DNA of 64,000 nucleotides from Sialis fuliginosa (taxonomy: Eukaryota; Arthropoda; Insecta; Megaloptera; Sialidae), in the NCBI GenBank assembly GCA_961205875.1, contig OY540813.1, forward strand, positions 31,529,001-31,593,000. Reading direction: 5' to 3'. Made by a program: the position numbers and the translations under genes. Position 1 is the first letter of the stretch. Each line of letters begins with the position of its first letter. Under the pieces are notes generated by a model that was given only the letters and a program-made list of their open reading frames with translations, searched no databases and had not been told where the DNA came from. Positions 1-64,000 of this stretch are shown piece after piece.

Positions 1-8
1 GATTAGCT

Positions 9-506
9 AATAGGCATGATGCCTAATTTTTAAAAACTATTTTATGATGATCTTACGTGTCTCTTATTTCCAAAAAAATGTTTATTTCTGCAGAAAATAA
101 AGGTTTAATCACAAAAATAGACCCTTTTAAAACTAATTTTGAATTTGACGCCAAAACGCTCGCAGGCGTCATGGTGCATTTTTGACGTCACGCCTATGTA
201 AACACTCCTTGTCAACTATAATAAATCCTTGTTCCATCGCTAATGTTTCTTGGTTTTACTTTTGGTAACATAAAACAAATATTAATGAAACAAAAATGAG
301 GTTTACGTAGCCGTGACGTCATCCACACTGACTGTTGTTTAATCAAACATGGCGGATTGCTGTACTTTGCGTTTTTATTTTAACAAAAATCATATTAATC
401 TCGCTATTAATATAAAAATAAATACATTTTTTAGAATCTTTTTAACTTATTTTATTATTTAAAATCATAATTTCAGTGATACTTTGTCACTGGCATCATG
501 CCTATT
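9..506 (+). mobile_element. M1 MITE, copy 1 (GGCATGATGCC termini)
   Basis: Ends are inverted: AATAGGCATGATGCC at 9-23 and GGCATCATGCCTATT at 492-506. The interior matches two other copies in this window (2684-3989 inverted, 34242-34785). It carries two perfect CRE-type palindromes TGACGTCA at 183-190 and 314-321. No coding frame is visible, so it is non-autonomous. Compared with the copy at 34242 it lacks about 50 bp around position 270. Superfamily is unclear because no convincing target duplication is visible. Confidence 0.8.
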
Positions 507-2683
507 ATAGAAGTGGTCTTTTTAGTGAAAATTATCATATAAAAAAAATAAATAAAAATAAAACTGACATAAAAAAAATACTCAAGAGATTATAATAATT
601 GAATTTAACAGTTTTTAATGTCGTTTTTCTTTTTTTTTCTTATTTTTTTTTTTCATAAAAACATTATTTTATGTTTCTGTCTCGATCTCACACAACGTAT
701 TAGTGAATTTATTTGATTGTTAAATTACTTTGGCTGTTTGTGTTCGATAAAACAATATAGCATCTGTTCGCTAGCTGAAAAAAAATCATGCTGTTTTTAT
801 GGGCGACATAAAAATCTTATATTTGATGTTTTATTTTATTTGAAAAAAACTTAATTTTTTAAAATAAATATTGTTGAATTTTATACTTTTTGCTCAATAA
901 ATTAAAAGTAGTTACAAATAGATACAAAAAATGTTCGTTATGTAATTCTACATAACATCGTTAAAAATATATATAGTTATATGTACTTATAAAAAATAAA
1001 AGTAGTATTTCAAATTTAGAACCTAATAATAATAATTCATAGAATATACAATAAATAACGGTGCATATATCGAAAATCAATTTAAATATTTTTCAAATAT
1101 CATCTTTTGAAAATCGATAAAAATATTATTTTTCAGTATCTATACTTTTATACATATGTATATCACATGATTACTATCACATTATACACATATTTGTGGC
1201 CAGTAATGCATACGAGTATAATGTCTGTACGCAACCTAATAAAAGTAGTTCCAGTAATAAAATCAAATTGACAGTTTAAGCGTACACAATTTCACGTAAA
1301 TAAATAAATAATTGAGAATGAAGCAGCAGCAGCAGCAACAGACAAAAAACAACAACATAATGCCCTGGATGGTTGACATACGGTACCGGGTTTACGTGTG
1401 TGTGTGTAGGTGTGTGTGTGTGTGAGCTTGACGTGACAGCGCACAAGAGAACACTGAAGGGTGGGGAAAGGGCATGGATACCAAGTGACAGACGGACGTA
1501 CAACGGCGCGAAATGGCTTTTCGTTGCTAGCCGTGATTTGTACTGAAGCGTTGACAACAGAACACTGACCACTGATATCCTTTCTTTGTCACACATCTGT
1601 CTATCTCTATCAATACGATTGCTTTTTATCTTCCTTTGTCTTCCAGAATTACACCGCTGGTTCTTGGAATAGTTTGTTTTTAAATTGATTAATCTATACA
1701 CAATAAATGAGTCCAAAACCTAATAATCAGTCAAGACAATCGATGTTTTATAACAGGGGTAGCCAGAATTCGATTGCTAAAATAACAATTTTTGATTTTA
1801 AAACGAACAAACAACATTTTTGTATTTTTGACGTGAATAACGTCTAGAGTTTCAGGCCAGATACTGGGTGGGCATTTCAGAAACTTAATAGAACGCACAG
1901 AGATTAGTTTTGCGCGCTAGCGTAAATGTAAAATATATTTCGACACTCAGAGCAGCTACCACACGGGTTTTGGTCTCAAATTATAGATCTCAATTAGATC
2001 TACAAGGTACAAATAAAAATCAAAAAAATTAACCAGTTTTAATGAGTGATAAATTTAATATTATAAAAAAACAACAACAAAAAATCAAATTTTGTAGGTA
2101 TATCCACGATTGCGCTTGTAAATATTAATAAATTGAATTGAAAAAAATAACAGTATAATAGCATGTATTCTTTACGACCTAACGTTTTAAATTTTTTAAG
2201 TTATTTAAATTGAATAAAAAAAAAATAAAAAAAAATTTCGTATTTTCACGATTTCGCTCGTAAATATTAATAAATTAATTGATTTTATGTTCGTACAAAA
2301 CATAAGAACTATATTATCCAATACTAGTTATATATTTATTTATTTAGACTAAGAGTGTGTCTATTTTACAAAAATTCAAACGTTTCTGTGTAACAAGAAA
2401 AAAACTAAAGATGTATCAATCCATAAGTTTTATTTAATTCCACATATTCACTCACGTCAATCCCTCGACTGTGCATTCCGACACAATCACGCCCATTTTT
2501 TTAATAATGTTCAATTAAAATTCAGGAGATGGTAGATTGTGTCACATTTTGAAGTATTTTAGAAGCATATACACAACAGACAAACTTAGCGAACAAATTG
2601 ATCTGCCACGGGTACATATATGTTCGGTATAGTAAGTACCTGTTGTGAACGGGTGCAAGTATTTACGAATATAATGCAATGGT
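507..2683. other. AT-rich gap with one GC-richer island and microsatellites
   Basis: Mostly low-complexity A/T sequence. A GC-richer patch at about 1360-1660 contains a (GT)n tract at 1397-1425 and a CAG-rich stretch at 1323-1340. A 146-codon minus frame (1276-1716) crosses it, but its protein is low-complexity with leucine and histidine-threonine runs and no domain. A motif around 'cacgatt..gc.cttgtaaatattaata' occurs at about 2104-2135 and again about 145 bp later (2247-2278), a small direct repeat. No gene recognised. Confidence 0.5.
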
Positions 2684-2799
2684 AATAGGCATGATGCCAG
2701 TAACAAAGTATTACTGAAATTATGATTTTAAATAATTAAATAGGTTAAAAAGATTTAAAAATGTATTTATTTTATATTAAAAGCGAGATTAATATGATT

Positions 2800-3567
2800 T
2801 TTCTACAACCGTGTAAAAAAGTAGGCTTTTTCTTTGACATTTCAGTGTGTAAAGTAGTACTTTTGCGCACGCCGTGCGTAAAAAGTTTTTTCACGCACGG
2901 CGTGCGCAAAAGTGTTTCCATAGTAACACACCTGTACATTTTTACATTTTTTTACGATTAATGAATTTTATAAATTCTATTGTATTATAGTATTAAACAA
3001 ATTAATAAAATTTAAGTACTATATTAATTATTGTAATAAACATAATTATTAATAAAATTAAATAAAATATAAACAATACCTTTAGGGTTTTTTTCTTGGC
3101 ACAATTCATGATATTATGTGTAATTTTCATATATCAATTTAGATTTTGCAGATAGTAAATTTAAAATTACAGAATTTGCAGGTTCTGATATCTCTGGTGG
3201 TGCACACTTATGTTCTTTTTCAGTATCACCACTTATCCATCTGAATATAATATAATAGAATAACAAATTATGAATCTCATTTGAATGAAAATAGAACTGT
3301 CAAAAATTTTATCCAAAGCTTACTAGAGTTGAATTTTAATATTAATATAGCAAAATACAAAGTATATAAATTAATTATTATATTATGTTATTGTTAATAT
3401 TATATAATCAGTAGGGTTGTAGAAAAAATATTGTGTGCACCTCGGGTGTAAAATGCGTTTGTTCGCACTCGTGTGACTGTCAGTCTCGGCTAACGCCTCG
3501 ACTGACAAACATTCACACTCGTGCGAAAAACTATCATTTTACACCCTAGATACACAAATAACTATTT
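2800..3567. mobile_element. Insertion within M1 copy 2, carrying two hairpins
   Basis: Its limits come from comparison with uninterrupted M1 copies. Near its left end is a perfect 20-bp inverted repeat (2860-2879 with 2893-2912, 13-nt loop) rich in CG dinucleotides. Near the right end an imperfect hairpin spans 3441-3546, from GGGTGTAAAATG to CATTTTACACCC with TTCGCACTCGTGTGA-like inner arms. The middle is AT-rich with no coding capacity. Terminal repeats are not clear, so class is unknown. Confidence 0.55.
2860..2912. repeat. Perfect 20-bp inverted repeat (hairpin)
   Basis: Arms 2860-2879 and 2893-2912 are exact reverse complements around a 13-nt A/T loop. The arm core GCGCACGCCGTGCG is itself nearly palindromic and strikingly GC-rich for this window. 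Confidence 0.9.
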
Positions 3568-4752
3568 TGTTAAAATAAAAACACAAAATACAGCAATCCG
3601 CCATGTTAGATAAAATACCAGTTAGAGTGGATGACGTCACGGCTAAGTATACATCATTTTTGTTTCATTAATATCTGCACTGTTTATAAATAATGTTTTA
3701 TTATTATTTATTATTATTACATTTTGTGTTACCAAAACTAAAACCGAGAAACGTTAGCGATGGGACAAGGATTTATTATTGTTGACAAGGAGTGTTTACA
3801 TAGGCGTGATGTCACATATACGCCATGACACCTGCGAGCGTTTTGGTGTCAAATTCAAAATTAGTTTTAAAAGAGTCAATTTTTTTGATTGAACCTATAT
3901 TTTTTGCAGAAATAAGTATTTTTTTGGAAATAGGAGACACGTAAAATCATCATAAAATAGTTTTTTTTAAATTAGGCATCATGCCTATTGAATTATGGAC
4001 CCCTTAAATATAATGAATTTAAGAACAGTTAAAACTAGTACAAAAAAATACATCCCACAGCGCAGCGGTTGATATATAAACTATAATATATACTAGTAAA
4101 CGCACCCAGTTAATGTTGAACATGACCGCTACCTGACATGAAATAACGAGAGGTCAGGATTTGATTGTTCGGTCCCCAGGTTCACATTTTAATCTACCTT
4201 AATCTATACACCAGTCGCAAAAATATTCACCACCCGATTATCTATAAGCTGTTTGTTAGTAAGTATTAAATAAATGTTCCACTGACTGCTATATTTTAAT
4301 TTTTACTTTAACTAATTAATTGTGATAAATTTAAAAAAATTACACAGGCTGACAAAATTTAACTGACCGTCTAAACCAGAAACCGAACTATACTTTTTCG
4401 AAGATTTTTGACACGCTGAATTCAAATCCGACTTCAGAATTGTCCCATCACGTCAGGACATAGAGTATGGACCGCGCATCTGACTCGAAAACAGAGCCGT
4501 GTCAAAAGAAAGAGATAGAAAATTATTTAGGAAGTACTTGTCCTTTCCTTTTATTATTATTAATACAGAATGTGCGGTCCATGCTCAATATCTATGCGTT
4601 TTTCGCTATATTTGAGGTTATGTTACATCACTCGGTAATTTTTCTCTACAAAACTCATTACGGTATCTGAAAGTACTACTCTTCTTCATAATTCATTTTA
4701 AATATTTCTAATATCTTTTTGTCTTTTCGAAAATTCGTTAGTTGAAATTTAT

Positions 4753-4842
4753 GAGTTTGGCATATGAGACTAATAATAATTATAATTTGGCATATGAGAC
4801 TAATAATAATTATAATTATTATTAGTCTCATATGCCAAACTC
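4753..4842. repeat. Palindrome with a duplicated arm
   Basis: The string TTTGGCATATGAGACTAATA occurs twice in direct orientation (4757 and 4787). Its reverse complement follows at about 4820-4840, so the inner copy forms a near-perfect hairpin. Confidence 0.85.
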
Positions 4843-4965
4843 AAATAATTATTAACTCTCATTACTCAATCTGTGAATGTTTGAAAAATTCAATAAGAAT
4901 AAGTAAAGCGAAATGAAGATGAATATATATATTCTAATATTTATGAGTTTATTATATTATAATTT

Positions 4966-5166
4966 TTTTCCGAATTGATTTACTATTATAGTTATTGCTT
5001 AGTTGTTATGTTACCTAACGTAACAAAATGTAGCCTATAACCTGGCCAGAGAATGTACCTATGAATTAAAAAAGAAACCACGTAAATCGGATAAGTGGTT
5101 CTCTAGTGCTAAGCGCACTAACGGACAGACAGACAGAGAGACGTTGAGCTTTATATATATTATGGA
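4966..5166 (-). mobile_element. Helitron 5'-end fragment
   Basis: On the minus strand it begins TCCATAATATATATAAAG and continues through the AGCTCAACGTCTCTCTGTCTG block, the TTATCCGATTTACGTG block and the CTGGCCAGGTTATAGGCTA block. These match the first ~200 bp of the full Helitrons at 9728 and 59168. The 3' part is absent. It lies in the middle of foldback FB-I. Confidence 0.75.
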
Positions 5167-5754
5167 TGATTTTACCTCACATATAAATACTTAAGAACAT
5201 TCAGCGCCTTAGGGTCAAAAACTCGCCTTACGGACCCTCATCCTTTACTATTATACTTTTCGGATGCCGTAACGAGTTTTGTGAATAAAAATTATCTCGT
5301 GATGTAACATAACCTCAAATATAGCGAAAACACGGGTTTTTCCACTTTCAAGTTAAAACCACCCGAAAACCTGGCGTAATGAGCCAATTCTGAGGTCGGA
5401 TTCGAATTCTTCGCGTCAAAAATCTTCGGAAAAGTATAAACTGGTTTCTGGTTTAAAATTTTATCAGCCTGTCTTATTCAACTGATAATATTGACATCAT
5501 CTTTAGTACAGGCAAATTAGACAAAAAATCGACCTGAAAAGAACATAATTCTTAGATCTATTTTTTTTGTTTTAAATCACTTTGTTATATATATACTTTA
5601 AGAATCCAATGAGTCCCGAGTTTTAAGGCTGTTGCGTATGTGCATATTTGAGGGGGAAAGGTTGCGCGCGGATAGCTTTTATATTGTTGATGATTTTCTT
5701 TAATAACACATTAAAGACTGTCTTAATTTTATATATTATACAGCTAATATCTAT

Positions 5755-6320
5755 TTTAGGGTTCCGTAGAAAACTAGGAACCCTTCTAGTTTTGCTCTAT
5801 CCGCCCGTCCGTCCGTCCGTACGTTTATATAAATTTTATACCGATTTAGATAAAATTTGGTATACGAACGTAGATTGATAACTCAAAAACAAAAATGATG
5901 AAATTTTGAAAAAAAAATTATTGGACCCCCGTTCAATAGACTGAAAAATAAATTCAATTTTTTTTTTCACTTACCCCATCAAGTGGGGTGTCCTTAGATA
6001 GGTCTTCTAAAATGCAACAAAAAATGTCAAATGACATTTTGATTTTAACCCTTCAGTTACGATATATTTGCTTTTCAATGTTATTGTTAGAGCGTCTCCA
6101 CCCATCTAATTTCTAAACTCTTAATTCAAAAAATCTGAAAAAAATTTAGAATGTAGCTTTTAATTAGTACTTTCACTGAAAATTATAACGAACACTGTCA
6201 AACAATTCTTTGGACCCCCCTCCCATAGACTGAAAAGCGTACTTACATTATTTTCGAACATTTGATCGAACATGTCCATTTTACCCCACTTTTCCCTCCA
6301 TAATTCTAATAATTTTACAT
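5755..6320 (-). mobile_element. GTTCCGTAG-family repeat, inverted copy
   Basis: Begins TTAGGGTTCCGTAGAAAACT, followed by a CCGTCCGTCCGTCC tract at 5806-5820 and blocks such as 'ccatcaagtggggtgtc' and 'ggaccccc..ccatagactgaaaa'. These same blocks, inverted, make up the tandem units at 11594-12650. Two partial units are present here (about 5925-6130 and 6140-6300). Its far end, possibly near 7000, is not well defined. The family is a widespread arthropod repeat with GTTCCGTAG-type ends; no coding capacity is visible. Confidence 0.65.
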
Positions 6321-7290
6321 AATGACAACATTATTTTACAAAATATACTCACTAACATAAAGGCAACCTATAAAATAATCCGTTAAATCTTGATTTATAA
6401 AAACTTAAATATTCACAATTTTTTGTCATGGAGTTAGTCGTTTTGTCTTTTGAGTTATTTCATTTTGTATATAAAAAACTATTTAAAGATACCATCTGCT
6501 ACAATTTTCATAGAAAAGTTTTTGTTTGAAAACCCTTAGTTTTTGAATAATATTAACAAATATACTGAGATACACAATTTATAAAGCTCAAAAACTCTCT
6601 TTAGTAATGAATAATTCAGATAACCTCTGATTGTTGTAACCAAAATAATTTTTTATGGGTGTAACAGTATCACCTAAACATGTCCCCATATGAACAAAAA
6701 TAAATATAACCCACTAGAAAGAGCTAACAATTTTTTAAAGCATTGGCAATACGCGGCCGTTCAAAGCTGTTTATGGAGGGGTTCTCCTCCTTCATAATTA
6801 AAAAAAATAGAATGGTTACACTCTATGAGACATATATTATCCGATTTTCATAAAATTTGTTTGTAGCACACGATAAACCGGTAAGTGATCAAAATCAAGC
6901 TAGTCTTGATTTTGATCATCGTTTATTTGACGCGGCCTACTTTAAATCAAAATACCGGCTAAAGTTCCCCAGTCCCGTCTAGGGACTCTTCGGTTTCTTA
7001 AAGATAAAGTATTTCTGAAGCCATTTCAGGAGGTATTTCTAATCTTTCCATTTTTTCCTTAATAAAACCTAATTTTAATGCACACGTGTCAATTTTATGT
7101 AAATAAATATTTACCGTTACAAAATAATTAATTTTACCTTACTATTTATTTTTTTTGTCATTTTATAACCCCCAGTCCTCATCCCAACATTAATTTTGAC
7201 TCATTAATTACTTAATGTTCGTTATAAACTATTTAGTACAGGGACATTAATTATTTTCATACATTTGATCTAACATATCCTTTTTTTTTT
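6321..7290. other. AT-rich gap; one perfect hairpin
   Basis: No gene seen. A perfect 14-bp inverted repeat TGATCAAAATCAAG lies at 6886-6899 with its complement at 6905-6918 around a 5-nt loop. 'ccgtctagggactcttcgg' near 6985 may be a decayed end of the preceding GTTCCGTAG element. Confidence 0.4.
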
Positions 7291-7292
7291 AT

Positions 7293-7367
7293 CGATGGAG
7301 ATATGTAATAAAAATTACAATAGTTACATTTTTCGCAATAGTTGAAAAACTATTTTTCCAATCTCTA
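7293..7367 (+). mobile_element. M2 hAT MITE fragment (3' end)
   Basis: Matches the right ~75 bp of the M2 element at 22987-23275, from 'ggagatatgtaataaaaatt' to the terminus CCAATCTCTA. The left part is missing. Confidence 0.75.
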
Positions 7368-7589
7368 TTAATAACCTAAAAAATATTTAAAAATTACTCT
7401 AACCTATAATAAATCGTATCTATTCAAATATCAAATCATAATACAAATACTAAAACTAAAAAAGTAAGTATGCATACAGACATATGTATGTACTCACGCA
7501 TCCATTATCTTAACTACAAATCCATATTTCACTATCTATACATGTGTATGAATATTAAACCTTACATAAGATCATACACAAAAGGGGTT

Positions 7590-7815
7590 GTTTATAGTAC
7601 ATTAGAATAGCACAACATGACAGTACAAGTAGCTCAAGGCTGTACCATCCCCAGGAGGGTTTGAGGGGTGACAGCTGTACATTGTACGCATTATCAAATT
7701 ACCACCACCCCACCCCGGCAATCAGGGTCATCCCAACAGTTCAGCCCTTAATCTGTTTTCTATAATGTACTCCACACTACCGTATGATATTCTCTCAAGT
7801 TGGGGTGGGTATAAG
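7590..7815. other. GC-richer island, apparently single-copy
   Basis: C-rich tracts (about 7701-7735) and a block 'ggagggtttgaggggtgacagc' stand out from the AT-rich surroundings. It matches no repeat recognised in this window and has no convincing coding frame. It could be a host regulatory element or an unrecognised short exon. Confidence 0.3.
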
Positions 7816-7960
7816 AACGAGATATAATGCATGCTAATATGTAATATGTGATATTAATATATGTGCTTTTATTTTTTTGAATAGCGTAAAATTAGTATAG
7901 AATCAATTGTCAATATTAATGTTACTGTTTTTTTTTTGGTATTATTATGTACATTAATTA

Positions 7961-8510
7961 TATACACCAGAGTGTCCTAACTTTTTTTGCGCCACGGCGT
8001 AAGATTAGGGAAGTTTATGGATTCGAGGTCTCTGCGATTTTTTTTCCGAAGAGTTATGCTCATTTGAACATTTCTATTGAGATTAGGTTTCAAAAATGTG
8101 CTAAAATGAAACAGAAGAGTGGAATTTTGTGACACAATGATGACACGACTTGTTGATAAACGTCAATTTTTTAACTGGATCTGTTTTTTTATTTCAGAAC
8201 ATTTAAAAAAATGAATTTAATCTAATCTCAATAGAAATGTTCAAATTATCATAACTCTTTGAAAAAAATCATAGATAGCTCGGTGTTGTTTTTGTCTTGG
8301 AAAGCCTTTTCGAACGAGCCCTCATTCAACCCCACGTGCCATTTAAGATCTTGGCTTCCCCTTCCCCGACCCTGGAGGTTTGCAGGTGGGTGTTTTTTGT
8401 GGTTAAATAATAGACTTTGTGATCCCATTGTATTCCTATAAATTTCAATTCTATATTTCAAACCATTCAAAAGTTATTTAGGTGGCCCGGAACTTTTGGA
8501 AGGCACTGAT
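7961..8510. mobile_element. MITE-like element with internal inverted repeat
   Basis: Internal arms 8043-8091 and 8219-8262 are inverted copies ('gagttatg.tcatttgaacatttctattgagatta'). The extreme ends (ACACCAGAGTGTCC and GGAAGGCACTGATT) are weakly complementary. It directly abuts foldback FB-A at 8511. Non-coding. Boundaries are tentative. Confidence 0.5.
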
Positions 8511-9704
8511 TATACAGGATGATTTACAACTAGTTTAAAAAAAATTAACAGTAGATCGAGGATATAATTTTAAGCAAAAAACCTTATGTGAACCTATGTC
8601 CGGAAATTCTTCGTGAAGGAGCTACAGTCTTTTGCCCAAAATTTGTGTTTATTTAATATCTAGAGAACCCATTGTGGTACAGTTATGAAATTTTAATATA
8701 GGGTTTGGTATTAATAGTGTTATCGATTTCCAGTATCAAATAATAATAATTTAGACTAGGGGTGTATGGAGCTAGTGGGCCTGCTGATTTTTTATCAAGT
8801 ATTTTTTTGTTCTTTAATTTTTTCCTGAGTTGGGTTCTTGTCGAAGATTATATGATACAAAATACACAAAAATATACTTTGTTCATTTTTCATAAGATCA
8901 AACGTTTTCGAAAAATATCGAAAAAAGAAAGTACTGCAGAATTTTTAACATCAATCATTTATAGTTTTTTTTTAATCATAGTAAAATACGTGTAACAGTA
9001 ATACAACTGGCTATAACTCTATGATGATAAGTATAAGGAGGTATATTTATATTAATTTTTTATCTTATTTTTAATTATAGAACAAGAATATAAACTTATT
9101 TTGTTTAATTTGGAGCATCCGTATTAAGTAAAATTCTGCAGTACTTTATTTTTTCGATATTTCTCGAAAACGGTTTATATTTTGTGTCATATAATCTTCT
9201 ACAAGTACCTAACTCAGGAAAAATTAAAGAACAAAAAAATGCTTGATAAAAATCGGCGGACCCACTGGCCCCATACACCCTTGGTCTAAATTATTATTAT
9301 TTGATACTGGAAATCGATAACACTATTGATACCAAACCCTATATCAACATTTCATTACTATACCACAATGGGTTTTCTAGATATGAAACCCAATCGTGAC
9401 CGAGGTTTTTTTTTTGCTGATTTTTCTGTCATCAATTCATACGTATATAAGTTTACTAAAACTCCAGAACGTTGGTAATTGCATTGTTGATGTATTCAGT
9501 CCAATTCTCGAAAATAAGTATGATTTCAAATCCATTCGAATTAAAATAATCTTACAGCAACGCTGTAAGATTATTTTATGGGTTAAATAAACACTAATTT
9601 TGGGCAAAAGACTGTAGCTCACTCACGAAAAATTTCCGGACATAGGTTCACATAAGATTTAAATTTGTTAATTTTTTTCAACTAGTTATAAATCACTCTG
9701 TATA
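8511..9704. mobile_element. Foldback element FB-A, copy 1 (full)
   Basis: Left end TATACAGGATGATTTACAAC is inverted at the right end, which finishes ATAAATCACTCTGTATA. The arms (8511-8960 and 9125-9704) share many long inverted blocks, for example 'ggaaattcttcgtga', 'gaacccattgtgg' and 'ttaaagaacaaaaaaat'. The right arm carries about 200 bp of extra sequence (about 9389-9590) with its own small hairpin around 9550-9575. TA flanks and a TACAGRRTG-like terminus suggest a mariner-type MITE. Other copies: 31455, 40505, 49955, 55858. Confidence 0.8.
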
Positions 9705-9727
9705 CCTGTATATTTTGATTTTATTTA

Positions 9728-9756
9728 TCCTTAATATATATAAAGCTCAACGTCTC

Positions 9757-9790
<34 letters not shown>

Positions 9791-10610
9791 CGTTAGTTAC
9801 CTTATCACTCGAGAACCACTTATCCGATTTACATGTTTTTTTTTTTAATTCATAGGTACGTTCTCTGGCCAGGTTATAGGCTATATTTTTTTACGTTAGG
9901 TAACATAACAACTAAGCAGTGACGATAATAGTAAATCAAGTCGGAAAAAATTTTGCCGTCGGCGCGCTGTTTTGTAATACGCTGCCTAAACCGTTCAATA
10001 TAGAACAAAATAATGTATTAAAGAATTGTGTAGAATCAAAAGTTCTACAATAAAGTCAGCGACACGATATGTCTAACTTTTATATTTAAGCCACAATGAC
10101 TGCTTTTATGTTACAAAGAAAACATAAAATATTTGGGTTCTGTTTACATGGACTTATGACCTGCAAAACATTAATCCTTATCAAAATAAATGATTTCATC
10201 GTCATAAGTACTTAATGTAGATATAATTTGCTATTTACAGCATCCAATTTGGTCGTATAGTTTAGAAAATATCGAAATATACATATTAGAACATATTATT
10301 CGCGCGATTGTGTCCGTGCGCGGGGAGCGGCGAGGGAACATGCCAACACGCTGGGAAGAACAGGCCGGTATTCTATTGATTGTCAATTGTTTATTTTGTT
10401 TTCAATAATTAACTTTTAAATTTAAATAGAACAAAAATTATTTTTACTTTTTATTCTGATTCGTTTTTGTTAGGTAGGTAATTTAAGTGTTATTTGGTTT
10501 TTATTACATTAATAACTAATCGTGTTTGTAATTAATTCAACTATATATTTTTTAAATCCTAAACAATAATTCCGTAGTCCACGCGAGCGAAGCCGCGTGG
10601 GCCCAGCTAG
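9728..10610 (+). mobile_element. Helitron (non-autonomous), complete copy A
   Basis: Starts TCCTTAATATATATAAAG right after an A and ends with the hairpin CACGCG..CGCGTG followed by CAGCTAG and a T, so it shows the 5'-TC, 3'-CTRR and A/T insertion hallmarks. A (CTGT)n tract lies at 9759-9790, just inside the 5' end. No Rep/helicase frame is present, so it would need help in trans. It is very similar to the copy at 59168-60054 except for a GC-rich central segment (about 10295-10380). Confidence 0.85.
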
Positions 10611-11517
10611 TATATTATATTTTAAAATAAAAATTCACTGTAATATATGTATACAAATATAATATTAAGAAGATATGGTTCACCTAGTCTATAGGAATCA
10701 AGAATATTACATATAAATGTGGAATTTAGAAGCTTTTAAATTAATTGCAACTATCAATTTCCCCAATCCTAATAAATTATAATACTTCGTCAATAGAATC
10801 AGAAAAATCATAACATAACGTAATAAAACAAATGCGTATAGTTGCATACATCTGGCAAAACATATCAGTATCATATGTTACAAACGATTTGACTACTACA
10901 TGTTACAACAACAATGAGCAAATTTTCGCAGCATGACTCCAGCCACGCTGAAAAAGGGTAACGCTATTTCACCCCATTAAAAGTATATCCAAACAAATAC
11001 ACCCTTCGTCAAGAATCACCCCGTGTCCACATCCACGGATTAGTGAGCCTGTCATTCATGGAATATTGACTAGAAAATTGACAGCACCCTTTCACGGCAC
11101 ACTACGTACATACATCTATAACCCTCGTCTGTGTAATTTCACGTAATGTTCAATGCTGGTAAAAAAATATACGTACGGATAAGCTGATATTAATTTTCAA
11201 TTTTATTTTATTTGCGTTGTATTGTTGTGGTTTATAAACTGATTTTGGTTTTTAGTTTTTCGAAGTTATAATAGTATTATTATAATACCTAATTATATAA
11301 AGTATGTAAATTTAATTTAAAACGATATAATTTTTGGTCGTTTTATATGGAATATTTTTATTGATAGATGTAAAATTTTTATAAAAAAAAAATATGTACG
11401 CATATTTTCTACGAACGCCTATTTAGTGTACGAACTTTACTAATTGATTTTCTTAGATTCATTCTTACTATTAAGAAATAATAAATATACCAAAAACCAA
11501 TTGAATAAAATAAATAA
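10611..11517. other. AT-rich gap with a GC-richer island at 10900-11135
   Basis: No gene recognised. The island at 10900-11135 has several C-rich blocks ('caccccgtgtccacatccacgg', 'cctttcacggcacactacg') and CCATTAAAA. It matches no repeat seen in this window and may be host regulatory sequence. Confidence 0.35.
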
Positions 11518-12808
11518 AACGGCCAAGTGCGTGTTGGGCACGCACATGATAGGTTTCCGTAGTCATTACAATTTATAAACGAGTTATTTCAACGGACGCT
11601 CTGATAACGACATTTAAATGCAAATATATCGTGACTGAAGGGTTAAAATCAAAATGTCATATAACATTTTTTGTTGTATTTTAGGAGGCCTATCTAAAGA
11701 TACCCCACTCAATGGGGTAAGTGAAAAAAAATTTGAGTACAATTTTCAGTCTATGGGAGGGGGTCCAAAATAATTTTGATAGTGTTCGTTATAATTTTCA
11801 GTGAAAGTACTAATTCAAAGCTACATTCTGAATTTTTTTCAGATTTTTTGAATAAATAGTTTAGAAATTAGGGTGGGGGGGACGCTCTGATAACGACATT
11901 TAAATGCAAATATATCATGACTGAAGGGTTAAAATCAAAAGATCATTTAACATTATTTGTTGCATTTTAAGAGACCTATCCAATGACTACCCACTCAATG
12001 GGTTAAGTGAAAAAAAAATTGTGAGTTCATTTTTCAGTCTATGGGAGAGGGGTCCAAAATAATTTTGACAATGTTCGTTATAATTTTCAGTGGAAGTACT
12101 AATTAAAATCTACATTCTAAATTTTTTTCAGATTTTTTGAAAAGATAGTTTAGAAACTAAGGGGGGGGGGACGCTCTGATAACGACATTTAAATGCAAAT
12201 AGATCGTGACTGAAGGGTTAAAATCAAAAGTTTATTTAACATTTTTCGTTGCATTTTGGGAGACCTATCCAATGGCCACCCACTCAATGGGTTAAGTGAA
12301 AAAAAAATGTGAGTTCACTTTTCAGTCTATGGGAGGGGGGTCCAAAATAATTTTGACAGTGTTCGTTATAATTTTCAGTGGAAGTACTAATTAAAGGCTA
12401 CATTCATGAATTTTTTCAGATTTTTTAAATTGATAGTTTAGAAATTAAGGGGGGGGGGGGGGCGCTTTTATCACGACTTTGAATGCAAATATATCGTGAC
12501 TGAAGGGTTAAAATCAAAATGTCATATTGCATTTTTTATTGCATTTTAGGAGACCTATCTAAAGACATCCCACTTAATGGATTAAGTGAAATTTTTTTTT
12601 TGAAAATACTTTTCAGTCTATGGAAAGGGGGTCCAAAAAAATTTTTTTTTTCAAAACTATTATCATTTCTGTTTTTGGGTTATCAGTCTTCGTCCGTATA
12701 CCAAATTTCATCTTAATCGGCTTAAAATTTTTGAGGACGGACGGACGGACGGACGGACGGACATGGCGAAACTATAAGGTTTCCTAGTTTTCTACGGAAA
12801 CCTAAAAA
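11518..12808 (+). mobile_element. GTTCCGTAG-family repeat, expanded copy
   Basis: Opens with ACGGCCAAGTGCGTGTTGGG and GGTTTCCGTAGTC, and closes with a (GACG)n tract (12735-12760) then 'tggcgaaactataaggtttcc' and TTTTCTACGGAAACC. The ends are thus partly inverted (GGTTTCCGTAG / CTACGGAAACC). The CGGCCAAGTGCG module is familiar from insect repeats. The centre has been amplified into four tandem units. Non-coding. Confidence 0.75.
11594..12650 (+). repeat. Tandem array, four units of ~290 bp
   Basis: Units begin at about 11595, 11881, 12170 and 12462, each with GACGCTCTGATAACGACATT or a variant. Each runs through 'gactgaagggttaaaatcaaaa', 'gacctatc', 'caatgggttaagtgaaaaaaa', 'cagtctatgggag' and a terminal poly-G run. 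The last unit is truncated. Single or partial copies at 5925-6300, 37640-37790 and 63722-64000 show the unit is the core of the GTTCCGTAG family. Confidence 0.9.
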
Positions 12809-13400
12809 ACATCTACCAAGTAAATGCACAGTGCTTCCTCGTGCCAAATTCATCAAAGGTAGTTTATTATTGAACAATTTAAATAAAAACCGATAATTAT
12901 TTCTTTCTAAAAAATATTAGTTCGAAATTTTTCTAAAGACGCACCTGATTATTTTTTCGTATATTTTTAATTTTTTGACAATTTCAATCTAAATCTGTTA
13001 ATATTTCAAAGTAAATATCAATTTAAAAAAAACAAAAGACGATTTTTAAAAGCAAATTGAGATAAATCTTTGTAAGGGAATATATTGTAACAAATATGTT
13101 GTAACAAACGTTGTAGTAATGTAGACCTACATACGCATATAAGAAATTGAATGCTCTACAAAAAAGATCCTATACAATTTTTACGTAACATGTATCGTTC
13201 AGCGGTTCATGAGTTATGCGTGTGACAACGACAGACACACAGACGGACAGATAGACAGACACGGAACGAAAATTGTTTGTCTTGACGTGAAACGGATAGA
13301 TCAATTTAAAATTTTGAAATCGAAGAACATTTTTTTTGTCTCATTCTAAAACGATCACAAAGCTTCTCGTATCTTCGATATTGCGAGGAAGCAAAATATC
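12809..13400 (+). mobile_element. R1 element, copy a (GCTTCCTCG / CGAGGAAGC ends)
   Basis: The left end contains 'aagtaaatgcacagtgcttcctcg' and the right end 'cttcgatattgcgaggaagcaaaa', so both termini expose the inverted string GCTTCCTCG. The interior has 'gacaatttcaatctaaatct', 'cacgtaacatg', 'gttcatgagttatgcgtgtgac' and a GACA/GACGGACA microsatellite (13223-13262). Internally shorter than the copy at 28749. Non-coding. Confidence 0.75.
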
Positions 13401-13448
13401 ATGTTTGACGACACAGTACTTCGAAATGGTATTTTTGACGTTGTAAAC

Positions 13449-15271
13449 TATATATGGGACGTTCTTTGTCAAACGGAACAAGGCTCTGCCCAAAATTCAT
13501 GTTGATGTATTTGAGTGATCTTGGGCTTAAAATGTTCGTTATTGGTCCCTCTTTATGGGGTAATGTGGCCTTTTGGAAAATTTCAAAATGGCGGCTCAGT
13601 ATGACGGTCAGAAGTCAGAGAAAATTCGAGATGTTGGAATAAAATGTTAGCGAAAAAAAAATTTACGGCCGATTCAATTGGTTATGGGTGCAAATTGTTT
13701 GTAATTGACAGCCCTAAAAAGTTGGATAGGTAGGTTGGCGAAATCCAACATGGCGGATCCAAGATGGCAGCTGAAACCTAAAAATCGTCGAAAAATGAAC
13801 TTTTTGACACTAAACCTGATTATATTGGCCTCAAATGTTGAGATTCAATTACTCATTACATATACAGGTTATTATGATGCCAAAATCTAAAATGGCGGCT
13901 TCGATTAATCTCAAAATGTAATAAAATCGGTAAAAAACGGTGAAATTTTGGTGGAAACAGTCCCGAACGAGTATATTGATGGTTCATAGATCGTCAAATG
14001 ATTGCGTTTTTATATCGTGAAATCAAACTTCATAAATCAAATATGGCGGAGTCAAAATGGCGTCGAACAATGCCATATATAAGGAAAAACCCATTGTTAA
14101 ATGAACTCGCACAACCCATTTTGTTGAAATTCTTAAGCGAAACGTGTTATCTCGTTGTTTTGAATACTAATATGTACTCAGAATTGGCCAGAATCAGATT
14201 TAAAAAATAATTATTTCTTAGTTTTTTTAATTTTTTTTCATTTATTTTTTTCCTAATTATTTTTTTATATTTTGTTGTTGTTGTTTAAACTATAATAGAA
14301 CATCTAGAAAACTGGCAAAAAAATTTGCCACAGTACCAGCGGTATCAAAAATTTCTAAAGCTCATGCCTTCAAAGTCTCGTCCGATAAAACCCTTACTGC
14401 ATTTAGATAGTCTAGTACATCCAAATATTATCAACAACAAAATATAAAAAAATAATTAGAAAAAAAATAAAAGAAAAAATTTTTGAAAAACTAAGAAATA
14501 ATTATTTTTTAATCTGATTCTGGCAAATTCTAGTACGGATTCGTATTCAGAATGCTCAAAACAACGAGATAACACGTTTCGCTTAAGAATTTCAACAAAA
14601 TGGGTTGTGCGAGTTCATTTAACAATAGGTTTTTCCTTATATATGGCATTGTTTGACGCCATTTTGACTTCCCCATATTTGATTTATGAAGTTTGATTTC
14701 ACGATATAAAAACGCAATCATTTGACGATCTATGAATCATCAATATACTCGTTCAAGACTGTTTCCACCAAAATTTCACCGTTTTTTACCGATTTTATTA
14801 CATTTTGAGATTAATCGAAGCCGCCATTTTAGATTTTGGCATCATAATAACCTGTATATGTAATGAGTAATTGAATCTCAACATTTGAGGCCAATATAAT
14901 CAGGTTTAGTGTCAAAAAGTTCATTTTTCGACGATTTTTAGGTTTCAGCTGCCATCTTGGATCCGCCATGTTGGATTTCGCCAACCTACCTATCCAACTT
15001 TTTAGGGCTGTCAATTACAAACAATTTGCACCCATAACCAATCGAATCGGCCGTAAATTTTTTTTTTTCGCTAACATTTTATTCCAACATCTCGAATTTT
15101 CTCTGACTTCTGACCGTCATACTGAGCCGCCATTTTAAAATTTTCCAAAAGGCCACATTACCCCATAAAGAGGGACCAATAATGAACATTTTAAGCCCAA
15201 GATCACTCAAATACATCAACATGAATTTTGGGCAGAGCCTTGTTTCGTTTGACAAAGAACGTCCCATATAC
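13449..15271. mobile_element. FB-B: 1.8-kb near-perfect palindromic element
   Basis: The left arm (about 13449-14284) and right arm (about 14428-15271) are inverted copies that stay nearly identical over more than 800 bp, from TATATGGGACGTTCTTTG to its complement at the far end. The central spacer of ~143 bp (14285-14427) is not palindromic. Several stretches read like short proteins and appear on both strands (for example the 61-codon frames at 13705-13890 and 14829-15014 are identical), which follows from the palindrome. No recognisable domain. The arms contain many 'aaaatggcgg' motifs. Confidence 0.88.
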
Positions 15272-15283
15272 ATATATAACCAG

Positions 15284-15490
15284 TGGCGCATTACGTAATA
15301 AGTACATTGGGCAACTATTTAAGGTCCCGAGGTAAAAAGGGGACTCCGATATGTGATAATGTGTTATGATTTAGATATCAAGAGCAAAGAAAAAGTCTTC
15401 CATTATTACGATGATCTAATCTTAACACTTAATTTTTTTACTGGGGATCTTAAATTTTATTTTGTGTACATCCCCTAACCGTCTTAACGC
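15284..15490 (+). mobile_element. Possible hAT-type terminal fragment
   Basis: Begins CAGTGGCGCATTACG, a typical hAT-like CAGTGGCG start, followed by 'ggtcccgaggtaaaaagggg'. It immediately follows foldback FB-B. No matching right end was found. Confidence 0.35.
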
Positions 15491-15939
15491 GTCAGTGACA
15501 ATATAGTAAACATTTCAAGAAAGTTAGTAAAAGGTATGTCGCTATACGGGAAAATTTCTTAAAAAGAGACAGTCAAAAAAATCGTTGTTTTATAAACATA
15601 TCTTATAATAATATGCAATTTAATAAGAAAAACAAATGCTTGGCCATTATATGAAATATTAAACGATTATAATTATCATTAGTTTTCTGAAATGTAATAC
15701 AATAATTAAGTACTTTTGTACAAAAATAAGCAAATAAAAATAAATTTAGTCACATTGGTAACTGAGTGACTTATTACACACACTATTTCCAAGTATAGGA
15801 ATACCTATATATCTATTTGAAAAAGAATATATGAATAAGTACCTACTATGTATACCAACTTTCATCGTATCATATAAAGAAAAATCATTCATTGTTGAAA
15901 ATCTAGTTGGGAACACTAAACACAATGAATAAATAAGTT

Positions 15940-16315
15940 AGTCAATACGTAATCAACAGATATCGGTAACTGCACGGGCTGCCGTTGGAGACAGATTGGC
16001 GCTAGTGTCGCTACCGTCGCAATAGGGATTTAACATCTTCTCGCGCCTCGTTTTATAAAAAATTCATGAGCCATCTTGTTAATAATTCCGTCACTTAGTT
16101 CACTGGCGGTAGTTAAAAATAAAGTCGTGCCCGTTTTGAAAATTATACGTTTTATAATCCTCGTTCTTTCCCAGGGTGGCCTCCGTGTGCCGTACGTTCC
16201 CCTCCCTCATCCCACCCCCTTGTTCGCCCCACCCACTGAAACGTCTATGCGCCGTGCGGCGATCTGTCGGCAGCGTTACATGAAATCGCGCATTTGTTTA
16301 ACCTGAATTATTAAA
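15940..16315. other. GC-rich island, apparently single-copy
   Basis: One of the most GC-rich stretches in the window, CpG-containing throughout (for example 'ctgcacgggctgccgttggag' and 'cgtgcggcgatctgtcggc'). It includes C-rich runs near 16200-16230. A 76-codon frame (16076-16306) is open but has no domain. Not related to any repeat seen here. Candidate regulatory element, promoter-like CpG segment or unrecognised exon. Confidence 0.35.
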
Positions 16316-16548
16316 ATCAGAAGCTTAAGTAAGTGTTGGTTTCGGCACAATGCACGAAATTTTCAAACTTTGGTGATAATCCTTTTTTCAGATAGGTAGG
16401 TACTATTGTAGTGGATTGGGATTTTGTATATGTTTGATTACTAAATTAACAGGATGCTAGAATTATAAAATGATACAATATTAGCAGTTATTATTATTAT
16501 CAATCTTGAAATATATTATAGAATGATCATGTTTTGTTTTTTCGTATA

Positions 16549-17074
16549 TAAGGTACTGTCACCAGTCTCGGATATGACCCCAGTAATGGCTATTTTTTAA
16601 TTAAATGTACTGAATTAGAAATATGTCTCGATATTTGATTACTACCATTCTGAACATTAATCTATATACATTTAACTGTCTTACAGCGTGATTTGATGAG
16701 AATCGGCCTATAGGTGTCAAAATGGTGGACATTTAAACTAATTATAATCTATTTATTAATTATTATATTATCATAGCAACTGCTTTACCTTCTTTCAAAT
16801 TTGACGATTCTTTCTTTTATATATTTTGTGTCGTAGTACTTATCATTTTGTAACTATTAGCAAGTGTCCATCACTGCGTGCTCATTACTGGTTTTACTTT
16901 ATCCATTACTTAAAAAAAATTACCCAAATTAAAAGGCTATAATTTAAAAAACAAACTATATTTCCGGACTTTGTTAATTAAATTGTTTAAATAAAAAGAG
17001 CGATTAAATAAATGAGAATTACAAAAACAGTAAACCTTGCTCTTATAGCGGCCATAACTGGTACCAGTACCTTA
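16549..17074 (+). mobile_element. M3 MITE, copy 1 (TAAGGTACTG ends)
   Basis: Left end TAAGGTACTGTCACCAGT; right end ACTGGTACCAGTACCTTA; flanked by TA on both sides. The interior shares 'gtgtccatcactgcgtgctcattactgg' and 'tgatgagaatcgg' blocks with copies at 19796 and 55997. The TA duplication suggests a Tc1/mariner-type MITE. Non-coding. Confidence 0.85.
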
Positions 17075-19795
17075 TATCTCCAATTCTTGTTGTTTTAATT
17101 AACTTATTATCCCGATTTTCATTTCATTTATTAAATATAGAAAAAACACAGCGAACTCACACAAAATAATGATACATATTTTAAATAGAATGATGTGAAT
17201 ATAAACAAGAATAAAACATTCTTAAAAAGATATTAATTCTTTTATATTTCTTCAAATTTAAAAGTAATGTGCGTTGAAGTATACCAAAATATATTACACT
17301 TTGCTAAATAATAAAAAAATTCTATAAGCTCGTAAATTCTCATAAAAAAGTAGTTGAAACTCGAGGAAAGTCTAATACCGTCTCCCAGTGGCAATTACAA
17401 GAAATATTTAAGAAAATTATGTTGTTGTATATGAAAATTAACATCCTTGAAGGGTGTGTTAAACGCGCTATATAGCGGGTAGTAATTTTTTCATCCCCCA
17501 GTTTTACAGCATTAGTTGGCAACATTAAAAACTCGTCGCATGTGCTGATGTAGAAACCACCTACACTTAAGGAACCATTAATTCCTTTTACGATTCGCCC
17601 ATAACATGGCGAACAAAGACAGAAGAATGATAATTATTTTTTATATTGGCGTCAAACTTTTCCTCCATTTCAGTGATAAAATAAATAAATAATCTAGTTT
17701 TGTGTCTTGGGGACTTTATTCAAATTGTAATAACTTCATAAATGTGATTGGGTATATATTTAATTGTATACACCTCTTTTCTCCTACATGACTCCTTTTC
17801 TAAATATCTGTATTTGTTGGAACAAACTGTTTTTTTTTTTAATATTAACCGTGAAAAGGTAACAAAAAGATAGACAGAGACACTTTCGCATTTATAAAAT
17901 TAGTATGAATGTTTCGGTAATTATTAAAAAATACGAAAGTCCAACAACTTTTGATAGTTTTCATGTAAATATATTCTCAATTTTTTTTACTTTTGCATTT
18001 ATAACCTTAATTTATAAAAATGTATGTTCTCTCATCAGGCCTAAGCCACTGGACGTATCGATGCCATATTTACACCATATATTTGGTGCTCCGTTAGGTT
18101 TCTTTTTTTGAACCCGTCGAGATATTTACGAAAATGTGTATTTATGGTCTGATTTGTCTTATATACAGAATGTGTGTTAGGTTATGTACATTTATACATT
18201 TAACATCTTCCTATATTACGTACTGGAAGAATAAATACAAACGAAACCTAGTATTGAACTAATTTAAAATAAATCTTAATACTAGACTTTATGAAGAACA
18301 TTTTCAGACCTTTCCGAAGTTTATGAGATTAGTAATTTCAGTGTACCATATCACCAAACACAAGACTCGAATCCAAGTATGTATGAATATATTTACCGTC
18401 ACGTATTTAGATATTGCAATGGTTTCGTAAAATTACCATATCTAGTGAACTATTAACCCCATTTTTAATTTTTTTAAAAGACAATTAAATGTACTACAAT
18501 CAATTACAACACATTCTTGGTCATAAATAACTTTATACCTATCAAAATTTTTCATTTTTAAAGTAAAATTTTTAGTTTTACCGCCATTTTGAAAGGTATA
18601 CAATTATTTTTGATTAAAATAATAATAAAAAATGTTGTAGAAAATTTAATTATCTATTTAAAATGCGAAAGACGGGGTTGATTGAACATTCCGTTCATTA
18701 GATACAGAGTGTTTACAAAATCCTTGTAATACAAAACTTTGGGCCCTTTGTTGAGAGTGTTCCGGAGCAAATTTGGCACCTCATACATTTTCCAAATTTT
18801 ACACCAGTAAAAAATTCTACGTTGCCCGGACTATAGTTACGTGGATAGAAATACTTTTACAATAAAATGGACCCGGTAGGTGGCGCTGGAGTCGAAATAT
18901 TTACGAAAATGTGTATTTATCGACTCATTTTTAAACAAATTATTTTTGGGCAGAACATTGTTTCCCGGGTACGCTAAACAACAATTTCAACCCTCCATAA
19001 GTGCCAGGGGGTGAAATATTAACTTAATTTTTAAATATTCTATTCATTGTCAGTATGAATTTTTCTCTATGAACTAATTAATGTATTAAAAAGTAGTAAC
19101 ACCTTGTTAAAGATGAAACCGCGCGTTTTATGGCAAACGTCTGTAGAGCAGCGTGGAGCGCTTTCTTTTGCTAGCTTCTCAGATGTAAATCGTAACAAAG
19201 GAAACCTATGATAATCAGAGTAAAATTAATCAGCAGCAAACATAATCCAGGATCAAAACCTCCTAAGTTTCGCAGGATTAAACTCATCTAGGGATTACAC
19301 AGAAGTTAGTTTCCTTCTCTGCATTGAAAATTTAGTCTGGTCACAGATTAAGTTCAGTTTAGTCCTATAATATTATGTGTTTAAACAACCGAGAATAAAT
19401 TTAACTTTGGTGAGAAATTATCGCGATAATAAATTTATAAACTAATAATAAACTTTAATTATAAGTTGGAACGGATCAGTCTTAGGAACAACTGACCGTA
19501 AATCAAAAACGGTATACAGATTAGATTTGCATGCATTTCATTACCACCACATCAACATCCTTTCTATGTGAAGCGTTATCTAGGCATTTATAATCAAATT
19601 AAAATCATTTTTCAAAATATGACACCTACATACATGTTTTGTTACTTCAATGAGTTTTGTCAATATCAAAGTAATGTGTAAAAAAATTATTATATTGTAC
19701 TTAAATATGAATTTGATTAATATATTTAAGGAAAGTCTTTATTTTCTTTATTAAGACACATTCATCATATGATTGAGTATTATTAGATATCTCAA
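17075..19795. other. AT-rich gap with scattered repeat debris
   Basis: No gene recognised. A string 'atatttacgaaaatgtgtatttat' occurs at 18121 and again at 18897. The segments that follow 18165 (TACAGAATGTGTG) and 18704 (TACAGAGTGTTTAC) begin like TACAG-type MITEs. The 18700-19030 segment is GC-richer ('ggtggcgctggagtcg'). Confidence 0.35.
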
Positions 19796-20316
19796 TAAGG
19801 TACGGGCACCAGTCTTGGCCCTTTTAAAAACAAGGTATACTGCTTTTTGGAATTGATGGGCTTGTTTTTGTAATTCTCATGATTTAATGCTACTAATAAA
19901 ACAACTTTATTAAATAAAACTTTTTAATTATAACCTTTTATTTTATTTTATATTTTTCTCATATTCAAACCAGTAAGTGCACCACTTGCTAATAATTACG
20001 AAATGATAAGTACTACGATACAAAAGTTATAAAATAAATAATCTTAAAATTTAAAACAATGTAAAGCAGATGCTATGATAATTAATATAATTATTAATAC
20101 GAGTAAATAGATTATACTAATAATTAGATTAAATATCTACCATTTTGACATCCATTGGCCGATTGTCATCAAATTAAGCTGTTTTAGAGCTAAGTGTAGG
20201 TATATATTATGATTCAATAATGACAATAATGAAAAATCAACAAATATATATAATTTAGTACATTAAATTAAACAAGAATCCAACATTGGGGTATGATCCA
20301 AGACTGATGCCATATT
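19796..20316 (-). mobile_element. M3 MITE, copy 2 (diverged)
   Basis: Left end TAAGGTACGGGCACCAGTC; right end GACTGATGCCATA, a diverged match to the M3 terminus. In between, blocks such as 'cttgctaataattacgaaatgataagtac' and 'tggccgattgtcatcaaatt' match copies 1 and 3. More decayed than the other two, so probably older. Confidence 0.7.
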
Positions 20317-21096
20317 GATGAAGTAATTCTAAGAGATCGTAACCCTCAAAATTTCGGAAATTGAGTTTTAATTAAAATGTAATAATTAAGATATTTACAT
20401 TTAATCAAAAAATACTTCATGGCATTATTTAAAAATATGTTAAATAATTCATAAATAATAATCTGGATCGACAGGAACTTGAACCCAGAAACCAAGAATT
20501 AGTATACTTTCCGTTGATTAGAAGTAAAATGATGACAAGTGTCATAAATTATAAAGAAATAATTTTTATCCCAAGTAGGTACTAAAGTAATTATAAGAAA
20601 CAACAAACTAGTTTTGAACATTTTTAATGAATCATATTGTCTTTGTGTAAGAAAGTGAACTAGTATGTCGGTTTCTTTGTGCTTTTATTACCATTGACAG
20701 GTAAGCTTAGTGAGCTGTACTTACCTGTAATACCGACTGCTCACTTGAGAGCTAGTCTCTTCCATTATCAAAGAATTCTAAGAAACATAATCCTTCTGTA
20801 TTCTCCCACTGTTCGTTTTCTACTTTATAAAATCTTGTTTGAGATTTGCGCAAAGTATTACTTTATAAGTAAAAACATGTTTTGTGTTGAACAAAGGGGT
20901 TTGTTTAGATTGTAAAAATAAATACATCATACGTACTAACAATGAAATGTAGTTAGTATAAATGTGGAACATGAAAAACGTAATACTATTATATAATAAA
21001 TATATTAATACTTATACGGTACATAAGGATTTCAATCCTATATCAGATGTACGTACATACATTATTATTGCGACAAATTCGTAAGTACATTTTACT
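20317..21096. other. Gap without recognised gene
   Basis: AT-rich. An open 78-codon frame (20679-20915) has no domain. A short inverted repeat CAGGTAAG..CTTACCTG lies at 20698-20727. Nothing else supportable. Confidence 0.3.
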
Positions 21097-21340
21097 TCCC
21101 CGCAAAATCGAAGATATGAGAATCTTTGTGATCATTTTCAAAATGAGACAAAAAAATTGTTCTCTGATTTCAAATTTTTAAATTGATTTTTTCGTTTCAG
21201 GTCAAATTGTATAAAAATTAAATGGTTAACCAATGCCAGGCGATTTATCTGAACACCTTATCGGGTTTTATTTAAATTATTCAATAATTAACAACCTTTG
21301 GTGAATTTAACATGAGAAGCACTGTGCATTTACTTTTTTA
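21097..21340 (-). mobile_element. R1 element, short internally deleted copy
   Basis: Inverted relative to 28749. It starts 'acttccccgcaaaatcgaagata' and ends 'gagaagcactgtgcatttactt'. It goes directly from the 'cgtttcaggtc' block to the 'aaattgtataaaaattaaatgg' block, so the central ~500 bp with the microsatellite is missing. Confidence 0.75.
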
Positions 21341-21759
21341 TAAATCTTAATTAATCATTTGAAATTATTGTACAAATTCTAACTAAACCAATTTCTTATT
21401 AAAGATGAATTAAGTATTGGAATATAATTTTTTTTAAACTATTAGTTGTTTATTCATCTTCTTTTGAATCCAATACGATTCAAGGATAAAAAATATATTA
21501 TAAATGTATTTATATAAAATTAACATAGACATAAAAATATATTAAATTGAAATAATAGTGTAGTACTTTATTTTCGAATGTATTTCACTTATTAAATAGT
21601 GATTTGAACTTAAGAATATTGACAAAAAGTTCATCAATTGTTAGTTGTGTACAAAACTTAAACATCATTTATACCAGTTTCTCCATTCCACATGATTCTT
21701 AAAATCAGTTCCTCCGATGTTCTGATAAAGAACTACTTTAAAATAATTACCACTGTGAT

Positions 21760-22000
21760 TGCTGTCGACCCGACTGCCATCGCTACAAGGAGGGGTAAGA
21801 TTGTTGGGACACGGAGATAGTTAGGAGACAGTGAAGGTTGATTGTTTGACGTCCCTCGGGAGAACACCAATGTCGCACGCCGCGCCTCCCGCGGGTCTCC
21901 AGAATACAACAAGTTTGTCGCGAAAGTCTGACAGGTCAACTGTGTTGTCGGTGACTGGTTACTTCCCCCTCCCACCCCAACCCATCACCCCCGTGAAAGT
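21760..22000. other. GC-rich island, apparently single-copy
   Basis: A CpG-containing block ('cgcacgccgcgcctcccgcggg') followed by a C-rich run near 21965-21992. Open frames exist on both strands (21733-21975 minus, 21831-22115 plus) but neither shows a domain. Candidate regulatory element. Confidence 0.3.
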
Positions 22001-22319
22001 GTTTCGATACCGGAGTGTCATTCAAGCTACTGGAGTATACATTTTGTGCTGTATCTTTTCTTCTTTATCCTATTATGTGTCAGCGTGGGCGTATTATTTT
22101 TCAGATAAAAGTTAGATTTTTTCTGATAATTATATTGTGTGGTAAATACAATTTGTATGACAGGTTAAATTGTATTTTATTTTTACTTGAATTTTATTGA
22201 TATTTCTGGTATTATGTTCATCTACTTAAGTAAATATTAACATTAATGACAATTAATAAATAACACAATAATATTGATTTTGAACACCAATATAATTATT
22301 GAGTTCTCCCACTAATTAT

Positions 22320-22980
22320 AATTATACTCATATTTAAGGGGGGGGGGTTATTACTTTGTAAAAAAAATTAACACTTTTTATCGTTTTAAATGATCCCTTA
22401 ACTATTCAAGAATGGTGTACAAATGTCTTATGTGGGGGAATTTTTTTAAAGGGGCCAAAAATGAATTTTCCGAACGAAGTCAGTGTCGTTTTGCGGGTAA
22501 TTCGAGTGCAATCGAATGCAACTTTTAAACTTAAATAGCGTTTTCCTCGAAACCATATTTTTTTAACTGGCTGATTTTGACTTGAAATTTCAGCTGTAGC
22601 TTTACAATAATATTTTCAAATGAATTGGCGGCGTGGGACTTTTTCAATTGATTTAATGTACTACTGGAAAAACGGAGAAACTGTGGTTTCTTAGTCACTT
22701 AACCGATTTGGTACCCGATTTTCGAGAGATTTTTTCGAAGAAAACAAATTTTTCGTTCAAATGAAATTTTTTAAATCAAGGGAACCCTACGCCGTTCATT
22801 TCGTTTTAACGTTTGTTTTAAGAGTCTTTTAAGTTTTTTGTTTCAGATAAAAAATTCCGATCTATAGGAGTACGGCCAGGGAGGTCGTAAAAAATGGATT
22901 TCATTGCGGTAGCTGCAGCGATGCCGTTTTGTTTTTAAATGATGAAAAAAATGTTTTGAATATCTTATATTAGTGTGTAC
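22320..22980. other. Unclassified segment with a hammerhead-family tail
   Basis: About 22440-22950 has intermediate GC and repeat-like style ('ccgaacgaagtcagtgtcg', 'gaattggcggcgtgggac'). At 22661-22701 it contains ACTACTGGAAAAACGGAG through GTCACTTAA, the same tail seen beside hammerhead motifs at 48634-48676 and 51880-51924. No coding domain recognised. Confidence 0.4.
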
Positions 22981-22986
22981 AATAAC

Positions 22987-23275
22987 TAGAGATTGGAAAA
23001 ATAGTTGTTATTTTCAATGAAATAGTTACTAGTTGAATTTTTTTTCGAAAAATAGTTGCTAAATAGTTTTTTTACGATTTAATAATAATTAGTGCAAGCG
23101 AAGCAGTAAAAAGTGTCGCAAATAGTTTTAAAATAGTTGGAAAGGTAGTTGTAAATAGTTAATTTCAAATTGTGTTCAATCAAACCAGTTTTCTGAAAAC
23201 GGTGGAGATATGTAATAAAAATTACAATAAATGCATTTTTACGCAATAGTTGAAAAACTATTTTTCCAATCTCTA
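22987..23275 (+). mobile_element. M2 hAT-type MITE with perfect 8-bp duplication
   Basis: TIRs TAGAGATTGG and CCAATCTCTA extend inward (AAAAATAGTTGTTATTTT versus its inverted relative). The target duplication ACAATAAC is exact at 22979-22986 and 23276-23283. The interior is a series of 'aatagtt' motifs, typical of subterminal repeats. An 8-bp duplication is the hAT hallmark. Other copies: 7293 (fragment), 51490-52290, 55409-55698. Confidence 0.92.
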
Positions 23276-23453
23276 ACAATAACGTATAAAAAATTGAAAT
23301 AAATAATTTTTTTTAAATCTAGAAAATGACCTTTGATTTTGCGTTTACAAGATATATAGTACCTACCCCCGTTAAGATTATTTTAATTATAAACAATTGT
23401 ATTTATTAAATTTATAAAACTGGCAATTAAAATCAAGAATACAATTTATATTT

Positions 23454-24174
23454 TTAAGGTATTTCTCGGGGAGAAACAAGGTACGCTATATGTTAGAAAA
23501 GGAAAAAACAAGTGTAGTATAAAATCAAGATAGCCATGATATAAATTCAAATAAAATTTGGCGACGTTGAGCATATATTTTCTATTGCGCATGCGCGACT
23601 TTTGTATTCCAGATTACAGCTACATATTATTTAATGTTTTGATGTGATAACGTGTACAATTATTTGCAGCTGAATTTGTTATATATTATAAATTTATAAT
23701 TAAGAAATAGTTTTTATTATTTTTATTATTCCTTGAAATTAAAAAAACAATATCTTCAGCACGTATGATTTTTAAATACCGCGGCAATTGTCAATACTTT
23801 GCCGCGTTGTCATAGCTAGTACCGTGATATTTTTGATCAGAAAATAAGTTTTTATTTTACTTATAACTTAAAAACGGGGTGGTGAAAATACTGGAGATTT
23901 TTTATATTAACTCCAATTATATTAATTTAGTTTTTCTCAAAATTTTCCTTCCTTCGCATAAATTTTTTTACTTTTTCATTGAAAATCAGCTTAAAATATC
24001 GTAATCCCTATACTCACAATGTTAAATTTTTTATATTATTTTGACGATATCTTCGCTCACAGGTGGTCAATCATTTTAAGATTTTGAATGGAGCTTCTAA
24101 TAACCTTTTTTTAGTTTTTTTTACAAAATTTGAGCTTACTCTTGAATCTTTTAATTTTTCCGAGAAATACCTTA
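23454..24174. mobile_element. TTAA-flanked MITE (GGTATTTCTCGG ends)
   Basis: Ends are TTAAGGTATTTCTCGG (23454) and CCGAGAAATACCTTAA (24174), perfect 12-bp TIRs inside TTAA on each side. TTAA duplication is the piggyBac signature, though GG-starting TIRs are not the classical piggyBac type. The interior is AT-rich and non-coding. Confidence 0.75.
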
Positions 24175-24266
24175 ATTAAAATATATAAAAATAAAAGGAT
24201 TAGTTTTCGAAATAAACGTGGACGAAGCCGTGTAGAATTTCTACTTTAAGATAAATTTAATGTACA

Positions 24267-25647
24267 TATGAGGAGGTTAGTATCAAAACGCAATATCTGC
24301 ACAAAGTTTCATTTTTCACCTAAAGGTGGAATCAGATGCACCTTCAGCCTCTTTTTCGTTAATAAATAATTATGGGTTAAAATGCAATGCGTTCCATAGT
24401 TAAGCTACTTTAAGTGTTAATTTTGTTTCAAAACGCAATATCTGTGCAAAATAAATACAGTGCGTTCACGATGAAAGGAACAAATTCGTTTAAAATTCAG
24501 GTAATTATTTTGTAGAAAAACGCTCGGACCCGTCGATTAGTATTTTTAATTGCGGATTTTTTGACATAAGAAAATTGTATACAGGGTGTCTGAAGAAGAA
24601 CATATGCAGTCATCAATGATATTTTTAAATGGAACACCCTATATATTATACCATTTTTGAATTGTGCAATAAATTCTGAACACTTTTTGTACAGCATATC
24701 ATATCTCTAAAATCAGTGGTTTTCGGAATAATGACGTTTGAAAATTGACATTTTGAAATACACACAAGTCAAAAAATGTTTATATTGAAAAAATACACCT
24801 TGAACATTTTTTTAAAAGCCAACAAAAACATCCTGTTATGGCAAAAAGAAAAAACATTGAACTTTTTTTTTTCCTTTTTTTTCTTTTTTTTTCTTCTTTT
24901 TTTTGCAATACCAGTATGTTTTTGTTGGCTTTTAAAAAAATGTTAAAAGTTATTTTTTTCAATTTTAAAATTTTATTTGACTGTGTGTATTTCAAAATGT
25001 CAATTTTCAAACGTCATTATTCCGAAAACCACTGATGATATGCTGTAAAAAAAGTGTTCAGAATTTATCGCACAATTCAAAAATGGTATAATATATAGGG
25101 TGTTCCATTTAAAAAAATCAATGATGACTGCATATGTTTTTCCTGAGACTCCCAGTATACAATTTTCTTATGTCAAAAAAATCCGCAACAAAAAATACTA
25201 ATCGACGGGTCCGAGCGTTTTTCCACAAAATAATTACCTGAATTTTAAACGAATTTGTTCCTTTCATCGTATATTAAAAATTACATATTTTACTAAATAC
25301 ACATTTAAAAAAATATAATAATTTCTATATTTTGTAAATATGTTATATTAATCAAAAGAATAATCTTGTATACAAATCATACTCTTTGATAATCAAAATT
25401 GGGTTCAAAAAGTAGTATGTACCTTCTTTTGGTTCAAAAAGCAATAAGTAAAAAGCAAAAACTTTATAAAAAAATGTCAAATTATTATTATTTTTTCGTT
25501 TTAGTATATTGATTACCGACGTCCAATCTTCCAGTACTGAAAATTTGAATACTTTCCTCCGCTTATCTTACCAGTTATCAGTTTTCACCATTTTCTCAAC
25601 ATTTTGTCTTATGTCAGATATTGCGTTTTGATACTAACCTCCTCATA
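24267..25647. mobile_element. FB-C outer element (TGAGGAGG ends)
   Basis: Outer termini TATGAGGAGGTTAGTATC and GATACTAACCTCCTCATA are exact inverted repeats that continue into 'aaaacgcaatatctg'. Flanking TA on both sides fits a TA duplication. The string CAAAACGCAATATCTG also recurs internally at 24428-24443. Most of the interior is a second foldback (24469-25269), probably inserted later. Confidence 0.8.
24469..25269. mobile_element. FB-C inner foldback (CGATGAAAGGAAC ends)
   Basis: Arms about 24469-24836 and 24905-25269 are inverted copies starting CGATGAAAGGAACAAATTCG. They share 'aacgctcggacccgtcgatt', 'ggaacaccctatatatta' and 'ccgaaaaccactg' blocks. The centre is a poly-pyrimidine stretch. 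Non-coding. Confidence 0.85.
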
Positions 25648-26984
25648 TATACATAAAATATGTACATCGATAAACATGCAAGAAATATAATCGATCTATT
25701 AAATCGAACTTTATTGTCCAAACTAATCGGTGTTTACAAGAGTGGTTAAAAATAGGGTAAAGTGTTTCTAATAAAAGACGCAAATCCAGCATATAGTATA
25801 TAGTATAGCTACTAGACATATATGAAAATACATGTAGGTACTGTATACCTACATAGCGGAGGTACAAAAGGATATAGTTCATTGATACAAAAGAAAAGAT
25901 TTTAAAAACTATAAATTGCACAAATTGTTTAATAGTAAAATAAAGAAGAAATCTTTTTTTAGTAATTTAAAAGTTCTAATTAGTTTGTTATAATACCTTT
26001 ACTTCATGTAGTAAAACTATCTTTATGGTAAATATTACACTACCTAAAATCTTAAATAAAATTTTCTACATTAGAGTAATTAAATTAAAGTTAAAATTGA
26101 TTTCTTTGAATTTTCCTTTTTAACAAATTGTATTATTTGAATGGATAAATGTATAAATAATAATATTTTACCTAAATGCATATTTAAGTAGTCGAGAACA
26201 AAATAATCACAATGCACTGGTTGAATAGAAGATAGTAAGTAGTGAGGGTGAGTGAAAGGAGGGTTGGTATAGATGGGGTGGTGTACAGATAAAAGGGCAA
26301 ACATCTTCGACGATTCATCTATAATGCACAACGGAAGATCCGTCTGACCGTTACTGCCACGATCGCGGTCGGCGATGCTGGACAGTGGCAATGCAACGAT
26401 ATTTGTTATCCATCCCGTGCTCCTTGTATGTGTTTTTAAAGTATTACTCGATGTTCTTGATTAATTTCAAATTGTATAATACTAAGAAAAGTTAAATAAT
26501 ATTTTTACAGTTTAAATAATTATGTAGGTAGGTAAAGTAGAAAGTTGCTGATATAATATTCTGTTAGAATATAATATGATTTATACATTTTAAATCATTT
26601 ATACATATATATAAAAACTCAAATTGACTATTCATAGATTTTTAAGATACACTTATGTTTAAATTATTTATAACAAAATATTTGTTTTCGAATTATGTTT
26701 TTTTCATTAGCGGTACTTGTTTATTATATCCCAAGGGCAATCTATTGGGGCGAAATCGTTTTGGTTAGTTTTTGTTAGGTTAATACCCAATAATAAATAT
26801 TTAAACTAATAGTACACACTTTACTCACATTGGCGCTGATGATATATTTTAATACATGAGACTTGCACATCTACAAATGCCGGGGATATAATAGACAAGT
26901 ACCTCACTAGATATTTCCAAAAAATAAATTGTTATAATCTAATAAAAGTTTACAAAAATAAATATATTCTATAGCAAAAACCAA
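25648..26984. other. Gap with a GC-richer island near 26220-26420
   Basis: No recognised gene. The 26220-26420 segment is GC-richer ('gccacgatcgcggtcggcgatg') and lies inside a 103-codon minus frame (26080-26391) without domains. The rest is AT-rich and low in repeats. Confidence 0.3.
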
Positions 26985-27365
26985 AGCTTCAAACCGGAAC
27001 AGAACCGAAAACCGAAAACCGAAAACCGGAAAAACCGTTATTTTTTGCCGGAACGAAAACCGGAACAGAACCGAAATATTTTTACGGTTCAGTACATGTT
27101 AAAATACGCGCGTTAACATGATCTTATTTCCCATTTCAATTGTTGTTCGGGCTATCATACAAGTACCATAAAATATTCTAAATTATGGTAGAAAAAAAAA
27201 TTTTAATACAAATATTTTTTTTTTTAATTAATCACTCGGAGCTGAACCGAAAACCGAAAAAACCGTTATTTTTTGCGGAAGAAAACCGGAACCGAACCGA
27301 AATATATTTTATTACTCGAACCGGAACGAAAACCGAAACGAAAAATATAACAGTTCGTAGCCCTG
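26985..27365 (+). mobile_element. Element end rich in AACCG motifs (hAT-like CCCTG terminus)
   Basis: Repeated 'aaccgaaaaccggaac' motifs at 26991-27090 and 27240-27340, ending 'acagttcgtagccctg'. The CCCTG terminus and subterminal repeats fit a hAT-type element. Relatives with the same style are at 39847-40950 and 45118-45282. No coding region. Confidence 0.5.
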
Positions 27366-28079
27366 GCAAAAACAATCAAAAATAGAACATATAAAAATTA
27401 TTTTATACATACGATATTTAACATTTATAAATAAATCTATGTATAGTCTCTCTCTGTACAATCAAAATGTTTGAGATATTTGGAGTGTATAAAAATGCGT
27501 CGTTTTATAATCCTTTTTAATAGTTTAAAAAAATTGTCTATTTATTTCGAAAACAACTAAACTGATTTTAATGGAACTTTCACTGTTAGAAAGTTTAAAT
27601 CCTTGGAATTAATATAAACTATATGAAAATTGGTTTATAGCAGGTAAATATTAAGTAAAATCTATAGTTAATATTTTCTAATAAAAAATATATAAGAATG
27701 AAAGAAAAATCAAATGTAATTAACATATTATTATCAATTGTAAATTATAATTTACAATTGATACTTTCTTATAAAAATAATTAGGGTAATTTGTGATGTT
27801 GATATAATTAAACATCACTGTGAAGATGAAATACATATGTTTCTACAGCAGCCATTTGAGCAGTCAGTCACTGATTTTGAAATACAAGCGAGCAAAACCG
27901 AAACAAAATCTTAAATAAATCGATATCGATCATTTAGTATCTACCTAATAATCTGGGATAAATTAAAAGTAATTTGATTAGCTACAATAAAAAATGTATA
28001 TTCAATTTAAATATCCATATAGTTTAATAAAGAAACCCAGTCCTGTGAATAGCATACAATCCAAAACAAACAAAGAATC

Positions 28080-28385
28080 CGAGCAATCCCGGCTCTAGTG
28101 TTCCAATTCAAAAATCAAGTTGTCGATACGCTCATAAAAGTTGCACAGGGCTGACCGGTAATGAGAAGCTCTGATAAAAGTTTCAACCGTACAGGACCCG
28201 TGTAATCGCGCACCTCAGAGTATCATCTACCACTAATATCTATTATTAACTGGTAATATTAACCCTTCCGTGCATCGGTTACGTATTGCGCCTAAAGAAA
28301 ACTTGACATGTTTATTATCACATTCGACACGTTTTTAAATGAGTTCAGGTAAACCCTTCCGACGTGAGATGGTTGGAAAATTAAA
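28080..28385. other. GC-richer island, apparently single-copy
   Basis: Contains 'gggctgaccggtaatgagaag', 'cgtgtaatcgcgcacctc' and 'cccttccgtgcatcgg'. Matches no repeat in the window and has no open frame of note. Candidate conserved non-coding sequence. Confidence 0.3.
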
Positions 28386-28748
28386 GGTATTTGTTTAATC
28401 TTGTTTCGCTGCATGCATAGATAATATGATTTCAATACTTCTTATAATATATTAGGAAAATAAGTATATAAATTCAAATTAATTTGAAATTTGTAAAAAT
28501 GATCATAGTTAATTATTTCAAGTAATATGTATTTTTCTAGTAGATTCTACCCAAGATTGTTTTTGTTAATTTTTCCCTACCACATCAAATCTGACGTCAA
28601 TACAAATTCAACCCTATTCCATATATTTATGTATGCCTTTTTGATTGGTTGGGTATCTACAGGAAATAATTTTGAGCTATTTAATTACTTTAGTTAAAAT
28701 ATCACAACTACACGTTTCTTTTTTTACATATGTACTTGAATTATAAAA

Positions 28749-29560
28749 ACATCTGCCAAGTAAATGCACAGTGCTTCCTCGTGCTAAATTCACTAAAACC
28801 GATTGTGTTCAGATAAATTGCCTGGCATTGGTTAACCATTTAATTTTTATACAAATTTTACTAAAAAATCTTAGTTCGAATTTTTTCTTAAAACGCACCT
28901 GAATATTTTTTCATATATTTTTAATTTTTTGACAATTTCAATCTAAATCTAAATTTATGCAAATGTCAAAATGACATTTAAAACGTCAAAGTGACATTTA
29001 AAACGCCAAAGTGACATTTAAAACGTCAAAATGACACTTAATATATCCAATCAAATATCAATTTAGAAAAACAAAACACGAATTTTTAAAATTAATTTAG
29101 ATAAATCTTTGTAAGGGAATATTTTACAACAAACGTAGTAGACCCATATTATAGAAAATTTAATTCTCTACAAAAAATATTCTATAAAATTTTCTCGTAA
29201 CATGTGTCGTTCTTGAGATATCTTGAAAAAATAAATATTTTGGGGTGTCACCCCTCCCCCTTACACACGATTTTGATGATTTTGAAATGGGACCGTCCTC
29301 AAACCAAACCCAACCATCCGACCAAGTTTCAATAATATCGGTTCAGTGGTTCATGAGTTATGCGTGTGACAAGGATTCAGGGGACAGACGGACGGACGGA
29401 CACACGGACAGACAGACAGACACGGAACGAAAAGTGTTTGTCTTGACGTGAAACGGATAAATAAATTTAAAATTTTGAAATTGGAGAACTTTTTTTTTGT
29501 CTCAATCTGAAACGATCACATAGCTTCTCGTATCTTCGATATTGCGAGGAAGCAAAATGT
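28749..29560 (+). mobile_element. R1 element, copy b (longest)
   Basis: Left 'catctgccaagtaaatgcac' plus AGTGCTTCCTCG; right ATTGCGAGGAAGCAAAA. It carries a small internal array of 'aaaacgtcaaagtgacattt' (four units, about 20 bp each, 28964-29040), a C-rich 'gtcacccctcccccttac' block, and a GACG/GACA microsatellite at 29386-29422. A 68-codon frame (29245-29451) recurs in the copy at 43101, but only because the DNA copies are similar. Confidence 0.82.
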
Positions 29561-29569
29561 AATTGATTA

Positions 29570-30133
29570 AAAAAATTTGTTGAAAGACATAAAAAATAGT
29601 TTTTTTAAATATTTCTATGAAACTTTTTTCCTATTCAAAGCCAAAAAAAGATCATTCAAATTTAAAATAATTAAATATTAAAATAAAGTTTATTATTATT
29701 AAATAAAATAAATAAAAGTTATATTAAAAATAAAATTCATTATAATCAATGAGAAGGATGAAATTGTTTTCTGTTAAGACAACAGTTCATCATAATTTGG
29801 TTCTCTGGTTGTTAATTTTCCACATCCAAAAGCCTGTTCAAATGCTGAAAAAGTAACTTCATGTAGATATGAAGTTGGAACAGGCAAATATACATATATT
29901 TCAGGACTTTTCTGTTATTACTGGATGAAGTACACTACTTATGTTTATTTTTTAAGAATCCGTCTGAAGCTATTTCCAACAATTGCTTTTCTTCTGCATA
30001 CGATAAACCTTCTGGCATGGATGTTGTATTAAATTGATTTTTTTTGTTACTGTTCGCTACGGTGCAACGCGTACCCCCACCAAACTTTTCCCGTACCCCC
30101 AAGGGTACGCGTACCATACTTTGGGAAACACTG
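29570..30133 (-). mobile_element. Internally deleted hAT element
   Basis: On the minus strand the element begins CAGTGTTTCCCAAAGTATGG (from 30133), a hAT-type terminus. The next ~65 bp is non-coding and leads straight into a transposase C-terminal relic. The other end is not defined; about 29570 is a guess. Confidence 0.55.
29774..30117 (-). pseudogene. hAT transposase C-terminal relic (SCAND3/ZBED-like)
   Basis: The minus-strand frame from 30117 gives LSYAEEKQLLEIASDGFLKN before a stop at 29935. A second short open stretch (29908-29774) gives SPEIYVYLPVPTSYLHEVTF, then SAFEQ and ending ..EPNYDELLS. In the SCAND3/ZBED5-like hAT family the C-terminus has 'EEQ..LI.ISSD..LK' followed by 'YP.I...ALK.LLPFPTTYLCE.GFSAL', so order and spacing agree. 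The two pieces are separated by stops, and the catalytic core is missing. Family assignment comes from remembered motif similarity, not a search. Confidence 0.55.
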
Positions 30134-30147
30134 CAATAATATACATA

Positions 30148-30784
30148 TTAGGTTTTTTTTTAATTTTAAAATTTTATTTTCGTTCCCGCAGGCCTATGTT
30201 TTAGCTTTGGATCAAAAGTTAATTGTACCAAAATTTCAGACTCATATATCAAACCTGTGTACGGTGCAAACCGAGTCTTTTTCCCATTTGATTAACATGG
30301 AAAAAATTACTTTTTACATACGCGTGAATATCTCGTTGAAAAAATTTTTTTTTGAACATTTTCAAGGGAATATTTTGTAGAGAATTAAGTGCTCAATTCA
30401 TAAATCCAATACATTTTAAGAAATGTTTGTTTAAAAATTATCATAAAAATTGGATTTTACTTTTTATGATAATGTTTAAACGAGCATATCTTTAAAAATA
30501 TTCGATCTATGAATTGAGCACTTGGGATCTTTTTTGTAAGAAATTTAATTATCTACGATATGCTGCTGTAAGAAATTAAAATAAATAAATTTTTCAACGA
30601 GATATTTACGCATAAGTAAAAAAGTAATTTTCCCATGTTAATCAAATGGGAAAAAGACTCGGTTTGTGCCATCCACAGGTTTGATCTAAGAGTCTGAAAT
30701 TTTGGAACAGTTAACTTTTGATCCAAAGCTGAAACATAGGCCTGCGGGACCGAAAAAATAAAAATAAATAAAAAAAACACCTTA
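30148..30784. mobile_element. FB-D foldback element
   Basis: The left arm runs from 'tattaggttttt' (30148) and the right arm ends 'aacaccttaata' (30784). The arms share 'cccgcaggcctatgttt', 'ccgagtctttttcccattt' and 'atctcgttgaaaaa' in inverted order and continue almost to the middle at about 30460 ('gaattgagcac' / 'gtgctcaattc'). It is essentially one long hairpin with no loop domain. Non-coding. Confidence 0.85.
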
Positions 30785-30859
30785 ATACAGTATACAGTAT
30801 ACATACTGTATATATCAACAAATCAAATAACAAAATCTACATTATTGCCAAACATAAAC

Positions 30860-31100
30860 CATAATTATAGGTAGGCATTTCGGGTTTTACTCGCGGATAC
30901 AAATTTCATTAAGCTCATTATCAGCTTCATGCGCCGTTACCAGTGCTGCCTGTCTTTATGACCGGTTGTAAAAACAGTTATTCGCGGTACCGGGAGGGAG
31001 GGGGCGCTAATAAACCGGCTCGTAGCGGTCGGTTATCATCAGGTTAACTATTGATTGCGGACGCCCGCAATATGCGGAATTTGTATTTCATTATTATTCC
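30860..31100. other. GC-rich island, apparently single-copy
   Basis: CpG-containing blocks 'cgcggtaccgggagggaggg', 'accggctcgtagcggtcgg' and 'gattgcggacgcccgcaat', followed by homeodomain-like TAAT sites. Not similar to any repeat here; no domain-bearing frame. One of the better candidates for a host enhancer or promoter-like element. Confidence 0.35.
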
Positions 31101-31454
31101 AGCTCAGAAAATTAAACCACCTATAACTTAATAATTGCAATGTTGATTAGAGTATTAAAATGTGTGTCAGTGTATGTACGTGTGTGTTTTATATTTATGT
31201 TTCTGAATATATGAGCATTTTGGTTATAATGTAAATGAGCATTCGCTTTTGGAATTTATTTACAAAGTTTATAATGGAATGTACCTATTTGTTAGTTTTT
31301 TAAGTTTTTAATTTAAGTTATGTTTAAAGTATGCAGTTAATGGTAAAACAATGAAATATCAAACAAAGTAACTTTTTCATAAAATACATAAAATTAAATT
31401 ATTTGATGTAAAAACTGTAAAACCAACTACAATACAATTCATTCATTTTCAATA

Positions 31455-31865
31455 TACAGGCTGATTCAACACTGTCGTGCCAAATTTAAACAGTAAATTG
31501 ACAAAAATATTTTAAACAAAAACATTATACGAACTTGTATCCGGAAATTCTTCGTGAGAGGGCTACAGCCCTCCAAAGATTTTACTCAAATTTAGTTTTT
31601 ATTTAATATCTTGAGAACCCATTGTGCTACAGTTATGAAATTTGATACAGGGTTTAGTAGGATACCAGGGTTAGTATTAATAAATATCGGTTTCCAATAT
31701 CAGCTAATAATAATTTAGACCAGGGCTGTTTGGGGCTAGAAGGTCTATCGATTTTTATCTAGTATTTTTGTGTTCTTTAATGTTTTCCTGAGTTGGGCAC
31801 TTATATAAGATTGTATAACACAGTTCATAATTGTATCACAATGAGTTCTCTAGATATTAAAATTT
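31455..31865 (+). mobile_element. FB-A foldback, copy 2 (truncated)
   Basis: Starts TACAGGCTGATTCAAC and follows the FB-A left arm ('ccggaaattcttcgtgag', 'gagaacccattgtgctacag', 'ctgagttgggcact'). At 31827-31860 a short piece of the right arm appears inverted ('gtatcacaatgagttctcta'), then similarity stops. Confidence 0.75.
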
Positions 31866-33904
31866 CCAAAGTCAACAACAACAAAATTATTTATCGTAAA
31901 TTGACAAAAAAAAAACACAAGTACATTAGAAAAGGAGTAATTCAACCGACAAGAAATGCATCTTATCATCATTATTTATCGTACATTATTGAACATTTTA
32001 ATAATTAATTATATTGTAAATAATAATATTTTAAAACTTTTTTTAGTACGAATCGTTTAAAAGATAATTTTAAAATCGATCTTTTCTTTAGAAAAATGAA
32101 TAGTGCATACAAAGTATGTACTCTTGGTAAAATATTGGAATGTTTGTACATATAACATAATCTCTATTATCATTTTTACACACAATATATTAAATTGTAT
32201 ACTGTATGGTGGATTAAATATTGATCTTTAATCTGTAAAGGGCATAGACTCTAAATAAGCAGGAATAATACCACGTTTTAATATTTATATTTGTTGTACT
32301 TACAAATTCTGTCATACATATTTATCATAGGTTTTCGGAATCTCATAAAACTTTGAATAGTTTCAAACTATTAAGAAAACAAATAATGACATAATAACAT
32401 TAACAAAAATTAGTTATAATTTTAATAATAGGTCACGCTACCACTGTAGAAGTATGAAAAAAATTATATCCGTTCGTTAAGATTATATTATTGGCCTAGC
32501 ACCCCTTTAGTCGTGAACTATCCGTGTTTTTTTTTTTCAATAAAAAAAGATTTGATTTCGAAAAACTTAGTTTTTAATTTATATGGAGAACACATGTACC
32601 TACATTTAATGGAATTTTTTACTTAGTTAATAACTAAAATTAAATAATTAAATATAATTTGGCGACCGCAATATATTTCATAGAAAAGATTGTGTAACAG
32701 CGAATGGAAATATATACTTTTTCTTGAATAAATTTTGACGTTTAGACAAACAAGTTTGTTTTTATTTTCATTATACATATTATGTACATATATTATGTAT
32801 TATGTATATATTCCCAACTCACTATCTCTTTTTCCCACAGTACATATAGACTATATCATTAATATATACTATGGCCTCGTCGACTCAGTTGTTGCACACG
32901 CACTCGTTGTTTGTCTGTAATTTTTGTTTTGTTTTGTTTTGTCTATTACTTTTGTTTACGCGTCTTTACAAACATGCTGTCATGGCGGTCTTGTATTTCT
33001 AGTTTTTATTACTTTGAATAAACCTGGTTCTGAAACTACACGTGAAAATATGTGTTTTATAATTGTTAAAGTATTTGAAAGGGTTGAAGTTTTGATTGAT
33101 CAATGTTTAAAACGTATCCGTATAAAATTTGTGTATAGATATATTATTATTATATATTTGTGTAAATAGAATACTTTCGGCGAGTTCTCTCATTTACTGT
33201 GTATTAAAAAATTCTATTTTGAACATCCAAAAACCATAGTCCAATATTTTTTTTAAAATTAGTAAAATATATGAGCTATCCATAAATAACATATTAAAAT
33301 TTTAGACCTTTATCTATACATTGTTTTATCGATCGAATAACCTTAAGATTATTGAATTCTTAATTAAATTCACGAAGATATACCTAATTAGTGAAAGCTA
33401 CTATCTAACCCTAACTATTAAAGACCGAGAAAACAAAATAGGCAAGCATGAATATTTAATTTTTTGTGATGGATCTAAAATCTACTAATTATGTTAAATA
33501 CTAATATTAGTAACAATAAATAATAAATTTGCAATAATTCATAATTTAATTAATTAATATTGTAAAACAAATAATAACAAATAGTCATAGTGGCGGCTGC
33601 TGAATTATTCACACTATCAATTAATTAGATAATAGAACATTTGACACTATCGCAGATTAAGAGAATTCATATTTTGTGCATTATAAATGCAATCATTACT
33701 TAATTAATACGTTATAATAAGCTTTGTTGAATATTGATGTATTTATACATGTGAAATAGTTGTAATATTTGAATTATTTGAGATTAGAATGACAAAAATA
33801 TATACATATATTAATGTCAATAAGTATAGATATGGGTAATGGGTATGTATATTGTTGGCCATTTTCATTTTCATTGAAATATAATATATCACATATATTT
33901 TTAT
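31866..33904. other. AT-rich gap; homeodomain-site-rich patch near 33590-33720
   Basis: No gene recognised; open frames (32735-33169) lack domains. At 33590-33720 a patch with 'gtggcggctgctgaattatt', 'atcaattaattagataat' and 'acttaattaatacg' has several TAATTA cores and no repeat similarity. Confidence 0.3.
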
Positions 33905-34175
33905 TAAGGTTCTGAAGAAACCCTATTAAACTCACTTTGTCGTAAACTATTTAAGCTAGAAGTTTGAAATTTTTACTGAACATGTAAAATAATACCCTCT
34001 AGTAAAAAATGTAAAAATAATTTTTTATGAAATAATAATAATAATTTTTTAAAGAACTAAAAGTAAGTAAAAAAAAAATTATTAAATTTTATCATTATAT
34101 TTTTTCAAACTGAAAAATGCACCTGTAAGTGGCTCCAAGTACGTACTCCGGGACCCTTATGGCATACATACATAT
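33905..34175 (+). mobile_element. Possible decayed GTTCC-type repeat
   Basis: Begins 'aaggttctgaagaaacccta' and ends 'gtacgtactccgggaccctt', which resembles worn ends of the GGGTTCCGTA family. Interior AT-rich. Weak call. Confidence 0.3.
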
Positions 34176-34241
34176 GTCTTAATCGATTTAAAAAAAAAAA
34201 AAATTAGGACATCTATATGTTTCAATATAGGTAATTATAAT

Positions 34242-34785
34242 AATAAGCATGATGCCTAATTTTTAAAAACTATTTATGATGATCTTACGTGTCTCTTATT
34301 TCCAAAAAAATGTTTATTTTTACAGAAAATAAAGGTTTAATCACAAAAATTGACCCTTTTAAAACTAATTTTGAATTTGACGCCAAAACGCTCGCAGGTG
34401 TCATGGCGCATTTTTGACGTCACGCCTATATAAAGACTCTTTGTCAACTATAATAAACCCTTGTTCCATCGCTAATGTTTCTTGGTTTTACTTTTGGTAA
34501 CACAAAACTGAGCAAATTAATAATTTAAAACCACAAAATAATTTATAAACAGTGCAGATATTAATGAAACAAAAATGACGTTTACGATGCCGTGACGTCA
34601 CCCACTCTGACTGGTGTTTTATCAAACATGGTGGATTGCTGTATTTTGCGTTTATATTTTAACAAAAATCATATTAATCTCGCTATTAATATAAAAATAA
34701 ATACATTTTTTAGAATCTTTTTAACTTATTTCATTATTTAAAATCATTATTTCAGTGATACTTTGTTACTGGCATCGTGCCTATT
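34242..34785 (+). mobile_element. M1 MITE, copy 3
   Basis: AATAAGCATGATGCC (34242) and GGCATCGTGCCTATT (34785). Full-length relative of copy 1, with CRE palindromes TGACGTCA at 34415-34422 and 34593-34600. It retains the ~50 bp missing in copy 1. Non-coding. Confidence 0.85.
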
Positions 34786-35222
34786 CAATTTTTTCTTACA
34801 ACTATATCTTTACACTATTAACACAATAATAACAATTTCGTTGTAATAATAAGAAAATCATTATAAATTCGATTTCTCCTGACCTCTACATAATTAAGAT
34901 GAGATCAACGAATACAACAACCTTCATTTAAACGAAGGTTCATGATTGTATTCAGGGGACTGACCGATATTATGGAATGAAAAGTGTTTATTTGGAAATA
35001 TCAAGTGGACATTTTAAAATCTGCTATCAGAAATGATCACAAAGTTCATCTTATTCTTTTTATGTAGTAAGAAAGTAATTCTGTTCAAAAACATTTTCAT
35101 TTCTATGAAAAAATAAAACGCTGCTGCGCAGTGAGTGTTAAAAATTTCTATATAAAAATTTACATTTCAAGCTATATCTAATCTATAGAGAAAGAAGAGA
35201 AAAACTTGAAAAAAAAGTAAAA

Positions 35223-36135
35223 ATACTGCTTCCTCGTGTTGAATTCACGGTAGTTAATTATTGAACAAATTAAATAAAAACCGATAAGGTGTTCAGATAA
35301 ATTGCCTGGCATTGGTTAACCATTCAATTTTTATACAATTTAACTAAAAAAATTTAATTCGAAATTTTTCTTCAGACGCACGTGATTATTTTTTCATATA
35401 TTTTTAATTTTTTGACAATTTCAATCTAAATCTAAATTTATGCAAACGTTAAAATTAAATTTAATATGTCAAAGTAAATATCAATTTAAAAAACCAAATA
35501 ACGATTTTTAAAGCAAATTGAGATAAATCTTATTTGTAAAGGAATATTTTACAACAAACGTTGTAGATCTATATTATAGGAAATTGAATGCTCTACAACA
35601 GCGGTTCTTAAACATATACGATCTAGGGACTCCTTTTGAACAATTATTTTTCAGGGACTCCTTCCACCGGATAGAAAAACAAAGAAAGTTGTTAGATACT
35701 CGTACTAATTAATCACTGGTAGATAGAAACGTAAAAGTACTTTAATTTATGTCAAACATGCATGACCCTAGTTTAAGAACCACTGCTCTACAAAAAATAT
35801 TCTATAAAATTTTCACGTAACATGTGTCGTTTTTGAGATATCTTGAAAAAATAAATATTTTGGGATGTCACCCCTCCCCCTTACACATGATTTCAATAAT
35901 TTTGAAATGGAACGTCCTCAAGCCAAACCCAACCAACCAACCAAGTTTTATTAATATCGGTTCAGTGGTCCATAAGTTATGCGTGTGACAAGGATTCACT
36001 CGATAGACACACAGACAGAGAGACACGGAAAAAGTGTTTGTCTTGGCCTAAAACAGAAAGATTAAGTTTTGAAATCGGTGAACATTTTTTGTCTCATTTT
36101 ATAACGATCACAAAGCTTCTCGTATCTTCGATATG
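35223..36135 (+). mobile_element. R1 element, copy e, interrupted by a hAT MITE
   Basis: Left part 'tactgcttcctcgtgttgaa', then the R1 blocks 'gcctggcattggttaaccatt', 'gacaatttcaatctaaatct', 'cacccctcccccttacac' and 'cggttcagtggtccataag' to 'cttctcgtatcttcgatat'. The right CGAGGAAGC terminus is lost. It is split by a 187-bp insertion at 35599-35785. A degraded R1-like scrap precedes it at 34950-35070. Confidence 0.78.
35599..35785. mobile_element. 187-bp hAT MITE nested in R1, perfect duplication
   Basis: TIRs CAGCGGTTCTTAAAC and GTTTAAGAACCACTG; exact 8-bp duplication CTCTACAA at 35591-35598 and 35786-35793. Removing the insertion and one duplication leaves the R1 string GAATGCTCTACAAAAAATAT, exactly as in other R1 copies. 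Confidence 0.93.
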
Positions 36136-36169
36136 ACTATGAAAAAATATATGCCTTGGGAACCACGGG

Positions 36170-36777
36170 ACTTTCTTATACGTAATCCTTTACGTGATTC
36201 TTATTTTATTAAAAAAATTCTGACAAGCTAACAAGATAGAATAAAATGAATAATATAGGTAATATTATTCTCTCCATTATATAACAAGTATTTTTTTTTA
36301 ACGTAATAACTGAAAACGGATGTTTACTCTTGTAAATTTTTGAATTTTCGAATTATTTTTGAAGAAATTTTTTTTCATAAATTCGTTTTTACGAAAAAAT
36401 GAATAGAACATAAATTATAGATATAGATATTACCTACAATTTTTACTTGACCATTTTTCTCTAATTTGCACTGTTTCAGAGTAATTCGAAAAATTCAAAA
36501 ATCGACGTAGGTAAACATCCGTATCCGGTTGAAAGATCGTTTTCAAAATAGGATCTTCCCAGACAAAAATTAATCTTAAATATAAAATTTCACCCTTCTA
36601 CGATTTGTCGTATTTGAGTTACAGCGCTTACAGACAGACAGACAGACACACAGACATCATGGCGAAAATAGTCAGAATGGATTAATGGATAATTCCATCA
36701 AAATCCGGATTTCGATAAAAATCCGCTTCACTATACTTACTTATACTATATGTATATTTCATATGGTATAAGAAAGT
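36170..36777. mobile_element. TIR element (ACTTTCTTATAC ends)
   Basis: ACTTTCTTATACGTAATCC at 36170 and GGTATAAGAAAGT ending at 36777 are inverted. The interior contains 'gagttacagcgcttacagac' and (GACA)n at 36630-36650 followed by 'atcatggcgaaaatagtcag', a microsatellite-linked module like that in R1. Non-coding. Confidence 0.55.
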
Positions 36778-37263
36778 AAAAATCGAAGCAGAAATTTAAC
36801 AAAATAATTAAATTATAAAACACATTAATACGCACATCTTTTCTTTCTAGAGTAAATTATTTAATAATACACAACACTATATGAAACTGCATTATTCAAT
36901 TCCAAATTTCGAACGATTAATCCTATCATACAGCTTAATAAATAATACATATTATATGTATTATAAATGAAAAGCATTCATATCAATACACTCATGTCAT
37001 CATCAGAAGATCTGTATTTGTTTTTAATAATTAACAAAACCGAACTCCAGTGAACAAAAGATGATAGTGTGTAGTAACGACATAGCAAATAAACAGGCAT
37101 AAAGCGGAGTTCAATATGTATATTAATTAACTGAATAATTCAATGCAAATAGCCGAAATATCAAACAGTGACCCTAAGCAACAGAATTAACAATATCGTA
37201 CATTATCGATAGGTGTTCGAATTAGGGTAAGTTTGCTTTGTTTTCTGTAATTTGGCAAACTTG

Positions 37264-37349
37264 TACATACATACATACATACATACAAGAGTATATCACA
37301 ATGCGTGTATATGTACATATGTATATTATGTATGTATGTATAATGTATA
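37264..37349. repeat. CATA/TATG tetranucleotide microsatellite
   Basis: (CATA)n at 37264-37287 and TATG-type repeats at 37314-37349. Confidence 0.8.
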
Positions 37350-37467
37350 TGTATGCAATGGTAGGACTCAAAAACACCCAGTTCGCTAGAAAAAACAGTA
37401 TTTATATTCCGCGGTCCCGGTCTCTTTAAGTATAACTAAAGAAACAGCAACAATTAAAAATGATAGA

Positions 37468-37800
37468 GTTCCGTAGCTATTCTCACTAACATTCTTTACT
37501 TAATAATACGAATCAAGAGCTATTTCATGTTGACAAAAGATGTAATCTCTATAAAAATGTAAGTGGTCAACTGTTCATATGGCGATTTATAAAAAAAAAG
37601 TTATTTCTTAATTTTTAATTCAACTATTTCTGCTACAGTGTTTGTTATAATTTTGATTGAAAGTAGGTACTAAAGCTACATTTTAGATTTTTTGTGTGGA
37701 TAGTTTAGACATTAAGGAGGGGACGATCTGATAAATATTTTCAAAACAAATATCTCGTGATTGAAGGGTTAAAATCAAAATTTTATATTTTAATTGACGA
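37468..37800 (+). mobile_element. GTTCCGTAG-family fragment
   Basis: 'agagttccgtagctattct' at 37466, then from 37640 one diverged central unit ('gtttgttataattttgattg', 'agtttagacattaagg', 'acgatctgataa', 'tgattgaagggttaaaatc'). Confidence 0.6.
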
Positions 37801-38463
37801 CATTATAATTACATTTCATTTTCCTCTCCTATTCTTCTGTAAAATTATTACAAAAGTTAGTATTTACCAACGACTGACATTTATTTTATTGTACATATCA
37901 TATAACGAATCAAATTAATTAAATTATAGACTATATTAAAATTTTTATCATTGACGTGCGGAGAGGTTAACCGTTAGAAGATGAGAAGATTTTCCATTTA
38001 GGGAAAAAGTGAAACGAAATACAAATCTTTCATTAAATTTTTTCTACTAGATGCGCTTATGAATAACTATTTTAAATACTTACGTTATTTGAACTGTACG
38101 ATAAACATGGATTTTAAAAATGAAAAAAGTGTGTTTCATTTTTAACCTCTAATTTGGGAAAAAGTTAAACAGGTAAGGGAAAAAGTGAAACAGGTCTCTA
38201 ACTTCCATAGAATGCGTTACATTGATATTTGCTGGGTAAAAATTAAACAAGCGGTTAAAACTGCATAGGAAACATGTGTCGCACCTTGCTAGGTTATGTA
38301 CCAAGCATGCTAAGAAATATATTAAAAGTTTATGGGAATCACAAAAAAACTCAGAATATGCATACAAATAATATATTGTTGTAAATAGAAAATTCGTTCT
38401 TAATAATATAAAATTTACAATGTGTACTCTTGAGACTGCAGATACATGAACAATAATTGAGGC

Positions 38464-38883
38464 GTGTTAAAACAAAAGTCGCCTAATCCATCTAAATTTA
38501 TTTTCTACAAATCGTTTTTTTCTTTTAATATTTTGTGTAGTTCCAATATCAGTTTTTATGGACAATAATATCATTATGCACTGATAACAGATTCAAATTA
38601 TGAAGAAAACAAATTAAAACAATTACAAAATTTTGAGTAATTTTGAAAACAAATTTGGATTAGAAGACTTTTGTTTAGTATGCATGGATTTAGACAAGTT
38701 TTGTTTAAGTTTTGTAAATTATTTAATTGTTTATTTGTTGTATTGATCTTTTCTGAAACAGATGTTACAAATGCTAACAATAAGATATTAAATATCTTGC
38801 TGTTAGCATTTGTAACATCTATTTCAAATTTTGAAATATTATATTTTATTTAATGGATAAGACTAAGTTTTGTTTTAACACAC
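38464..38883. mobile_element. FB-E foldback inside the decayed transposon
   Basis: Outer arms GTGTTAAAACAAAAGTCG (38466) and TTTTGTTTTAACACAC (38883) are inverted. Near the right side is a near-perfect 61-bp palindrome at 38760-38820 (arms AGATGTTACAAATGCTAACA and complement, with a second inner palindrome AAGATAT..ATATCTT). Confidence 0.7.
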
Positions 38884-38978
38884 AGTTTTATTATTGATTT
38901 TGAACGTGATAAGACAATATTTGTCATGTATAATACCGGGTAATTGTACCTTTATACATAAGGAACAGAACCTGATAG

Positions 38979-39310
38979 CTAACTCAGTTTGGCACTTTTT
39001 AAACCCATAACATCTATTTCAGTTCCATTTATTTGTAAAACAGTGCACACCTTTTGATAGTTAACATCTTTTTTCCGCCTTTGAAAGATGCTAAAATATA
39101 ATCTCCGACCTACTTTATTTCAATCTCCGAACTATCCATCCTCACTTCATTTCCAGATTCCAAAGCTATAACAATTAAACTGGCATTAGAATCATCTTCT
39201 ATGAATATCTTCGGTTTCTTAGTTACTTTCTGACTTATTTTCTTTACTTGAGGCATCATTTATAAGTGAAACAAATTCTTCACCTAAGCATGTGGTTCTA
39301 CTTTTCTAGA
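38979..39310 (-). pseudogene. Relic of a transposon-encoded protein, C-terminal part
   Basis: From an ATG at 39259 the minus strand reads MMPQVKKISQKVTKKPKIFI, then EDDSNASLIVIALESGNEV, to a stop, followed by VGDYILASFKGGKK in the same frame. The next frame continues VNYQKVCTVLQINGTEIDVM and GLKSAKLS before a stop at 38979. Just upstream another frame gives EEFVSLINDASSKENKSES. Segments of the type 'VGD[YW]VLV.F..KK....YVG.V..I....EVKFL' are found near the C-terminus of transposon-derived proteins in insects, including ones next to DDE domains. The match is from memory. The gene is broken by at least two stops or frameshifts. Confidence 0.5.
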
Positions 39311-40421
39311 ATATTCTTTGTGTGTGTGTTATGTCCCTACAAACTGTTTCACATTTTCCCCAACTGTAATTCATATTTTCCCATATTTCTGTTTCACTTT
39401 TTCCCAAATTTTAAAATCTTAATTAAATGGAAAATATTTCTCTAAAAATTAAAAGAAAAGCTACAAAGGAAACTTTGATTTATCTTCTTTGTGGCATATC
39501 AATGTGAAATTGTAACTTTAATTAATATCTGAGCTATACATAAAGTTATGTGCAAAGAATTAAAATTTAATTCACACGTTTTGACATCGACTAACAGGGA
39601 AATATGTAGGGGTGACACATCACTTATTAGGCGATTCATATTTTCAGGTCGCTTTAACAAACCTTTAATGATGATGTCAGTTTATAATTCTCCTATAAAC
39701 AAATTAGTTTTTTAGTTGCAAGCCTGTTTCACTTTTACCCAAATTTTTTGGTGTTTTTATATTTACCCCGCTCGACCCTATATTAAGTATTCTAATTAAA
39801 AAATATCGTATAATCAAAACTATCTTTAAATAACATTATTAACAGTACTACGGGTGTACCGGAACTGGAATTTTCAATTTTGGTTGGAACTGGAATCGCC
39901 GGAATTCACAAAAAAAATCTATTTTAATTAATAATAATATTTAAATTAAAACAATATACAGAGTGGGGCATTTAAATTGTTACAGATTATTATCTCAGAA
40001 CCATCGCATATTTGAAAAAAATGTTTAAACCAAAAAATGTTTGGTTGTGAGAGGGTAATCGAATAGTAATATTTATTTGTTATTTTAACGTGGCCTTTGA
40101 GGATATTTGAAGGTCAACATCATTTTTTTTTAAATAGGAACCTATAGTTTTTATTTAGTAATCTTATTTTACGTGAAAAAACACCTGGCACCCTGAACGG
40201 TCACCCAGCCTCTCTCCCTGTTATACATTAACAAAATAAGCAGCGAATTTAATAAATATAAAAATTTTAAACATCAACCATTCTTTTTTCCAAAGCTTAC
40301 TTGACGTTTTAATATTGCACTCGATACCTCGACTAACAAACATATAATTTTTCATGGCAATTATGATTTTTATTAAATAATGAATAAAATGCGTTGTATC
40401 TTTGTTATTAGTTGTTTTATT

Positions 40422-40496
40422 ATCGAAGATACGAGAAGTTTTGCGATCATTTTTTAAAGAAAAATTGTTCTCTGATTTCAAAATTTTCACTCGATC
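40422..40496 (-). mobile_element. R1 fragment (right-end part)
   Basis: 'tatcgaagatacgagaag' through 'attgttctctgatttcaaaat', identical in order to the R1 right end. Confidence 0.65.
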
Positions 40497-40504
40497 TTTC
40501 TTTT

Positions 40505-40699
40505 TATAAACGGTTTAGTATTGATACGTTTTTAATACTAAACCGATTATAAAATTTTATTACTGTATCACAATGTTAATAAACAAAATATTTGAGAGTT
40601 TGTAGTTTGAAAAATTTCCGGACAGATGTTTATATGAATTTTTTTTCTTGATTAACTGTTCAAGTTTGTTCCACCTGATATGACTCACTCTGTATATAT
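40505..40699 (-). mobile_element. FB-A fragment
   Basis: 'tgtatcacaatgttaata', 'aaaaatttccggacag' and the terminal 'gactcactctgtata' match the FB-A right arm. Confidence 0.6.
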
Positions 40700-41170
40700 A
40701 CTAATATAAAAAACGTTTTTACAATCATACTTTTATTGCACAAAATGTTAAAAAAACTGCATTTGTATTATGAAATGATTGTTTCCATTAAAATTTTAAT
40801 TATTATTTTTATGTTTGATTTTTTAAACAAAAATAACGTATATTATTTATGAATTTCTTAGTAGAAAGCAGTAATAAAATTTAAAAATCTCGAAAAAATT
40901 CGGCCGGAATTTATTAGTTCCGGTAGAAACTGGAACCGAAATAAAATCAGTAGAGAAGAAAATTACAAAGAAGTAGAAGAAGAATAATAAAATATTATTT
41001 TCTTTAATTTGATATTTAATATTTTAAACGTTTTTTTAGTTAATTAAGTAACATATTTATTTATTGTTATATCAATAATCACAATGCCGCGTTATTTTGG
41101 TCGAATTAGCAACTAAAATATCGTAGCATACAAGATTCACTTAAAAATCACAGAAACCTTAAATTACTTT

Positions 41171-41655
41171 AGGGGTCATCCATAAATTACATCACACGTT
41201 GATAGGGGGGGGGGGGGGTCTACAAAGTGTGACATGGTGTGACAAGGATGGGCATAATTCACCAGCTTCGTGACGTTACATCTAAAAAATCAAAACAATA
41301 TACATATTTTATATGAATTCTTAGAGTAAAAATTTGAGGAAAAATTACTTGTTTGTTAGTAACTCGAGATTGATAAAGAGTTATTGGAAAATTTTTAAAC
41401 ATGCTTGGAATTTCATATAATTTTTTTAATAAACAAAAAAATTATTAAATATAAATAAAAATAGTTTTAACAGCCAAAGACAATGAAAGAATTTTTTTTT
41501 TCGTTGTTTTTCAGTATCTACATATACTTATTGTTTCGAAATTTATGTGTCACAACAAGGGGTCCCACAAACGTGGCAGCCTGCTACAAGACCGGGGGGG
41601 GGGGGGGGGGGGGGTAAAAAAACATGTTTGTGTGACAGTTATGAATATTTCATCG
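41171..41655 (+). mobile_element. GGGGTCATCCATAAATTAC-type repeat with long poly-G tracts
   Basis: Starts 'aggggtcatccataaattac', a terminus seen on a common insect MITE type whose other end is usually the complement. Here the right end is worn ('gtgacagttatgaatatt'). It contains G14 at 41205-41218 and G21 at 41594-41614. A related scrap 'tttttgacccccctccccacc' lies at 43922-43942. Confidence 0.55.
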
Positions 41656-42954
41656 TATATATTTATATTATTTTCTTGTTCTTTTTCTGTTCTTATTATA
41701 AAACTAGGTACTGAATAACTTGATTAGTATAAACACGAATAATTATGAATAAGTAATTCTCATTAATATATGAATACGCAAATGCGTACCTATATTAATT
41801 TCGGTCACATAGAAGATGCAAAATTCAAGTACCAAAGGTATACAGAAATACAAGATCAGTCAGAATACAAACATAATTATACAATTAATTAAATAAATAA
41901 TCAATCACAGTGTCCCTGAGCAAAAGCATTTACAATACTGTTCATTGTCAATAACATTATTCATCGATGTATGTATTACATATGCTAAAATGTATGTAAT
42001 GCATATAATATATATGTTATGCATTTAATATTTACTTGTTAAACAATACACAATAAACTAAACAATGTAGATAGGGGAAATAAGGAGGCCGTAAGCAGAA
42101 ACTATTTGTTAAAGATACAATACGATTACTTCTTTATACGACAAGGTAAGCTAGAATTACTTCAAAATTATCAATATTAATGTTTTCAGTGTGTAAGCGA
42201 ATGTTAACATCAGTATTCTGCGTTTGACTTTTGTTCCACTTTCCATTTTATTTTTTCCGAATATCGGGAGGGGGGAATTCTTCTATAGACATACATAGCT
42301 AACCTAATTATAAATTAAGAACTGTATATACTATATACCTTATTAACTTCCCAACAGGAAGTTATTGTAACCGATCCGAAAATCGAAATAAAAAATTTCA
42401 ACATATTTTTATGATATCTTTTCAGATAGATGTATGTGTGTATGTATGTATGTACGTACGGACGTGTCACTTTTTTTTTGCACGAAATCTCGCAAATAAA
42501 AAATGCAATTGATTTCGTTGGGGTGCTAATCGAAATGTCTTGACGTGAATATGATCTGAAAGAAAGGATTTTTCGAAATTCAACCTCTACGGTGATAAAA
42601 TAAGGTGTAAAAGTTTGTGTGGGTAAAAAATATTTTTTTGGTCGGATTTACTTGAAATAAATTTTCTACAATACAAATAATGAAACATGTATTTCAGTAT
42701 ATTTTTTTTGTTATACGTGCCTAAACACTCATTGAAGGAGTGAAAACCACCTTCAAAATTTGAATTTTAAATACTAATAAATGCAATTAAATTCAAATTG
42801 TCAGATTAGTTATTCTAAAAACGTGTATCATATTATTGACATTAGGATGTTAGAAAACTATTTAATATTCATAATACAAAGTTGAGCTTTATTTATGACA
42901 AATTACATTTAAAATTTTCATATAAGTACTTACTAAAAAAATTTATTCACATAA

Positions 42955-43035
42955 ATCAGTATTCAAGTATTGATAGTCATGCCATGTTGGGGAGTTGGTT
43001 GTGTGGACCTCAAGTGTCAAACCAACGGCTTGATT
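42955..43035 (+). mobile_element. Fragment of the hammerhead-3 family
   Basis: 'ggttgtgtggacctcaagtg' and its flanks are an inverted match to 53270-53345, which lies next to the hammerhead-like motif at 53133-53174. The ribozyme core itself is not in this fragment. Confidence 0.6.
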
Positions 43036-43100
43036 TATTTGTATAAATACTCTTTTTAAAACACAAATATATATAAAATTGAAAAACCATTATACCGTGT

Positions 43101-43852
43101 TTTTGCTTCCTCGCAATATCGAAGATACGAGAAGCTTTGTGATCGTTTCAGTTTGAGACAAAAAAAATGTTATCCGATTTCAAAATTTTAAATTGATTTA
43201 TCCGTTTCACGTCAAGGCAAACACTTTTCGTTCCGTGTCTGTCTGTCTGTCTGTCCGTCCGTGTGTCCGTCTGTCCCCTGAATCCTTGTCACACGCATAA
43301 CTTATGAACCACTGAACCGATATTATTGAAACTTGGTCGGATGGTTGGGTCTGGCTTGAGAACGGTCCCATTTCAAAATCATCAAAATCGAGTGTTAGGG
43401 GGAGGGGTGACACCCTAAATTATTTATTTTTTCAAGATATCTCAAGAACGAAACATGTTACGTGTATTTTTTGTAGAGCATTACATTTTCTATAATATGG
43501 TAAAATATTCCCTTACAAAGATTTATCTCAATTTATTTTTAAAATTCGTGTTTCGTTTTTCTAAATTGATATTTGCTTGGATATATTAAATGTCTTTTTG
43601 ACATTTGCATAAATTTAGATTTAGATTGAAATTGTCAAAAAATTAAAAATATATGAAAAAATATTCAGGTGCGTTTTAAGAAAAATTTCTAACTAATGTT
43701 TTTTAGTAAAATTGTATAAAAATTAAATGGTTAACCAATTCCAGGCAATTTATATAAACACTATCGTATTTTATTTAATTTATTGAATAATTAACTACCT
43801 TTGGTGAATTTAGCACGAGGAAGCACTGTGCATTTACTTGGCAGATGTTTTT
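43101..43852 (-). mobile_element. R1 element, copy c (full, inverted)
   Basis: TTTTGCTTCCTCGCAATATC at the left and CACGAGGAAGCACTGTGC with 'atttacttggcagatgttt' at the right. Contains the CTGTCTGTCTGTCCGTCCG tract (43237-43262). All internal blocks of copy b are present except the short 'gtcaaagtgacattt' array. Confidence 0.85.
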
Positions 43853-44079
43853 TATCTATCTAACATGAAAAATAAATAGTCTTTTTCAGCTTTCAAGTAT
43901 TACGTAAGCACATTTCCGTTAATTTTTGACCCCCCTCCCCACCAAACAAATAATCATATCATATTTTAAGTTTCAAGTATCAAATATAACTAATAAAATT
44001 ATTTATTTATTTTTGGAAAATGACACAAATTGCCCCACTGTGTACAGTGGCGTTTTGTGTATTGCCTAAGGGTGGTCAA

Positions 44080-44470
44080 AGATCCAGTAACGGTACACTG
44101 TATAATATTTAACCGTTAAACAAATACACCGATATAGAGCTGCAACAACAAGCAGCATGAGGAGAGCAAGGCAGCTTTGGCCGTAAACTACCCATCATAA
44201 TCTGGTACAGAGACGATTACAACACAGTAGAGAAACTTTGGCGGTGTGTGTGTGTGTGTGTGTGTGTTCCAGTTATGCTTTTCGTATTATGGTTATTATC
44301 GCCATAGCTTGTTATGATTAACTCGGCTAGCGTCATATCGCCGGGAAGATTATATTGCAAGCAATTTTAGCGGGAACGAGCGCTCATTGGAGGACAGGCG
44401 GGGACCCGTTTTGTCTCGCTGGAGAGAGATAAAGAGCTTGTTTTACTCTTAGTCTTTGGGATTTCTTTTT
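44080..44470. other. GC-rich island with a (GT)n tract
   Basis: (TG)n at 44244-44268, followed by CpG-containing single-copy-looking sequence ('cggctagcgtcatatcgccgg', 'gcgggaacgagcgctcattgg', 'acaggcggggacccg'), ending with a GAGA-type string 'ggagagagataaag'. No coding domain. Candidate host regulatory element. Confidence 0.35.
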
Positions 44471-45117
44471 TATATGTTCTATTTGATATCTGGTAATTTA
44501 TAGATGTGAGCAGTCGAAAATTTTATTTTTTAGCAATTATTTAATTGATCTTCAGTATTAGTAATATACATTTTTATTTAATGGTTTAGATGTATGTATT
44601 TTCATTATTAATATTTTTCATAAATTGTTTATACCTTAACTTAAGATTTTCATATATGTACCTACATTATACATTTTTGAGTAGAATAAACAATATTAAC
44701 CCAATAATGTGAATACTTTCTTTATGCATTTAAATTTGAGCTAATATTTAAAATAAACAAATATATACGTTGTATTTATGACATAGCACATAGATAAACT
44801 AAAAAAATATTTTTATTTTTAAAAGAAATTATAAAATGAACAAGCTGGAAATCTGTTTGAATTTTATAGTATGATGTAATTTATCTCGTAAGTCCACTAC
44901 TAAAATTTACATATTTTTAACTTTTTTTTAATTCTATAATTAACTTACATTTCAATTTGTAAAAAAATATTTGAAAATAAGAGATTTCAATCTTTAAAAT
45001 GTAATTTTATTTTTGTTGTTTTTTAGCAATATTCTAAAGACGATTAATGTTTTTTCTTCTCCAGAAAATGTTTTATTTGTTAATTATAATTTGTTTTCTA
45101 ATAAAATCATTTTTTTC

Positions 45118-45282
45118 CAATTACAAACTTGAACCCGAACCCGGACCTGAACCCTAAAAAAATAACGGTTTTTGAACCTTAATAGTTTGCACGATGCTAA
45201 AACCAAACTTGAACTGAACCAAAATTTATATTTGAACCCGAACCGAACCCGAACCATAAATAAATTACTGTTCAAGTCCCTG
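45118..45282 (-). mobile_element. AACCCG-rich element end (CCCTG terminus)
   Basis: Repeated 'gaacccgaacc' motifs and a terminus 'ctgttcaagtccctg', parallel to the element ending at 27365. Confidence 0.45.
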
Positions 45283-48159
45283 TTTTAAATATTTCAATAT
45301 TTTCTGCTGCTGTGAAGATTGCCACAAAATTTAAATGGAACATTGAAATATCAAGTAATTGTGACCTATGTAAATGTGTACAACCAATATAGAATAGAAT
45401 TTAAGCAACTCATTAAAAATTATGTAAATAGTAAACTTCATATATATACATTATAAATATATGTTGAATATATATAACATTTGTTCATACTTTATAATTA
45501 AACAATAAAAACAACTACCAAAAATGGCATTATTATTATTTTGCTAAACACTATGTATATTGATGTACTCGTATGTACCTATACATAATTTATTCCAAAT
45601 GTATCTATTTTTAATTATTATCTAAAAATGATGCTTCATTAAGTGGATGATAATTATACAGGATTATCTGTTTTTATTTTCAATCGACCCCCATTCGTTA
45701 TTAACACACACAACTTTTATACACAATTTAAAATTAAATAATCATCACAGGTGTCAAAAATAATCGAACCCGTAGCCCTTATAATAATTTGTTGGATAAA
45801 TATCAGTTTTAATTTAATTTTTTTATGATACTACATGTGTTGTATTATTAATGTCATTTTTCGTTTCCATTATTCAACATTTTTAATTAATATAATTTGA
45901 TCAACATTGTCGCATGATATCGTTGCCAACCTTAATTTAATATGTTCATATTTTTGGTTTTATTTCCGAAATATAAATTTAGTATATACATGTACCTGTG
46001 TTTTTATTTTCAAATATAAAACTCGATAAAAATATTTATGTTATCAAATTCCACTCCAATAAAAATTATATACGAGTACATACGTGCTTAAATTTGTACA
46101 TTGTCAGTAAATTTAATTTGGCTGAAATAATAAAAAGTCCTCCCTCCAATTTTTTAAACGAAATTACTGTACAGCATATTTTAGATACAATAAATTGAAG
46201 TATTAATGTTATAACAATTAAGTTCATAGCATCTCTGAAAATTACTGTGGAAAATCCTGAAATAATGTTTTTAGAGTTCCGTACCAAAATTAGAAAAATG
46301 AACACTTATGGAAACAACATTGTGTCTATCTGTCTGTCACAGCCTTGTAGTCACTGAACCGTTGGACTTAAAGCTGAGATAAAGTATAACTATAGTGAAC
46401 GGTGGACTTACAAAATACCTGATCCTGAGTTATAAGTTTTTGGTGCTTTTTGAGAGGTAAAGTATATGTTATCAAAATGTGCTTTTAATTCGATAATGAA
46501 AAAAATCAAGATAGTTCAAATATGTAAAAAAAATTAATATTAAAATTTTTGTTCGCGTCAACGAAGCTTTTTGGTTGGAAGTCCTCTCCTTGTTGAAATA
46601 ATCAATCCATGGCAATCTTTCTTTTCATGTTGTAAAATGCATTATTTTGTGTTTATTTAAACATTGTGGGCAAACGGTTATACTTACAACTTCATATCAA
46701 GAAATTCAATTTACTGAGAATAAAATCACCTATAAAATGAATTTTATTCTACGTTGGATAGTTTTTAAAATACGTTATACCAAAAAAAGTCAAAAAATTA
46801 CAAAAAAAAGCTCCTATAGTTACAATTCAAAGTGAAAACTATTTTTGAACCCATTAATAACTTCCCTATAGTATCTAGTTAAACAGTGAATTTAAAAAAA
46901 AATATTAATCGTTAAATAGCAATATTTCTTTTTACAGCTGATTGGGACATAAAGCGACATTTTTCAAAATTTATATTTTAGTCATGAGATTTTCGACGAC
47001 CATCACTCAAAAACTATTAACTTTAGATATATGAACTTTATTAAATGATTTTTTATTAAATGATTTTTTTTTGTCTGCCTTTTTTGTCTGTCTGCCTTTT
47101 TTCCATGTCTGCCTTTTGTCCATGTCAGCCTTTCGGGATTCTACCTTTTGTCGTAGACCCACCGAGATCTAAAGATAATAATAATAGACAAAAATATAAC
47201 TATTAGAGTGGTTATTAAATTTACTAAAATTCAATTCAATTTACACAACCGAATAAATTGAAAAACTATACAGTACATATCCAAATTGTTATTCTAATGA
47301 ATTTATGAACATAAAATAGACAATAGCTTAAGGAAATGCATTTTAAGAATCATCCACTTGCCGCTGATTTAAAATACAGATCAGAATTATTTGTTCCGCT
47401 AAATAGGGGTACAAGTTGAAAATGTTTTATTTCATTACACTGTTGGTCCGACTCTCTCTCGCACATAATCAAACAGCCATATGTCTTACTCACTTGCACT
47501 AATGCACTCCAAAGTACCAAAGCAGATTTTTATTTAAAACTCCGGAGGGTTGAAATGTGAAGAAACTTTAACAAGGGGAATAGACTTTATTTTAAAGCTT
47601 AAAAGGAAATTTTTGTCCGAGGTATTTTATAAATTTAAATTATTAAATGAATTAGATGATTTCACATTTGAGGCAATTAAGTATACAGGAAAAAAATACG
47701 GAGTAACTGCAAATCATTCAATGTTTTAATCCTTAAACTTTTATTTTGGTATATATTTTTGAGGATCAAATTCAAATAGAGTTATTGTAATTAGTAAATT
47801 ATTTCACAGTAAAATTTCACTTATCTGAACTGAAATCGTTTGCGGAATCATAATCTACTTTAAAGTTTCCATCGTGATTTTTATATGAATTTTTAGTTCT
47901 GGGTATAATATAGTTTAGGCGTGTGAGGCCCGAATGCCCGCATCAAAATGACGCGTTTTTCGCGCGGCTCAATATAAAGACTGGCTTAATAAACAATTGA
48001 AATGAACAATTTAAATGCTCACTAAAAATTCTGAAGAAATTCATGTATTATCAAAAACGAATACTGAATTTTTAAACATTTATTGTAAGCTGTTTTATGC
48101 ATTTTAATTGTATGTTATATATTTTTTTATAAACGTTTTATTCACGTGTTGTACTATCA
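45283..48159. other. AT-rich gap
   Basis: No gene recognised. 'tagagttccgtaccaaaatt' at 46271 with a following 'ctatctgtctgtcacagc' suggests another GTTCCGTA-family scrap. A short TGTCTGCCTTTT repeat lies at 47073-47130. GC-richer patches at about 47390-47520 and 47900-47985 ('gcgtgtgaggcccgaatgcc', 'gacgcgtttttcgcgcggc') match no repeat seen here. Confidence 0.35.
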
Positions 48160-48400
48160 GCACTATCAATATCAAAATTTTGTTAAAATTTTTACTTATA
48201 GACGCTCTACACGATGGTATTTGATCATTTTATTACTATAAATGATGTTATTTATAAAAAAAAACTCAAAAATTTGTCGTTTTCACCCTAATTTGAAGGT
48301 GAAAACTAATTATAAACAAATAAAAACCGATATTCTATCGTGTAGAGCAGATAAAAATCTATAAGTAAAAAATTCAACAAAATTTTAATATCAATATGAT
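48160..48400. mobile_element. FB-F foldback (hairpin MITE)
   Basis: 'atcaaaattttgttaaaatt' followed by 'gctctacacgat' is mirrored by 'atcgtgtagagc' and 'aattcaacaaaattttaat'. The centre is TTCACCCTAATTTGAAGGTGAA. About 240 bp, one hairpin. Confidence 0.78.
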
Positions 48401-48633
48401 TACTTTAAAAATATTCAAGTTATATAGCTAAATATGTATATACAGACAATTTGTCATAACAAAACGTTTTAATAAAGAGAACAGCGACTAAAAAGGCGCA
48501 CCCAGAAAAACGCTAATTAAAAAAGTTTATATTAACTATTGAATTGTCTTTGTTTAGGTATAAGATGCGATTTTTTTGATTTATTTATTTTTGAAGAATA
48601 AAGATTTTGAACATTTTCATCTATGATTTATGA

Positions 48634-48778
48634 CTACTGGAAAAACGGAGAAACTGTGGTTTCTTAGTCACTTAAACTAAAAATATACACCTTAACCACA
48701 ATAAAACAATGTCACTCGACACGTGTTTCGACTTCACAAGAAGTCCTCATCAGGAGCCTTACAGTCTTGGTTAAACCT
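48634..48778 (-). mobile_element. Hammerhead-bearing element fragment, copy 1
   Basis: On the minus strand: hammerhead motif, then 'attgttttattgtggtt', 'aaggtgtatattttt', and the tail 'gtgactaagaaaccacag' ending CTCCGTTTTTCCAGTAGTC. The same order occurs in the inverted copy at 51750-51924. The tail alone occurs at 22661-22701. Hammerhead motifs beside an element end are known from Penelope-like elements and from small non-autonomous retroelements; which class this is cannot be told from a fragment. Confidence 0.6.
48714..48757 (-). ncRNA. Hammerhead-ribozyme-like motif 1
   Basis: Minus strand: CTGATGA (48753-48747), stem II GACTTC/GAAGTC with loop TTGT, GAA (48729-48727), self-complementary stem III ACACGTGT, then C (48718) as the expected cleavage base. 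Stem I pairs CTC-G (48754-48757) with GAG-T (48717-48714). A single G sits between the CUGAUGA box and stem II, which is not canonical and could weaken activity. The loopless stem III suggests activity as a dimer, as described for minimal type I hammerheads in retroelements. Confidence 0.6.
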
Positions 48779-49052
48779 TATATATATACTAAAAGGACTT
48801 ATCTCGCTTCAATGATTCTGACCAATCAACTTGATTATGGGTATCAAATGAAAGGTTTTAACAATTAGAATACGATAAGCTATGTGACGTTATTTTAAAT
48901 CCAATATGGTGGACGCCCCAAGATGGCAAATTACCTTTTTGTTCACAACCCTCTTGATATGGGTATCAAAGGAACGAGCTTTACCTGGTAGTATGCTATT
49001 TAGTTATTTAGTCAGTCAGTAACTTAAAATTTGAATATAAAAATTAATTTTA

Positions 49053-49580
49053 AAAAATCTGCTAAGTAAATGCACAGTGCTTCCTCGTGCTAAATTCAGT
49101 TAATTATTCAACAATTTAAATAAAAACAACATTATATTATATATAATTATATTATAGAAAATGTAATGCTCTACAAAAAATATTCTATAAAATTTTCACG
49201 TAACGTGTCGTTCTTGAGATATCTTGAAAAAATAAATATTTTGGGGTGTCACCCCTCCCCCTTACATACGATTTTGATGATTTTTAAATGGGACTGTACT
49301 CAAGCCAGACCCAACCATCCGACCAAGTTTCAATAATATCGGTTCAGTGGTTCATGAGTTATGCGTGTGACAAGGATTCAGGGGACAAACGGACACACAC
49401 ACGGACGGACGGACGGACGGACGGACGGACAGACAGACAGATACGAAACGAAAAGTGTTTACCTTGACGTAAAACGGATAAATCAATTTAAAATTTTGAA
49501 ATCAGAGAACATTTTTTATGTCTCAATCTGAAACGATCACAAAGTTTCTCGTATCTTCGATATTGCGAGGAAGCAAAATG
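49053..49580 (+). mobile_element. R1 element, copy d (internally deleted)
   Basis: 'ctaagtaaatgcacagtg' with CTTCCTCGTGC at the left and GATATTGCGAGGAAGCAAAA at the right. It lacks much of the left interior. The GACG tract is expanded (49404-49428) and followed by (GACA)n. Confidence 0.82.
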
Positions 49581-49954
49581 TTTTTTAAAAACAAACTTTT
49601 ATTAAAAATGCACTGAAAAGTAAAAAATTAATTTTCAGCTATCACAAAATATTCAGGTTTGTATGACTAATAAAAGTGCAGGTCGCTTAAAGGCAAATGC
49701 ATGGAAAAATATATTGTGTAAAATAAGAAATGAAGTATGAATTGTTAAAAGATATAAAAATATAACTTCAGTGCATTTTTAATAAAAGCTTGATTTATAA
49801 AAAAAAAACATTTTTTATTTATTTTTAATATCGATATGTCGTAAACGGGTGATCCTATTATAAATGAGTAAGTATATTTTTGTTATTTATATTTATGTGT
49901 CCTATAAAAAATCAAACAATAAAGAAAATTATATAAAAATCTATCTAGGCTAAT

Positions 49955-50896
49955 CTATTAGCCACCTATACCGTTGGTCTAAATCATAGGTGTCCAACCT
50001 TTTGAACCTTTTGGGCCGCATAGCATAAACCCAATCTACCAAGGGCCGCACATGACCCCCCCCCTCCGATATATTCAGTGTTCTAAAAAAACGTATTTTG
50101 AGAAAACATCAGTTCAAAATACCTTCAACAAAAATTTACTCAATCTATTTACCCCCCCCCCCCCGGATTTTTTTCTTACTACGCTACTGGAATCTGACCA
50201 TGGACTTCGAAGATACGCCACTCAAAAGAGAAAAATAAAAAACTTTATTTTAAGAAAAAAATAAAATCGACTTAAAAAAATTAAAAACTCTGAGAAATAT
50301 ACCTAATAATTAAATTTAACAGTTTTTGAAATCGGTGCCAATAAAAAACTTTTTAATAAAGAGAAAAGAAAACCGATTTCAAAAATTGTTTTTAATTATT
50401 AGGTATACATTTCAGTGTTTCTGGTTTTTTAAGCCTGTTTTATTTTTGTTTATTTTTTAAGTTTTGAAAGTTAAATCTGCCAACCAAGGTAGGTAACTCT
50501 AGTTCTTTTTTTTGAATCTAAAAACATTGTATTTTCTGTTTTTAAACCGTAGAATCCTTTTAGCGTTGTGTTATATTCATTATTTTATTATTATAAGATT
50601 ATTATTATTTTTTTAATTATCCGATAAGGGCCGCACCAAAGATACTCGCGGGCCGCGTGTTGGACAAGCTTGGTCTAAATAACTACCTAATGTTTAATTA
50701 ATTAATGTTAATACTAAACCGATTTTTAAATTTAATACACCATGGGTTCTCAATATATTTAAATAAAAACTAATTTTTAGTAAATTTTTGGAAAGCTGAA
50801 AAAATTCCAGACATATCTTCATATCAATTTTTTTTTTTATAATAACATCCTCAATCTACTATTATTTTTTTACATTCATTGTAAATCATCCTGTAT
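49955..50896 (-). mobile_element. FB-A copy, interrupted by a hAT element
   Basis: 'gttggtctaaat' before, and 'aactacctaatgtttaatta', 'ccatgggttctcaatatat', 'aattccagacat' and 'tgtaaatcatcctgtata' after, the insertion at 49985-50672. Together they follow the FB-A right arm in order and end at its TA-flanked terminus. Confidence 0.65.
49985..50672. mobile_element. hAT-type element with perfect 8-bp duplication
   Basis: Ends CATAGGTGTCCAAC and GTTGGACAAGCTTG are imperfect TIRs. The target duplication GTCTAAAT is exact at 49977-49984 and 50673-50680. 'gggccgc' motifs occur near both ends (50013, 50043, 50626, 50650), typical of a GGCCGC-rich hAT family. An internal inverted repeat joins 'taaatttaacagtttttgaaatcgg' (50310-50335) with its partner at 50372-50400. 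Non-coding, about 690 bp. Confidence 0.85.
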
Positions 50897-51164
50897 AACC
50901 ACAAAGCAGCCTGCATTGGTTTTCAACTTGCGCGAAAATCTTTGGAACTAATTAACCGTGAAAGTTGAGGGCTTCCTGTATAAATAATTTTTAATATATG
51001 TGTTTGTATGTGTGAATGCATACTCACACATACATACACAAGTTTAGATCGTACATATTGTATATATAACATTCATAGAAACAAATATGTAAATCAGAAG
51101 GGATATTAATATATACACACATATATATTAGCCGGCCATCCCAAATTAGCAATTTCACAGCAAT

Positions 51165-51400
51165 ACGGTATTCATGGACGTTGCCGCTAATCATCGGGTG
51201 CGTAACTATGAGAGAGGAATGAGGGGGGCACATCATTGGGTTGAGTAATCCTGGATTTTGCCGTCATTACCATTGCAAATTGCATATCATAGTCCGGTGG
51301 GACAACAGGTCGCCCCGTCCCATTCAAAACGTACACATCCATCTCTACCCGCTTGCTCGATTCACTAACTCGTGCACTACAAATGTTTTTCAAAGTTTCA
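51165..51400. other. GC-richer island, apparently single-copy
   Basis: 'cgttgccgctaatcatcggg', 'gtccggtgggacaacaggtc' and 'gccccgtcccattc' lie in otherwise AT-rich DNA. Open frames on both strands (51187-51393 minus, 51241-51444 plus) have no domain. Candidate regulatory element or exon. Confidence 0.3.
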
Positions 51401-51749
51401 TTCTATGTTTTATGTACCTACATACATATTTTATTGTTTGGTGACCTTAAATATAATCGAACATTTTTATAACATCTTTGAGTTATAATTAGAAATTGGA
51501 AAAATAGTTGTTATTTTAAATGAAATAGTTACTATATAGTTGATTTTTTTGCGTAAAATAGTTGGTAAATAGTTATTTTTAATTAAAATAGTTACACATT
51601 TTTTTACTATAATTTTTTTTTTCGATTTAATCGATAAATTAGTGAAGTCAACGTAGTAAAAAGTAGTAAAAAGTGTCAAGTCTGAAATTTTTGGGACAAA
51701 CATGTCAAAATTATTAGGAAATCACAACAAATATATATTATTTAAACAA

Positions 51750-51924
51750 AAAATATACACCTTAACCACACGTGTTTCCACTTTACACCTGATGAGGATT
51801 TCTGTGAAGTCGAAACACGTGTCGAGTGACATTGTTTTATTGTGGTAAAGGTGTACCTATATTTGTATATTTTTAGTTTAAGTGACTAAGAAACCACAGT
51901 TTCTCCGTTTTTCCAGTAGTAAAT
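51750..51924 (+). mobile_element. Hammerhead-bearing element fragment, copy 2, nested in M2
   Basis: Plus-strand order: partial inverted repeat 'acaccttaaccacacgtg', hammerhead motif, 'attgttttattgtggtaa', then 'gtgactaagaaaccacag' and CTCCGTTTTTCCAGTAGTA. This is the inverted equivalent of 48634-48760. Because M2 is split by it, it inserted after M2. Confidence 0.65.
51785..51828 (+). ncRNA. Hammerhead-ribozyme-like motif 2
   Basis: CTGATGA at 51789-51795, extra G, stem II GATTTC/GAAGTC (51797-51802 with 51806-51811, one G-U pair), GAA at 51812-51814, ACACGTGT, then C at 51823. Stem I is weaker than in motif 1: C88-G124, A-A mismatch, C86-G126, A85-T127. Likely a decayed relative of motif 1. 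Confidence 0.5.
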
Positions 51925-52298
51925 ACTTATAATGTTTATTTTCTATAAACTCGTATAATATTTTTGGTTGAGGCATACTACATCGTACATAGTATGTATA
52001 CAACAACTATTGTAATATATTAATAATTAGAAAAAAAATATTAAAAATATTAATAATATAATTAGAATTATTTGAAACTTTGTCTTTATGATTTTTTTTC
52101 AATGCAAAAGTAACGTTTGATAAAAAAGGTAAATAGTTTAAAAATAGTTGGAAAGGTAAAATAGTTGCAAATAGTTGATTTCAAATTGAGTTCAATCAAA
52201 TCAGTTTTCTTAAATCAATGGAGATATGTTATAAAAATTACAATAGTTGCATTTTTCGCAATAGTTGAAAAACTATTTTTCCAATCTCTAGTTATAAT

Positions 52299-53049
52299 AA
52301 ATATTCAATTTATAACGAGGATAACAAATGATAATTTATCAAAATACATTTTCTGTTATGGTATTTTAATAAAGCCCGGATTATTTTATATTGCATATTT
52401 TGGTAAATTTCAGATTTTTGCATATTTTAATCACTATCTGTTGTTTTTGCATATTTCTTTCAATGTTTGTAGATAAATTACCAAAAACAAATACACAAAT
52501 TTTTATTTACCGCCTGAAATTTTATTGGTTTAACACGCAGTGTTATTTTCGTATATATTTTTTAGTTCGTTATTTTAAAAGTATATTTGCTATATAACTT
52601 TTTTTAAATCTGTTTAAAATATTCAAAATTATTTGAAAAATTGTTAATGGGAGATCTATTTTTATGTCAAATTTAATTTAACAACATATTTAAATTTTAT
52701 TTATTTTAAAATTTATTGTTTTCACAAGTCACAAAATTCAGTTATTTCCATTATGTAGGTATTTGACAGAAAAAATGCCTATTTTTGCCCTTTTTATGCG
52801 ATTTACTGCATATTTAGGGATTTCGTGCATATTTGCATGCATATTTGCATGCATATTTTAGCAATTTAATGTTGCATATAATCCGAGCCTTAATTATAAT
52901 TAATTAATAATATATTTAATTCCAATTAAAACAAGTGATGCGATTATAGGTACAATATAACTTTCCAAAATGAATATCTTTGGAAGCAGACAAAAACTCA
53001 TTAAAATATTTAAACTTATCAAAACTATGATCGACTGATTGATGCTTCA
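52299..53049. other. AT-rich gap with GCATATTT repeats
   Basis: No gene recognised; a 103-codon frame at 52165-52476 is AT-driven. GCATATTT recurs at 52395, 52419, 52448, 52809, 52827, 52839 and 52851, with tandem units 'gcatatttgcat' near 52827-52858. Possibly part of a repeat whose ends are not visible ('aaagcccggattatttt' and 'ataatccgagcctta' at 52371 and 52877 are inverted). Confidence 0.4.
52371..52893. mobile_element. Possible TIR element (AAGCCCGGATTAT ends)
   Basis: AAAGCCCGGATTATTTTATA at 52372 is inverted at 52877-52893 (ATATAATCCGAGCCTTA). GCATATTT motifs cluster near both ends. About 520 bp, non-coding. Confidence 0.5.
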
Positions 53050-53345
53050 GATTCTGCAGACTAAAAAATAAGAATAATTGTAAAAATAAAAGTTAAATTC
53101 TCGGGCTGTTGTTCACATTGTCGTATGGTACTACTTGACGTTTCGATTCTCATGTCGGAATCTTCTTCAGAAGTTTTTCTGAAACACTTTATACGACAAC
53201 GTGGAGAGTAGCCCGAAATGTTAGCTCTTATGGACAACAGCCACGAAAGCCTACAGAAGAAAATTGAAACAAGCCTTGGGTTCAACCCTTGAGGTCCACA
53301 CAACCAACTTACCAAGATCGTATGACTATAAGTACTTAAATACTG
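53050..53345 (-). mobile_element. Hammerhead-3 element fragment
   Basis: Minus strand: 'tacttatagtcatacgatc', 'gttggttgtgtggacctcaa', 'gaaagcc..ggctgttgtcc' and the hammerhead motif, then 'acgacaatgtgaacaaca' and 'gcccgagaatttaac'. A 100-codon minus frame (53061-53363) crosses it but looks incidental. A partial relative is at 42955-43035. Confidence 0.55.
53133..53174 (-). ncRNA. Hammerhead-ribozyme-like motif 3
   Basis: Minus strand: CTGAAGA (53170-53164; position 7 is variable in hammerheads), extra A, stem II GATTC/GAATC with an 8-nt loop, GAA (53144-53142), ACGT, then C (53137). Stem I pairs ACTT (53174-53171) with AAGT (53136-53133), four Watson-Crick pairs unlike those of motif 1. Conservation of the core with a different stem I is covariation, the best evidence that the structure matters. 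Confidence 0.6.
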
Positions 53346-53814
53346 ATTATTCCAAGGCAACATGAATTAGTAGACGTATTTATCTCTATAAATAAAAACG
53401 AATTTTCGTTTTTATGACTCGGTTATCACGAAACACTAAAAACGCATTTTTTTCGGTATGTATTTCCCTATAAAACTAAATATTTTAAAATCTTATAATT
53501 TTATAACCTAAAGAAAATAAAAACCAAAAGCATTAGTATTTTTTTTATAACGACCATTAGTAAATGAATTTTAATTAAATTTTAGGAAAATGTATTCCTT
53601 ATTATTATAAATATGTAAGTGTGGCATGTTCCAATTCATTTTATTCAAAACGGCTAAAAACCAAATTTAAAAATAAAAATTTACTCGTTGATAACTTGTG
53701 GGCAACATGTTATGATAGATGACGCTAAAGATAGTTCTATAAATGTTTTCAAAATCTATTTTTTTTGGGTTTTTGTTTTTGAAAAATTTTCTGCGTGTTG
53801 AAATAAAATTAGTT

Positions 53815-53924
53815 TGACTCAAAAAATGTTTTATTCCGATTTCGTAAAAAAAATACCCACCCTGTTCGGGGGCCCCCTATGCTCGAGGGCCCGGGACACT
53901 GCCCTGGTGGTAGTTACGGCCCTG
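53815..53924 (+). mobile_element. Possible hAT-type 3' terminal fragment
   Basis: 'gttcgggggccccctatgc', 'ctcgagggcccgggacactg' and an end 'gtagttacggccctg'. GC-rich 'gggccc' runs before a CCCTG terminus are typical of some hAT elements. No left end seen. It directly precedes the Helitron fragment. Confidence 0.4.
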
Positions 53925-53934
53925 CGCGAAACCA

Positions 53935-54459
53935 TATATTAAACTTTTATAATTTAAGCCACAATGACTGCTTTTATGTTACAAAGAAAATTTAAAATGA
54001 TTGGTTTCTGTTTAGGTGGACTTCTGACCTGCAAAACATTAATCCTTATCGAAATACATGATTTCATTATCATAAGTACTTAATGTAGATATGATTTTCC
54101 CTTTACAGCATCCAATTTAGTCTTTTGGTTTAGAAAATAACTTTAAATAAGTTATATACGGTAAAATATTAGCGCGAAATGAAGAACAAGTGCCACGTCG
54201 GAGCATCTCGGCCGTTGTCTTCTGATCGTCAATTGTTTATTTTGTTTTCAATAATTTACTTCCAAATTTAAACAGAACAAAAATTATTTGTACTTTTTAT
54301 TCTGATTCGTATTTGTTAGGTAATTTAGATGTTGATTAGTTATTATTTTATTATTACAAAAATTATCTAATCGTGTTTGTACTTAATTCAACTATATTTT
54401 TCAAAAATCCTAAACAATAATTCCGCAGTCCACGCGAACGAAGCCACGGGAACAGCTAG
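53935..54459 (+). mobile_element. Helitron 3' fragment, copy D
   Basis: From 'ttataatttaagccacaatg' it follows the second half of Helitron A and ends with GCGAACGAAGCCACGGG, CAGCTAG and a T. The hairpin is imperfect. The central GC-rich segment (54145-54232) differs from those of copies A and B. Confidence 0.78.
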
Positions 54460-54599
54460 TTTCTAATAACATGTATAAAAATGAAATTGATTCGATTGGT
54501 GGAACCGCGGGGTACTTCTAGTTTTTACTAAAATAAATAATTTCAAATACATGATATTTTCCAAACACAAAGAAGATTATATTATTAAATAATATACCC

Positions 54600-54940
54600 G
54601 TATAAATAATATATTCTCCAATCGTGTATTGTCCTCCCTGCACACTCACATTCGCCGACACTGCACTAGCCCCCGCGATCCGAGGTAGTGATTAAATGAA
54701 GCGACAAGCTGATTTCATTTTTTTGAGTTGATTGCAACATGTACATTATCGTATAGAATATAAATTTGTGGTCTGGGTTTAATCATGTTCATACGCGTAC
54801 TTTCATGAATAAAATGTAATGGGCACCCGGGTCACAGGTTTTTTTTGATGCTTTTTTTACTCCCCATACTCTATTTTCCTTTCAACCCCCATCACCACCA
54901 AACCTGTGTTGGTGTTGTGTATTTTTTTTTTGTTTTTGTT
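54600..54940. other. GC-richer patches, apparently single-copy
   Basis: 54610-54700 ('cattcgccgacactgcac', 'ccccgcgatccgaggtag') and 54820-54905 ('gggcacccgggtcacagg', C-rich run). No match to repeats seen here and no domain-bearing frame. Confidence 0.3.
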
Positions 54941-55408
54941 TTTTTCGAAAATGAAAAATATTTATCGTTTTTGTGTTAATGTTTTGTTTATCTCCAAAAT
55001 ACGACTATGAGTAATTATTTACTGATTTTTAATGAAAGTATTAGAATTTTATCAGTTTGTTGGATGAATGTTTCGGTACCTACTCTTTTTTGTTACACGT
55101 TGTTAGTTGATATAATGATAATGTATACAATTTTTTTCGATTTAATTAAATATATCCAAAATGAACGTAAGAGAATTATTTTTATTCATGGTTACTTTAA
55201 AAAAAATTATCTATAATTGAATCGACATAGGTAACTATTATATAATTTGCAAAAAAAATTAAATGAACATTAAGTATAAGATATTTTAACAAGAAATAAA
55301 AAAAATAGTACCTACTTATTTTAAATTTTATTTATTAATTCTCAGCTATGTATATTTACCGGACTTTCAAACCATACATATTAATAATTATTAATTATTA
55401 TTTATAAT

Positions 55409-55698
55409 TAGAGATTGGAAAAATAGTTTTACAACTATTGCGTAAAAATGCATTTATTGTAATTTTTATTACATATTTCCACCGTTTTCAGAAAACTGGT
55501 TTGATTGAACACAATTTGAAATCAACTATTTGCAACTACCTTTCCAACTATTTTAAAACTATTTGCGACACTTTTTACTGCTTCGTTTGCACTAATTATT
55601 ACTAAATCGTAAAAAAAACTATTTATCAACTATTTTCCGAAAAAAAATTCAACTAGTAACTATTTCATTGAAAATAACAACTATTTTTCCAATCTCTA
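55409..55698 (-). mobile_element. M2 hAT MITE, 290-bp copy
   Basis: TAGAGATTGG and CCAATCTCTA with the whole interior inverted relative to 22987-23275, including 'ttttactgcttcg..tgcac' and 'gaaaactggtttgattgaac'. Flanks TTTATAAT and ATAATAAT are a duplication with two mismatches, so older than or mutated since the 22987 copy. Confidence 0.88.
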
Positions 55699-55857
55699 AT
55701 AATAATATATATTATGTAGGTACGAATAATGAAATAATTGTGTTAAATTAAATGTATATTCTTAAATTAAAAGATTAAATAATGAAGTAAATTAAACAAT
55801 ACATAATTTTGATATACCTACTTATTATCTAGTAGGTACTCTTGTCAGCAAATTTAT

Positions 55858-56730
55858 TATACAGGTTGAGTCTTACCAGGTGGAACAAACTTGAACAGTT
55901 GATCGAGAAAAATATTTCAAGCAAAAAAGTTCATATGGAGCTTAAAGGGTTTGTAGCTTCTTCACGAAGAATTTTCGGACACATATTTTATATATATAAG
56001 GTACTGGCACCAGTTATGGCCGCTATAAGAGCAAGGTTTACTGTTTTTGTGATTGGCGGGTTTCTTTTTTGTAATACTCGTGAACTCATGTTACTAATAA
56101 AATAAATACCTAACCATTTATTTAATCAATTTAATTACCAAAGTCCGCAAATATAATATAATGGATAAAGTAAAACCAGTAATGAGCACGCAGTGATGGA
56201 CACTTGTTAATAATTACAAAATGATAAGTACAACGACACAAAATTTATAAAAGAAAGAATCGTCTTTGAAAAAATGTAAAGCAGTTGCTATGATAATATA
56301 ATAATAAATAAATAAATTATACTAATAATAAGTTTAAATATCCACTATATTTTGACACCTATTGGCTGATTGTCATCAAATCACGCTGTTAGACAGTTAA
56401 ATAGATATAGATTAATATTCGGAAATGGTAGTAATCAAATATCAACAAATATTTCTAATTCAGTACATTTAATTAAAAATGGCCATTACTGGTGCCAGTA
56501 CCTTATATATGTATAATATTTTTTTTGCAATAGTTTGTTATTATTTAATATTTGGAGAACCCTATTTAGTATTAAAACGTGTAATCGAGTATCAAACAAT
56601 GATTATATTTAGACTACGGATGTATGAGACCAGTAGACCCCATTTAATTGTAATCTAGTATATTTTTGTTCTTAACTTTTTCCTATGTTTGTCACTTTTA
56701 TAAGGTTATATGCCACAAAATACACAGAAA
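55858..56730 (+). mobile_element. FB-A copy, interrupted by M3
   Basis: TATACAGGTTGAGTCTTACC at 55858, then 'agttcatatggagctt' and 'cacgaagaattttcggaca' before the insertion at 55997-56505. 'gtttgttattatttaata', 'ttggagaaccct', 'agtagacccc' and 'ttcttaactttttcctatg' follow after it, matching the FB-A left arm. Confidence 0.68.
55997..56505 (-). mobile_element. M3 MITE, copy 3, nested in FB-A
   Basis: TAAGGTACTGGCACCAGT and ACTGGTGCCAGTACCTTA, TA-flanked in a (TA)n context. The ends are almost perfectly complementary, so it is the best-preserved M3 copy. Confidence 0.88.
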
Positions 56731-57718
56731 TATACTTATTAATTATAGTAAAGAAAGCATTTTGACATGAAATTTAGGCGGAAAGCAATTTTATAATTGA
56801 TTCTTATAGATTTTGAACCGGAGAATTCGAAAAAAATAACCCGGACTAGCGAAAAGTGGTGCAACACCCTTAAAAATGAGGTTTAAGGGTGAAAACCCCA
56901 TTTCCAACCGTTTTTTCAATTTATGACAAAATCTAAAACGACGATGGTATATTTTTATGGTTGATATATATTTAGAACACTCAAACGAATCGATTGTGAC
57001 CACATATACTAAATTTGGCCAAAAATTACCTCTTTCAAAGGGCTTAAAAGACGTAAAAATGCATCTTTTCGGAGAAAATATGTTAAAAAGTAATAACTTT
57101 TGTTAAAATCATCCAAATGACTCGTAATTAGGCTGAAATTGTTCCTAAAGTTCCAAAGAATAATAAATTAACCATAATTTAAAAAAACATTAATAGTTTA
57201 ACCAATGAAAATCGCTAATTTTTAAGGGTAAGTAACGTAAATTTTTGAAAAACTACCTTTTTACTTAAATTTAAATAAAAATATCAGGGTTGAATATTTT
57301 TTAGTGAAACCAAGGTAGATACCTTCTATTTGTACATACAAACAAAATGAGACCCACCAAAATAATATTCAATTAGAACGGGTGCAAACTGCGCTTTGAA
57401 ATACACTGAATTTTTGTCGTATACAATTAAAAAAAACTACATTTTTCCAAACAAAATAATAGATTATGATTTAAACATACTTACATGCATGCTTAAAAGT
57501 AAATTACAAGTTTATGCATCAATGTAAGCTATATAGAGTGCATAATAGTGCATAAAAATACATACATTTCAATAAAACATATATATTTTTTTTAATATTT
57601 TATAGCAATAAAACCATTAAAAAAATTTATATAAATTTTTTTGATCCATTTTTGCTATATTATCGTTTAAAAAATTAAACCAATAGGTAAATTATATAAA
57701 TTTTTATATTCCTTATTA
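56731..57718. other. Gap of unclassified sequence
   Basis: About 56790-57400 has a repeat-like style ('acccggactagcgaaaagtgg', 'caacacccttaaaaatgagg') but no relative in this window. A 70-codon minus frame (56791-57003) has no domain. Confidence 0.3.
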
Positions 57719-57726
57719 TTTATATT

Positions 57727-58259
57727 TGAGGCGTTTATTTTGAAAGTAGCCTAAGTCCATTTTCCACTTTTTTTTAGTTAACTGTAGTAACGTGTATAAT
57801 TAGAAGTAATCTATCATAAAAAAAACAATTTTTGGTTAAATATATTCAAAGGAAAAAATTTTTTTGAACACATTAATTTTCACACTTAATTTAAAGTTAA
57901 AAACTTTATTTTAAAAGTGGCCTAAGTCCACTTCAGTATTGATAATGTTGTTAATTTATCATAATGGCTGGAAAACTAAACCTTTTTACGGAAAATCCAG
58001 TTCTTTTCAATTTATAACAAATGTAATTGTTAATTTTGAAAGTGGTTTAAGTCCATTTGTGGTAAAAAACACATATTATTAATTTAATATTTGGGGTTAT
58101 TTTAATAGTAAATGTAAATTTAACTCTCTTAGAAACACTTAATCAATGTGGCACATTGATATCTTACACGTATATTTTTAATTTTATTGAAACGCAAACC
58201 CTTAAATATCTCAGTTTAAACATAAGTGGACTTAGGCCACTTTCAAAATAAACGCCTCA
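57727..58259. mobile_element. M4 MITE, perfect 8-bp duplication, repeated GGCCTAAGTCCACTT motif
   Basis: TIRs TGAGGCGTTTATTTTGAAAG and its complement are perfect over 20 bp. The target duplication TTTATATT is exact at 57719-57726 and 58260-58267. The string GTGGCCTAAGTCCACTT or a variant occurs at both ends (57747, 58225) and internally (about 57917 and 58032). 'ttttgaaagtgg' or 'ttttaaaagtgg' precedes it each time. 8-bp duplication favours hAT. Non-coding, 533 bp. Confidence 0.93.
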
Positions 58260-58269
58260 TTTATATTAT

Positions 58270-59067
58270 AAAAATTAATTTGTTTCATTGAAATAATGTA
58301 TTTTTATGCACTTTCGTATGCACTATTATAGGTTTGTAGAATTTGACTTAACACGGATGCTTTAAGTAACACAAAATAAATTTATATTCTTGTTCTAAGA
58401 TTAAAAATAAGAAAAACGTTCAGAATGGTAATCTGAATTCAAATACACATAACCACCGTCAGTCACCGTTGATTTAAAAAAGAAATATTTAAAATTCATA
58501 ATATAAATTGCTGGATTTGTAATTATTCTATTTATCTGTAAATACGGCTGTTTGTAATTATTTACAGATTTTTAATGAAAACATTAGAATTTTAAAATGA
58601 ACAAAATGATATGATTTACGTACGTAAATAGACCAGTGGTGTTCGGTAAATAAGTATACAATATTCAAACGAAAATTGCGTGTTTCATAAATTATACTTT
58701 ATGTCAATGTAACTTTTCAAAATTTTATATACACTAAATATTTAGAAATTATCGTTTGTATTATTCAGGCTGAACTCAGGGACTTTTAATGTATATTGTC
58801 CCGTCATTATTTTATGTTCGTTAACTATTTTTAGTGTACTTTACCGAAATCGGAAAAACACTATATTTGTCGTCACGTGCTTCATATTTCTCAACTGTTG
58901 AACCTGAATTTTTTTCAAAAATATGTAATATAAAAAAATACAAAAAAAATCTCATCTCATGTGTGATATCAAATGAAAACTAGCGACTTGAGGAACTTAA
59001 ATATATGAACAATCATTTATACCAGTGGTCTTCAAAGTGAGGTACGCAAAGTTTCTCTTTAAAATAC
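58270..59067. other. AT-rich gap
   Basis: No gene or clear repeat recognised. Confidence 0.3.
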
Positions 59068-59070
59068 TGT

Positions 59071-59076
59071 GTGTTT

Positions 59077-59108
<32 letters not shown>

Positions 59109-59165
59109 TATATTATATTATATTATACTATACTATACTATATTATATTATATTATATTATATTA
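59071..59165. repeat. (GT)n followed by (TATTA)n microsatellite
   Basis: (GT)n at about 59083-59108 and TATTA/TACTA pentamers at 59109-59165, directly beside the Helitron 3' end. Confidence 0.9.
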
Positions 59166-59167
59166 TA

Positions 59168-60054
59168 CTAGCTGGGCCCACGCGGCTTCGCTCGCGTAGA
59201 CTACGGAATTATTGTTTAGGATTTTTGAAAAATATAGTTTAATTAATTAAGTACAAACACGATTAGTTATTATTGTAATAATAATTTATCAATACCTAAA
59301 TTACCTAACAAAAACGAATCAGAAGAAAAAAGTACAAATAATTTGTGTTCTGTTTAAATTTAAATGTTAATTATTGAAAACAAAATTAACTCAAACGTCA
59401 GCCGAGGGACTCCGAATATCTACCGAACGTAAGCGAATCCAGTCTGATGTACATCGCTTCGATGCGGCACGACACCATACATTTAAAATGTTACCTTTAT
59501 AAATATATTTTAAGATATTTTCTAAACTATACGACCAAATTGGATGCTGTAAATGGCAAACTATATCTACATTAAGTACTTATGACGATGAAATCATTTA
59601 TTTTGATAAGGATTAATGTTTTGCAGGTCATAAGTCCATGTAAACAAAACCCAAATATTTTATGTTTTTTTTGTAACATAAAAGCAGTCATTGTGGCTTA
59701 AATATAAAAGTTAGACATATCGTGTCGCTGACTTAATTGTAGAACTTTTGATTCTACACAATTCTTTAATACATTATTTTGTTCTATATTGAACGGTTTA
59801 GGCAGCGTATTACAAAACAGCGCGCCGACGGCAAAATTTTTTCCGACTTGATTTACTATTATCGTCACTGCTTTGTTGTTATGTTACCTAACGTAAAAAA
59901 ATATAGCCTATAACCTGGCCAGAGAACGTACCTATGAATTAAAAAAAAAACTCGTAAATCGGATAAGTGGTTCTCGAGTGATAAGGTAACTAACGGACAG
60001 ACAGACAGACAGACAGACAGACAGAGAGACGTTGAGCTTTATATATATTAAGGA
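59168..60054 (-). mobile_element. Helitron (non-autonomous), complete copy B
   Basis: Minus strand: TCCTTAATATATATAAAG at 60054 to the hairpin ACGCGAGCGAAGCCGCGT, then GGGCCCAGCTAG ending at 59168, between A and T. It matches copy A over nearly its whole length, including the (CTGT)n tract (60000-60023) and 'acagcgcgccgacggcaaaa'. The central segment (59395-59490) is a different GC-rich sequence. No coding frame for Rep/helicase. Confidence 0.87.
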
Positions 60055-60389
60055 TTATATTATATTGTAATATATTATAGGAGGTACAACTTATAATTAT
60101 TTTCGTCTTAGGGGTACGCGATCAAAACAATTTTAAGATCACTGACTTATACCATAACTTTAATTTTACAAATTTTCCTAAAAGGTATTAAAAAATGTTA
60201 TCTCTCACTCATATCTCCAAAAGTATCGATAAAAAAATCTTAAAAATTTTGAGAATGTATACTAGGTATCTACATGAAAATTATCAAGAATTGTTGGGCT
60301 TTCGCATTTTTTTTACGTTCGTTATATAACACTATAATTACACGATATCCGTTTTATTAATAATTACTGAAACATAGTTTAATAATATA

Positions 60390-60720
60390 GTTTTTGCCTT
60401 TTCATTGCTAAACCGCCAAACCAATCTTGATGAAATTTGGAGATATTTTTGGATATAATTGGGATATAGCTTATATCCTAAGGAAGAACATAAGTTACTT
60501 TATATCCTAAAAAATAGATACAAAAATGGATGTGTGCCATTTGTACGCGCTAAGGTTAGGTTATATTTTTTTGGCGTAGTCATCTAGCGTGCAAATTCGA
60601 AACTAAAAACCTATTTTATCAACTATCATACAGAAATCTGTATTATTTACTAACCTAACATCATGGTGTTGTTTTCAATAGCCTTAATTCCAAGCGAACG
60701 AAGTCGCGGGTAACAGCTAC
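60390..60720 (+). mobile_element. Helitron-like 3' end of a second family
   Basis: Ends 'ccaagcgaacgaagtcgcgg' then GTAACAGCTA, similar to Helitron 3' hairpins of insects, with 'aatcttgatgaaatttgg' and 'aggttaggttatat' upstream. 5' end not identified. Confidence 0.45.
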
Positions 60721-60853
60721 ATAGTATTGTATTTATATTGTTCTCCGTGCATAACGCTCGTCGACAGCGGACATAAGACGGTGATAGTAGTAGTTTAATT
60801 GACTCGGGGCAGGGAAAGAGATGTGAGGTGTATCTACCCAATATTAGTAGAGT

Positions 60854-61900
60854 ACACGCAGAGAAAAAACATGGTTGAGACAATAATGTTTTGAGAGCAT
60901 AATAATATGATTGTAATCTTTATTGCAGGAATCATAATTATAACCATTTAATGATAACTTCTCTTTTGTGACTACCATACACTATTAGTGTCGAGAACAT
61001 AATATGTTTGATGCAACCATATTGTTTCGTTGACGAGAACATAATATTTTGGATGCAACCATATTGTTTCGTTGACGAGAACATAATATTTTGGATGCAA
61101 CCATGTTGTTTTATTGTCGAGAACATAATATGTTGAATGCAACCATCTTGTTTAGAGGACGATAACATAATATGTTGAATACAACAATCACGTTGTTTCG
61201 ATTCATTTTTTTATTTGTTATTAATAAAGTTCTGCCTCCGTATTTAAAGTAGATTGACACAAAACAACAATGCTGTTTTTAGACAAACTCATAACAAAAA
61301 TATAATTCACTCACTTTAGGTGTAATATGCAGTATTTAAAACACTTTGCATATATCTTTCACTTTACAAACTTTACTGTAGGAACAATTTACCAGCGTAT
61401 TTAATTAATAAAATATATTATAAGAACTGACAAAAATGAAAGAATTCCGCCTCTATAAACTCACATTGCACATGACCACGTTACACTTAAAAAATAACTT
61501 TGAACATATTACTTGGTATAGTGACTATACCTAATGGTTGTTCCAATCATATTTATATTACGTCAACTATAGGGTATCGTATAAATATCAAAACAAACGA
61601 TTGTTTATCAAGAAAATCATTGTTGTAAAGCAAATGATTTCTGGAATCATAAATGTCAAATTAATATTATGTTACCAAAATCATACTTTTTTTGCAGCAA
61701 CTTAAATTTCTGGTGATAATGTAACATAGTACTTACAAAAAGGAAATGTTTTCTATAATTATGTAATTTTTACGGTAATCATTCTGAAAAATATGAAATT
61801 ATTACAAGTATTAACTATTTTCATAGTAACCAATATATTGTACATACAAAAAAGTTATTTTGCTGCGATCATGTCACAACCATGTTTTTTCTCTGCGTGT
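60854..61900. mobile_element. TIR element (ACACGCAGAGAAAAAACATG) with internal minisatellite
   Basis: The left terminus ACACGCAGAGAAAAAACATG continues GTTG, and the right end is the exact complement (61877-61900), a 24-bp perfect TIR. About 1.05 kb. The left third holds a 42-bp tandem array (60985-61200). Superfamily uncertain: no clear duplication is visible beyond a few A/T bases. Confidence 0.82.
60985..61200. repeat. 42-bp minisatellite, about five units
   Basis: 'gagaacataatat' starts at 60993, 61035, 61077, 61119 and (as gataacataatat) 61161, an exact 42-bp period. Because 42 is a multiple of three, the minus strand is open for 76 codons and repeats a 14-residue block such as CIQNIMFSSTKQYG. 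The motif 'aacataat..tggatgcaacc' resembles the element's own TIR. Confidence 0.93.
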
Positions 61901-62059
61901 AGGTACCATCTCACGCAAACCAATACGAAGATTTCAATGACAGGTAATGATATTCTATATTAGTCGGTACGGAACACTAAACGCGTGATGCCTTACAAGC
62001 ACTTAAGAAATAAATATTATGCTTAAATATTTCATACAAAATATTATCTAATTGATATA

Positions 62060-62467
62060 TACAGTGATTCCAAGATGGTTAAGCCATAGGAAATTTAACA
62101 TAGAGACAATTAGAAGTGTTGTAGTAGCCTTTGGTCAAATTTAACGATGTTGGTGCATTTTTGAAATGCCCTCACAAAATTTAATAAAATAGTAATTAGT
62201 ATTGTGTTTTCAAATTTATATCTGTCAAAAAATATTATTATAATTTTATCTAGGATGCTTACTTTAATTTCATTAATGTATTTTATTCTTTATTAAAGTT
62301 AAAAACAAAACACTGTTGATTAATTTAAAATTTATCAGTTAGTTTCGAGGCGGCATTTCAAAATGCACCAATCACACATCGTTCAATTTGACCAAAGGTT
62401 ACTACAACATTTCTAATTGACCCCATGTTAAATTTCCTATGTCTTAATCAACTTGGAGTACACTGTA
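62060..62467. mobile_element. FB-G foldback MITE (TACAGTG ends)
   Basis: TACAGTGATTCCAAGATGG (62060) and CTTGGAGTACACTGTA (62467) with long inverted arms: 'taggaaatttaacat', 'caattagaa.tgttgtagta', 'cctttggtcaaatt', 'gcatttttgaaatgcc'. The arms run about 110 bp each; the centre is AT-rich. TA flanks suggest Tc1/mariner type. Confidence 0.85.
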
Positions 62468-63721
62468 TATATGATTTACTATATTTCTAATTTTTAACCA
62501 TTTCAAAATAAAAAAATTAAAAAAAACTCTGAGCTGTTGGAAAAAGAGCAATCTAGCCGGTAAGAACTGCATCTTCATAATAAAAAACAAAAACATACGA
62601 TAAAAATCGATTACCTACATTCAACTTAACCTATTTCGTTATATTTATATTAATTTAAATTATTAAATAAATAAATTCATAATTTAGAAATACAACTAAT
62701 AATATAATAACTAATAAACACACATTTGATTTTAAATTCTGGCCGTACTTATTATATGAAAAAATAAACTATATCAATAAACAAAAACTAAATTTATTTA
62801 ATAATGTAAATAAATACTTTTTAAATACAGTAATTTTAGTGTACATGTTGACCGTTTTCACAATGAATATATGATTGTCAATATACAATATTTAATCATA
62901 AAAGTTAAACATATGTTTTTGTGTGATTTTTTAAATTGCTAATTATTATGCATATATACTTTTGTTGTATTTTTTGTTTATTGGCAAATACAAATGCCAT
63001 GTAATTATTTACAGATTTTAAATGAAAAAATATAATTTTAAAATGAGTTATATTTTTAGTAAATACCTAATATAGGTAATCACTGATAAATATACCATTT
63101 TATAAGCAATAAATTTTATTCATTAAGTATGTATGTAAATGTTATTAGCAGAAATATATCACATTAAGATTAACGATATGAAACCATAGAGATAATTTAA
63201 CATAGAAAAGGTGAACCATAGCACTTCATGTAAGTGGAAGCGACGTTTAAATAATAAGAGAAAGAATACACCGTTCCTAAGCGAGAGTAAGTAGGAAGTT
63301 TATGCGCGTGATTGGATAATGCATTTTGAACATGTGTTTAACAAAGAAGGAATATGTCACTATCCTTTCTTTCTCTTTCTAGCGAAAGTTTGTTTTTTCA
63401 GCTGCCTTACTCACAATATGTAAGAAACCCATTAATTGTAAAATGTTGATGCCTGAACATATAAAGTATTTGTTTAGGTGCAAAAACAAATTAGCCAGCT
63501 AACGCTATCTGCGAGGTGTCTAATTGTTATGATATTGCTCGATATTTTAAAGCAGCGGTAATAAATGTTTAATAATGTAAATGATATGCATTTTATGAGG
63601 TACACTTGGCAGCGCTTATTTTAAGTCGTTGATTGTACTTATCGTGCACACGTCAAGGTTATCATATGTACGATTTCATTCGCTACTTCTGTGAATGTGT
63701 TGTCATTTATATTAAGTGCCT
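62468..63721. other. AT-rich gap with a GC-richer, repeat-free segment 63180-63715
   Basis: 62500-63170 is low-complexity A/T. 63180-63715 is GC-richer and matches no repeat here ('gtggaagcgacgtttaaat', 'tatgcgcgtgattggataatg', 'attagccagctaacgctatc', 'ttggcagcgcttattttaag'). No frame with a domain. Candidate host regulatory sequence. Confidence 0.35.
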
Positions 63722-64000
63722 ATCGATTCAAAAAATCTGACAAAATTCCAGAATGCAACTTTTAATTAGTACTTCAAATGAAAATTATAACGAACACTGT
63801 CAAAAATATTTTGGACCCCTCCCATTGACAGAAAAGTGTACTGGCAATTTTTTCACTTACCCCATTAAGTGGGGTGTCTTTAGATAGGTCTCCTAAAATG
63901 CAACAAAATGTTAAAAGACCTTTTGATTTTAACCCTTCAGTTACGATTAGGTTATATATTTGCTTTTCAATGTGGTTAACAGAAAAAAAATCTGAGAAAA
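63722..64000 (-). mobile_element. GTTCCGTAG-family fragment running off the window
   Basis: 'tgaaaattataacgaacactg', 'cttaccccattaagtgggg', 'gataggtctcctaaaatgca' and 'ttaacccttcagttacgat' match the central unit of the 11594-12650 array in inverted order. Confidence 0.75.

Follow-up and report, generated by a model that had tools for sequence, protein, structure and literature searches.

Hammerhead ribozymes of Penelope-like elements (PLEs) have been described as type I cores with very short stem III, located in the pLTR of elements that carry reverse transcriptase (RT) and GIY-YIG domains, and inferred to act as dimers (Cervera and de la Pena 2014; Lunse et al. 2017; both through reviews and, like the other sources cited here, from excerpts). 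Reviews, PMC7761336 among them, note a weak or missing stem III and suggest that these RNAs may act as double ribozymes, and the excerpt of PMC7761336 calls the role of the hammerhead in PLEs unknown. In Poseidon of Anolis carolinensis (PAc), the hammerhead lies at the junction of pLTR and ORF, tandem copies are transcribed, and in vitro the protein acts on both strands of the target, cutting and extending each (PMC11167929). Reverse transcription of this element begins internally, at two points separated by a distance that corresponds to an optional 30-40 bp tail beside a stem loop (PMC11167929). Penelope of the rotifer Adineta vaga forms inverted pLTR pairs with a tail on one partner, a shorter second partner, a palindromic junction and TSDs of 8 to 10 bp (PMC3846280). 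The host is a different one, and the word hammerhead is absent from that report.

We analyzed a window of 64,000 nucleotides (C5:31529001-31593000) within a 392-Mb genome, and find in it a hammerhead that is a new member of the already known PLE hammerheads. The locus that carries it, copy A (Table 1), is the 5′-truncated 3′ end of a PLE, because it keeps the last 13 codons of the reading frame and because longer copies have the core 3′ of an RT/GIY-YIG frame. As in the described examples, the core is of type I, lies in a pLTR and has a short stem III.

Table 1. Features of the window, with the parts of the copy A core in minus-strand order.
Feature	Position	Strand	Basis or remark
Type I hammerhead core, copy A	48714..48757	-	Core boxes read; Rfam RF00163 17.7 bits; genome core-pattern matches
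Copy A stem I, 5′ strand GCTC	48757-48754	-	
Copy A core box CTGATGA	48753-48747	-	
Copy A extra G	48746	-	
Copy A stem II, GACTTC, loop TTGT, GAAGTC	48745-48740 (GACTTC), 48735-48730 (GAAGTC)	-	
Copy A box GAA	48729-48727	-	
Copy A stem III, ACACGTGT	48726-48719	-	
Copy A C17	48718	-	Predicted cut between 48718 and 48717
Copy A stem I, 3′ strand GAGT	48717-48714	-	
End of PLE frame, VDWSESLKRDKSF and stop	48789..48830	-	Translation; nearly the same residues end the L068 and L069 frames
3′ pLTR part after the ribozyme, long tail, ...AGTTTAAGT + GACTAAGAAACCACAGTTTCTCCGTTTTTCCAGTAGT	48633..48713	-	3′ ends of copies are of two kinds
Copy B of the same pLTR, hammerhead core 51789-51823, long tail	51788..51920	+	
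Inverted, internally deleted pLTR piece, head to head with copy B	51741..51787	-	Local alignment to reversed element
Copy C, tail-only fragment	22660..22704	-	nhmmer E 2.3e-12; exact tail match
Family 5 hammerhead-like core	53120..53176	-	ACTT, CTGAAGA, A, GATTC...GAATC, GAA, ACGT, C, AAGT; aligned with L105

The core of copy A has CUGANGA, GAAA, a U-H cleavage site and three stems in the order of a type I hammerhead. The hammerhead-like fold that a sequence-only reading had placed on the minus strand here is thus borne out, with a complete core and every box present. The four-pair stem I of that reading comprises three Watson-Crick pairs and one G-U pair, and the new 5′ end that it anticipated at minus-strand position 48717 is the same one predicted from C17. 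Its single unpaired purine between CUGAUGA and stem II is present as the extra G; in this family, hereafter family 1, the unpaired nucleotide may be either G of GG. The description of stem III as a loopless palindrome holds for the self-complementarity only, looplessness being a choice of drawing, and in cis the same letters read AC(ACGU)GU, two pairs closed by a tetraloop. This self-complementary stem III is nothing unusual, since two pairs with a tetraloop are the shape described for invertebrate ribozymes and one kind of axolotl ribozyme (PMC7229834) and since the Rfam Hammerhead_1 consensus has a self-complementary stem III layout like that of copy A. In a dimer, stem III of copy A is able to extend to 8 bp. 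The palindromic loop III hammerhead of Aedes aegypti, compared by description, likewise has a self-complementary stem III with a loop, and its dimer pairing could extend over 10 bp (PMC3088659).

The relation to PLEs is clearest in copies that reach further upstream. From the loci of the DNA search with copy A and of the core-pattern search we oriented 58 distinct copies out of 60, and sequence upstream of the pLTR is common to ten of these, copy A included, of which nine extend past the stop codon. The upstream reach is shortest in L049 (37 nt only), and L030 enters the coding sequence by a few codons. This upstream sequence encodes ...SGIYKINCTNCDKSYIGQTRRSINIRFKEH...DWSESLKRDKPF followed by the stop, and a DNA search with it gave identities of at least 93% for all 40 candidates scored among 374. 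A longer copy holds a 462-aa open frame with an RVT_1 score of 48.4 bits (cut-off 29.6), and a second long frame scores 46.2 bits. GIY-YIG reaches 23.2 bits (cut-off 22.6) in the family copy at C1:1074424-1074642; among three frames scanned directly it scores 17.9 bits (the 462-aa frame) and 18.9 bits, both below 22.6, and is not found in the third. The spacing of frame and core was read in 30 loci (L068-L097), some of which overlap. The core starts exactly 54 nt past the last sense codon (51 nt past the stop) in 16 of them and 56 nt past it in L086. Frame is present and core absent in L070, the core follows a frame broken earlier in L085, L088 and L097, and nine loci have no frame by the filter used. 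The ORF of PAc starts at stem II and runs on (PMC11167929), whereas the frame that opens at the core ATG of family 1 stops after 12 codons.

Family 1 is abundant. Exact matches to the core pattern number 1,132 in the genome, and the reversed pattern has none. With copy A as DNA query, 40 of 1,630 candidates were scored, and each of these covers 117-122 of the 122 nt at an identity of at least 98%, and the 122-nt segment 48754-48633 recurs without a difference at two further places. Among the matches listed, at least nine pairs of cores stand head to head, 25-102 bp apart (for example C1:4480023- / 4480098+). The 3′ ends are of two kinds, near AGTTTAAGT or about 37 nt further, near CCAGTAGT, a distance that matches the optional tail of PAc. 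For the 47 of the 58 oriented copies with a recognized 3′ end, the 22 nt past the end were compared with the 145-nt stretch before the core. Words of at least 9 nt are repeated between these flanks in 19 of 47 copies versus 34 of 920 swapped flanks, and words of at least 10 nt in 16 of 47 versus 12 of 920. Such variable repeats, in copies truncated at the 5′ side but fixed at the 3′ side, argue for insertion by target-primed reverse transcription. The PLE marks of inverted or partial-tandem copies, a 30-40 bp tail and short TSDs are found here, the TSD-like words in only 19 of 47 copies. A fold-back DNA transposon (MITE), suggested by copy B and the first inverted pairs, was rejected in view of end repeats of variable length (9-15 nt words), by the 5′ truncation of copies and by 3′ ends that adjoin the RT/GIY-YIG frame. 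Outside this genome, pattern searches of viral contigs gave no match, and neither did a genome-contig pattern search. An 18-mer gave seven bacterial matches, about the chance number by our own arithmetic; by eye, CTGA stands upstream in one of these and CTGANGA in none.

Within the window, family homology of copy A starts at about 48831, the point of its 5′ truncation, as judged by BLAST of the upstream sequence against L026, L034, L043, L067 and others. The flanks of copy A, CATAATCA before about 48831 and CATAAATCA past the tail, resemble an imperfect duplication by eye. Homology between copies A and B spans CCTGATGA to ...CCAGTAGT. A comparison of these two copies alone suggested an element starting exactly at CTGATGA; this was rejected since other copies carry the 5′ strand of stem I, AGTCTGGAACTGTTAGGCTC, a stretch in which copy A has lost about 16 nt and copy B has the inverted piece instead. 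None of 1000 shuffles aligned to the reversed element as well as this inverted piece does. On folding energies, the piece should lock the ribozyme of copy B in a rival hairpin, by about 22 kcal/mol. The outer 5′ arm of copy A was dropped as a designed helix because its similarity to the inverted element is equalled by 75 of 1000 shuffles with 50 nt and by 364 of 1000 with 100 nt. Pfam found nothing over a cut-off in 20 frames of the window. In the optional tail, positions 48649-48664 of the minus strand form a stem loop, AGAAAC-CACA-GTTTCT, which recalls the AC-rich stem loop where the Anolis PLE starts reverse transcription. By eye, a similar flank (GGGACAAACATGTCAAAATTATTAGGAAATCACAACA-like) lies upstream of copy B (51690-51740) and at L008, L014 and L052, and at these four places the PLE fragment seems to be carried inside another repeat.

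Hammerhead-like cores occur in five PLE families of the genome. PLE relatives, with identities that include 54, 38, 36 and 33%, emerged from a protein search in which 92 of 1,152 candidates were scored. Eight short 3′ regions were then retrieved, of which L098 and L100 belong to family 1. A core lies downstream of the matched frame in L099 and L102 (54%), L101 (38%), L104 (36%) and L105 (33%); that of L105, which lies at the end of the PLE match, overlaps the end of the frame by eye. No core was seen in the 3′ region of L103 (35%), where the end of the frame was not located. We aligned the three window sites with L098, L099, L101, L104 and L105, leaving out L100 and L102 as near-duplicates and L103 for want of a core. 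The resulting eight rows are partly dependent, with three from family 1 and two from family 5. The CTGA-N-GA and GAAAC boxes are invariant across them, and every row accommodates a U-H site, located by eye for families 3 to 5. Families 1 and 2 agree in core layout; the boxes recur in families 3 to 5, where stem III, placed by eye, is shorter.

Stem II varies between these families in a compensated manner. RNAalifold, given the eight rows, returned exactly stem II unprompted, with the extra column unpaired and five of the six pairs doubly changed; neither stem I nor stem III was predicted. Stem II cells are paired in 93.8% versus 64.2% of cases in shuffled alignments, and the covariation score is 0.917 versus 0.280, with none of 500 shuffles as high in either measure and all six slid versions of the stem far lower. 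Two of the five stem II measures are weaker: double-change pairs were matched in 31 of 500 shuffles and further pair types in 25 of 500. With register set by eye, stem II strands pair with their own partners at 29 of 30 positions versus 56 of 112 when partners are swapped, and stem I forms 20 contiguous pairs versus a mean of 9.7 on permutation, a value reached in 8 of 720 permutations. The compensatory changes that the sequence-only reading looked for are therefore strong between families in stem II. Its suggestion of a PLE hammerhead is supported both by this covariation across five PLE families and by the longer copies with the core directly 3′ of the RT/GIY-YIG frame.

The extra nucleotide is present in all five families, as T, T, T and A in families 2 to 5. 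Genome matches to the family 1 stem II pattern number 987 with the extra base and none without it, and those to the family 3 pattern 16 and none. Stem III is ACACGTGT in families 1 and 2 and, by eye, ACGT in families 3 and 4, self-complementary in every case; the longer form is a difference from known PLE hammerheads. In family 5, one copy has ACGT and L105 has ACAT, an exception to the palindrome (by eye). One might tentatively propose that PLE hammerheads form a distinct subclass, in which one nucleotide between A9 and stem II is always present and unpaired, stem III is as a rule self-complementary, the design is that of a double ribozyme spanning two paired pLTRs, and most members fall below the Rfam threshold, a proposal that we regard as somewhat unlikely.

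The Rfam model Hammerhead_1 (RF00163) has a gathering cut-off of 34 bits, and no copy examined reaches it. Copy B scores 22.2 bits (E 0.004 for 301 nt), copy A 17.7 bits (E 0.13 for 301 nt × 4,227 families) and L098 and L100 17.7 bits each; Rfam gave no Hammerhead match in L099, L101, L102, L104 or L105, from families 2 to 5. A covariance-model hit above threshold, the check proposed by the sequence-only reading, was therefore not obtained for the window copies or for seven relatives, the best value being that of copy B, and the Rfam threshold misses the PLE ribozymes examined. Over the whole window no Rfam family reached its cut-off, and copy A is not among the 26 rows of the E-value scan. 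A whole-genome search with RF00163 gave no matches (73 of 31,351 candidates scored), as did searches of 14 control genomes.

Unconstrained folds of copies A and B lack the hammerhead and favor other structures. The rival fold of copy A is better by 7-8 kcal/mol with 3′ pLTR sequence and by 4-5 kcal/mol with little of it, and that of copy B by the margin given above for its hairpin. A control, an artificial hammerhead of consensus sequence, likewise adopts mostly other folds (P 1.3e-4), for which reason nearest-neighbor folding was dropped as a ribozyme test and only the result for copy B is telling. In two-strand folding, the best structure of a minimal 52-nt RNA of copy A is laid out as a double hammerhead, in which stem III has 8 bp and two further pairs form within the core, at −32.3 kcal/mol for the dimer versus 2 × −13.2 kcal/mol; with copy B, or with longer stretches of copy A, other folds win over the double hammerhead.

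Taken whole, the explanation that we consider very probable is that copy A is a truncated PLE 3′ end with a pLTR, a type I hammerhead and a long tail, which arose by the following proposed RNA cut and insertion route. It draws on a ribozyme after the frame, the copy number, end duplications, head-to-head copies and covariation in stem II, all of which are observed. PLE transcripts would read across pLTRs arranged in tandem or in pairs, and at each pLTR the hammerhead would cut this read-through RNA after C17 (48718). With a stem III of two pairs, cutting would work best in a double hammerhead, formed by two copies of the pLTR that base-pair along the self-complementary ACACGUGU. Reverse transcription primed by the target would then insert the element; it may start from both strands, which would give rise to inverted pairs of 5′-truncated copies. 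The two 3′ ends and the inverted, 5′-truncated pairs seen here fit the two-start, both-strand scheme of PMC11167929; for inverted pairs, self-priming is favored instead in PMC3846280. From its sequence we infer self-cleavage of the copy A hammerhead, a reading against which the short stem I counts. The insertion at copy A is probably inert, and in cis it could cut no more than weakly. With more than 1,000 family core matches, four further covarying families and readable insertion ends, this genome is suited to asking whether the ends of copies or of RNAs coincide with the site of ribozyme cleavage and whether double ribozymes arise from paired pLTRs.

It is also conceivable, though rather improbable, that a real motif of the PLE lineage has kept the hammerhead fold while selection now maintains it for a different function, for example to be bound as RNA by the PLE protein or to place a start codon, with cleavage weak or dependent on protein. 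Such a role is compatible with the PLE identity of copy A. The hammerhead of the Anolis PLE gives no cut without protein and is dispensable for insertion in vitro (PMC11167929), and the family 5 core of the window lies within a 101-aa open frame with an ATG inside the core. However, the boxes are invariant and the U-H site can be placed in all eight rows, which binding alone would not require.

We think it very unlikely that copy A is a small non-autonomous non-LTR retrozyme, an element with short tandem repeats and a type I hammerhead that spreads as circular RNA. Metazoan retrozymes resemble this family in their type I hammerhead, short stem III of two pairs with a tetraloop, low GC and many short copies (PMC7229834), and most of the 58 oriented copies have no PLE coding sequence beside the core. 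Yet the tandem 150-450 bp repeats of retrozymes (PMC7229834) are absent at this site, where there is no tandem array, and among the matches listed copies are dispersed or in inverted pairs. In addition, copy A is one of the nine oriented copies whose sequence continues beyond the stop codon into the PLE frame, and 5′ truncation, the optional tail and inverted pairs are marks of PLEs. The short copies may still move in trans.

Copy A is the sole match in the window to a descriptor requiring CTGANGA, a stem II no shorter than 4 bp and with no more than one extra base (permitted because already observed at copy A), GAAA, a stem III of 2 bp or more, U-H and a stem I of 3 bp or more. For this descriptor 0.002 matches per window are expected, a value obtained by simulating 2,000,000 flanks and scaling to the number of CTGANGA sites in the window, which is 14. 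CTGATGA...GAAAC occurs twice versus 0.17 expected, and the second site, at 51789 (+), is the homologue of copy A and fails the descriptor. Given this expectation and the genomic excess of cores over the reversed pattern, the core of copy A is not due to chance. A fortuitous look-alike in an unrelated repeat, with which the sub-threshold Rfam score and the differing minimum-energy fold would agree, is scarcely credible against that expectation and the recurrence of the motif near the frame end in five PLE families with a compensated stem II.

Several smaller features accompany these elements. The family 5 copy of the window differs from L105 by a double change from C-G to T-A in stem II. Directly upstream of copy A, a TATGGGTATCAAATGAAAGG-like sequence occurs twice, at 48836 and 48958, 122 bp apart. 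Another dispersed repeat occupies 49149-49599, with whole or partial window copies at about 29146, 43101, 35784 and 13230. Elsewhere in the genome, five PLE 3′ coding regions (L089-L093) follow one another in direct order from C10:3223681 to 3253570 at a spacing of about 7.37 kb, apparently as a tandem array of a larger unit.
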